Below, in pieces: positions 1 through 35,108 of a stretch of 35,108 bases of DNA; the stretch's first letter is position 1, and every line of letters starts with the position of its first letter. The notes below the pieces were generated by a model. The model had not been told where the DNA came from. It did no database searches and saw only the letters and a program-made list of their open reading frames with translations. The DNA lies in NCBI GenBank assembly GCA_015064745.1, contig SVRR01000021.1:1-35108 (forward strand). The letters are read 5' to 3'. Made by a program: the position numbers and the translations under genes. This stretch comes from Oscillospiraceae bacterium. GTDB lineage: Bacteria; Bacillota; Clostridia; Oscillospirales; CAG-272.

Positions 1-603
1 TTCGCCAAGGAATACGTGAAGGACAAGGAGATCCGCGCGGCGCACGGCTCGGTCGTCTGGCACAGAGACGCCGCCTATTACGCAAGCGGCGCGTGGAGAG
101 GAAAATGGGAGACGGAGGGCGGCGGCTCACTCATCAACCAAGCGCTTCACACCCTTGACCTCACCATGTGGTTCTCGGGCGATCCCGAAAGCGCCTTGGC
201 AACTGCCGCTAACCTGACGCTTAAAAACGAGATCGAGGTGGAGGATACCATCTTCGCTCGCTTTGCGGGTGAGGTTCCCTTCACCTTCCTCGGCACCAAC
301 GTTTCCGTTGCGGATATGCCGGTCGAGATCACCTTGCGCCTTGCGGACCACACTGTCGTCACCGTCCTTCCCTCTACCGTGCTGATCAACGGCATTCCCG
401 TTCCCTCTGCCACGGTCAAGAAGGAAGCCCACGGCAAGGAATGCTACGGAAGCGGTCACGGAGCGCTGATAGACGATTTCCACACCTGCGTTGCCGAAGG
501 ACGGCACTTCCCCATCGACGGGCGCGAAGGCGCGCGCGTCATTCGCCTTATTCTTGCCGCTTACGAAAGCGCAAGAGAAAACAAAGAAGTAAAAATCAAA
601 TAA
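1..603 (+). CDS. Gfo/Idh/MocA family oxidoreductase, C-terminal part (5' end outside window)
   Basis: The reading frame is open from base 1, so the N-terminal Rossmann domain lies outside the window and only about 200 C-terminal residues are seen. The visible part has the GGG-SLINQALHTLDL stretch typical of the Gfo/Idh/MocA C-terminal alpha/beta domain, where the His usually contacts substrate. It ends with the common FPIDGREGARVIRLILAAYESA block. Members oxidise or reduce sugars, inositols or sugar acids with NAD(P). It lies 17 bases upstream of the mannonate dehydratase gene on the same strand, so a role in uronate or related sugar metabolism is likely, but the substrate cannot be named. 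Confidence 0.9.
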   Translation, partial: FAKEYVKDKEIRAAHGSVVWHRDAAYYASGAWRGKWETEGGGSLINQALHTLDLTMWFSGDPESALATAANLTLKNEIEVEDTIFARFAGEVPFTFLGTNVSVADMPVEITLRLADHTVVTVLPSTVLINGIPVPSATVKKEAHGKECYGSGHGALIDDFHTCVAEGRHFPIDGREGARVIRLILAAYESARENKEVKIK

Positions 604-620
604 GATAACGGAGAATAACT

Positions 621-1676
621 ATGAACATGAAGCTTTCCTTTCGCTGGTACGGTGAGAGCGATCCCATCTCTCTCGAATACATCTCCCAGATCCCCGGTAT
701 GCGTTCCATCGTCTCGGCAGTCTACGACGTAAAGCCGGGCGAGGTATGGCCCGAAGAATCGCTCGCTCGCATGAAGGCGGCGTGCGAAGCGCACGGTCTT
801 ATCTTCGACATTGTGGAGTCCATCCCCGTACACGAGGACATCAAGCTCGGCAGAAACAACGTCGAAGAGCTGCTTGAGGTCTACTGCGAGAACGTCCGCC
901 GCTGCGCCAAGTACGGCATCAAGTGCGTCACCTACAACTTTATGCCCGTCTTTGACTGGACGCGCACCCAGCTTGACAAGAAGGCAGCCGACGGCTCCAC
1001 CTCTCTCGTCATGTATTGGGATCAGATGCGCGGACTTGACCCCTTAAAGGACGATATTCACCTTCCCGGTTGGGATTCCAGCTACACCCAAAGCGAGGTG
1101 CGTGAGCTGATCACCGCCTACGGCGAGATCGGTGAAGAGGGTCTTTGGAAAAATCTTGAAAGATTTTTGAAGAAGGTCATTCCCGTTGCCGAGGAGTGCG
1201 GCGTCCGCATGGCGATCCATCCCGACGACCCGCCCTATCCCATCTTCGGTCTTCCCCGCATCATCACCTGTGAGGAAAATCTTGACCGCTTCCTCTCCAT
1301 CGTTGACAGCCCCGCCAACAGCCTTTGCCTCTGCATCGGCAGCCTTGGCTGTGCCGCGTCCAACGATATCGTCGCCATGACCCGCAAATACGCGGAGCGC
1401 GACCGTATCGCCTTTATGCACCTTCGCAACGTGAAGCTGATGGAGGACGGCTCCTTTGAAGAAAGAGCGCATCTTTCCTCCTGCGGTTCACTCGACGTTT
1501 ACGAGATCGTTAAGGCACTCGTCGACAACGGCTTCGACGGCTACGTCCGTCCCGACCACGGCAGAATGATCTGGGGTGAGACGGGCAAGCCCGGCTACGG
1601 ACTCTTTGACCGCGCGCTCGGTGCAACTTATATCAACGGCCTCTTTGAGGCTCTCGAAAAGGAGAACGCAAAATGA
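621..1676 (+). CDS. uxuA: Mannonate dehydratase
   Basis: The 351-residue protein matches the UxuA family in length and motifs. UxuA dehydrates D-mannonate to 2-keto-3-deoxy-D-gluconate in hexuronate catabolism in the cytosol. The N-terminus FRWYGESDPISLEYISQIPG is characteristic of the family. The metal ligands known from UxuA structures are recognisable as His200 (AIHPDDPP), Cys238 (LCLCIG), His267 (FMHLRN) and Asp312 (RPDHGRMIWGE) of the TIM barrel. ATG 621 has a GGAGA site 5-10 bases upstream; a second in-frame ATG at 627 is possible. The next gene's start overlaps this stop (ATGA), so the two are translationally coupled. Family and reaction are well supported; regulation is not visible because the operon's promoter is outside the window. 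Confidence 0.95.
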   Translation: MNMKLSFRWYGESDPISLEYISQIPGMRSIVSAVYDVKPGEVWPEESLARMKAACEAHGLIFDIVESIPVHEDIKLGRNNVEELLEVYCENVRRCAKYGIKCVTYNFMPVFDWTRTQLDKKAADGSTSLVMYWDQMRGLDPLKDDIHLPGWDSSYTQSEVRELITAYGEIGEEGLWKNLERFLKKVIPVAEECGVRMAIHPDDPPYPIFGLPRIITCEENLDRFLSIVDSPANSLCLCIGSLGCAASNDIVAMTRKYAERDRIAFMHLRNVKLMEDGSFEERAHLSSCGSLDVYEIVKALVDNGFDGYVRPDHGRMIWGETGKPGYGLFDRALGATYINGLFEALEKENAK

Positions 1677-2524
1677 AAGCAAACGTATTAAATACAAATT
1701 TGAACGGCAAGGTTGCCGTTGTTACGGGTGCAGGCGGCGTGCTTTGCAGCCACTTTGCCAAGGTGCTTGCCCGCGCAGGCGCAAAGGTTGCTCTGCTTGA
1801 CCTCAACTACGAGGCGGCAGAGGTCTTCGCCAAGGAGATCCGCGAGGAGGGCGGCGTGGCAGCGGCTTACGCCTGCAACGTTCTCAATAAGGCGATCTGC
1901 TACGAGGTTGCCGAAAAGGTGGAAGCCGATCTCGGCAAGTGCGACATCCTGATCAACGGTGCCGGCGGAAACAACCCCCGTGCGACCACCGACAAGGAAT
2001 ATTTTGAGCTTGGCGATATCGACGCCGACACCAAGAGCTTCTTTGATCTTGACGCCGACGGTGTTGGCTTCGTCTTCAACCTCAACTTCCTCGGCACGCT
2101 CATCCCCACCCAGGCGTTTGCCCGTCAGATGGTAGGCAGAGAGGGCTGCTCCATTCTCAACATCTCCTCGATGAACGCCTACACCCCCTTGACCAAGATC
2201 CCTGCATATTCGGGCGCTAAGGCGGCAATCTCCAACTTCACCCAGTGGCTTGCCGTCCACTTCTCCCGTGTCGGCATCCGCGTCAATGCCATCGCTCCCG
2301 GCTTCTTCTCCACCAAGCAGAACGCAAAGCTGCTTTGGAACGACGACGGCACCCCCACCGCGCGTACAGGCAAGATCCTCGCCGCTACCCCCATGGGTCG
2401 CTTCGGCGAGACTGCGGAGCTTGAGGGCGGACTTCTTTTCCTTCTCAACAATGAGGCAGCCTCCTTCATCACGGGCGTCGTCCTTCCCATCGACGGCGGC
2501 TTCTCCGCATACTCGGGCGTTTAA
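1673..2524 (+). CDS. SDR-family D-mannonate oxidoreductase (fructuronate reductase type)
   Basis: This is a 283-residue classical short-chain dehydrogenase. The nucleotide-binding glycine motif begins VTGAGG near residue 18, although the third glycine of TGxxxGxG is replaced (TGAGGVLC). An NGAGG motif lies near 95-99. The catalytic residues are Ser165/166, Tyr179 and Lys183 (YSGAK). Because it overlaps uxuA by four bases, the likely role is the SDR-type UxuB step, interconverting D-fructuronate and D-mannonate with NAD(H); Bacillota commonly use an SDR here rather than the long-chain UxuB of E. coli. An AGGAGA site sits inside the uxuA 3' end. Substrate assignment is from context; family assignment is from motifs. 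Confidence 0.88.
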   Translation: MKANVLNTNLNGKVAVVTGAGGVLCSHFAKVLARAGAKVALLDLNYEAAEVFAKEIREEGGVAAAYACNVLNKAICYEVAEKVEADLGKCDILINGAGGNNPRATTDKEYFELGDIDADTKSFFDLDADGVGFVFNLNFLGTLIPTQAFARQMVGREGCSILNISSMNAYTPLTKIPAYSGAKAAISNFTQWLAVHFSRVGIRVNAIAPGFFSTKQNAKLLWNDDGTPTARTGKILAATPMGRFGETAELEGGLLFLLNNEAASFITGVVLPIDGGFSAYSGV

Positions 2525-2597
2525 TCGTCAGATTGCCGCTTTTGCCAAGGCAAAAGCGGCAAAAATGTAAACGTTTCTTTTTAAAAAGGAGTTAATC

Positions 2598-3447
2598 ATG
2601 GAGCTTCTCAAAAAGCTGCCATCCCCCGTCGGCATGTCGCACGATGAGATCATGGAGCTTCTTTATCGTGAGGAATACGGCTACCCCCGCCGTTCCCCAC
2701 AAATATCTCCCCTGCGAGGAGATCCTTGACGGCGGCTTCAACGTTTTCAATCTTTATTTTAACGACGTCACCTACGACGACCCCCATTTCTCCAAGGGCA
2801 ACTTCAAAGACGGTCTCGCGGGCTGCTTCTATCCCGAAGGCAAGCGTTCCTCGATCCACGATGCCGGAAAGCTTATGCTTTGGGCATGGACTGCAAGCAC
2901 CCTCCTCACCTACGTACGCACCCTCCCCGAGATCGATCCCGACTGCGTCACCGTCGTCGGTCACTCGCGCATGGGTAAAACGGCTCTTCTCGCAGGCGCG
3001 ATAGATCCGCGCTTCTTCTGCGCCGTCTCAAACAATTCGGGTGCGTCGGGTGCCGCGATCATGAGAGAAAAAACGGGCGAAACGCTGCGTCTCATTTACG
3101 AGCATTTCCCCTTCTGGTTTTGCGAAAAATACAAGGAGTACATCGACAACGAGGACGCCATGCCCTTCGACCAGCACTTTTTGATCGCCGCCAGCGTCTA
3201 CATTGCCTCGGGAAGCTACGACTCCACCGCTTGTCCCAAAAACGAATTTCTCGGTGCTTATGCCGCCACCGAATATTTTGAATCGGTGGGCAAAACGGGA
3301 CTTATCTTCCCCGAGCGTCTCCCCGAGCCGTGGGAATTTTCCCACGAGGGACACGTGGGCTACCATCTGCGCGACGGCGCGCATTACCTGGGCCGCTACG
3401 ACTGGAACATGTACATGACGTACGTCAAAAAGCACATTCAAAAATAA
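2598..3447 (+). pseudogene. Acetylxylan-esterase-like alpha/beta hydrolase, broken by an internal deletion and frameshift
   Basis: Translation should start at ATG 2598, which has a clear AAGGAG site. It gives a normal family N-terminus ending in REEYGYPR, then runs out of frame and stops at 2727-2729. The rest of the enzyme is in the +1 frame from about 2690. It begins with the conserved VPHKYLPCEEILDGGFN block and continues with the nucleophile elbow VGHSRMGKTA, a GCSG-like GASGAA segment, an MPFDQHF segment and a final GYHLRDGAHYL histidine region. Between the two parts about 70-90 residues present in family members are missing. So a segment whose length is not a multiple of three has been lost near 2685-2695. 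The relatives remove acetyl or other acyl groups from plant polysaccharides, which fits the uronate operon. An assembly error is the main alternative. Confidence 0.82.
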
Positions 3448-3449
3448 GA

Positions 3450-3482
3450 AAAAATCCGATTTCTTTCGAAATCGGATTTTTT
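3450..3482. terminator. Bidirectional intrinsic terminator
   Basis: An 11-bp perfect stem (arms 3453-3463 and 3468-3478) with a four-base loop is flanked by an A-run on the left and a T-run on the right. It can therefore stop the rightward esterase operon and the leftward acyltransferase gene that ends at 3486. Confidence 0.9.
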
Positions 3483-3485
3483 CAC

Positions 3486-4700
3486 TTAAAAATAGAATCC
3501 ATGTATTCCGTAAATAGCCTTTCCGTCAAGGTAATGCTGCTTGATGGAGCGCTGAAGGCGCGTCTTTTCGGGCAGCTCCTCGAAGGTAAAGTTGTTATCG
3601 GGGAGAAGAAAAGCGAAGCGGAACACACCGTATCCGTCGTTTTGGGTGGATACGGGGGTAAAGCGACGACCGAAGCGGGCGATGTTGGACTCCTCGCCAA
3701 GCAGAGTGCCGAGCTGTGGGTCAAGAAGCCAGCTTCCGCAGTAAAACGCGCGGTACTTATATTCGGGATAATACTTCGCTAAAAATTCGCGGATCTTCAC
3801 GTCCGTTTCGTCAAGCGCATCGGGGGTAAACGGCACGCCTGATGGAATATGCAGATTCACGATGGGATCTCCCGGCATCAGCTTTTCATGCCACTCGGAT
3901 TTCGGTAATGTAACCTTTTCTTTACATACATAACCGTTCTCATCGTACGGATAGCCGATATAAGCATCCGCCGTTTCCGCAAACTCCGCCACAAACGAAC
4001 CTTCCTCGTCCTCAAAGCGGAAGGAGCCGAGGGGGAAACCGCTTCTATGCACGCGGAAGCCGTTTGCAAGGGTAACGATCCTTCCCTCGTCGTTTTCATA
4101 CACGCGGAAGAAATCCATCGAACGGAAATCAAGCTCGATCTGCAAGCTACCGATGACGTACAGCTTTGCGTCGTAGGCAAGCTGGAACCACCCGAAGGCA
4201 AAACAGCCGTATTCTCCGTCATGACGGATGCGATAGCCGTTGACACAGCCGAGAAGCGAGCGCAACGCATGAGCACGAACGTCGTCGGGCATGCCTTTTT
4301 CCTTCATCACACCGTCGGCGTGACGAACGCCCTGCATCATGGCGAGCGAAGGGAGCATACGGACGGCAAGGCTGTTTTCCCCGTCCGTGGGGAAGGTAAG
4401 CGTCGCAAGGTCGGACGTGATCTTATCTCTGTCGCAAAGTGCGCGGCAAAGAAGAGCAAGATATCTTGCAAGCTCGTCACGCTTGGAGACCGCCTCTGCC
4501 GCCTCCTTGAAGACGGGAAGATGCTCACCAAGTATTCCATATTCCGCTTCCAGCGCGTCGTAATAGGCAGGCGTGGCAAGAGGACAGCCGTGTTGCTCGT
4601 AGTCCGCCATCACCTCATCGTAAAAGGTCTTCCACCGTTCGGGAAAGGTGGTGACGCCCGACAGACACATAACCTCTTCTATCGTAGGTCTACTCATCAT
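3486..4700 (-). CDS. Acyltransferase-domain protein of the NAT_N/GNAT_C type
   Basis: The predicted product has 404 residues. The C-terminal third carries the block I recognise from the Clostridial 'acyltransferase domain-containing' family (N-acyltransferase N-terminal plus GNAT-like C-terminal domains). Examples are LHIPSG, the run FLAKYYPEYKYRAFYCGSWL and LLGEESNIARF. No catalytic residues are assigned and the substrate is unknown. The start is the ATG at 4700, one base after the stop of the upstream creatininase-family gene, with AAGGA of the preceding codons acting as ribosome binding site. ATG 4697 is equally possible. The two genes therefore form a tightly coupled operon read from the promoter near 5650, which suggests the acyltransferase works on a compound from the same pathway. 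Confidence 0.75.
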   Translation of the reverse strand: MMSRPTIEEVMCLSGVTTFPERWKTFYDEVMADYEQHGCPLATPAYYDALEAEYGILGEHLPVFKEAAEAVSKRDELARYLALLCRALCDRDKITSDLATLTFPTDGENSLAVRMLPSLAMMQGVRHADGVMKEKGMPDDVRAHALRSLLGCVNGYRIRHDGEYGCFAFGWFQLAYDAKLYVIGSLQIELDFRSMDFFRVYENDEGRIVTLANGFRVHRSGFPLGSFRFEDEEGSFVAEFAETADAYIGYPYDENGYVCKEKVTLPKSEWHEKLMPGDPIVNLHIPSGVPFTPDALDETDVKIREFLAKYYPEYKYRAFYCGSWLLDPQLGTLLGEESNIARFGRRFTPVSTQNDGYGVFRFAFLLPDNNFTFEELPEKTRLQRSIKQHYLDGKAIYGIHGFYF

Positions 4701-4701
4701 C

Positions 4702-5592
4702 TTAGTCGTCCTTGCTCCAAGTACCTCTCGCAACAGCAACGCAGTTCTCGTCGTTCTGAATCAGGGTCATTTTCTTTACAAGAACGTCAGTTGCGATCTT
4801 AACCATTGCTTGACCAATGGTGGGCGAACAGCCGTGCGGCGGGAAGCCCGAATATTCGTTGGGGCAGTTCATCGCCCAAGCACAGCCGGGGGTAAGACCT
4901 GCTTCATACCAATAGTTACCCTTGTTCGTGCATCTGCCGTCCATCGCCTCGTAGCGATCGGGGGCAACGAGCTCGGGATACGTGCCGTAGATAAGACCCG
5001 TCTCGCGGAAGCAAGCGTGTCCGCCGCCCGCACCCGTCTCTGCCCATCTTTCAAGCACCTTGTAGTCCTCATCGGTGAGCATGGAGAAGCCCTCGGGGTC
5101 GTCTTTGGCATGAGCTAAAATCTTATCGGCATCAAGATCGACAAGACCGATCTTGGTCGTCATAACGCAATACTGCTTTCTCGTATATTCGACAGCGCGG
5201 CAGAAGAAATCGAGAAACGCGTTATTACCGCCATGCGAGGAAACGAGCAGGATCTTGCGGAAGCCGTTTCTGCCGATCTCATCACACAGCTCGGTGAAGA
5301 TCTTCAAAAGAAGTTCGGGGCTGAGTCCAATATAGCCCGCACGTTGCTTTTCCCAAGGTTTTTCCATTTTGTGAGCGCACATAACGTCGCCCAGCCAATA
5401 AGCGCAGGGGAATACGACAGCCCCCGTCTTTTCGGCGGCAAGACGCACGACCGCCTCACCTTTAAGACTATCCGTACCGACGGGCAGGTGCTCGCCGTGC
5501 ATTTCAAGACACCCGACCGGAATAACGCAGAGTCCGCCCGCCTTTTCGATTGCGGCAGGAAACTCCTCTTCTCTCAAAAACTCCCAACGCAT
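4702..5592 (-). CDS. Creatininase-family amidohydrolase
   Basis: The product has 296 residues. It shows the creatininase-family metal-binding signature: LEMHGEHLPVGTDS near residues 29-42 (candidate ligands Glu30, His32, Asp41) and SSHGGNNA in the middle. Family members are Zn/Mn enzymes that hydrolyse cyclic or linear amides, such as creatinine or formamidopyrimidine intermediates, so the substrate here is unknown. The start is ATG 5592 because GAGGAGAA lies just upstream and the N-terminus MRWEFLREEEFPAAIEKAG is typical. A longer in-frame extension would have to start upstream of the promoter. Its stop is one base before the acyltransferase start. Confidence 0.9.
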   Translation of the reverse strand: MRWEFLREEEFPAAIEKAGGLCVIPVGCLEMHGEHLPVGTDSLKGEAVVRLAAEKTGAVVFPCAYWLGDVMCAHKMEKPWEKQRAGYIGLSPELLLKIFTELCDEIGRNGFRKILLVSSHGGNNAFLDFFCRAVEYTRKQYCVMTTKIGLVDLDADKILAHAKDDPEGFSMLTDEDYKVLERWAETGAGGGHACFRETGLIYGTYPELVAPDRYEAMDGRCTNKGNYWYEAGLTPGCAWAMNCPNEYSGFPPHGCSPTIGQAMVKIATDVLVKKMTLIQNDENCVAVARGTWSKDD

Positions 5593-5622
5593 AGCAAAAT
5601 TCTCCTCGTGTTTACACAAAAT

Positions 5623-5675
5623 TTCGGCAGTGCTTCTGCCGAAGACAGTATAACACATCCCTGATGCTTTTGCAA
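5623..5675 (-). promoter_or_regulatory. Promoter with palindrome at the start site, for the creatininase-acyltransferase operon
   Basis: On the minus strand, TTGCAA (5670-5675) and TATACT (5647-5652) are 17 bases apart. A perfect 8-bp palindrome with a five-base centre (5623-5643, arms TTCGGCAG/CTGCCGAA) covers the expected start point near 5640, which is a typical place for a repressor operator. It could also be a hairpin in the 5' leader. Confidence 0.72.
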
Positions 5676-5712
5676 GTAGTTTCACCTTTTTTCTTGTTTT
5701 TTTATAATTTTG

Positions 5713-5741
5713 TTGACAAGCCAAGTCGTATATGGTAAAAT
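5713..5741 (+). promoter_or_regulatory. Sigma-A-type promoter of the PAP2 phosphatase gene
   Basis: TTGACA (5713-5718) and TAAAAT (5736-5741) are 17 bases apart with an extended TG at 5733-5734. The start codon at 5771 follows with a GGAGGA site. Confidence 0.85.
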
Positions 5742-5770
5742 GATATCGAAGAAAACACCGGGAGGAAATC

Positions 5771-6472
5771 ATGAAGAAAAAAAGCGTCATTCTCTTCTCC
5801 GTCTCTGCCGCGCTTTTCGTACTTTTCGCGGTATTCACGCTCATCACCGCCGTTTGCGACAAAGCGGTCGTCGCCTATGCCGAAAATATAGAAGCCGAGC
5901 TTGGCTTCGCAAGCGTTAACCAAGCGATATTTACAGCACTCGGACAAAACGAGCTTTGGTACGAGCTTACCGAGTTTCTCGGTGTCATCGCCCTCGGCGT
6001 CGTCGCCGTTTTTGCTTTGCTCGGACTTTATCAGCTTATTACGAGAAAACAGCTTTTCGCCGTTGACCGCGAGATCTTGCTTCTCGCCGTTTTCTACGCG
6101 CTCGTTGCCTTTTTCTACGTCTTCTTTGAAGCGGTTGTCATCAACTACCGCCCCATTCTCGTTGACGGTGCGCTGGAAGCGTCCTACCCCTCCTCACACG
6201 CGATGCTCGCCTGCTCAGTTTTTTTGAGCGCTCCCTTCGCCGCACGGCATCTCGTTGAGAGCCGCGCGCTCCGCTTCGCCGTCTGCGGCCTCGGCACGCT
6301 CCTCGCCGTGTTCACCGCCGTGGGAAGACTCCTCGCGGGGGTGCATTGGCTGACCGACATCATCGGTGCCCTCTTGCTCTCCGCCACCCTCGTTACGCTT
6401 TACGTCGCCGCGCTTGCCCTGCTTGACGAAAAAGCACCGCGCAAGCATCACCACCGCCATTCGCATTCATAA
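5771..6472 (+). CDS. PAP2-superfamily membrane phosphatase
   Basis: The protein has 233 residues and about six hydrophobic segments. It contains the three phosphatase motifs of the PAP2 superfamily in shortened form: NYRP near 125-128, PSSH at 140-143 and GRxxxxxHxxxD with Arg186, His192 and Asp196. Such enzymes dephosphorylate lipid pyrophosphates or phosphatidate, for example undecaprenyl pyrophosphate, at the membrane surface. The C-terminus is a histidine-rich tail (KHHHRHSHS), which is unusual and may bind metal. It has its own promoter and appears to be a single-gene unit. The exact lipid substrate cannot be told. Confidence 0.9.
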   Translation: MKKKSVILFSVSAALFVLFAVFTLITAVCDKAVVAYAENIEAELGFASVNQAIFTALGQNELWYELTEFLGVIALGVVAVFALLGLYQLITRKQLFAVDREILLLAVFYALVAFFYVFFEAVVINYRPILVDGALEASYPSSHAMLACSVFLSAPFAARHLVESRALRFAVCGLGTLLAVFTAVGRLLAGVHWLTDIIGALLLSATLVTLYVAALALLDEKAPRKHHHRHSHS

Positions 6473-6483
6473 AAGCCCTCGTT

Positions 6484-6547
6484 GCGGAGCGCACGCTCCG
6501 ATCGTTTTACCGGAAAGCCGCGCGACGCAAATGCGTCGCGCGGCTTT
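6484..6547 (+). terminator. Two tandem terminator-like hairpins after the PAP2 gene
   Basis: A small stem (CGGAGCG/CGCTCCG, about 6485-6500) is followed by a short T-run. A second, very strong GC-rich stem has arms 6514-6529 and 6532-6547. The second also lies just beyond the stop of the leftward TIR gene and may stop that transcript, although no T-run follows it on the minus strand. Confidence 0.7.
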
Positions 6548-6550
6548 GGT

Positions 6551-7657
6551 TTATTTTTCTCTCGTTGCGTGAGGACAAAGAAAATTGTTGTAGAATTGAT
6601 GCTCCAAGCGGAAAAATCCTTGACGGGGACGTTCGGGGAGAGAAAGGTAAATGCGCCTACCGTTCAAGCTGTCCGACACCGTCGGATTCATACCCACGCT
6701 CTCAAAGACCTCCATCAGCTTATAGTGTTGCGTGTTGTTGGGCGCGTCCACGATGAACTTAAACTCGGTGCCGAACACCTTATGTACAGGCACGTAGAAA
6801 TTGATGCATCCGTGCGTTAACACCTCACCCTCGGGACCAAGCGTTCCCTTAGGATAAAACCGTCCATTTTCCACAACGTAATTCAGAACGATACATTCAA
6901 GGTTGTTTGCGTCCAAGGTTTTCGCGTCGTAGAGGGCGCATTCTCCGCCGCTGACAGGACAGCGGCGCCCCTCCAAAACGGGCTTTCCGCGCAACGCCTG
7001 ACAATGCTCTCCGTCCCCATTATCGGGGTGGAACATACCGAAATTCACGATCAGCGTGCCGATCTTGCAATCGTTGAAATCCATGGCGTTGGTGTCGAAG
7101 ATCTCGCTTTCAAGGCGCACCATAACCGTTTCCACACGGCTGTTGAGAATAGCCTTGAAATCGGCTTTTGTCATCTCGGGAAATTCATCCTTGAAGATCT
7201 CGGCGTAAATAGACATTTCCTCTAATGCCGCCAACACCTCATCCAGGGTATAGCAAGCGGGGAGATACTGTGAAATATGCGAATTGTTTAATACGTCGTG
7301 ATCCGAATGTTCCAGAGACATCACGTCGTCGGGATCCCACAAAACGATAGGCATTCCCAGTCCCGAAAAATACCCTACCTCATAATTGACCCAATCGGAG
7401 CGTAGCGAATTTTCCGTAATGATGACAACGCCCGCATAGCAGTTGAGACATTGCTCAATGCGGTCTTGAAAATACTGACCGCCCTCCAAGAAATCACGAT
7501 CGTAAATAGGGTTGAGCTTTCTCTCGATCATGCGCTCGGCAAGCGTGTTTAAGAGTGTCGTATCGTATTCCTTGTTGGAATGCGAGATAAAAATTCCAAA
7601 AAGCCGTCTTTCCGCTTCGGTCGGCAAGTGTGTCGATAAATTAAATTTCCCTTCCAT
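6551..7657 (-). CDS. TIR-domain protein with an unrecognised Cys-containing C-terminal domain (predicted NADase effector)
   Basis: The protein has 368 residues. Residues about 18-115 form a TIR domain: strand A motif FGIFISHSNKEYD, a BB-loop-like IYDRDFLEGGQYF, strand D VVIITENSL, and SDWVNYEVGYF, in which Glu93 is at the catalytic position of NAD-cleaving TIRs. Known bacterial TIRs hydrolyse NAD+ or make cyclic ADP-ribose signals in antiphage systems. The remaining 220 residues match no family I recognise. They contain His218-Cys219, Cys233 and Cys240 (RRCPVSGGEC), a possible metal site. From about residue 160 on they align with the neighbouring gene product, for example YVPVHKVFGTEFK. AGGAAG lies seven bases before ATG 7657. 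It is the downstream gene of a two-gene operon, 58 bases after its paralogue. No membrane segment or signal peptide is seen. Confidence 0.85.
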   Translation of the reverse strand: MEGKFNLSTHLPTEAERRLFGIFISHSNKEYDTTLLNTLAERMIERKLNPIYDRDFLEGGQYFQDRIEQCLNCYAGVVIITENSLRSDWVNYEVGYFSGLGMPIVLWDPDDVMSLEHSDHDVLNNSHISQYLPACYTLDEVLAALEEMSIYAEIFKDEFPEMTKADFKAILNSRVETVMVRLESEIFDTNAMDFNDCKIGTLIVNFGMFHPDNGDGEHCQALRGKPVLEGRRCPVSGGECALYDAKTLDANNLECIVLNYVVENGRFYPKGTLGPEGEVLTHGCINFYVPVHKVFGTEFKFIVDAPNNTQHYKLMEVFESVGMNPTVSDSLNGRRIYLSLPERPRQGFFRLEHQFYNNFLCPHATREK

Positions 7658-7715
7658 TTTTCATCTTCCTTTCGCTGAATATCCGCACATTGTTTGTTGG
7701 CACCCCCCGCGATGC

Positions 7716-8771
7716 TTACTGCGGGAAGAGATAATCGGCAACCTCGCCGATATCCAAGGCAGGATCAAAAGCAAAGGCTTTTGCGTGTGGAAAATTCAAG
7801 CTAAAATAAAGGCGATCGCGAGATATGTGCGGATCTGTGCCCTTTACAAAATTAGAGGCAAAAAGAATTTCAAGAATTTCAGGCGTCAATCCTCCGTGAG
7901 GGCGAAGGAAGGGCTTAAAGTTCACGCCAAACAAGCGATGAATCGGTAAAACAAGCTCAAACATGTATTCCGCAAAAACCTCGTCGTCCGCAAGCTTGCG
8001 GCTGTAAAGACGGTTACAGGTAAACGTCTCCGGATAATCGATGGGTGTCGGTGACATTTCGCCGCGATAAGGCATCAGCTGTGCGTTGAGAATGTTTTCG
8101 CTGCCAAAGGAAAGCAGCTTCGCGGCACACGTAATACCGTCGCGCAGCACCGCCTCAAAGCCTTCCTCGGTGATAAGACCTTCGCCGGTTTCTTCGGCGT
8201 ATTCCTCCATCGCCTCTTCAAAATCCTCGCGCATAATGTCGAAGCGAATGATCATCTTGCGGTAATCGAGACGCTTGCCAACGTAACGGTTCAACTCATT
8301 TTGCTCAAAAAACTCATTTTTGGCAAGAGTATTACGGAAGCTGTTGGAGAGAGTGCGAAGCAAATCGCCCTCGTTTAATAAAACGTTGCATCTGCCCAAA
8401 GGTGACTGCGCGAAGCCAACGGGCGTACCGTGGGGTGCGTAAGGAACCACGATCTCGCGGCGAATGGCTTGTAATTTCCCGACTTGATACCACAAATGAT
8501 TGCGCAAGGTGCGGTTTTTCGGGTCATCAAAGCCCTCACCGATCAAAAGGAGATAGCACCCGCAGGTAGCAAGCAGCTCGCTCACCTCGGAAATGTACAA
8601 ATTTTTGATCACGCGGTGAAAGGACAGCTCGTTCCGCACACAGTTATACCCTGCCGCGGAAAGAGACGCGAAAATGGCATCCGCCGTTTTTGCGTCCTCC
8701 GCAAAATAGGTCAGCACCGTCGTTCCGCAATATTCGTTGATATTAAACGGCTCGTTTTGTAAAAGCTCCAT
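7716..8771 (-). CDS. Degenerate TIR-like paralogue of the downstream TIR protein (predicted inactive partner or sensor)
   Basis: The product has 351 residues when started at ATG 8771, which has GGAG nine bases upstream and about 37 bases of leader after the promoter. GTG 8804 and ATG 8786 are alternatives without a good site. The N-terminal 110 residues can be laid over the neighbour's TIR domain: TVLTYFAEDAKTADAIF for strand A and helix A, GCYLLLIGEGF for strand D, and HLWYQVGKLQ for the catalytic segment, where the neighbour's NYEVGYFSG has Glu and this protein has Gln96. The C-terminal half aligns with the neighbour: LITEEGFEAVL with MTKADFKAIL, LPIHRLFGVNFK with VPVHKVFGTEFK, and RLYFSL with RIYLSL. 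It lacks the neighbour's cysteine cluster. Its function is unknown; a sensor or inhibitory partner of the active TIR is inferred from pairing only. Confidence 0.75.
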   Translation of the reverse strand: MELLQNEPFNINEYCGTTVLTYFAEDAKTADAIFASLSAAGYNCVRNELSFHRVIKNLYISEVSELLATCGCYLLLIGEGFDDPKNRTLRNHLWYQVGKLQAIRREIVVPYAPHGTPVGFAQSPLGRCNVLLNEGDLLRTLSNSFRNTLAKNEFFEQNELNRYVGKRLDYRKMIIRFDIMREDFEEAMEEYAEETGEGLITEEGFEAVLRDGITCAAKLLSFGSENILNAQLMPYRGEMSPTPIDYPETFTCNRLYSRKLADDEVFAEYMFELVLPIHRLFGVNFKPFLRPHGGLTPEILEILFASNFVKGTDPHISRDRLYFSLNFPHAKAFAFDPALDIGEVADYLFPQ

Positions 8772-8814
8772 ATTTACGCGCTCCATTCTGGCATTTTGTA
8801 GCACTGTTTTAATA

Positions 8815-8856
8815 ATTATACCATGGGGTCAAACATTTGTCAACATTTTTTGACAA
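8815..8856 (-). promoter_or_regulatory. Near-consensus promoter of the TIR operon with an inverted repeat over the -35 box
   Basis: On the minus strand TTGACA (8838-8843) and TATAAT (8815-8820) are exactly 17 bases apart with an extended TG, a full consensus. A perfect 7-bp inverted repeat with a six-base centre (8837-8856, TTGTCAA/TTGACAA) overlaps the -35 box and could be an operator. Confidence 0.85.
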
Positions 8857-9254
8857 CGCATTTCGCCGCGCAGCAAAGAAAAAGCCTCGCCCAAAGGCAA
8901 GGACTTTTTTGGGGTACGCCACTAAGAGCGCAAGTTGAACCGAAAGGTAAGACTTGCGCTTTTATTTTCTGCATAGGTAAAGGCGAGCTTTTTACGGCTC
9001 GCCTTAAATGTTTATCTTCAAAAGAATATAGCGGATTTTACTTATTTTAGCCTCCAAATATAAAGAGTACAGCAACACATATAGCACTGATGATCAGATT
9101 AATTTTAAGACGTTTTTTTATGTTGCTTTATCAAGATCATATTACTGTTTGCGTGAAGCGTATAACTGAAATAAGGAAAAATCAAGCGAGGCTGTGCCGA
9201 GCGCGCATTTTGACTATATTTCAGGAAGAGAGAACCGTTTTTCGGAGAAAAACA
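8857..9254. other. Gene-free stretch with three stable hairpins
   Basis: No convincing gene is present on either strand; the only open frames are short and without ribosome binding sites. Three stem-loops follow each other. The first is a terminator-like one at about 8881-8910, with T-runs on both strands. The second is a 9-bp stem with GAAA-capped inner stem and a purine-rich 3x3 internal loop at 8927-8960, followed by a T-rich run. The third is a 9-bp stem at 8980-9005. From 9006 to about 9254 the sequence is AT-rich and I see nothing definite, apart from a possible decayed tRNA-like tail described with the tRNA. Confidence 0.6.
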
Positions 9255-9280
9255 GTTCAAGTCCTATACCACTTCCACGA

Positions 9281-9320
9281 AAAAAAGACCTAAAACAACC
9301 TTTCGGTTCGTTTTAGGCCT
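9281..9320 (-). terminator. Intrinsic terminator of the tRNA-Leu transcript
   Basis: On the minus strand a stem (GGCCTAAAAC pairing with GTTTTAGGTC) enclosing a small inner hairpin is followed by seven T's, starting a few bases after the tRNA CCA end. Confidence 0.88.
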
Positions 9321-9324
9321 TTCG

Positions 9325-9411
9325 TGGTGCGGGTTAAAGGACTTGAACCTTCACAGCCTTGCGACCATAAGAACCTGAATCTTACGCGTCTGCCAATTCC
9401 GCCAAACCCGC
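9325..9411 (-). tRNA. tRNA-Leu (anticodon CAG), CCA encoded
   Basis: The 87-base minus-strand sequence folds as a class II tRNA: acceptor GCGGGTT/AACCCGC, D stem GCG/CGC, anticodon stem TAAGA/TCTTA with loop TTCAGGT (anticodon CAG at 9375-9377), a long variable arm TGGTCGCAAGGCTGT, and T stem with loop TTCAAGT. The CCA end is encoded. It has its own promoter and terminator. Its 3' end has an imperfect inverted copy at 9255-9296, and the TIR operon lies on that side, the usual side for integrated elements. Confidence 0.97.
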
Positions 9412-9446
9412 ATATAAAATTTCGCTTGCATCCGCAAGCAAGAAGA

Positions 9447-9475
9447 AGTATAGCATGAATTTGAGCGTTTGTCAA
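9447..9475 (-). promoter_or_regulatory. Promoter of the tRNA-Leu gene
   Basis: Minus-strand TTGACA (9470-9475) and TATACT (9447-9452) are 17 bases apart with an extended TG, about 36 bases before the tRNA 5' end. Confidence 0.88.
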
Positions 9476-9511
9476 GAGGTTTTTGCTTTTTTCTTTGCTT
9501 TTTCCAAGACC

Positions 9512-9546
9512 AAAAAAAGACGGCTTGCTTTGGGCAAGCCGTCTTT
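9512..9546 (-). terminator. Intrinsic terminator of the Gfo/Idh gene
   Basis: A 13-bp perfect stem (arms 9516-9528 and 9534-9546) is followed on the minus strand by a T-run, just after the stop codon at 9559. Confidence 0.92.
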
Positions 9547-9558
9547 AAAAACGATTTA

Positions 9559-10626
9559 TCAGTCAAAGCGCATGATGTGGGGGTTCTGTGCCTTAACGAT
9601 GCTGATGGTGCGCATGATGGCAAGCACGTCGTTGTCGGTCACGCGGAAGGGCTTGCCCTCACGCAGATCCTCGTAGAGCTCCTTCCAATAGGGATGCAGC
9701 GGGCAAGGCGCGATTGCTCCCTCTTCCTCGATCCAGTCGGGCTTAAATGCCGACTCATAGGTGCCCGAAGCGCCGAAGGCTGCGCCGGGGGTCTCGGGGC
9801 TCGAAACCACCGTTTGCCACTCCTGCTCGGGATTGATGTAAACCAGCTTGTAGGTGCCGCCGTTGCAGGTCATGGCGCCTCTGCTACCGAACACCTCGAA
9901 GGAACGGCCTCCCTTTAGTATCTTAGCACCGCTGATGGACATATTAACAACGCGATTGTTGTTACCGATGAAGCGAATGCTCAGATGGTCCTCGCAGTCA
10001 CCGCCGGCAGCGATGCAGTGCAGATAGCTCTGAATGTCTGCGGTGGGGGTGCCGAGAAGCTGCAAAGAATGGTCGATGATGTGGGGGCCCCAGTTCAAAA
10101 GCTGACCGCCGCCAAACTCAGAAAGGGTCTGCCAGTCGTCTCTGTTCTGATATCCGTTCTGTTCAATGTTGATCTCGTAAACGTTGCCGAGGATACCGGA
10201 TTCGACAACCTCCTTGACCTTGTTGAAGCCGCCTTCCCATCTTCTCTGCTGATGAACGTAAAGACGGGGCGTGCCTTCCTTGTTTGCATGAGCAAAAAGG
10301 TCAATTGCCTGCTCGTAAGAAATGGTAACGGGCTTTTCAAGAACGACGTGCTTACCTGCTTCAAGCGCCATCATTGCATGCTTGTAGTGGTCGCAAGAAC
10401 GAGTCGCGATGTAGACCATCTCAATGCCGTCCTGCTTGAGCATCTCGGAGTAGTCCTCGTAAACGGGGCAACCGTGTCTTTCGTGTGCCTTAATTCTGCG
10501 GTCCTCGATCAAGTCACACGCCGCAACGATCTCGAACAGATCCTCGTAGTGCGTGATCTCGGTGTCCGCCTGAGGCATACCGATACGGCCAAGTCCCAAA
10601 ACGGCAATTTTGATTTTCTGTGCCAT
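9559..10626 (-). CDS. Gfo/Idh/MocA family oxidoreductase
   Basis: This is a full-length 355-residue family member. The N-terminal Rossmann fold starts KIAVLGLGRIGMPQ (residues 5-18). The family's EKP motif is present (VVLEKPVTIS, near 95-104), as is a C-terminal sugar-binding domain with GGGQLLNWGPHIIDHSLQLL containing the usual histidines. It should act in the cytosol as an NAD(P)-dependent dehydrogenase on a sugar or cyclitol; the substrate is not identifiable. ATG 10626 has AAGGAG ten bases upstream. It is a single-gene unit between its own promoter and terminator, divergent from a TIM-barrel isomerase/epimerase gene that may act on the same compound. Confidence 0.92.
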   Translation of the reverse strand: MAQKIKIAVLGLGRIGMPQADTEITHYEDLFEIVAACDLIEDRRIKAHERHGCPVYEDYSEMLKQDGIEMVYIATRSCDHYKHAMMALEAGKHVVLEKPVTISYEQAIDLFAHANKEGTPRLYVHQQRRWEGGFNKVKEVVESGILGNVYEINIEQNGYQNRDDWQTLSEFGGGQLLNWGPHIIDHSLQLLGTPTADIQSYLHCIAAGGDCEDHLSIRFIGNNNRVVNMSISGAKILKGGRSFEVFGSRGAMTCNGGTYKLVYINPEQEWQTVVSSPETPGAAFGASGTYESAFKPDWIEEEGAIAPCPLHPYWKELYEDLREGKPFRVTDNDVLAIMRTISIVKAQNPHIMRFD

Positions 10627-10676
10627 AGTAGTAATTTCTCCTTTTTTGCTTTACAAAGTAAAAGTTTGCTATGTCC

Positions 10677-10705
10677 ATTTTAGCACGATATTTGCATCCT
10701 TACAA
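10677..10705 (-). promoter_or_regulatory. Promoter of the leftward Gfo/Idh gene
   Basis: Minus-strand TTGTAA (10700-10705) and TAAAAT (10677-10682) are 17 bases apart with an extended TG, 50 bases before the start codon. Confidence 0.75.
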
Positions 10706-10780
10706 GCACTATTTTTGTTTTTTTTTGGATTTTTAGCACCTTCTTATTCTCTTCGGCGGATTCTCCGCCTTTCTTCCCCG

Positions 10781-10809
10781 TTGACAAACCCAAAGCGTGC
10801 TTGTATAAT
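10781..10809 (+). promoter_or_regulatory. Promoter of the TIM-barrel isomerase gene
   Basis: TTGACA (10781-10786) and TATAAT (10804-10809) are exactly 17 bases apart. The leader is short, with AGGAG before ATG 10840. Confidence 0.9.
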
Positions 10810-10839
10810 AAAGAAAAAACGTAAAAACAGGAGCTTACC

Positions 10840-11625
10840 ATGCAACGGATCGGTATCATTTTTGACACCTGCAATGGCATCGACGACCAAGCGCGCGTCA
10901 CCCTCATGCAAAAGCACGGCTTCGAAGCCACCTTTTTGATGTCGAACGACCCAAAGATCGAGGAGCGCGCCGCGCTTTTGCGCCAAGCCCGCATCGCCGT
11001 AGACACCTGTCACGCTCCCTTTGACGGCATCAACAACATGTGGCAGCCGACCGCGGCGGGTGACGAAATGCTCACGCGCCTGACGGACGGTCTCGAAAAT
11101 TGCGCTCGCTATGAGATCCCTGTGCTCATCGTCCATCTTTCGTCCGGCGAAAATCCGCCGCGCGTGGGTGACGTGGGACTTGCGCGCTTTGACCGTCTGT
11201 TGGCGCACGCCAAAGCGCTCGGCGTGACCGTCTCCTTTGAAAACCAACGCAAGCTCGGAAATCTTGCCCTTGCCATGGAATATTACCCCGAAGCGGGCTT
11301 CTGCTTCGATACGGGACACGAGGCGTGCTTCACGCCGGGGCGCGAATATATGCCGCTTTTCGGAAACCGTATCGTCGCGTTGCATCTGCACGACAACGCC
11401 GCCGTGTACAACGCCGACGACCATATCCTTCCCTACGACGGCAAGGTCGATTTGGAGCGCTGCGCGCGTCAGCTCGCCGCCTCGCCTTATACGGGCACGA
11501 TCATGTCCGAATCCTTCAAAACAAGCTTTTACGATGCCCTCTCGCCCGAAGAATATTACGCGCGCGCGGAAAAGGCTGTGCGACGCTTTGCCGACCGCGT
11601 GGCGTATTACCGCGCGCAAGCATAA
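10840..11625 (+). CDS. Sugar phosphate isomerase/epimerase-like TIM-barrel protein
   Basis: The 261-residue protein has the AP-endonuclease-2/xylose-isomerase-like TIM barrel pattern. Strand motifs are IGIIFDTC, VDTCHAPFDG with a metal-type His, IVHLSSGENPP, SFENQRK with a conserved Glu, and FCFDTGHE followed by ALHLHDN. The last two supply the Asp, His and His residues that usually bind a divalent metal. Family members isomerise or epimerise sugars and inosose-like ketones. The exact substrate is unknown. It has its own promoter and a terminator, and it is divergent from a Gfo/Idh dehydrogenase, a common functional pairing in inositol and sugar pathways. Confidence 0.88.
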   Translation: MQRIGIIFDTCNGIDDQARVTLMQKHGFEATFLMSNDPKIEERAALLRQARIAVDTCHAPFDGINNMWQPTAAGDEMLTRLTDGLENCARYEIPVLIVHLSSGENPPRVGDVGLARFDRLLAHAKALGVTVSFENQRKLGNLALAMEYYPEAGFCFDTGHEACFTPGREYMPLFGNRIVALHLHDNAAVYNADDHILPYDGKVDLERCARQLAASPYTGTIMSESFKTSFYDALSPEEYYARAEKAVRRFADRVAYYRAQA

Positions 11626-11661
11626 TTGCATAAAACCTCTCCTGCTTTTAAAAAGCATTTC

Positions 11662-11704
11662 TCCCTTCTTGCCACTTGACAAGAAGGGAGCTTTTTCCTA
11701 TAGT
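11662..11704 (+). promoter_or_regulatory. Terminator hairpin that contains the -35 box of the next promoter
   Basis: A 10-bp stem (11662-11671 with 11680-11689) followed by a T-run ends the upstream gene. The loop and right arm also contain TTGACA (11676-11681), which is 17 bases from TATAGT (11699-11704), a promoter for the MATE gene starting at 11737. Confidence 0.8.
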
Positions 11705-11736
11705 AGATGCTGTGAAAAACAGAGGGGGGACAGGCA

Positions 11737-12745
11737 GTGAAGGACTTAACGCAAGGCAACGTATATAAGACCTTTTTTCTCTTTGCTCTCCCTTTGGTAT
11801 TTGCGGGATTTTTAATGCAGGCGTACAACCTCATTGATACCGTCATCGCAGGACGCTTTCTCGGTGAAGCGGGGCTTGCCGCGCTTGGCGCGACAAGTGA
11901 GCTGCTCATCCTTACCTCGTCTACCTTTTGGGGCGTAAACGCGGGGCTCGGCATCTATACGGCATCTCTCTTCGGCGCAAAAAAAATACGCAGACCTCAA
12001 AAACAATTTGTATACTACCTTTCTCATTCTCTTCGGCACGATGCTCACCATCGCCGTCCTGCTCGTTCTGTTCCGTGAGCCGATCTTTGATTTTCTGCGT
12101 GTGGACGACGCCATCCGCGATGAGGCGCGCAAATATTTTACCGTCTACATGCCGGGGATCGCCTTCATCGTAACCAATGATTTCGGGCTTTGCACCCTGA
12201 ACGCCCTCGGTGCAAGTGAGTTTCCCTTCAAGATGTCGCTTCTCTCCATGGCGCTCAACATCAGCGGCAACCTGCTCTCGGTCGCCGTTTTTGACCTCGG
12301 TGTCCTCGGTCTTGCCATCTCCTCGGTAACAGCCGCCGTCATCGTAGACATTTTCTATTTCTTCAAGATACGCAAATGCCTCGGCGAGCTTGGCGTTTTA
12401 AAGGGTGTTCCCTTCCGCCCCTCGCTTCCGCATCTTAAACACAGCGGCATTTACGCTTTGCCGCCGGGCTTCCAACAGCTCGTCATGTACATCTCGTCCT
12501 TTCTCATTCTCCCCCTGATCAACGGCGTGAGAGACGCCGCCTCTGCCGCCTATATCGTCATTTTACAGCTGTACAGCGTGGTCGCCGAGGTGTACCAAAA
12601 TTCCTCGAAAACCGTATCCAATTACGTGGCGCAAGCTTCGGGTGCGGGAAAAACGCATCTTTATACGAGGGGTATTCGGGCGGGGCTTCTGCAAGCCGTT
12701 CTGTTTGCCATTCCCCTCGTCACCCTCTTCGGCGTTTTCCTTGTC
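11737..12745 (+). pseudogene. MATE-family efflux transporter, frameshifted and lacking its C-terminal part
   Basis: From ATG 11737 the product begins as a normal MATE pump (MKDLTQGNVYKTFFLFALPL, then YNLIDTVIAGRFLGEAG). After SLFGAK the frame is lost at a run of eight A's (11979-11986). With seven A's the reading continues as KKYADLKNNLYTTFLILFG into the frame that stays open to 12766, so one extra A is the lesion. The second defect is truncation: transporter-like sequence ends near 12740, after about 330 of the usual 440-460 residues. The last codons before the stop at 12766 are antisense to a sugar-kinase gene. The gene is therefore almost certainly inactive. MATE pumps export drugs and metabolites using Na+ or H+ gradients. 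Confidence 0.85.
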
Positions 12746-13155
12746 AAGTCCGTCGAGAAGCAATAGGTACCCAAGGTGGAACAGATCACAATCCAAGCTA
12801 TCCACGTCCACCGTCTCGGGGGTCAGCTCGGAGCAAGCGCCTCTCATGGTAAAGAAGGTGCGCTCACCCGTCGATTCCAGCGTCATGACGTCGGTAAAAG
12901 AGGTAGGGGTCTTCGTCCGCGCGAGGAAAGAAAATCAAGAATAAAATCTCACTTCTCATCGTTACCGACAAGTCCGCGCGCCTCTACCGCGACGTCGGGC
13001 GCAAGCACCTTCAGATCCACACCGCTGTTGCACACCGCGCCACCCACGGCACGGCCCGTGCCCGTGATGGTCACAAGCATTCCCTTTTCGGGATAGCGGT
13101 CGATCATTTTGATCTCGTCAAGCAGGAGCGTTCCGCATAACGCAACCTTTTTCAT
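12746..13155 (-). pseudogene. PfkB-type carbohydrate kinase remnant
   Basis: The gene starts with an AGGA site and ATG 13155. It gives a good PfkB N-terminus (KKVALCGTLLLDEIKMID, then GTGRAVGGAVCNSG and GLVGNDEK). A stop codon follows at 12949-12951, where relatives have Gly (one base change, GGA to TGA). After that come a shortened stretch, one inserted T near 12905, and then clear kinase sequence again in another frame (SFTDVMTLESTGERTFF and LFHLGYLLLLDGLD). It breaks off near 12745, where transporter sequence of the opposite strand begins. The C-terminal ATP-binding half is missing. The intact kinase would have phosphorylated a sugar; the AraC regulator upstream may once have controlled it. 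Confidence 0.85.
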
Positions 13156-13301
13156 ATGATTCCTCACTTTCTTTTGGGAGACACGTCTCCCTCTTTCTCC
13201 GTTTTCTTTTTTATTTTACCTGGTTTCAAGGACAAAAGATAGAGCGTATAGTATCATAAAACAGCACTATAATACACAAAATAATTTCATGGCGATTTTT
13301 G

Positions 13302-13330
13302 TTGACATTTGAGAAGAAAGGCGGTATAAT
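13302..13330 (+). promoter_or_regulatory. Promoter of the AraC gene with almost no leader
   Basis: TTGACA (13302-13307) and TATAAT (13325-13330) are 17 bases apart. The ATG at 13337 falls at about the expected transcription start, so this mRNA may be leaderless. Confidence 0.85.
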
Positions 13331-13336
13331 AAAAGC

Positions 13337-14218
13337 ATGAGACAGCTATATTACAAGCACAAGGTTGAAAATCTTCTCAACATTTCGAAGATCGTTACCG
13401 TCCATTACTTTGAGTTTGACAATTGCTTTGCGAGTCAAGGAGAATCCCACGACTTTTGGGAGCTCGTTTACGCCGTCAAGAACCCCGTTCTTTGCACGGC
13501 AAACGGCGAAAGGATCACCCTCGGGGAAGGCGAGGTTTTGTTTCACAAGCCAAACGAGCATCATACGCTTGCCGCAGACGGAGAGCACGCGCCGGATGTT
13601 TTTATTATCTCTTTCGAGTGTAAAAGCGAGGCGATCCGCTTTTTCGAAAACAAGCATTTGCCGCTTGACCGCGATCTCGTCAAATACATCTACACCATCA
13701 TTGAGGAGAGCAAAAACACCTTTGATCTCCCTGTTTCAAGCCCCGACATCCGCAAGATGCCACTCGCCAAAACAGCCTCGCTCGGCAGCTTGCAGTTGAT
13801 CAAAAACCTGACCGAGATCCTGCTCATCCACCTGATGCGCCGTGAAACGGGCAAGGTAGATACGGCGGCACAGTTCCTCCTAAAGGAGGATTACGAGGAG
13901 CATATCACGCGCGAGATCATCGCCTACCTCAAGGCAAACGTAACGGGCACGGTGACCGTCGACGATATCGCGAAAACGCTCTGCTACACGAAATCCTATC
14001 TGTTCCGCCGGTTCAAGCGTTCCACCGGCGACACCATCATGTCCTACTTCTTGAAGCTGAAGATCGACGTTGCCAAAAAGCTGTTGCGTGAGGGACGCGC
14101 CTCAGTCAGCGATATTGCCGCCTCTCTCTCCTTTGATTCGCCCAACTATTTCTCCAAGGCGTTCAAGAAGGTCACGGGACGTACTCCCATGCAATATAAG
14201 GCGATGCACGTAAAATAA
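13337..14218 (+). CDS. AraC-family transcriptional regulator
   Basis: The 293-residue protein has an N-terminal cupin-like ligand domain (residues about 15-100, including HDFWELVYAV and FHKPNEHHTL) and a C-terminal double helix-turn-helix of about 100 residues. The latter has TVDDIAKTLCYTKSYLFRRF and the signature DSPNYFSKAFKKVTGRTPMQY at the end. Such proteins sense sugars or their derivatives and activate nearby catabolic genes. It is divergent from the decayed kinase gene and may have lost its target. The ATG at 13337 is nearly at the predicted transcript start. An AAAGGCGG sequence 12 bases upstream lies inside the promoter spacer and would be a poor ribosome site. Confidence 0.93.
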   Translation: MRQLYYKHKVENLLNISKIVTVHYFEFDNCFASQGESHDFWELVYAVKNPVLCTANGERITLGEGEVLFHKPNEHHTLAADGEHAPDVFIISFECKSEAIRFFENKHLPLDRDLVKYIYTIIEESKNTFDLPVSSPDIRKMPLAKTASLGSLQLIKNLTEILLIHLMRRETGKVDTAAQFLLKEDYEEHITREIIAYLKANVTGTVTVDDIAKTLCYTKSYLFRRFKRSTGDTIMSYFLKLKIDVAKKLLREGRASVSDIAASLSFDSPNYFSKAFKKVTGRTPMQYKAMHVK

Positions 14219-14224
14219 TTTTAT

Positions 14225-14280
14225 AAAAACGGAGTCTTCGTTTTTGCGTAACAACGCGCAAAAGAGATGACTCCGTTTTT
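14225..14280. terminator. Bidirectional terminator with a long composite hairpin
   Basis: A perfect 12-bp outer stem (14225-14236 with 14269-14280) encloses an inner TTTTGCG/CGCAAAA stem. A- and T-runs flank it, so it serves both the AraC gene and the leftward housekeeping operon that ends at 14281. Confidence 0.9.
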
Positions 14281-15264
14281 TTATTCCCTTGCTTCCGAAA
14301 TGAACTTTTCGGCACACGCCGTCAGCTCGGCACAGGTCTCCGCCCTGTGCACGGCGGCGCGAAGAGCGGAAGCCCCTCGCAATCCCGCGGCGAAATCGGC
14401 AAATTGCTTGCGCAAGGAAAGCACTGCCTCTCTTTCCCCCTTCTCCTCTACGGTAAGGCGGAGCTGCCAAAGTGCCGCTTCCATACGCTCGCGCGGCGTG
14501 GGAGGGGTGTACGCCTCGCCTGCCAAAGAAGCGCGGATCTCCTTGAACAAAAAGGGGTTGCCGACTGCCCCTCTGCCGATCATCACGCCATCACATCCCG
14601 TCTCGCGAAGCATACGCAGAGCGTCCTCGGCTGTGACAATATCGCCGTTGCCGACAACGGGTATATGCAAACAATCCTTTACATTCGAAATAATATCAAG
14701 AGACGCGCGTCCGCTGTACATCTGCGTTTTCGTGCGTCCGTGCACGACAACGAGAGAAGCGCCCGCCTCCTCGACGGCAAGAGCCACCTCCGTGGCGTTT
14801 TTATGTCCCTCGTCCCAGCCCGCGCGGATCTTGACCGTCACGGGGAGCGAAACGGCATTCACCACCGCGCGTACGATATCGTGGGCAAGCGCGGGATTTT
14901 TCATGAGCGCCGAGCCGTCGCCCGCCGACACGATCTTCTTGACGGGACAGCCCATATTAATGTCAATCGCCGAGGGCAGAACGCCGCCCGCCATACCGCG
15001 GGCAACGATACGCGCACCCTCTGCCATAAATTCGGGCTCTGACCCGAAGATCTGCACCGCCATGGGCAGTTCGCCCTCTAAGACACGCGCAAGCGCGGGG
15101 GTCTTTTTGTCACCGTAGCAAAGAGCACGCGCCGACACCATTTCGGAAACGGTCATCTCCGCGCCGAAGGCACGCGCGACCGTGCGCATCGCCATGTCGG
15201 TATACCCCGCCAAGGGCGCGAGAAACAGACCGTGTTTCAGTTCAATATTACCAAAACGAAGCAT
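14281..15264 (-). CDS. tRNA-dihydrouridine synthase
   Basis: The 327-residue FMN-dependent TIM-barrel enzyme reduces uridines in the D-loop of tRNAs. Its motifs are FLAPLAGYTDMAMR at the N-terminus, DINMGCPVKKI with the catalytic Cys106, VTVKIRAGW (Lys145), VVVHGRTK (His175) and GNGDI plus MIGRGAVGNPF for flavin phosphate binding. It is closest in pattern to DusB, but the subfamily is not certain. It is the last gene of the leftward operon, eight bases after the DUF1015 gene, and is followed by a strong terminator. ATG 15264 begins right at the typical N-terminus. Confidence 0.93.
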   Translation of the reverse strand: MLRFGNIELKHGLFLAPLAGYTDMAMRTVARAFGAEMTVSEMVSARALCYGDKKTPALARVLEGELPMAVQIFGSEPEFMAEGARIVARGMAGGVLPSAIDINMGCPVKKIVSAGDGSALMKNPALAHDIVRAVVNAVSLPVTVKIRAGWDEGHKNATEVALAVEEAGASLVVVHGRTKTQMYSGRASLDIISNVKDCLHIPVVGNGDIVTAEDALRMLRETGCDGVMIGRGAVGNPFLFKEIRASLAGEAYTPPTPRERMEAALWQLRLTVEEKGEREAVLSLRKQFADFAAGLRGASALRAAVHRAETCAELTACAEKFISEARE

Positions 15265-15272
15265 TTTGGAAG

Positions 15273-16517
15273 TTATACAAGCGCGATTTTACGGCATTCG
15301 AGATAGTAACGCTTTTCTCTCGCGACACCCATGGAGAAGGTCTTGCGCGGGAGCGCGCCGTCGCGGTCGACTGCTTGGAAAAGCTCCTCCTTTTGCATAC
15401 CGTCAAAGAGGAAGCCGACAGCCCCCGGCTTGGAAGCCAGCGCAACGAGCGATTCCTCGTCGTGGATATAGTCCACCTCAACGCCCTCGTGCGCCTTTAC
15501 GTATTCGTCCAAGAATTTTTGCAGCGTTCCCACCACGAGTGTGTGCGCGGAATGCGAAAACGCAAACTCTTCCTTGCAAAGTTCATTCTCTTTATAAACT
15601 ACCGTCACCGTCTGTGCGTCACCCTCGGTCAAAGCGTCGGCAAAGCGGCGCATAGACGCGAGAAGATCGGCACGGTCGGCACCGAACACCACGCGGTAGA
15701 TGGGCTCAAACACAAGTGCCTCGCTGTGGATGTTGACGACCTCGGCAAGCGCGTAGCGGGCAGGATGGCTCTTCGCCTTCTCTACACCGATCTGTGCCTT
15801 GATCTCCTCGTAGTACGCCTTCGCACTGGCGAGAGAGTGGTTTCCGTCACCCACGGCGAAAAGCAGGGGATCACGCTTGCCGTCGGCAAGTGCCGAAAGC
15901 GCCTCTCCCGCCGCCTTTTGCTCGTCCTCTGTCAAAAAAACGCCCGAGACGCTGCCGCCGTCCTGCATGAGAGGAAAGTCATACGCCGTCTTGCCGCGGC
16001 TCTCTCGCACGGCGGAGAACACGGTATCGTCGGGGTCGTCCACGAGAAGCATCACGTGGGGTGCTTCGAGAGACGCACCTCTTCTTACCGCAACGCGGGG
16101 CGGAATGCGGGAAAGCACCGTGCCCTCGGTCGCGCGCACGGGAGAGGTCGCGCCGCGGTTATAGTCGTAGGCATCCAGGTCTATTTTACCGATAAGTCCC
16201 TCACGCACCTTGCCCGTGGGGCAGGTACGGCGCAAATAGATGAGGCTGTTCGGGTGCTTCACAAGCACCTTTTCATCATATTCCTTCATCGCCGCGTGAA
16301 TGGCGGTGATGCGCTTTTCATCCTCCTTGCCAAGATACAGCTCGGGAAGGATCATACGAAGGGTAGAGGGGGCGTCACCGACGATCTGTTCGGTCTTTTC
16401 CCAATATGCCTCCTCAGAGGTAAACTGGTCACAGGCGATACACGCCCAGCGCGTGCCGTCCACGCGGTCAAAATCGGGAAGCAGAATATCTGCGGGAGAA
16501 AAACAAAGCTCTTTCAT
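15273..16517 (-). CDS. DUF1015 family protein
   Basis: The 414-residue protein fits the DUF1015 family in length and motifs. There is an N-terminal FSPADILLPD-type start, the segment VGDGNHSLASAKAYYE with the conserved Asp-Gly-Asn-His, and VNIHSEALVFEPIYRVVF. The biochemical function of the family is not settled. It lies in the operon between cysteine desulfurase and dihydrouridine synthase, with 18 bases and 8 bases of spacing. ATG 16517 has AAGGAG upstream. Confidence 0.9.
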   Translation of the reverse strand: MKELCFSPADILLPDFDRVDGTRWACIACDQFTSEEAYWEKTEQIVGDAPSTLRMILPELYLGKEDEKRITAIHAAMKEYDEKVLVKHPNSLIYLRRTCPTGKVREGLIGKIDLDAYDYNRGATSPVRATEGTVLSRIPPRVAVRRGASLEAPHVMLLVDDPDDTVFSAVRESRGKTAYDFPLMQDGGSVSGVFLTEDEQKAAGEALSALADGKRDPLLFAVGDGNHSLASAKAYYEEIKAQIGVEKAKSHPARYALAEVVNIHSEALVFEPIYRVVFGADRADLLASMRRFADALTEGDAQTVTVVYKENELCKEEFAFSHSAHTLVVGTLQKFLDEYVKAHEGVEVDYIHDEESLVALASKPGAVGFLFDGMQKEELFQAVDRDGALPRKTFSMGVAREKRYYLECRKIALV

Positions 16518-16535
16518 AGGTAACTCCTTTTTTGC

Positions 16536-17711
16536 TCATTTGCGCATGCGTGCGCGTGTGGTTACGATCTCGGCAAGGACGGCTAAAAATTCGTCCGCCT
16601 CTTCCTTGGTGTTGTGGTGGGAAAAGCTTAAGCGGATGGTCGCGTCGGTTTCCGCCTCGCTCTTTCCAAAGGCAAGCAGGGCTTTGGAAAGATTACGCGC
16701 GTGCGACGCGCAAGCAGAGCCGCTTGACACGTAAATGCCGCGCCCCGAAAGGTCGTTCTGCACCGTCTCGCTCTTAAAGCCGTGTACGGTAAGGCTGAGA
16801 ATGTGCGGTGCTGCCTTTTCGGGAAGATTTGCCGTCACCGCGTCCTTTAAGATGGGGTGAAGGGCAAGGGCAGAAAGCAAATGCGCTCTGACGTCCGTGA
16901 TTTGCGAAACGCGCTCGTCAAAGGACGACTGCGCAAGCCTTGCCGCCTCGGCAAAGGCGCAGATGCCGGGGACGTTCTCCGTCCCGGAGCGCAAGCCCTC
17001 CTCCTGTCCGCCGCCAAGGGTTATAGCGGCAAGCCCGCGGCTTTTTATGAGCGCGTCCGACACCCAAAGCGCACCCACACCCTTGGGTCCCTCAATTTTA
17101 TGTGAGCTGACGGTCACCATATCCGCGCCGAGCGCCTTCGGGCTCATGGGAATTTTCATAAAGGCTTGGGTCGCGTCTACGTGCAAAACGGCGTCGGGAC
17201 AGCTCCTTCGCATCGCCGCCCCCACGAGAGAGGTCGGATAGACTGCCCCCGTTTCGTTATTGACCGCCATCATGGAGACGAGCACCGTCTTCGGTGTGAG
17301 CGCCGCCAGCAAGGCGTCCGTCGCAAGCGCGCCGCCCCTCGTCGGAATACGCACGATATCAAAGCCCGCCCTTGCAAGCGCGTCTAACGGAAGGTCGACC
17401 GAGGCATGCTCCCCCTCGGTGGTGATAATGCGTCCGCCGCGTGCAAAGCGCTCCTTGGCGTAGGCACGCCCGAAAAGGGCAAGGTTGTTTGCCTCGGTGC
17501 CGCTTGCGGTGAAAACGAGCCTTCCTTCCTTCGCGCCAAGCGCGGAAAGCAGGCTTGCTCGCGCCTCCTTCAAAAGGAGGGCGGCGCTCTGTCCTCTGCG
17601 ATGTCGGGAGGAGGGGTTGCCGTATTCCTCCCTCGCTATGCGCGTATACACCGCAAGCACCTCGTCGGAGGGGCAGGTCGTGGCGCTGTTGTCAAAATAA
17701 ATTTCCTTCAT
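16536..17711 (-). CDS. Cysteine desulfurase (NifS/IscS family)
   Basis: The 391-residue PLP enzyme removes sulfur from cysteine, giving alanine and a protein persulfide for Fe-S clusters or tRNA thiolation. The N-terminus IYFDNSATT is diagnostic. The PLP lysine is Lys205 in SSHKIEGPKGVG, with His102 and Asp179 around the cofactor. The persulfide cysteine is Cys334 in SSGSACAS. In the operon it follows the small lipoprotein gene by 18 bases. There is no scaffold gene nearby, so an Fe-S versus tRNA role cannot be decided. The downstream dihydrouridine synthase makes a tRNA role plausible. Confidence 0.95.
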   Translation of the reverse strand: MKEIYFDNSATTCPSDEVLAVYTRIAREEYGNPSSRHRRGQSAALLLKEARASLLSALGAKEGRLVFTASGTEANNLALFGRAYAKERFARGGRIITTEGEHASVDLPLDALARAGFDIVRIPTRGGALATDALLAALTPKTVLVSMMAVNNETGAVYPTSLVGAAMRRSCPDAVLHVDATQAFMKIPMSPKALGADMVTVSSHKIEGPKGVGALWVSDALIKSRGLAAITLGGGQEEGLRSGTENVPGICAFAEAARLAQSSFDERVSQITDVRAHLLSALALHPILKDAVTANLPEKAAPHILSLTVHGFKSETVQNDLSGRGIYVSSGSACASHARNLSKALLAFGKSEAETDATIRLSFSHHNTKEEADEFLAVLAEIVTTRARMRK

Positions 17712-17729
17712 TTTGCTAACCTTTGGTTA

Positions 17730-18308
17730 TTATTTGAAGTAAAAATAGCTGAGAATTTGGTTGATGCCTTCCAAATGGCTATCGTAATGCTCGACAAGCG
17801 CCGTATAGGTGATGCAATAAAGAGCGCTGTTGAAAGCGTTTCCGTGCACGAGAAATATCTGCTGATACTTATACGCCGTGCCGTTATATTTGCCCGTAAA
17901 GACGTAGCGATAGCCCTCCTTCAAGGTCTCCCCCATGCCAACCGAGGCTCTTGCCCATTCGATAGGGTTGCCCGCATCGTCCGTGCCCTGTGCTTCCACG
18001 GTAAAATCGGAAAGAAAGGCGTAGTCCTCCTTGCACTGCGTCCAATACTCGTCCACGTTCGCGGCATAGACGTTTTCCAGCTTGGCGACCGAAATCGTGC
18101 ACTTGTCCGCATTGGAAAAGGTGGCAATGGTGTAGTTCGATTTGGTGGATTCGGTCACGTACACCTCGGGCACGTAAAGAACGTAGTCGCAAAGCTCGTC
18201 GTTTGAGGCAAGCTTGTACCCCTCAGGTGCCTCTCCCGCCGTCTTAGCGCAGGAAGCGAACAGCACGAGCATTGTCAAAGCCAAAAGTAGGGCAATAATT
18301 TTTTTCAT
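17730..18308 (-). CDS. Small lipoprotein of unknown function
   Basis: The 192-residue protein starts with a lipoprotein signal peptide (MKKIIALLLALTMLVLFASC, lipobox LFASC, lipidation at Cys20). The mature part has the segment CDYVLYVPEVYVTESTKSNY, aromatic and beta-rich, which recalls PsbP/DUF1795-like folds without proving it. The start codon shares its A with the stop codon of the upstream lyase gene (TAATG), so it is translationally coupled. It should sit on the outer face of the membrane. Its presence in a housekeeping operon with murD suggests an envelope role; this is inference. Confidence 0.88.
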   Translation of the reverse strand: MKKIIALLLALTMLVLFASCAKTAGEAPEGYKLASNDELCDYVLYVPEVYVTESTKSNYTIATFSNADKCTISVAKLENVYAANVDEYWTQCKEDYAFLSDFTVEAQGTDDAGNPIEWARASVGMGETLKEGYRYVFTGKYNGTAYKYQQIFLVHGNAFNSALYCITYTALVEHYDSHLEGINQILSYFYFK

Positions 18309-19561
18309 TACAGCGATTTCCTTTCATTTTGCACTTTTAAAACCTCTTCGGCAGCACGAAGCACGCCGATCTTGCCGGATTCATAAGTAAGTCCGCCTTG
18401 AAAATAGGCAATGTAGGGGGGACGGATGGGACCGTCTGCCGAAAGCTCCAAGGACGCGCCCTGGGTAAAGGTGCCCGCTGCCATAATGACGGGGTCGCCG
18501 TAGCCGGGCATGTCCCACGGCTCACACGTCACGTAGGCATCCACGGGCGAGCCGTATTGGATACCGCGGCAAAAGGCGATAAGGATCTCGGCGTTTTCGC
18601 ACTTCACCGATTGAATAATATCGTGGCGCGTCTCGCTCCAATGCGGCTCGGTCGCAAAGCCGAGCTTTTCAAAGAGATACGCGGCAAGGTGTGCCGTTTT
18701 GAGTGCCTGTGCCACCGTATGCGGTGCGTAGAACAGCCCCTTGTACATATTCTTTGTCTGTCCGAGAGAGGCACCGATCTCAAGTCCCACACCGGGTGCG
18801 GAATAACGGTAGCCGCAAAGCTCGACAGCTTTTCTCGTCCCCGCGAGATAGCCGCCGCTTTCCGCCATGCCGCCGCCGGGGTTTTTGATGAGCGAGCCGA
18901 CCATCAGGTCAACCCCCACCGCCGTGGGCTCACGCTCCTCCACGAATTCGCCGTAACAGTTGTCGACCATCACGAAGGCGTCGCTGTGCGCGCGCACAGT
19001 TTCGGTAATCCTTCCAATCTCTTCGACCGAAAGCGTGCGGCGGTCAAGATACCCCTTCGAGCGCTGAATGAACGCCACCTTGACCGTCTTGTCGGCAAGC
19101 GCGCTTGCAATGCCCTCGTAATCGGGGTCACCGTTCGGAAGAAGGGCTACCTCCTTGTACTTCACACCAAAATCGGCAAGCGAGCCGCGTCCCGCTTCCC
19201 CCGACAGCCCGATCACCTCATCAAGTGTATCGTAGGGCTTGCCCGTGACGGAAAGCAGTGTGTCGCCTGGGCGCAGAAGCCCGAAAAGCCCGATGGTCAG
19301 GGCGTGTGTGCCGGAAAGAATGGAGTGGCGCACGAACGCCGCCTCCGCGTCAAAAACGCGGGCGTAAATTTCATCGAGCGTGTCTCTGCCGCGGTCATCA
19401 TAGCCGTAACCGTCGGTAGGCGCAAACATTGAGGCGCTGACACGCGCTTCGCGAAAGGCGTCAAGCACGCGCGCAGTTCCGCGCTCGGCGAGGTCGCCGA
19501 TACGGGCAAAATGAGGGGCAAGGGCGGCTTCCGCCTCCTTCACAAGCTGTTTTAAGTCCAT
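18308..19561 (-). CDS. Methionine gamma-lyase family PLP protein (YnbB / 'aluminium resistance' type)
   Basis: The 417-residue protein belongs to the fold-type I PLP family called Met_gamma_lyase or YnbB. Characteristic pieces are SGTHALTIGLFGLLRPGD, SVTGKPYDTLDEVIG, VMVDNCYGEFVE and SLIKNPGGGMAESGGY with PLP-lysine Lys226. The physiological substrate of these proteins is poorly defined, and the old 'aluminium resistance' name is not evidence of role. The gene starts seven bases after murD ends and overlaps the lipoprotein start by one base. Confidence 0.92.
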   Translation of the reverse strand: MDLKQLVKEAEAALAPHFARIGDLAERGTARVLDAFREARVSASMFAPTDGYGYDDRGRDTLDEIYARVFDAEAAFVRHSILSGTHALTIGLFGLLRPGDTLLSVTGKPYDTLDEVIGLSGEAGRGSLADFGVKYKEVALLPNGDPDYEGIASALADKTVKVAFIQRSKGYLDRRTLSVEEIGRITETVRAHSDAFVMVDNCYGEFVEEREPTAVGVDLMVGSLIKNPGGGMAESGGYLAGTRKAVELCGYRYSAPGVGLEIGASLGQTKNMYKGLFYAPHTVAQALKTAHLAAYLFEKLGFATEPHWSETRHDIIQSVKCENAEILIAFCRGIQYGSPVDAYVTCEPWDMPGYGDPVIMAAGTFTQGASLELSADGPIRPPYIAYFQGGLTYESGKIGVLRAAEEVLKVQNERKSL

Positions 19562-19568
19562 GTTTATG

Positions 19569-20873
19569 TTATCCTTTTTGTGTATTTACAAGTTTACGAA
19601 AAATCTCTCCGCGCTCTTCAAAATCGACGAAAGCGTCATAAGAGGTGGCGGCGGGCGAAAGCACTACGGTGTCTCCCTGCCTTGCCTCCCCCCTCGCGCA
19701 CGCCACGGCGCACGCCATGCTTCCACAGCGCACGAAGGAAAAGCCGCGCTCCTTCAGCATCCTTGCAAGCTCATCCTCCGTCTCGCCAAAGAGAAAGCAT
19801 ACGGCATCGCACGCGGCAAGTGCCGAAAGAAGCGGCTCGTAGGATAATTTTTTTCCGCGTCCGCCGAGCAAAAGGAGCAGTCTGCCCCTCTCCTTCAAGG
19901 CGGAAAGCGTCACCGCCGTGCGCGAGGGTGTGGTGTCAATGGAAGAGTTGATGAAGCAGACCCCATCGCGCTCGGCAACCGTCTCCATGCGGTGAGAAAC
20001 ACCGCCAAAGGCACGGGCAAACGACCGCACGGTGTGGGGGGTGACAAGGGGAGCCGCGGCGGCTGTCGCCGCAAGAAGATTTAATAGATTGTGCCGTCCC
20101 GACACACGCAAATCGGAGGCACAGACAAGCGGGATTCCCATGCCGAAAAGCACGCCGTCGCGAAGCGTAAAATCAGCGTCCTCCGCAAGGGAGAAGCGAT
20201 AAGCGTCCATGTCGGCAAACAGTCCGTTCGGCAAAACGCGCCGCCGGGAAAGAAGAGGGAGCCGCCGCTTGGCTTCGGCGTATTCCTCAAAGCTTTTATG
20301 CCAATTCAAATGGTTGGGCGTCAAATTGGTGACGACCCCCGTATCAAAGCGGCACTCCATGTCGGAAAGCTGAAAGCTCGAAAGCTCTAACACGCAGGCA
20401 TCGTCCTCGGTAATTTCGTCAAGAAAGGGGAGCAAGCTTCTGCCGATATTCCCCCCGAGATAGGTACGCTTGCCCGACGCCGTAAGAAGCCCTGCCAGCA
20501 TGGTAGCCGTGGTGGTTTTTCCGTCGCTCCCCGTCACCGCGTATATCGGTGCGGGGCAAAGAGACGCGAAATACTCCGCTTCCCCCAAGACGACGGCGCC
20601 CCGCAAGGCGGCACGGCATAAAACGGGACTGTCGGGACGCATAGAGGGAGTGCGAAAAACGAAATCCCCCCGCGCTTCCCCTCGTCCGCCCGCGAAAAGA
20701 GGGACGCCGAGAGAGGAAAGCCAAAGCGGTATATCGCCCAAAGCACAGGCAGGAGCATCGTCAAAGGCGTAAACGCGCACGCCGCTTCGCACGAGATGCG
20801 TCGTAAGCGCCCGTCCCGAGCGCCCGAGCCCAAACACAGAGGCGGTATCGTTTTTCTTCGGCATCGGTTTCAT
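19569..20873 (-). CDS. murD: UDP-N-acetylmuramoylalanine--D-glutamate ligase
   Basis: The 434-residue Mur ligase adds D-glutamate to UDP-MurNAc-L-Ala in the cytosol. The N-terminal nucleotide domain begins ASVFGLGRSG. The ATP P-loop GSDGKTTT is at 115-122. The central part has LELSSFQL and TPNHLNWHKSFEEYAEAK. The C-terminal domain carries INSSIDTTPSRT, which replaces the classical NDSKATN motif as in many Clostridia, followed by GGRGKKLSYEPL and the MurD-specific end SPAATSYDAF and FEERGEIF. ATG 20873 is used; ATG 20864 is a possible alternative. It heads the leftward six-gene operon. The upstream DNA is very AT-rich with several TATAAT-like boxes, so no single promoter can be chosen. Confidence 0.95.
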   Translation of the reverse strand: MKPMPKKNDTASVFGLGRSGRALTTHLVRSGVRVYAFDDAPACALGDIPLWLSSLGVPLFAGGRGEARGDFVFRTPSMRPDSPVLCRAALRGAVVLGEAEYFASLCPAPIYAVTGSDGKTTTATMLAGLLTASGKRTYLGGNIGRSLLPFLDEITEDDACVLELSSFQLSDMECRFDTGVVTNLTPNHLNWHKSFEEYAEAKRRLPLLSRRRVLPNGLFADMDAYRFSLAEDADFTLRDGVLFGMGIPLVCASDLRVSGRHNLLNLLAATAAAAPLVTPHTVRSFARAFGGVSHRMETVAERDGVCFINSSIDTTPSRTAVTLSALKERGRLLLLLGGRGKKLSYEPLLSALAACDAVCFLFGETEDELARMLKERGFSFVRCGSMACAVACARGEARQGDTVVLSPAATSYDAFVDFEERGEIFRKLVNTQKG

Positions 20874-20971
20874 GAAAGTTCTCCTTTTTCCGTTCTCCTT
20901 CCATTGTATGCCGAAGAAGCACTTTTTGCCGATGCTTATACTATATCTATTATATTATATATCTCAAAAGC

Positions 20972-21009
20972 AAAAAAAGCAAGAGCGAATTTTGAAAATT
21001 CGCTCTTGC
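20972..21009 (-). terminator. Intrinsic terminator of the MATE gene
   Basis: A 15-bp palindrome with arms 20979-20993 and 20995-21009 is followed on the minus strand by seven T's, ten bases after the MATE stop codon. Confidence 0.92.
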
Positions 21010-21018
21010 GGATCCATT

Positions 21019-22407
21019 TTAAGCCTCCCTCAGGGCACCGAGCTCCTTTTTTTCCCGATATGCGTTGAAAAGAATGATCGCCACGTAGCAAAGCGAGGTC
21101 AACAGCCAGGAGATGGGATAGCAGAGGAAGAGAGAAACGAGGGTATGGGGAAGGTAAGGGAAAACGAATATGACCCAAAGCACGCGCAAGACACAGGAGA
21201 AGATGAGAGATACGATCATCGGTGAGAGAGAATATCCCTTGCCGCGCAGATGCCCTGTCAAGACCTCCATAATGCCGCACAGAACGTAGGTGGAGAGGAT
21301 GATGCTGTTTCTTTCCTTTGCCGCGGCTAAAATGAGTGGCGCCTCCGCAAGCGTTCCGTCGATGAAAAGCGAAAGGAGGCCGTCCGCAAACAGAATACAG
21401 CCGTAGGACATCAAAAATCCTGCCACAATAACTTGAATCAGTCCGTAAGTGAGTGCGCGTCTGACGCGCTCGGGGTTCTTTGCTCCCACGTTCTGCCCTG
21501 TCACGGTCAAGACTGTTTGATAGAAGCTGTTCATGGTAAAATAGGTGAAGTCCTCTAAACTTCCGCCAACCGCGTTTCCCGATACGGTCGTGGTCGGAAA
21601 GGTGTTCACAGAGCTGTGGATAAGGACGTTGGACAGCGAAAAAACAGCACTTTGGATGCCCGAGGGGATGCCGATGAGAAGCACGTCCCGCAAAACGCGT
21701 CTGTCCACGCAAAGGTAACGGAAGCGAAAACGCACCCCGTCGCGGCGGCGGGCAAGGACGATCCACACGGCAACCGCCGAAACGTATTCCGAAACGATGG
21801 TGGCGTACGCCACGCCGTCCACCGTCATGTGCAGGCAGATCACGAAAACAAGGTTAAGCCCGACGTTGAGCAGCCCCGCAAGCGCGAGAATGACGAGAGG
21901 GGTTCTGGAGTTTCCGACAGAGCGAAGGACGGAGGTGCCAAAGTTGTAAAGGATCTTCGCGGGCATGCCGCAAAAGATGATGCGCATGTAAAGCGCGGCG
22001 CTGTCAATGATATCCGCCTTGGTATCCATCCACTCGAGAACGGTGCGTGAAAGAGTAACACCGAGCGCACCGACCGCCAAGCCCGCGATCGCGCCGATGA
22101 TAAAAACGGTATGCACCGCGCGGGAAAGCCCTCTTTCCTCGTGTGCGCCGAAGCGCTGTGCCACCGCAACGCCCGCGCCCATCGAAAGACCGATGGCAAG
22201 GGCGACGAACAGACTGCTTAAAGAGGTTGTCGAGCCGATCGCGCCGATGGCACCGGGATCCCCCGAAAACTGTCCGACCACCGCCTTGTCTGCGGCGTTG
22301 TACAGCATTTGCAAAACGCCCGACGCCATGATCGGCAGGGTAAACACGAGCATGGGTAAAAAAAGACGGCCGTTTGTAAAGTCGCGATTTTTTTGGGTTC
22401 TCGTCAC
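21019..22407 (-). CDS. MATE-family efflux transporter
   Basis: The full-length 462-residue pump has 12 predicted membrane segments in two MatE repeats. The first includes VLQMLYNAADKAVVGQFSG and the second begins around IGIPSGIQSAVFSLSNVLI. It should export organic cations or drugs, driven by Na+ or H+. The start is GTG 22407, with AAGGAGA nine bases before it; no in-frame ATG is near. It follows the remains of a close paralogue (22440-22740) on the same strand and probably shares its promoter. Confidence 0.93.
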   Translation of the reverse strand: MTRTQKNRDFTNGRLFLPMLVFTLPIMASGVLQMLYNAADKAVVGQFSGDPGAIGAIGSTTSLSSLFVALAIGLSMGAGVAVAQRFGAHEERGLSRAVHTVFIIGAIAGLAVGALGVTLSRTVLEWMDTKADIIDSAALYMRIIFCGMPAKILYNFGTSVLRSVGNSRTPLVILALAGLLNVGLNLVFVICLHMTVDGVAYATIVSEYVSAVAVWIVLARRRDGVRFRFRYLCVDRRVLRDVLLIGIPSGIQSAVFSLSNVLIHSSVNTFPTTTVSGNAVGGSLEDFTYFTMNSFYQTVLTVTGQNVGAKNPERVRRALTYGLIQVIVAGFLMSYGCILFADGLLSLFIDGTLAEAPLILAAAKERNSIILSTYVLCGIMEVLTGHLRGKGYSLSPMIVSLIFSCVLRVLWVIFVFPYLPHTLVSLFLCYPISWLLTSLCYVAIILFNAYREKKELGALREA

Positions 22408-22439
22408 AAAAGCATCTCCTTTTAAATTTTAAAAAAGCA

Positions 22440-22740
22440 TCAAGCGGTAAGTGCCGCCCGTTTTTCGCGGCGGTTGACCGCCCAAACGATCACAAGCTGT
22501 GCAACGATGTTAAGCGCCCAGGAAATACAATAGCAAAACGAGAAGCGAATAAAGAGAAACGGTACAGCCGATGGCGCCGAGCGCGTTCGGTTCGCCCGAA
22601 AACTGTCCGACGACGATCTTATCCGCCGTGTTGTAAAGCTGTTGCAAGCATCCCGCCGCGATAACGGGCAGAGAAAACTTCAGCATAGGGAAAAATATTT
22701 TTCCCTCCGTAAAGTCCCTCGTTGTTTTCGTCCTTGTCAT
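22440..22740 (-). pseudogene. MATE transporter reduced to its two ends by an internal deletion
   Basis: From ATG 22740, preceded by GAGGTAGGG, the product is the N-terminus of a MATE pump (MTRTKTTRDFTEGKIFFPML, then LQQLYNTADKIVVGQFSGEP) up to about GAIGCTVSL. Immediately afterwards, in the +1 frame, comes a typical MATE C-terminus (FCYCISWALNIVAQLVIVW, then NRREKRAALTA) ending at the stop 22440-22442. It is comparable to the end of the intact neighbour (CYPISWLLTSLCYVAIILF). About 350 codons are missing at the join near 22550. The N-terminal frame itself stops at 22510. The intact MATE next door is a close paralogue, so the loss may follow from gene duplication. Confidence 0.85.
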
Positions 22741-22775
22741 TCGCCCTACCTCTCATCAAAACTCTCTCTTTTTAC

Positions 22776-22803
22776 AGTATAGCACCTTCACAAAAAAAGT
22801 CAA
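22776..22803 (-). promoter_or_regulatory. Promoter of the MATE gene pair
   Basis: Minus-strand TTGACT (22798-22803) and TATACT (22776-22781) are 16 bases apart with an extended TG, about 35 bases before the MATE remnant's start. Confidence 0.75.
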
Positions 22804-22861
22804 GCAAAAAGGGAGATTTGAAAGAAAAGTGATGCAAAAATCCATATTTTCGTCTTGCCTC

Positions 22862-23482
22862 TTACAGCCGTCCTTGAAACGCCACGGCTTTTCCGATAAT
22901 TTTGATCTGCTCAAGCTCCGAGCCAAGGTAAACCAAGGGCTCATAGGCGGCGTTTTCGGGAAGCAAGACCAATTTCTCCCGCTCCGGATAATAATAAACC
23001 CTCTTCAATGTCGCCTCATCCTCGATAATGACCACGCCGATCTCTCCGTTTTCCACCGAGGAGCAAGCGCGCACGAAAACAAGATCTCCGTCATAGATGC
23101 GCGCTCCCGTCATGCTATCACCGCGTGCGCGCAGGCAAAAGTCGGCGTCAAGACCGTCGCTCTCAACGGCGTAGCTCTCTATCTGCTCGTCAGCGTACAC
23201 GGGCATGCCGCAGGCGATTTCACCCAAAATGGGAATACGTCTGCGCCGAATGGGAAGCACGCCGTCCATGGCAAAGATGGGGTCTTCAAAGCCAAGGAGC
23301 CCCGCGCTCGTCGTCCCGAACAGCTCCGCCATTCGCGCGATCTTGGCACGCGGAATGTTTTCTATCACGCCGCTTTCATATCGGTGTATGGTTTGACGGC
23401 TGACGCCGAGTGCCTCTCCAAGTCCCTCCATACTGTATCCGCATTTGCGGCGAAAATAACGAATTCTCTCTCCAAGCTCCAT
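22862..23482 (-). CDS. XRE-family repressor with S24 (LexA/CI-type) peptidase domain
   Basis: The 206-residue protein has an N-terminal helix-turn-helix (residues about 3-58, including SMEGLGEALGVSRQTIHRYE). The C-terminal S24 domain has catalytic Ser123 in RARGDSMTGARIYDGD and Lys160 in ATLKRVYYYPE. The likely self-cleavage site is Cys91-Gly92 in GEIACGMPVYADE, instead of the usual Ala-Gly. Such proteins are phage-type or SOS-like repressors inactivated by RecA-stimulated cleavage. ATG 23482 is chosen because AAGGAGAG precedes it and the domain starts there. It is divergent from a promoter driving a small unknown gene, so it probably controls both. Confidence 0.9.
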   Translation of the reverse strand: MELGERIRYFRRKCGYSMEGLGEALGVSRQTIHRYESGVIENIPRAKIARMAELFGTTSAGLLGFEDPIFAMDGVLPIRRRRIPILGEIACGMPVYADEQIESYAVESDGLDADFCLRARGDSMTGARIYDGDLVFVRACSSVENGEIGVVIIEDEATLKRVYYYPEREKLVLLPENAAYEPLVYLGSELEQIKIIGKAVAFQGRL

Positions 23483-23566
23483 AAAAACTCTCCTTCCGCG
23501 GCGCAACACGCGCCTCATTACCGCCCGCATGTCCATTTCGCGCACGGCACTGTTTATTCTGTGTCA

Positions 23567-23595
23567 AGTGTAACACATTTCGACAAAAAATGCAA
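23567..23595 (-). promoter_or_regulatory. Promoter of the XRE/S24 repressor gene
   Basis: Minus-strand TTGCAT (23590-23595) and TACACT (23567-23572) are 17 bases apart. An ACTTGACA word overlaps the -10 side and occurs again at the divergent promoter's -35 (23625-23632), so it may be a repressor half-site. Confidence 0.7.
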
Positions 23596-23626
23596 CACTT
23601 TTTCCGAAAAAAATCAAAATTGTCAC

Positions 23627-23655
23627 TTGACAAGTTACAATTTGTGTGCTATACT
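23627..23655 (+). promoter_or_regulatory. Divergent promoter of the structured leader and small-gene unit
   Basis: TTGACA (23627-23632) and TATACT (23650-23655) are 17 bases apart with an extended TG. The -35 is inside the near-palindrome ACTTGACAAGT (23625-23635), a candidate operator for the neighbouring S24 repressor. Confidence 0.8.
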
Positions 23656-23661
23656 ACTGTT

Positions 23662-23841
23662 GTCCCAAGCGAGCGACCTGCGGTTTTCTCCGCCCGCAGG
23701 GTCGAGCAAGCGTGCTTTTGCTCGAAGCGGCTCCAAGCGCCCCGTTTTATGGGAGCCGTATTGGCTTGCTTTCGGCACCCCGTTCGTCTCTTTGTTGCAT
23801 GATATGCAACAAACCCGCCGTTTATGCAAAGGAGAATTAAA
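23662..23841 (+). other. Roughly 180-nt structured 5' leader with four successive hairpins
   Basis: Between the predicted transcript start and the first ribosome site there is no good reading frame. Four stems occur in order: 23674-23704 (CGACC-TGCGG pairing with CCGCA-GGTCG), 23704-23723 (GAGCAA/TTGCTC), 23729-23757 (GGCTCC/GGGAGCC) and 23792-23812 (perfect 9-bp, TTGTTGCAT/ATGCAACAA). I do not recognise a known riboswitch class. Confidence 0.6.
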
Positions 23842-23931
23842 ATGCCAACCCCGTTTTCGCGAAAGCACCCCCAAGAAAAACAGAAAAAGATCCTTCTTTG
23901 TCCGTCCAAGGGGAAGGAGGGCTGTATGTGA
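23842..23931 (+). CDS. 29-residue leader peptide ORF
   Basis: ATG 23842 is preceded by a strong AAAGGAGAA site. The 29-codon frame starts MPTPFSRKHPQEKQKK and ends at TGA 23929-23931. The last codons ATG-TGA overlap the GTG start (23928) of the next gene, so translation of the two is probably coupled. The peptide is basic in its middle and has no recognised similarity. Confidence 0.6.
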   Translation: MPTPFSRKHPQEKQKKILLCPSKGKEGCM

Positions 23932-24242
23932 CAAAGACGCTCCCTACGGGCGTGGAGCGTGCCGTGCGCGGCGTATGTGAGGACTACGCGCGCCGAAAGC
24001 TTGAGATCGAAAAGGGCAAGCTCCCGCCCGAAACCATCGGTCACTACATGGTCATCAACGCCAAGATCGACAACGCGATCGCCTCTTGCTGCGACGAGAG
24101 CTTTTGCGAGGAGATCCGTGAGGATATCGGCTCTTGTACAGGCTTCCGCAACTCAAGAGTCACCTATCTCTCCTACGGAAGCTATAAGACACGCAAAAAG
24201 GAGTGCAAGCTCGCCATTGCCAAGGCTCTAAATCTGCTTTAA
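23928..24242 (+). CDS. Small conserved protein of unknown function (phage-regulator-like)
   Basis: The product has 104 residues when started at GTG 23928, which has GGAAGGAGGG eight bases upstream. A longer frame from ATG 23898 lacks a site and would overlap the leader ORF. It is mostly helical and charged, with CDESFCEEIREDIGSC and a C-terminus SYKTRKKECKLAIAKALNLL. The 'KxRKxxxxxAIAxxLxLL' ending is one I associate with small Clostridial and phage-borne proteins without assigned function. It contains five cysteines. Its control region is shared with a divergent S24 repressor, so it may be a regulator induced by stress or prophage signals. A strong terminator follows. Confidence 0.75.
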   Translation: MTKTLPTGVERAVRGVCEDYARRKLEIEKGKLPPETIGHYMVINAKIDNAIASCCDESFCEEIREDIGSCTGFRNSRVTYLSYGSYKTRKKECKLAIAKALNLL

Positions 24243-24267
24243 GGCAAATAAAACCTTACATATCAAA

Positions 24268-24300
24268 GAAAAAAGCCGAGAATACTCGGCCTTTTCTTTT
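24268..24300. terminator. Bidirectional terminator
   Basis: The stem GCCGAG/CTCGGC extended by A-T pairs (24271-24294) has a four-base AATA loop. T-runs on both strands serve the small unknown gene and the leftward alcohol dehydrogenase gene. Confidence 0.88.
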
Positions 24301-24412
24301 AAAGCAACAGCAAGATTGCGGGATTTTTGGTTGGATCTGTTGTTTGCAAGCGCAGCTGTATAACATACTGCAAGCGCGTGGGCGGACGAAGGCGTCCAAA
24401 ACCGACCCGTTC

Positions 24413-25558
24413 TTACCAGATCTTTTTATACAGCTCCATAACCTCTCTTTTCGTGGGAACGCGGGGATTGGTCGCGGTGCAAGCGTCTCTCAGTGCCGCC
24501 TCTGCCATCTCCTCGATGGCTTCCATGTACTGTCCCTCACTGATGCCGCCGATGGCGGATACCGACAGGGGGATGTTCATTTCCTTGTTCATGAACTGAA
24601 TGTAGGAAACGAGCGCGCGGACGGTCGTGATCTCGTTAAGATTGAACACGCCCAAGGTTCTTGCCATATTACAATACTTGCGCACGCAGGGAGCATACAC
24701 GCTGCGAGAACGGGAGTGCATATCGATCTCGGAATTGTACTCAATAATATAAGGAAGCAAAATAGCGTTCGCCTTGCCGTGCGGAATATGGAAATGCGCG
24801 CCAAGCTGATGCGCCATACCGTGATTGAGACCGAGCGACGCCGAATTAAAGGCAAGCCCCGCAAGGCAGGACGCGATATGCATCTTTCTGCGCGCGTGGG
24901 TATCCCCGTTGTCGTTGTAGGAGCGAAGCAAAAACTGTCCGCAGATCTCAACCGCCTTCTCGGCAAGCGCCGCCGAAAACTCGTTGTTGCCCGTAGAAAC
25001 GTACGCCTCAATGGCGTGGGTCATAACGTCCATACCCGTATCCGCCGTAATGAAAGCGGGAACCGATTTGACCAGCTCCTCGTCAAGAATTGCCTCGTCG
25101 GGGATCAAGCTCTCCTCGGCAAGCGGATATTTCGCCTCGTGCGCGGGGTCGGAGATCACGGCAAAGGAGGTAACCTCGCTACCCGTACCCGAGGTGGTAG
25201 GAATGGCGATAAGCCAAGGGCGGAAGCTGTCATCACACTCGGTGGCAAATTTTCTGACAGCCTTGGCAAGGTCAATGGCAGAGCCGCCGCCGATGGCGAT
25301 CATACAGCCGGCACGATAAGCAAGCGCCGCCTTGACGCCGAGGGTGACCTTCTCAATGGGCGGATCGGGCACCACGTCCGAAAAAACGTCGTATTCGATC
25401 CCAACTTGCGAGAGTCTTCCCGTAACCTCGCGGATCATTCCGCTGGAAACAACGAAGGGATCGGCAACTACAAGCGCGCGCTTATATTTCAGTTCCAGCA
25501 AACGGTCAAGTGCATGTTCACCGAAACAGACCTTGGTTTTGACCTCAAAGTTTTTCAC
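24413..25558 (-). CDS. Iron-containing alcohol dehydrogenase
   Basis: The 381-residue group III dehydrogenase reduces aldehydes or oxidises alcohols with NAD(P)H in the cytosol. It shows GGGSAIDLAKAV (nucleotide binding, 90-101) and IPTTSGTGSEVT (119-130). The expected iron ligands are Asp177 and His181 (DTGMDVMTH), His246 (GLNHGMAHQLGA) and His260 (IPHGKANA). The pattern resembles propanol/butanol dehydrogenases and the ADH half of AdhE; the substrate is not fixed. The start is GTG 25558 with GGAAGGAA upstream. It is a single-gene unit with its own promoter and terminator. Confidence 0.95.
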   Translation of the reverse strand: MKNFEVKTKVCFGEHALDRLLELKYKRALVVADPFVVSSGMIREVTGRLSQVGIEYDVFSDVVPDPPIEKVTLGVKAALAYRAGCMIAIGGGSAIDLAKAVRKFATECDDSFRPWLIAIPTTSGTGSEVTSFAVISDPAHEAKYPLAEESLIPDEAILDEELVKSVPAFITADTGMDVMTHAIEAYVSTGNNEFSAALAEKAVEICGQFLLRSYNDNGDTHARRKMHIASCLAGLAFNSASLGLNHGMAHQLGAHFHIPHGKANAILLPYIIEYNSEIDMHSRSRSVYAPCVRKYCNMARTLGVFNLNEITTVRALVSYIQFMNKEMNIPLSVSAIGGISEGQYMEAIEEMAEAALRDACTATNPRVPTKREVMELYKKIW

Positions 25559-25615
25559 GTTCGTTCCTTCCTTCAGGCTGAGTTTGACAATTTTTTATCA
25601 TAAAATCTTTTTTAC

Positions 25616-25644
25616 AGTATAGCATACTTTACAGCCAATTGCAA
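25616..25644 (-). promoter_or_regulatory. Promoter of the iron alcohol dehydrogenase gene
   Basis: Minus-strand TTGCAA (25639-25644) and TATACT (25616-25621) are 17 bases apart with an extended TG, 58 bases before GTG 25558. Confidence 0.82.
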
Positions 25645-25691
25645 GAGACTTTGCTCGAAAAACAAAGAAATTTTCTCTGATTTCCTCCCCC

Positions 25692-26267
25692 TCAGCCCTG
25701 CTCGGTCATAAAAACGGGCACCGCGGGCGGCAAAGCACGCCCTTCAAGATAAGCGTAAAAGGTTGCCGTACCGTCCGGAATTGGAAAGCGCACGCCTTCA
25801 ATATGTATGAAGCGCGACAGCGCGTACTCGTAGCTTGAAAGCGGACGGAGAAAGGCGTCGTTGGTGTGCGCGGCGACGGTAATGCCACTCTCCCCCGTCT
25901 CCATTACGACGAGGGTATGGTAAAAATCGTCCTCGGCTCTGCCGAGCTGTACGATATCGCCGGGCTGTGCCTCGGCTTCGGCAACCTCTCGCCCGTAGGG
26001 ACCTGCGCCCGTGTTTCCCGTAAGAAAATCATATAGCGGCTCCACCCCCGTCCAAGCGGGCGCTCTGTCGGCGTCACTCTTATAATACCAGCCGAAGGTC
26101 GGGATCTCGTTCATCACGAGCGAGCCCGCAAGCAGGCATTGCGAGGCAAAATTGGTGCAATCACCGCCGTAGGGGCTGTAATCGTTAAACAGCGGGTTCC
26201 GTCCAAACGCCCACCGACGCGCGTATGCAAGAGCGCGCATGCGGTTATACTCCTTGGTAGCAAACAT
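25692..26267 (-). CDS. Amidase_6-type putative amidase/peptidase
   Basis: The 191-residue protein matches the 'putative amidase domain' family. It has AYARRWAFGRNPLFNDY, then GGDCTNFASQCL with the presumed nucleophile Cys37, and later DDFYHTLVVME and AAHTNDA with candidate catalytic His residues. This is an NlpC/P60-like papain-fold arrangement. It has no signal peptide or membrane segment, unlike many cell-wall members, so it probably acts in the cytosol or after unconventional release. ATG 26267 has GGAAGGTGAG upstream. It is divergent from the GMP synthase gene. The substrate is unknown. Confidence 0.88.
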   Translation of the reverse strand: MFATKEYNRMRALAYARRWAFGRNPLFNDYSPYGGDCTNFASQCLLAGSLVMNEIPTFGWYYKSDADRAPAWTGVEPLYDFLTGNTGAGPYGREVAEAEAQPGDIVQLGRAEDDFYHTLVVMETGESGITVAAHTNDAFLRPLSSYEYALSRFIHIEGVRFPIPDGTATFYAYLEGRALPPAVPVFMTEQG

Positions 26268-26357
26268 AAAATCTCACCTTCCTTTCTAGTAGCGTATGCG
26301 GGAGGAGGGCTGCTTCGTGAATTTTTTCAAAAAAACGAAAAAAATTGTAAAAAAATC

Positions 26358-26386
26358 TTGAAAAACGATCGGCTTTGTGCTATTCT
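26358..26386 (+). promoter_or_regulatory. Promoter of the GMP synthase gene
   Basis: TTGAAA (26358-26363) and TATTCT (26381-26386) are 17 bases apart with an extended TG. The leader is only about 33 bases, so there is no room for a purine riboswitch. Confidence 0.8.
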
Positions 26387-26425
26387 ATTGGTGTAAAATC
26401 AGTGAAAGTTTCGGAGGAAAAAGGT

Positions 26426-27427
26426 ATGGGTGCAAACAAAAGACCCGACAGCATGGCAAGAATTGTAACCAAAGCGCAGGCGGACGCGTTTATCGCCGCG
26501 CAGATCAAGGAGGTGCGCGCGCAGGTAGGCGACAAAAAGGTGCTTCTCGCGCTCTCGGGCGGTGTTGACAGCTCGGTCGTCGCCGCGCTTCTGATCAAGG
26601 CGATCGGCAAGCAGCTTTATTGCGTGCACGTCAATCACGGACTGATGCGCAAAAACGAATCGGAGAACGTCGTCGCACTCTTTGAGGGCGAGCTTGACGC
26701 CAACCTCATCTACGTCGACGCCACCGACCGCTTCTTAAACCTTCTCGCCGGCGTTGCCGACCCCGAAAGCAAGAGAAAGATCATCGGCAAGGAATTTATC
26801 GAGGTCTTTGCGGACGAGGCAAGAAAGCTTGCGGGCGTTTCCTTCCTCGCACAAGGCACCATCTACCCCGACATTCTTGAAAGCATTGAGCAGGCGGCAG
26901 GCAAAAAGGCGGTCAAATCGCACCACAACGTCGGCGGTCTTCCCGAGGATCTGCAATTTGACCTCGTTGAGCCCATCAAGCTTCTCTATAAGGACGAGGT
27001 GCGTGTGGTCGGCGAAGCCTTGGGACTTCCCCACGCCATGGTCTACCGTCAGCCCTTCCCCGGCCCCGGTCTCGGCGTACGCTGTCTCGGCGCGATCACC
27101 CGCGACCGTCTGAACGCGCTCCGCGAGGCAGACGCCATTCTCCGCGAGGAGTTTGATAAGAGCGGTCTTGCCGAAAAGGTATGGCAGTTCTTTATCGCCG
27201 TGCCCGATGTCAAGAGCGTCGGCGTCAAGGACGGCGGCAGATACGAGGGCTGGCCCGCCATCATCCGCGCCGTCAACACCAAGGACGCGATGACCGCCAC
27301 CATCGAGGAGATCCCCTACGCGCTTCTCCACAAGATCACCGAGCGCATCACGCACGAGGTGGAGGGCATCAACCGCGTCTTGTACGACCTCACCCCGAAG
27401 CCCATCGGCACCATTGAGTGGGAATGA
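26426..27427 (+). CDS. guaA: GMP synthase ATP-pyrophosphatase subunit (no glutaminase domain)
   Basis: The 333-residue protein is the ATPPase plus dimerisation part of GMP synthase, which aminates XMP to GMP. The PP-loop LALSGGVDSS is at 41-50. GTIYPDILES, KSHHNVGGLPE and RQPFPGPGLGVRC are diagnostic, and the C-terminus KPIGTIEWE is complete. The usual bacterial enzyme has about 510 residues with an N-terminal class I glutamine amidotransferase. That domain is absent, and no room for it exists between the promoter (26358-26386) and ATG 26426 (GGAGGAAAAAGG site). So this resembles the two-subunit archaeal type, and the glutaminase must be encoded elsewhere or ammonia is used directly. Confidence 0.93.
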   Translation: MGANKRPDSMARIVTKAQADAFIAAQIKEVRAQVGDKKVLLALSGGVDSSVVAALLIKAIGKQLYCVHVNHGLMRKNESENVVALFEGELDANLIYVDATDRFLNLLAGVADPESKRKIIGKEFIEVFADEARKLAGVSFLAQGTIYPDILESIEQAAGKKAVKSHHNVGGLPEDLQFDLVEPIKLLYKDEVRVVGEALGLPHAMVYRQPFPGPGLGVRCLGAITRDRLNALREADAILREEFDKSGLAEKVWQFFIAVPDVKSVGVKDGGRYEGWPAIIRAVNTKDAMTATIEEIPYALLHKITERITHEVEGINRVLYDLTPKPIGTIEWE

Positions 27428-27593
27428 CTTGAGCTTTGCTCAAGTCAACTATGATCGTTTCGCAGAAACAGTCATATCATAACATTTGGCGAAGCCGAAT
27501 TCATAACTCTAAACTCATAACTTCTCGTTTTCCTTTTGCGAAACGAGTTGTCAGTTATGATTGCCTGCGGCAAGTTATGATTGGCTTCGCCAA
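27427..27593. repeat. Cluster of inverted and tandem hairpin repeats before the four-helix-bundle gene
   Basis: A perfect 8-bp hairpin (27427-27445) is followed by an inverted repeat whose arms are 27486-27507 and 27574-27593 (TTGGCGAAGCC opposite GGCTTCGCCAA, each next to GTTATGA). The right side consists of two tandem 20-base units (27554-27573, 27574-27593), each GTTATGA followed by a small TTGSC-TNC-GSCAA hairpin. GTTATGA also occurs twice on the minus strand in the left arm. Another stem lies at 27523-27546. Confidence 0.75.
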
Positions 27594-27616
27594 GTTTGAA
27601 ATTACAGGAGTTTAAA

Positions 27617-27970
27617 ATGGCTGATAGCATATTGAGAAATAAATCCAAAGAATTTGCAAAAGATGTAGTTTTCTTGTGTAGGAAAATGAAACAAAACGGT
27701 GTTGAAGGTGCTTTAATCAACCAGCTTTTGCGTTGCGGGACATCTGTCGGAGCGAATATTCATGAAGCACAGTATGCGCAAGGGACAAAGGATTTTATTT
27801 CAAAACTTGAAATTGCGCTGAAAGAGTGTAATGAAAGCGAATATTGGCTTGAACTCTTATACGAAACAAACGGTATAACCAATACGGAATTTGACGAGTT
27901 TCAAAGTTCGTGCATTGAACTTCGCAGAATGCTCGTTTCGTCGGTTACGACGCTAAAAAGCAAGATCTGA
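27617..27970 (+). CDS. Four-helix bundle protein (23S rRNA intervening-sequence / S23 family)
   Basis: The 117-residue helical protein matches the S23 family. It starts LRNKSKEFAKDVVFLCRKM and has the hallmark LLRCGTSVGANIHEAQYAQ, followed by FISKLEIALKECNESEYWLE. Relatives are encoded in rRNA intervening sequences and at many scattered loci, often with short repeats around them; their function is not established. ATG 27617 has AGGAG upstream. Its AT-rich codon use differs strongly from the GMP synthase gene before it, and it lies directly behind a repeat cluster, so it was probably acquired with that repeat. Confidence 0.9.
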   Translation: MADSILRNKSKEFAKDVVFLCRKMKQNGVEGALINQLLRCGTSVGANIHEAQYAQGTKDFISKLEIALKECNESEYWLELLYETNGITNTEFDEFQSSCIELRRMLVSSVTTLKSKI

Positions 27971-28073
27971 AATTAATACGGCAAAAGCTCATCTCTCGCC
28001 AAGCGTTGCACGATTTTCTTCTACTTGAGAAGGCGTGCGCGGATTATATGAAATAAACATAGGGGATATTACA

Positions 28074-28925
28074 ATGAAAAGATTTAACATCTTATCGTTG
28101 ATATTGATAGTATGCCTACTGACTGCGGTATTGGTTTCTTGCGGCGGCGTTGATTTTAAGGTGAATTTTGTTGTAGGCAGCGATGTATATGATTCTGTTG
28201 CAACCAACGGAAATGAAACCATCAAGCTCCCTGATAATCCTACAAAAGAAGGATATGAATTTGAAGGTTGGTATTGGGATAACGGAAAATGGGAAAATCC
28301 CTTTACCGTTAATTCGTTGTTAAATACGCCTTTGGCGGCTGATATGAACGTCTATGCAAAATTTACGCATAATGAACACTCTTTCGATAAAGAAACTGTT
28401 ATTAATCCAACTTGTACAGATAAAGGTTATACGTTAAGAGAATGCGAATGTGGTGAAACTTCTAAAACCGATTATGTTCTTACTATCGACCACTCATATA
28501 GCGATTTTCAAATTAGAACAGAAGCTACCACCTTTAGTACGGGTTTGAAAGAGCGCATTTGCACAGTTTGCGGATATGTTGATACAGAGGTGATTCCGAA
28601 AGAGCAAATTACCATACAGTATAATCCAAGCGGAAATTTTGGTTTTACATTTGATTATGATTATTCAACGATAATTCCTATCACTCCATCTACACCAAGT
28701 GTGCCCAATCATGGAGAGATAAAAACAGATGTCAGCATTTCTGAAAAAACGATTACAGTAAAAGGTTATGCGATAACGGAAGATTTATACGATGATATCA
28801 TAGCGACTATTGAAGGAACATTTTCAGATAATGATATTGTTATAGAGGATTTGGAAAATTACATCATTTACATTGAAGATGAGAATGGAGATTTGATCCC
28901 TGTTCCTTGGAAACAAAGTGAGTAA
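28074..28925 (+). CDS. Lipoprotein with InlB-type (Listeria-Bacteroides) repeat
   Basis: The 283-residue protein has a lipoprotein signal peptide (MKRFNILSLILIVCLLTAVL, lipobox LVSC, lipidated Cys23). One Flg_new/InlB B-repeat follows (GYEFEGWYWDNGKWENPFTV and MNVYAKF, about 30-100). After that come two Cys-x-Cys/Cys-x-x-Cys segments (NPTCTDKGYTLRECECGE and ERICTVCGYVDTEV) of the kind common in Clostridial surface proteins, then a proline/serine/threonine linker and an acidic C-terminal domain. It should be anchored on the outer membrane face and may bind a ligand. ATG 28074 has AGGGGA eight bases upstream. Codon use is AT-rich, unlike the genes on either side. Confidence 0.88.
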   Translation: MKRFNILSLILIVCLLTAVLVSCGGVDFKVNFVVGSDVYDSVATNGNETIKLPDNPTKEGYEFEGWYWDNGKWENPFTVNSLLNTPLAADMNVYAKFTHNEHSFDKETVINPTCTDKGYTLRECECGETSKTDYVLTIDHSYSDFQIRTEATTFSTGLKERICTVCGYVDTEVIPKEQITIQYNPSGNFGFTFDYDYSTIIPITPSTPSVPNHGEIKTDVSISEKTITVKGYAITEDLYDDIIATIEGTFSDNDIVIEDLENYIIYIEDENGDLIPVPWKQSE

Positions 28926-28941
28926 TCTTTCTGCAAACCTC

Positions 28942-28970
28942 TTGTAATTATTCCGCTTTTATGGTATAAT
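28942..28970 (+). promoter_or_regulatory. Promoter directly after the lipoprotein gene
   Basis: TTGTAA (28942-28947) and TATAAT (28965-28970) are 17 bases apart with an extended TG. No coding sequence follows before the terminator near 29246. Confidence 0.7.
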
Positions 28971-28976
28971 AAAGCA

Positions 28977-29246
28977 AACAGAGAAAGTGTGTTTTTCGGG
29001 TGGTATCGCTGATACCATTTTGATACCGTTTTTTCGCAGACTCCATAGACGAAGCGGAAAAAGGCGGTCAAATTCCTTGTAAAACACCCTCGAAAGACCT
29101 AAATTCACTCCATATAATGCTAATTTAAGCGAGTGGGAATAAAACAGCTGTCCGAAGCCAATCGAAAACAGCTTAAAAAGCCAAAATCGAAGATTTTCAT
29201 AGCAATAAAAACAGCCTTGTGAAATTAAATTCACAGGGCTTTTTTG
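28977..29246 (+). ncRNA. Candidate non-coding transcript between promoter and terminator
   Basis: A good promoter and an intrinsic terminator (stem arms about 29212-29223 and 29230-29240, then T-run) bound about 270 bases without a rightward reading frame that has a ribosome site. A GGTATC/GATACC hairpin lies near its start (about 29001-29018). The opposite strand has two open frames of 67 and 114 codons with no recognisable similarity. It may instead be the eroded edge of an imported element. Confidence 0.35.
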
Positions 29247-29330
29247 TTTGTTTTTGGCGAAATTTGTGTGTTTTTTACAAAAATCACAAAAAAAGGCTTG
29301 CAAAATCTAAAAATATTTCACGAAAATGTG

Positions 29331-29359
29331 TTGCAAAATTATGCAAAACATGTTATAAT
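29331..29359 (+). promoter_or_regulatory. Promoter of the hexosamine kinase operon
   Basis: TTGCAA (29331-29336) and TATAAT (29354-29359) are 17 bases apart, leaving a leader of about 93 bases before ATG 29459. The leader is AT-rich with no clear regulatory fold. Confidence 0.8.
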
Positions 29360-29458
29360 ACTAAAAATGGCGCGAAAATCTTTTGAATTTTTTATGCTAA
29401 CGAAGGCAAAATTCACAAAAAAGCGCCGCAAATAACAACAAAGGGCAAGATAAAAAGC

Positions 29459-30586
29459 ATGGATAAGTTAAAAGATACAGTAAAGCAATTTATCGCCCAC
29501 GGCGATGCTATAAGCATTGCAAAGATCAAAAAAGGATACATCAACTCCACCTACAAGGTTGAAACGCTTTCCGAGCATAACCATATCCATCAATACATTC
29601 TTCAGCGCATCAACACCGCCGTTTTCCCTAACGTCGACGCGCTCATGAGCAACTTTCAGCTCACGACCAATCATCTGGCGCAAAACCTGCAAATGCCCGC
29701 ACAGCACCGTCGCGGAACAGTGCAAATGCTCCGTCCCACAAAGGATGGCAAGCTGTACTTCAAGGATGATTCCGGTTGTTGGCGGTTGATGACCTACTTT
29801 GATGACGTGTATTCCTTGGACATTCCCGATAGCCCCGAGGTATTTTATTATGTGGGACTTTCCTTCGGACAGTTTATCAAGGCGATGGGCACGATGGAGC
29901 TTGAAAAGATCCAAGTGGTGATCCCGAACTTCCACAACACGGCAAGCCGATACACCGACTTAGAGGCCGCCATCGCGCGCGACGCGCAAGGCAGAGTTGG
30001 GAGCGTTACGGATGAGATCTCCTTTATCCGCGCCCGCAAGGACTCGTTCGGCAAGATCACCGATGCCTTGGAAAGCGGCAAAATTCCTACGCGCATTTGT
30101 CACAACGACTGCAATTTAAACAACGTCCTTTTTGACAACGAGACCCATCTTCCCGTTGCCATTATCGACCTTGATACCGTCATGCCCTCCTCCCCCCTCT
30201 ATGACTTTGGTGACAGCATGAGGATCGGCACCAACACCGCGAAGGACGACGAGAAGGATCTCTCCCTGGTCTCTTGCGATCTTCTTCTTTACGAGATGTA
30301 CGCGCGGGGCTATCTTGAAGCCTGCGGTGACATCCTGACCAAGGAAGAGTTAGAGCTGTTGCCGTACGCGGCACCCATCATTACCGCGGAGGACGGCATT
30401 CGCTTCTTAACGGACCACATCAACGGGGACACATATTATCATATCGACTATCCCGGTCAAAATCTCGACAGAGCGCGCACACAGTTGAAGCTTTTAGAGG
30501 ATATGGAGAAAAAGCTACCCGAGATCAAAGCGATCCTGCAAAAAATTTACGACGAGCTTGCTCTTGACGTCAAGCTTTGTCCTTGA
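29459..30586 (+). CDS. N-acetylhexosamine 1-kinase-like phosphotransferase
   Basis: The 375-residue protein belongs to the aminoglycoside-phosphotransferase-fold family and resembles bifidobacterial NahK in length and motifs. It has INSTYKV near the nucleotide loop, the Brenner-type catalytic loop RICHNDCNLNNVLFD with Asp217 and Asn222, and the metal-binding AIIDLDTVM (Asp237, Asp239) followed by YDFGDSMR. NahK phosphorylates GlcNAc or GalNAc at C1. The next gene, 30 bases downstream, is a sugar-1-phosphate nucleotidyltransferase, which would turn the product into a UDP- or other NDP-sugar. Substrate assignment therefore rests on family and context. The ribosome site before ATG 29459 (AAGGG, 13 bases away) is weak. 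Confidence 0.85.
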   Translation: MDKLKDTVKQFIAHGDAISIAKIKKGYINSTYKVETLSEHNHIHQYILQRINTAVFPNVDALMSNFQLTTNHLAQNLQMPAQHRRGTVQMLRPTKDGKLYFKDDSGCWRLMTYFDDVYSLDIPDSPEVFYYVGLSFGQFIKAMGTMELEKIQVVIPNFHNTASRYTDLEAAIARDAQGRVGSVTDEISFIRARKDSFGKITDALESGKIPTRICHNDCNLNNVLFDNETHLPVAIIDLDTVMPSSPLYDFGDSMRIGTNTAKDDEKDLSLVSCDLLLYEMYARGYLEACGDILTKEELELLPYAAPIITAEDGIRFLTDHINGDTYYHIDYPGQNLDRARTQLKLLEDMEKKLPEIKAILQKIYDELALDVKLCP

Positions 30587-30616
30587 CGGTAACGTACAAA
30601 ACACAGGGAGTCCAAA

Positions 30617-31372
30617 ATGAAAGATTTCAGAGTGATTATACCGGCGGCGGGAAAAGGAAGCCGTCTGCAAAAGGTCAGCGGCGACCTTCCCAAGGCAATG
30701 TTTTCGGTCGCAAAAAAACCGATGCTGGAATGGGTTTTGGAGAACACCTCCTTCATTGACGCAGAGGATACATACATCGTCGTAGGCTGTGGCAAGGAAA
30801 AGATCATAGACCATTTCGGCGCGCCGTACCACTATGTGGAGCAAAAGGAGCAGCTTGGCACGGGACATGCCGCAATGGTTTGTGCCGATGCGTTTGCGGA
30901 CTTTAACGGAAATGTTCTTATTACCTTCGGCGATATGCCCCTGTTTCGCTATGAAGAGCTGAAAGCTATGTGCAGACAGCACGAAAGCGCGAACGCCGAC
31001 TGCACGCTGATGACCGCGGAAAACGAAGCCCTCACGCTTTGGGCGCGCGTTATCCGTGATGAAAACGGCCGCTTCTCCCGCATCGTGGAGGGCAAGGACT
31101 GTACCCCCGAAGAGGCGACTGTCAAGGAGCTGTTTTCCGGCGTCTTGGTGTTCAACAGCCAAGCCCTCTTCAAGATACTTCCCGAGGTTGGCTGTGCCAA
31201 CATGCAAAAGGAGTATTATTTGACCGAGGTGCCCGAGCTGATGGTAAAGCACGGCATGAAGGTGGAGACCTATTTCACAAAAGACGGCAACGATCTTCGC
31301 GGCATCAACACCCCCGATGATCTTGAAATCTGTGAGCGCATCTTAGAGGAGCGCCACGCCGCTAAGGTTTAA
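30617..31372 (+). CDS. Sugar-1-phosphate nucleotidyltransferase (GlmU N-terminal-like)
   Basis: The 251-residue protein is a single nucleotidyltransferase domain. It starts VIIPAAGKGSRL (residues 7-18) with LPKAM (Lys26), has EQLGTGHAAMV for base recognition and FGDMPLF for the metal Asp, and ends NGNDLRGINTPDDLEICERI, a close match to the GlmU uridylyltransferase end. There is no hexapeptide acetyltransferase domain, so it cannot be a full GlmU. With the upstream N-acetylhexosamine kinase it should make UDP-HexNAc from salvaged GlcNAc/GalNAc (Leloir-type). GGGAG precedes ATG 30617. A terminator follows. Confidence 0.9.
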   Translation: MKDFRVIIPAAGKGSRLQKVSGDLPKAMFSVAKKPMLEWVLENTSFIDAEDTYIVVGCGKEKIIDHFGAPYHYVEQKEQLGTGHAAMVCADAFADFNGNVLITFGDMPLFRYEELKAMCRQHESANADCTLMTAENEALTLWARVIRDENGRFSRIVEGKDCTPEEATVKELFSGVLVFNSQALFKILPEVGCANMQKEYYLTEVPELMVKHGMKVETYFTKDGNDLRGINTPDDLEICERILEERHAAKV

Positions 31373-31385
31373 TACAATATAACGA

Positions 31386-31432
31386 AAAAAGAGAGAGCGA
31401 GTCGGTGGATAGCCGAAGCGTTCTCTCTTTTT
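31386..31432. terminator. Bidirectional terminator
   Basis: An 11-bp stem (31386-31396 with 31422-31432, AAAAAGAGAGA/TCTCTCTTTTT) encloses an inner TCGG/CCGA hairpin. A/T flanks serve both converging units. Confidence 0.85.
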
Positions 31433-31453
31433 CTCTTGCTCTATAAGCGTCGA

Positions 31454-32191
31454 TCAGACGATGGTCTTTCTAAGCCATTCCAGCGTGCAGTTTACCATGT
31501 GCTTGCCGGTTTCCTCGCTTGCTTCCTTGGCGCTCTCGGCAAACCACTCGGTGTTGCGCTCGCAACGGGAAAGGTCTACCAGCTCGGGATAGGTGCCCAT
31601 CAAAAGACTGGTCTCCCACTTGCCCGCGTGGTCGAAGCCGCCGCACTTGATCTGCGCGTCCGCGCCGATGAGGGGAATGACCTTGATGTAAGAGAAGGGA
31701 TCATCCTCACTGCCCATATCCTCATAATAGGAAGCGTAGGCATCACTGCCCCACCAGCCCTTGCCGAGCTTTTCTTCCATATATTCCATGGTGACCTTCT
31801 TGGCTGCCTTGTGGCAAGCGATGGTCATGGGCATCAGACCCGCGCCCTCCGTTTGATGGTGCGCGACAAGATAGATGTTCTTGTGGCCCGCGTCGATCAT
31901 GGATTTAAGAATATAGTACAAGTAGTTTACGTAAGCATCCTCATCCACGTGGAAGTGGCTGGGCTTGGGAGCGCAGACCGCATAAGAAGCCACACCGTAC
32001 CAAAGGGGCGGGCAAACAACGATCTCCTTTTCCTTTTCAAGCTCGCGGAGGCACCCGGTAATGACGAGCGTATCCGTTCCGCAGGAGGCGTGACGGGCGT
32101 GGTACTCCAAGGTACCGATCGGAATGACGAAGGGAACCTTTCTGTCCACCGCGTCTTGGATCTCATCGTAAAGCATTTCGAGCATTTGCAT
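31454..32191 (-). CDS. Creatininase-family amidohydrolase (second copy, divergent)
   Basis: The 245-residue protein has the family signature PIGTLEYHARHASCGTDT (candidate ligands Glu28 and His30, and the Asp of GTD) and LVAHHQTEGAGL in place of the more usual SSHGGN. It is shorter than the copy at 4702-5592 and clearly a different subfamily. The substrate is unknown. ATG 32191 is chosen because AGGAGAAAAAATC precedes it; an upstream in-frame ATG would lie inside the promoter. It is a single-gene unit. Confidence 0.85.
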   Translation of the reverse strand: MQMLEMLYDEIQDAVDRKVPFVIPIGTLEYHARHASCGTDTLVITGCLRELEKEKEIVVCPPLWYGVASYAVCAPKPSHFHVDEDAYVNYLYYILKSMIDAGHKNIYLVAHHQTEGAGLMPMTIACHKAAKKVTMEYMEEKLGKGWWGSDAYASYYEDMGSEDDPFSYIKVIPLIGADAQIKCGGFDHAGKWETSLLMGTYPELVDLSRCERNTEWFAESAKEASEETGKHMVNCTLEWLRKTIV

Positions 32192-32258
32192 GATTTTTTC
32201 TCCTATTCCTTTTTTTCGTTGATCTTTTGTGATCGAATTTATATTTCTTTCCGTAAAT

Positions 32259-32287
32259 ATTATACGCAAACAAATTGAAAAAGTCAA
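32259..32287 (-). promoter_or_regulatory. Promoter of the second creatininase-family gene
   Basis: Minus-strand TTGACT (32282-32287) and TATAAT (32259-32264) are 17 bases apart, giving a leader of about 60 bases. Confidence 0.85.
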
Positions 32288-32311
32288 GAGCGCCCTCTCA
32301 ATTCAGTGATG

Positions 32312-32349
32312 AAAAAAATCCGACTTCCGTAACGAAAATCGGATTTTTT
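32312..32349 (-). terminator. Intrinsic terminator of the chimeric oxidoreductase gene
   Basis: The 11-bp stem (32313-32323 with 32339-32349) is followed by T's on the minus strand. Its arms nearly match those of the terminator at 3453-3478. Confidence 0.88.
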
Positions 32350-32357
32350 GCGCGGTT

Positions 32358-32993
32358 TTATTTGGATATAAGCTTCACTGCCGTCTCGCAGCACGCTTCC
32401 TCAAGTCCCGGAGTAAAGGGAGCGGAGGATGCCTCGTAGCCGCCCTCCTCGAACGCCTTGGTCGTCACGAGGTAGCCCTCGGAGCCGTTGGTGTTACAGG
32501 AGGTCACGATAAAGCGGTCGGGGCAAGCGTTACGAACATTCACGCCGTACTGCTTGAACGGTTCGCCGCCGAAGCCGACGAAGGCAACGGGGCCGAGGTT
32601 GATCACCGATACGGGGATCTTCTTGTAGAGGGGGGCGGATTCACGGATCGCGACAATGCGCATCATCTCGCGGCACTCGTCAAGATCAAGCGCCATGGGC
32701 TTCTCGCAAAGCACGTCCTTGCCTGCGCGCATTGCGCGAACGGCGATGTCGCAGTGCGCCTTGTCGGAAGCGCAAACGATAACGGCGTCCACGTCCTCAC
32801 GGGCGAGAAGCGCGTCAAGGTCGGTGTAGCAGTCCTCGTCAGCTACGGGGAAGGTCTTGCGGAAGGTATCCATCTGCTCGGTATGGATATCCATGATGGC
32901 AACCAGCTCTGCCTCGTCAAGGCGCTGAATGCCGTACATATGGGTGAATGCGATAGAACCGGTACCTACGATAGCTAAGCGGATCTTTTTCAT
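32358..32993 (-). pseudogene. In-frame chimera: Gfo/Idh N-terminus joined to a ceramidase-like C-terminus
   Basis: From ATG 32993 the first ~115 residues are the Rossmann half of a Gfo/Idh/MocA dehydrogenase (RLAIVGTGSIAFTHMYGIQR, then VLCEKPMALDLDECREMMR). Without any frame change, the next ~95 residues are the end of an unrelated enzyme resembling neutral/alkaline ceramidase-like proteins (LGPVAFVGFGGEPF, then NTNGSEGYLVTT and EEGGYEASSAPF). The join is near 32630-32650. The dehydrogenase lacks its substrate domain and the hydrolase lacks its catalytic part, so neither activity is expected. No ribosome site precedes ATG 32993 (the preceding bases are C-rich); ATG 33047 is in frame, with a TATAAT just upstream. 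A deletion or an assembly collapse would explain it. Confidence 0.75.
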
Positions 32994-33117
32994 GGGGGGT
33001 TCTGCTTTTTGTTGTCTAATTTTCCCTTTCGGGATGTTACATTCCATTATATAGCGATATTTTACGCATTTCTATGGAATTTCGCACCGACTTTTTGTAT
33101 TTTTCTGCCGTTACCAC

Positions 33118-33146
33118 TTGACAATGGCAGGATTTTACAGTAGAAT
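33118..33146 (+). promoter_or_regulatory. Promoter of the second AraC gene
   Basis: TTGACA (33118-33123) and TAGAAT (33141-33146) are 17 bases apart. AGGAAG lies before ATG 33179. Confidence 0.85.
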
Positions 33147-33178
33147 ATACGGGTAAAACAAAAGTTAGGAAGAAAAAG

Positions 33179-34021
33179 ATGTTATTTAACAAGATCAAAA
33201 AGACCTTCAATGTGCAAACGGTGGTGTTGGCGCTCGATTTCCGCCCCCTTCTCATCTCAAAGCCCCCCTACGAGGAAATCTACCCCTTTTGGCAGCTCTT
33301 TTACGTCAGCCGCGGGGAGATGTCTATTGAGCGTAACGGAGAAAAGCAAACGATACACGCGGGCGAGATCATCTTCCGACCTCCGGGCAAAAGCTCCACC
33401 ATGTACTATCCCGAGGGCTGTGAGCTTTATATGAGCCTTATCGACTTTATTTCAAGCGACGAGGAAATGAACGTCTTCGGCGACGACCCGATCGCGCTGG
33501 ACGGCAGAGAGCGTCAGCTTCTTTCCGAGCTGATCCGAGAGGCGGCGTCCTTCTACAAAAACACCCCTACGGAGCCCTTGTGGCAGGAGCTGATCTCAAG
33601 CGCGCTTGAAAGCTTCTTGACCCGTCTTTACGGACGCTTAACAGGCGTTTTCAATTCCGAGGGCGAGGGAAGCAAGGCTAGCACTCGCCGCCAGATCTCC
33701 GAAACGGTGGACCGCATCAATCTTATTCTTGAGGAGCGCCGCTTCTCCACCATCACGGTCGACGAGCTGGCAAAAATTTTGGGAGAAAGCCCCAACGTTC
33801 TGATGAAGCGTTACCGACGCGAGATGCACGAGAGCATCATCGAGCATTTTTTAACGCTGAAGCTGCAAAGCGCGATCCAATTAATGCTCTCCAGCGATAT
33901 GAACTTCACCGAGATCTCCGAGCTGCTCAGCTTCTCCTCGGTCAATTATTTCTCAAAGTTCTTTAAAAAGCGTACAGGACTCACCCCCACCGAATACAGC
34001 AAGGAATATAGCCTGCGATAG
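33179..34021 (+). CDS. AraC-family transcriptional regulator
   Basis: The 280-residue protein has an N-terminal cupin-like sensing domain (PFWQLFYVSRGEMSIERNGE and HAGEIIFRPPGKSS, about 36-75) and a C-terminal double helix-turn-helix. The latter has TVDELAKILGESPNVLMKRY and ends with the family signature FSSVNYFSKFFKKRTGLTP. It should sense a sugar-type ligand. A transporter gene starts 22 bases downstream in the same transcript, and the creatininase-family and Gfo/Idh genes are upstream on the other strand, so it probably regulates uptake and use of one compound. Confidence 0.93.
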   Translation: MLFNKIKKTFNVQTVVLALDFRPLLISKPPYEEIYPFWQLFYVSRGEMSIERNGEKQTIHAGEIIFRPPGKSSTMYYPEGCELYMSLIDFISSDEEMNVFGDDPIALDGRERQLLSELIREAASFYKNTPTEPLWQELISSALESFLTRLYGRLTGVFNSEGEGSKASTRRQISETVDRINLILEERRFSTITVDELAKILGESPNVLMKRYRREMHESIIEHFLTLKLQSAIQLMLSSDMNFTEISELLSFSSVNYFSKFFKKRTGLTPTEYSKEYSLR

Positions 34022-34043
34022 CCCGGAGAGGAAGGGACACAAA

Positions 34044-35108
34044 ATGGCAAAAACCACATATTCCAAAAAAGCGGTCGTCGCTTTGTGCGCCGTCGTTTAC
34101 TTTACCAGCTATTTCTCGCGCAAAAGCTTTGCCGCTACCCTCTTTGGTATGCTCCAAGCAGGTGTTCTCTCGGAGACAACGGCGGGACTCGTTGAGACCG
34201 CTATGTTTATCTTCTACGGCGCGGGACAGCTCCTCAGCGGCTTTCTCGGCGACAGAGTTAAGCCCGCCGTGCTTCTCGGCGCGGGGCTCGGCACGACCGC
34301 CCTTTGCAATCTCGCACTCCCCCTTATGCCAAGCGGTGAATGGATCATTCCCGTTTGGGCGTTAAACGGTCTCGCGCAAGCAATGCTTTGGCCGCCCATT
34401 GTACGCATTCTCGCTACGAATCTCGACCATGAGCGCTATGTGACAGCCAATCTCGTGGTTACGACCGCCGCCCATGCGGCAACCGTTTTGTTGTATCTTT
34501 ACGTACCCCTTTGTCTCACCTATATGACATGGAGGGCGGCGTTCTATTCGGCAGGCGCGCTCGCCGTAGCGGTGTTCATCGTCTTTTTGTTCGCCATTTC
34601 GCGCGTTCTGCCGAGCGAGCACACCCTTCCGTCCGCAACGGCACAGGCTTCCTCAAAGCCCTCGGTCGCCACACCGCATAAGATCGGCGCCATACTCATT
34701 CGTTCGGGCATTCTTCCCATCTTTGGCGCCATCATCATGTGCGGCATTCTCCGTGACGGCATCGAAACGTGGCTCCCCACCCTCTACGGACAGGCGTTTG
34801 ACCGCGATGCGGGCGAATCCGTCCTCGTCTCCGTCGTGCTTCCCATTTTCGCGGTTGCCACCGTTACCGTGGTGACCGTCTTGCATCGCCGCCGCTTCTT
34901 TAACAACGAAGCAAGAGGTTCCGCCACCCTCTTTCTCTTTGCCGCCGTCTTGTGCGTCCCGCTTTCCTTCTTAATGGAAGCTGAGGCACCCCTCGCGCGC
35001 TACGTCTGCCTCACGCTCGCCGCACTGGTCTGCGCCTCGATGCACGGCATTAATTTCCTGCTCATCTCCTGCCTGCCCGGCAGATTTGCCCACTTCGGCA
35101 GATCCTCC
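34044..35108 (+). CDS. MFS transporter, OPA (organophosphate:phosphate antiporter)-like, 3' end outside window
   Basis: The frame is open from ATG 34044 (GAGGAAGGGA site) to the last base, giving 355 residues with about nine membrane segments so far. The N-terminal YFTSYFSRKSFAATLFGML and FYGAGQLLSGFLGDR are typical of the OPA group (GlpT/UhpT-type) of the major facilitator superfamily, with the conserved Arg/Lys of the phosphate site in SRKS. It may import a sugar phosphate or phosphoglycerol compound, or in gut Clostridia an uncharacterised relative. It follows the AraC regulator in the same operon. The stop codon is not in the window. Confidence 0.88.
   Translation, partial: MAKTTYSKKAVVALCAVVYFTSYFSRKSFAATLFGMLQAGVLSETTAGLVETAMFIFYGAGQLLSGFLGDRVKPAVLLGAGLGTTALCNLALPLMPSGEWIIPVWALNGLAQAMLWPPIVRILATNLDHERYVTANLVVTTAAHAATVLLYLYVPLCLTYMTWRAAFYSAGALAVAVFIVFLFAISRVLPSEHTLPSATAQASSKPSVATPHKIGAILIRSGILPIFGAIIMCGILRDGIETWLPTLYGQAFDRDAGESVLVSVVLPIFAVATVTVVTVLHRRRFFNNEARGSATLFLFAAVLCVPLSFLMEAEAPLARYVCLTLAALVCASMHGINFLLISCLPGRFAHFGRSS

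Follow-up and report, generated by a model that had tools for sequence, protein, structure and literature searches.

Two minus-strand genes, U (upstream) and D (downstream), form the locus described here. They lie in a window of 35,108 nucleotides, the whole stretch of DNA analysed, from an Oscillospiraceae bacterium (GenBank assembly GCA_015064745.1, contig SVRR01000021.1). A first-pass annotation of the window had them adjacent, co-directional and behind one consensus promoter; the ORF coordinates confirm this arrangement, and the promoter preceding U agrees with the consensus at 12 of 12 positions (Table 1). The gap between the genes is 58 nt. Downstream of D, a plus-strand hairpin is likely the terminator of a convergent PAP2 gene (assigned with Pfam). 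The window's own genome (1.70 Mb in 41 contigs, 89.9% complete) holds a single match each for U and D.

Table 1. Coordinates of the U/D locus features within the window.
Feature	Position	Strand	Basis or remark
U, upstream gene, 351 aa, degenerate-TIR protein (best reading)	8771..7716	minus	ATG start
D, downstream gene, 368 aa, TIR protein with catalytic-type Glu intact	7657..6551	minus	
TIR-like region of U, about residues 18-130	8382..8720	minus	Homologue TIR_2 matches start at residues 18-20; borders in the window inferred from the alignment
U codon at the TIR catalytic Glu position (Gln96 in the window)	8484..8486	minus	Column of 8 homologues
C-terminal region of U, domain matching no library, with PxHx3Gx3K (P276, H278, G282, K286)	7719..8318	minus	
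TIR domain of D, about residues 19-147	7217..7603	minus	TIR_2, solved-TIR profile matches and model secondary structure; outer border inferred
D Glu93, catalytic-type Glu of WxxxE (WVNYE)	7379..7381	minus	8/8 homologues; aligned with WTNYE
C-terminal region of D, domain matching no library, with PxHx3Gx3K (P290, H292, G296, K300)	6554..7216	minus	
Promoter match TTGACA-17-TATAAT, sigma-70-type, TG preceding the -10	8843..8815	minus	Upstream of U, 12/12
Hairpin of 15 pairs with T-rich tail	6514..6547	plus	Between D and the convergent PAP2 gene
tRNA-Leu	9325-9411	minus	About 550 nt upstream of U

The match of D to Pfam TIR_2 (residues 22-97, E 9.8e-7) scores 29.7 bits and exceeds the cut-off of 28. 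Searched against solved structures, a D profile matched 28 distinct sequences up to E 1, with TIR chains at the top: 7uwg (E 4e-11) and 8g83 (E 7.8e-11), the latter named NAD(+) hydrolase AbTIR. In both chains the motif WTNYE is aligned with WVNYE of D, whose glutamate, Glu93, is retained in all eight D homologues. The presence of this glutamate was also demanded for classing TIRs as active in a published survey (PMC9092222). Judged by its sequence, D is a TIR domain protein of the catalytic type and a putative NADase. Compared with the AbTIR-type NAD+ hydrolases (7uwg, 8g83 and 7uxr), which score best for its TIR domain and share the aligned WxxxE glutamate, D carries an extra region of roughly 220 residues at its C-terminal end and is accompanied by a pseudo-TIR partner gene. 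In an AlphaFold2 model made from eight sequences (mean pLDDT 73.2, pTM 0.71; pLDDT below 50 at residues 55-62 and 242-248), the TIR part consists of alternating strands and helices and the C-terminal part is mixed alpha/beta. The TIR part also matches the PADLOC models PDC-S66 (E 8.3e-9) and SAVED-TIR (E 3.6e-5); however, these matches are confined to it, and neither a SAVED domain nor another known sensor domain was found in D with Pfam and PADLOC.

The TIR relationship of U is fainter. TIR_2 is matched by five of the eight U homologues, from residue 18-20 and always below the cut-off of 28: those of L008, L009, L010, L011 and L030, with E-values of 0.011, 8.7e-6, 0.0032, 0.00032 and 0.043, respectively (26.7 bits for the best). 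The U proteins of the window, L028 and L029 gave no TIR_2 match; for that of the window, NCBIfam, PADLOC and PHROGs likewise gave no match, and the sole Pfam match (YnfE, E 0.14) is a chance one. None of the eight matches a PADLOC model, and the whole-U profile found no TIR chain among solved structures. Alignment A3 compared with the U alignment (A4) gave a weak match in the TIR part (E 8e-4, probability 24%). We call U TIR-like solely on the consistency of the sub-threshold TIR_2 matches and on a Y/H-x-[VI]-G anchor. The [VI]-G of this anchor follows the catalytic Glu position and fixes it in the alignment: the eight U homologues carry Q, Q, Q, F, T, S, L and L there, and none has glutamate. 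Because of this column and the five sub-threshold matches, U is best read as a degenerate TIR. The earlier description of one active-looking and one degenerate TIR is in keeping with these data: D passes the TIR_2 cut-off with its glutamate present in 8/8 homologues, U stays below it with the glutamate in 0/8. Across homologues U diverges faster than D, and its TIR-like part fastest of all; such change might fit a part that senses or sets partner specificity.

Both proteins end in a region that no significant model match covers in the libraries searched, and several comparisons indicate that the two regions are related. BLASTP aligned the U and D regions of one pair over 63 residues (E 0.002). 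Run with no filters, the U C-terminal profile ranked all eight D proteins (E 1.3e-4 to 0.18) above all 908 decoy ORFs, the first of which appeared at E 0.38; the set held 909 other ORFs, one higher-scoring "decoy" being a fragment of U itself. The reverse test was weaker: the D profile found one U at E 1.7e-4 and seven at 0.07 to 1.1, among the decoys. Aligned with each other, the C-terminal profiles of D (A5) and U (A6) gave E 1.8e-4 and a probability of 48% over 45 columns, in a doubtful register. Finally, the motif PxHx3Gx3K is invariant and equally spaced in 16 of 16 proteins (8 U and 8 D).

The first-pass annotation had proposed a C-terminal region that is common to both proteins and unrecognised. 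This agrees with the kinship found by BLASTP and the U profile, and no library explains the region; the shared motifs given for it fared unequally. The pair VPVHKVFGTEFK/LPIHRLFGVNFK stands and corresponds to PxHx3Gx3K; of RIYLSL/RLYFSL, only the tyrosine is invariant in both families; MTKADFKAIL/LITEEGFEAVL is not upheld, as hhalign places MTKADFKAIL on a different part of U, in an alignment that is itself weak. Searched by sequence against solved structures, the U C-terminal profile gave no match up to E 10, and that of D nothing significant (three at E 1.1). Sub-threshold library matches of the D region were taken as chance: TraH (E 0.13) and DUF433 (E 0.15) in Pfam, TIGR00153 (E 0.055) and phrog_24577, a virion structural family (E 0.02). 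Seven cysteines and histidines cluster in this region (window:6554-7216) and are invariant in 8/8 D homologues: C197, H218, C219, C233, C240, C255 and C361. The U counterpart has no invariant cysteine across its eight homologues. The C-terminal region of D may therefore hold a metal site that its sister protein lacks.

We collected eight distinct full-length pairs: those of the window, L008, L009, G205, G278 (whose contig is also L010), G043 (L011), G444 and G316. In all eight U precedes D on the same strand, with gaps of 58, 51, 17, 13, 26, 18, 12 and 12 nt, so the pair is conserved as neighbours in other genomes, as had been suspected. In a sample of 196 genomes of the window's family, the 2 that carry full-length D are also the 2 that carry full-length U (the window's own and G043), and three further D matches are TIR-only; in a sample of 394 genomes of its order, the genomes with full-length D and those with full-length U are likewise identical (5: own, G205, G278, G316 and G444), and ten further D matches are TIR-only. 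The homologues thus do co-occur, which speaks for the earlier proposal of a joint system. A species-genome collection scanned with the D alignment yielded four loci, all with U directly before D, and the 22 genomes of the G278 family gave only three pairs, all already known. Beyond the order, the D C-terminal profile matched only the window's own genome in a class sample (1/381), and the U C-terminal profile only the same genome in a phylum sample (1/299); these samples, searched for D only and U only, partly overlap the earlier draws. Six of the eight pairs belong to genomes of one order, and L008 and L009 are each labelled Oscillospiraceae bacterium. The hosts are presumably gut bacteria ("Roe_deer_Colon" for one record). 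The pair is rare and patchy.

Genes around the pairs resemble housekeeping genes by eye and vary by locus, with at least six different upstream neighbours. Among ten neighbours, Pfam recognised HD_3, an M18 peptidase, a Clp protease, an AraC regulator, GNAT_C, PAP2, a trypsin/PDZ protein and a TIM barrel, and left two without a match; seven more or repeated neighbours comprise two 4-alpha-glucanotransferases, an M18 peptidase, two ApbE, a radical SAM protein and a GFO/IDH oxidoreductase. The genes adjoining D in G043 and G205 (L035:10001-10852 and L032:8306-8704, both minus) match neither Pfam nor PADLOC. PADLOC, run on ten neighbours, gave nothing for nine; the exception, the trypsin/PDZ (HtrA-like) protease of the G278 locus, matches the protease parts of the RT-Protease_XI and LmuA models (best E 8.6e-14), which we take as generic protease similarity. 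Neither a defence gene nor an integrase was recognised near the eight pairs, by eye or with Pfam and PADLOC on the neighbours, and the enrichment near defence genes that the first-pass annotation had raised is not seen. Its emphasis on the adjacent tRNA likewise loses its force: the stretches around the seven other pairs contain no tRNA, and we rejected tRNA-linked insertion on this ground. No neighbourhood is conserved beyond G444/G316 and the glucanotransferase before U in L008/L009. In G1219, which encodes a 78% orthologue of the oxidoreductase neighbouring the window's pair, the contig ends about 136 nt behind this orthologue.

Several observations bear on how the pair spreads. The G043 pair is nearest to that of G278, from another family, and not to that of the window, from its own (65% versus 45% identity for D, 49% versus 29% for U). 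This suggests that the pair was transferred between families, although ancient duplication and loss could also account for the likeness. The pair has a GC content of 0.49-0.50, five neighbouring genes 0.54-0.59. Taken with the patchiness and the varied neighbours, these are signs of lateral spread, and the pair seems to behave as a transferable accessory system. No relatives were found in viral contigs (searched with alignments A1, A3, A4 and A5), in plasmids and phages with the window's D, or in plasmids with the C-terminal region of the L008 D. Within the set of eight pairs, U identities parallel D identities (r 0.956, Mantel p 0.0003; small n), as expected if the two genes are inherited together.

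The immediate upstream context in four genomes raises a reading outside defence. In L008 and L009 a 4-alpha-glucanotransferase gene (4726-7212 and 5453-7962; Pfam) comes before U with a 3 nt gap and a 4 nt overlap, respectively, which suggests co-transcription of U with a sugar enzyme; in G444 and G316, U starts 12 nt behind an M18 peptidase gene. Since U directly follows such genes, the pair may serve in housekeeping or stress, as TIR proteins with a regulatory or metabolic task (e.g. NAD+ sensing or carbohydrate-linked stress) that are transcribed with their housekeeping neighbours. We consider this unlikely, since the upstream neighbours change with the lineage, the presence of the pair is patchy even within family and order, and it has apparently passed from one family to another.

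The two closest copies, G444 and G316, differ with dN/dS of 0.118 for D and 0.134 for U (between other copies the ratio is saturated or nearly so), which indicates that both genes are maintained under purifying selection. This bears on a toxin/antitoxin-like restraint, where D alone would be an active TIR NADase, silenced by the pseudo-TIR U until U is lost or displaced. A two-gene unit with the non-catalytic gene first, related domains that would allow mixed assembly and the patchy spread of the pair are all compatible with such a role. However, U equals D in size and is itself under purifying selection, and no DNA-binding domain of an autoregulating antitoxin was found in it; we give this reading a low probability.

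The closest known parallel is the type I Thoeris system of Staphylococcus aureus. It likewise has two TIR proteins in one operon with catalytic residues needed in one: ThsB1 binds the phage major capsid protein and recruits ThsB2, and immunity is lost when the putative catalytic residues are mutated in ThsB2, though not when they are mutated in ThsB1 (PMC12578639). The two systems differ in that ThsB1 keeps a glutamate at the site (E318) and U has lost it, a comparison limited to this site. Moreover, Thoeris has ThsA, and none was recognised by eye beside the eight U/D pairs (in G278 and G316 the contig stops no more than a few kb away). We searched six pair genomes (all except L008 and L009) for the STALD domain and obtained 0/6; control genomes were equally silent, so the result does not show absence. 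We rejected filing the pair under Thoeris because no effector was recognised beside the eight pairs and none of the eight U proteins matches a PADLOC model. A Thoeris-like signalling pathway, in which D would make a cyclic ADP-ribose signal upon triggering by U and an effector elsewhere in the genome, or an unrecognised one, would respond, has two points in its favour: several ThsB models of PADLOC match D, though solely in the TIR part (best E 6.6e-10), and Sau-Thoeris employs a TIR pair (PMC12578639). D also matches the type III Thoeris model (NCBIfam ThcB4), far under the cut-off at 16.8 of 220 bits. With no effector recognised beside the pairs, within the same contig limits, we regard this pathway as improbable.

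We propose instead that U and D may form a two-protein TIR switch, a reading to which we give slightly less than an even chance. D would be the enzyme, its TIR domain splitting or cyclising NAD+ once TIR domains come together, and U a catalytically dead TIR sister with the same type of C-terminal domain. Through the shared domains U would bind D and set when it fires; most likely, U would recognise a phage component and then recruit or order D. Firing would deplete NAD+ and stop the infected cell, by death or dormancy. By analogy, the mode of action would resemble that of ThsB1 and ThsB2, with U as trigger or scaffold and D as enzyme. Given that the two proteins are built alike and that no ThsA was recognised close to the pairs, the effector would be D itself. 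Against the switch stand the lack of any recognised defence gene or integrase near the pairs, of relatives in viral contigs and, for D, in phages or plasmids, together with the weak reverse C-terminal profile test and the housekeeping neighbours (glucanotransferase, M18 peptidase) directly before U in four genomes.

A more specific proposal, which we put forward tentatively and with limited confidence, is a stand-alone immune system: duplication of a TIR protein would have produced a sensor without activity and an active NADase, joined by a new C-terminal domain that in the enzyme is rich in cysteine and may bind metal; no gene for a further effector would be involved. Among the matches listed for the open PMC literature (titles and starts of abstracts; closed journals lie outside it), none describes a U/D pair, and we regard the pair as a good candidate for a bacterial immune switch of two parts that has yet to be described. 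An open question in TIR immunity is how a non-enzymatic partner can switch on a TIR enzyme; staphylococcal Thoeris is a worked case (PMC12578639). A minimal pair with a common architecture, seemingly without an extra effector, would permit direct tests of what the dead partner does; the pair also brings a C-terminal domain that none of the libraries searched describes.

Some further observations were made in passing. In other genomes of the order, proteins of about 400 aa (L004, L005, L018 and L021) match the TIR domain of D within their residues 267-369; a different N-terminal region precedes their TIR, and they resemble D in the TIR part alone. Elsewhere in the window, a strong promoter-like site (9447-9475, minus; 11/12) lies ahead of the tRNA-Leu gene. 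On the plus strand, a gene that by eye reads as a MATE-type transporter (11737-12766) is split into two ORFs (11737-12078 and 12008-12766) that overlap but differ in frame, the result of a frameshift or of an assembly error.
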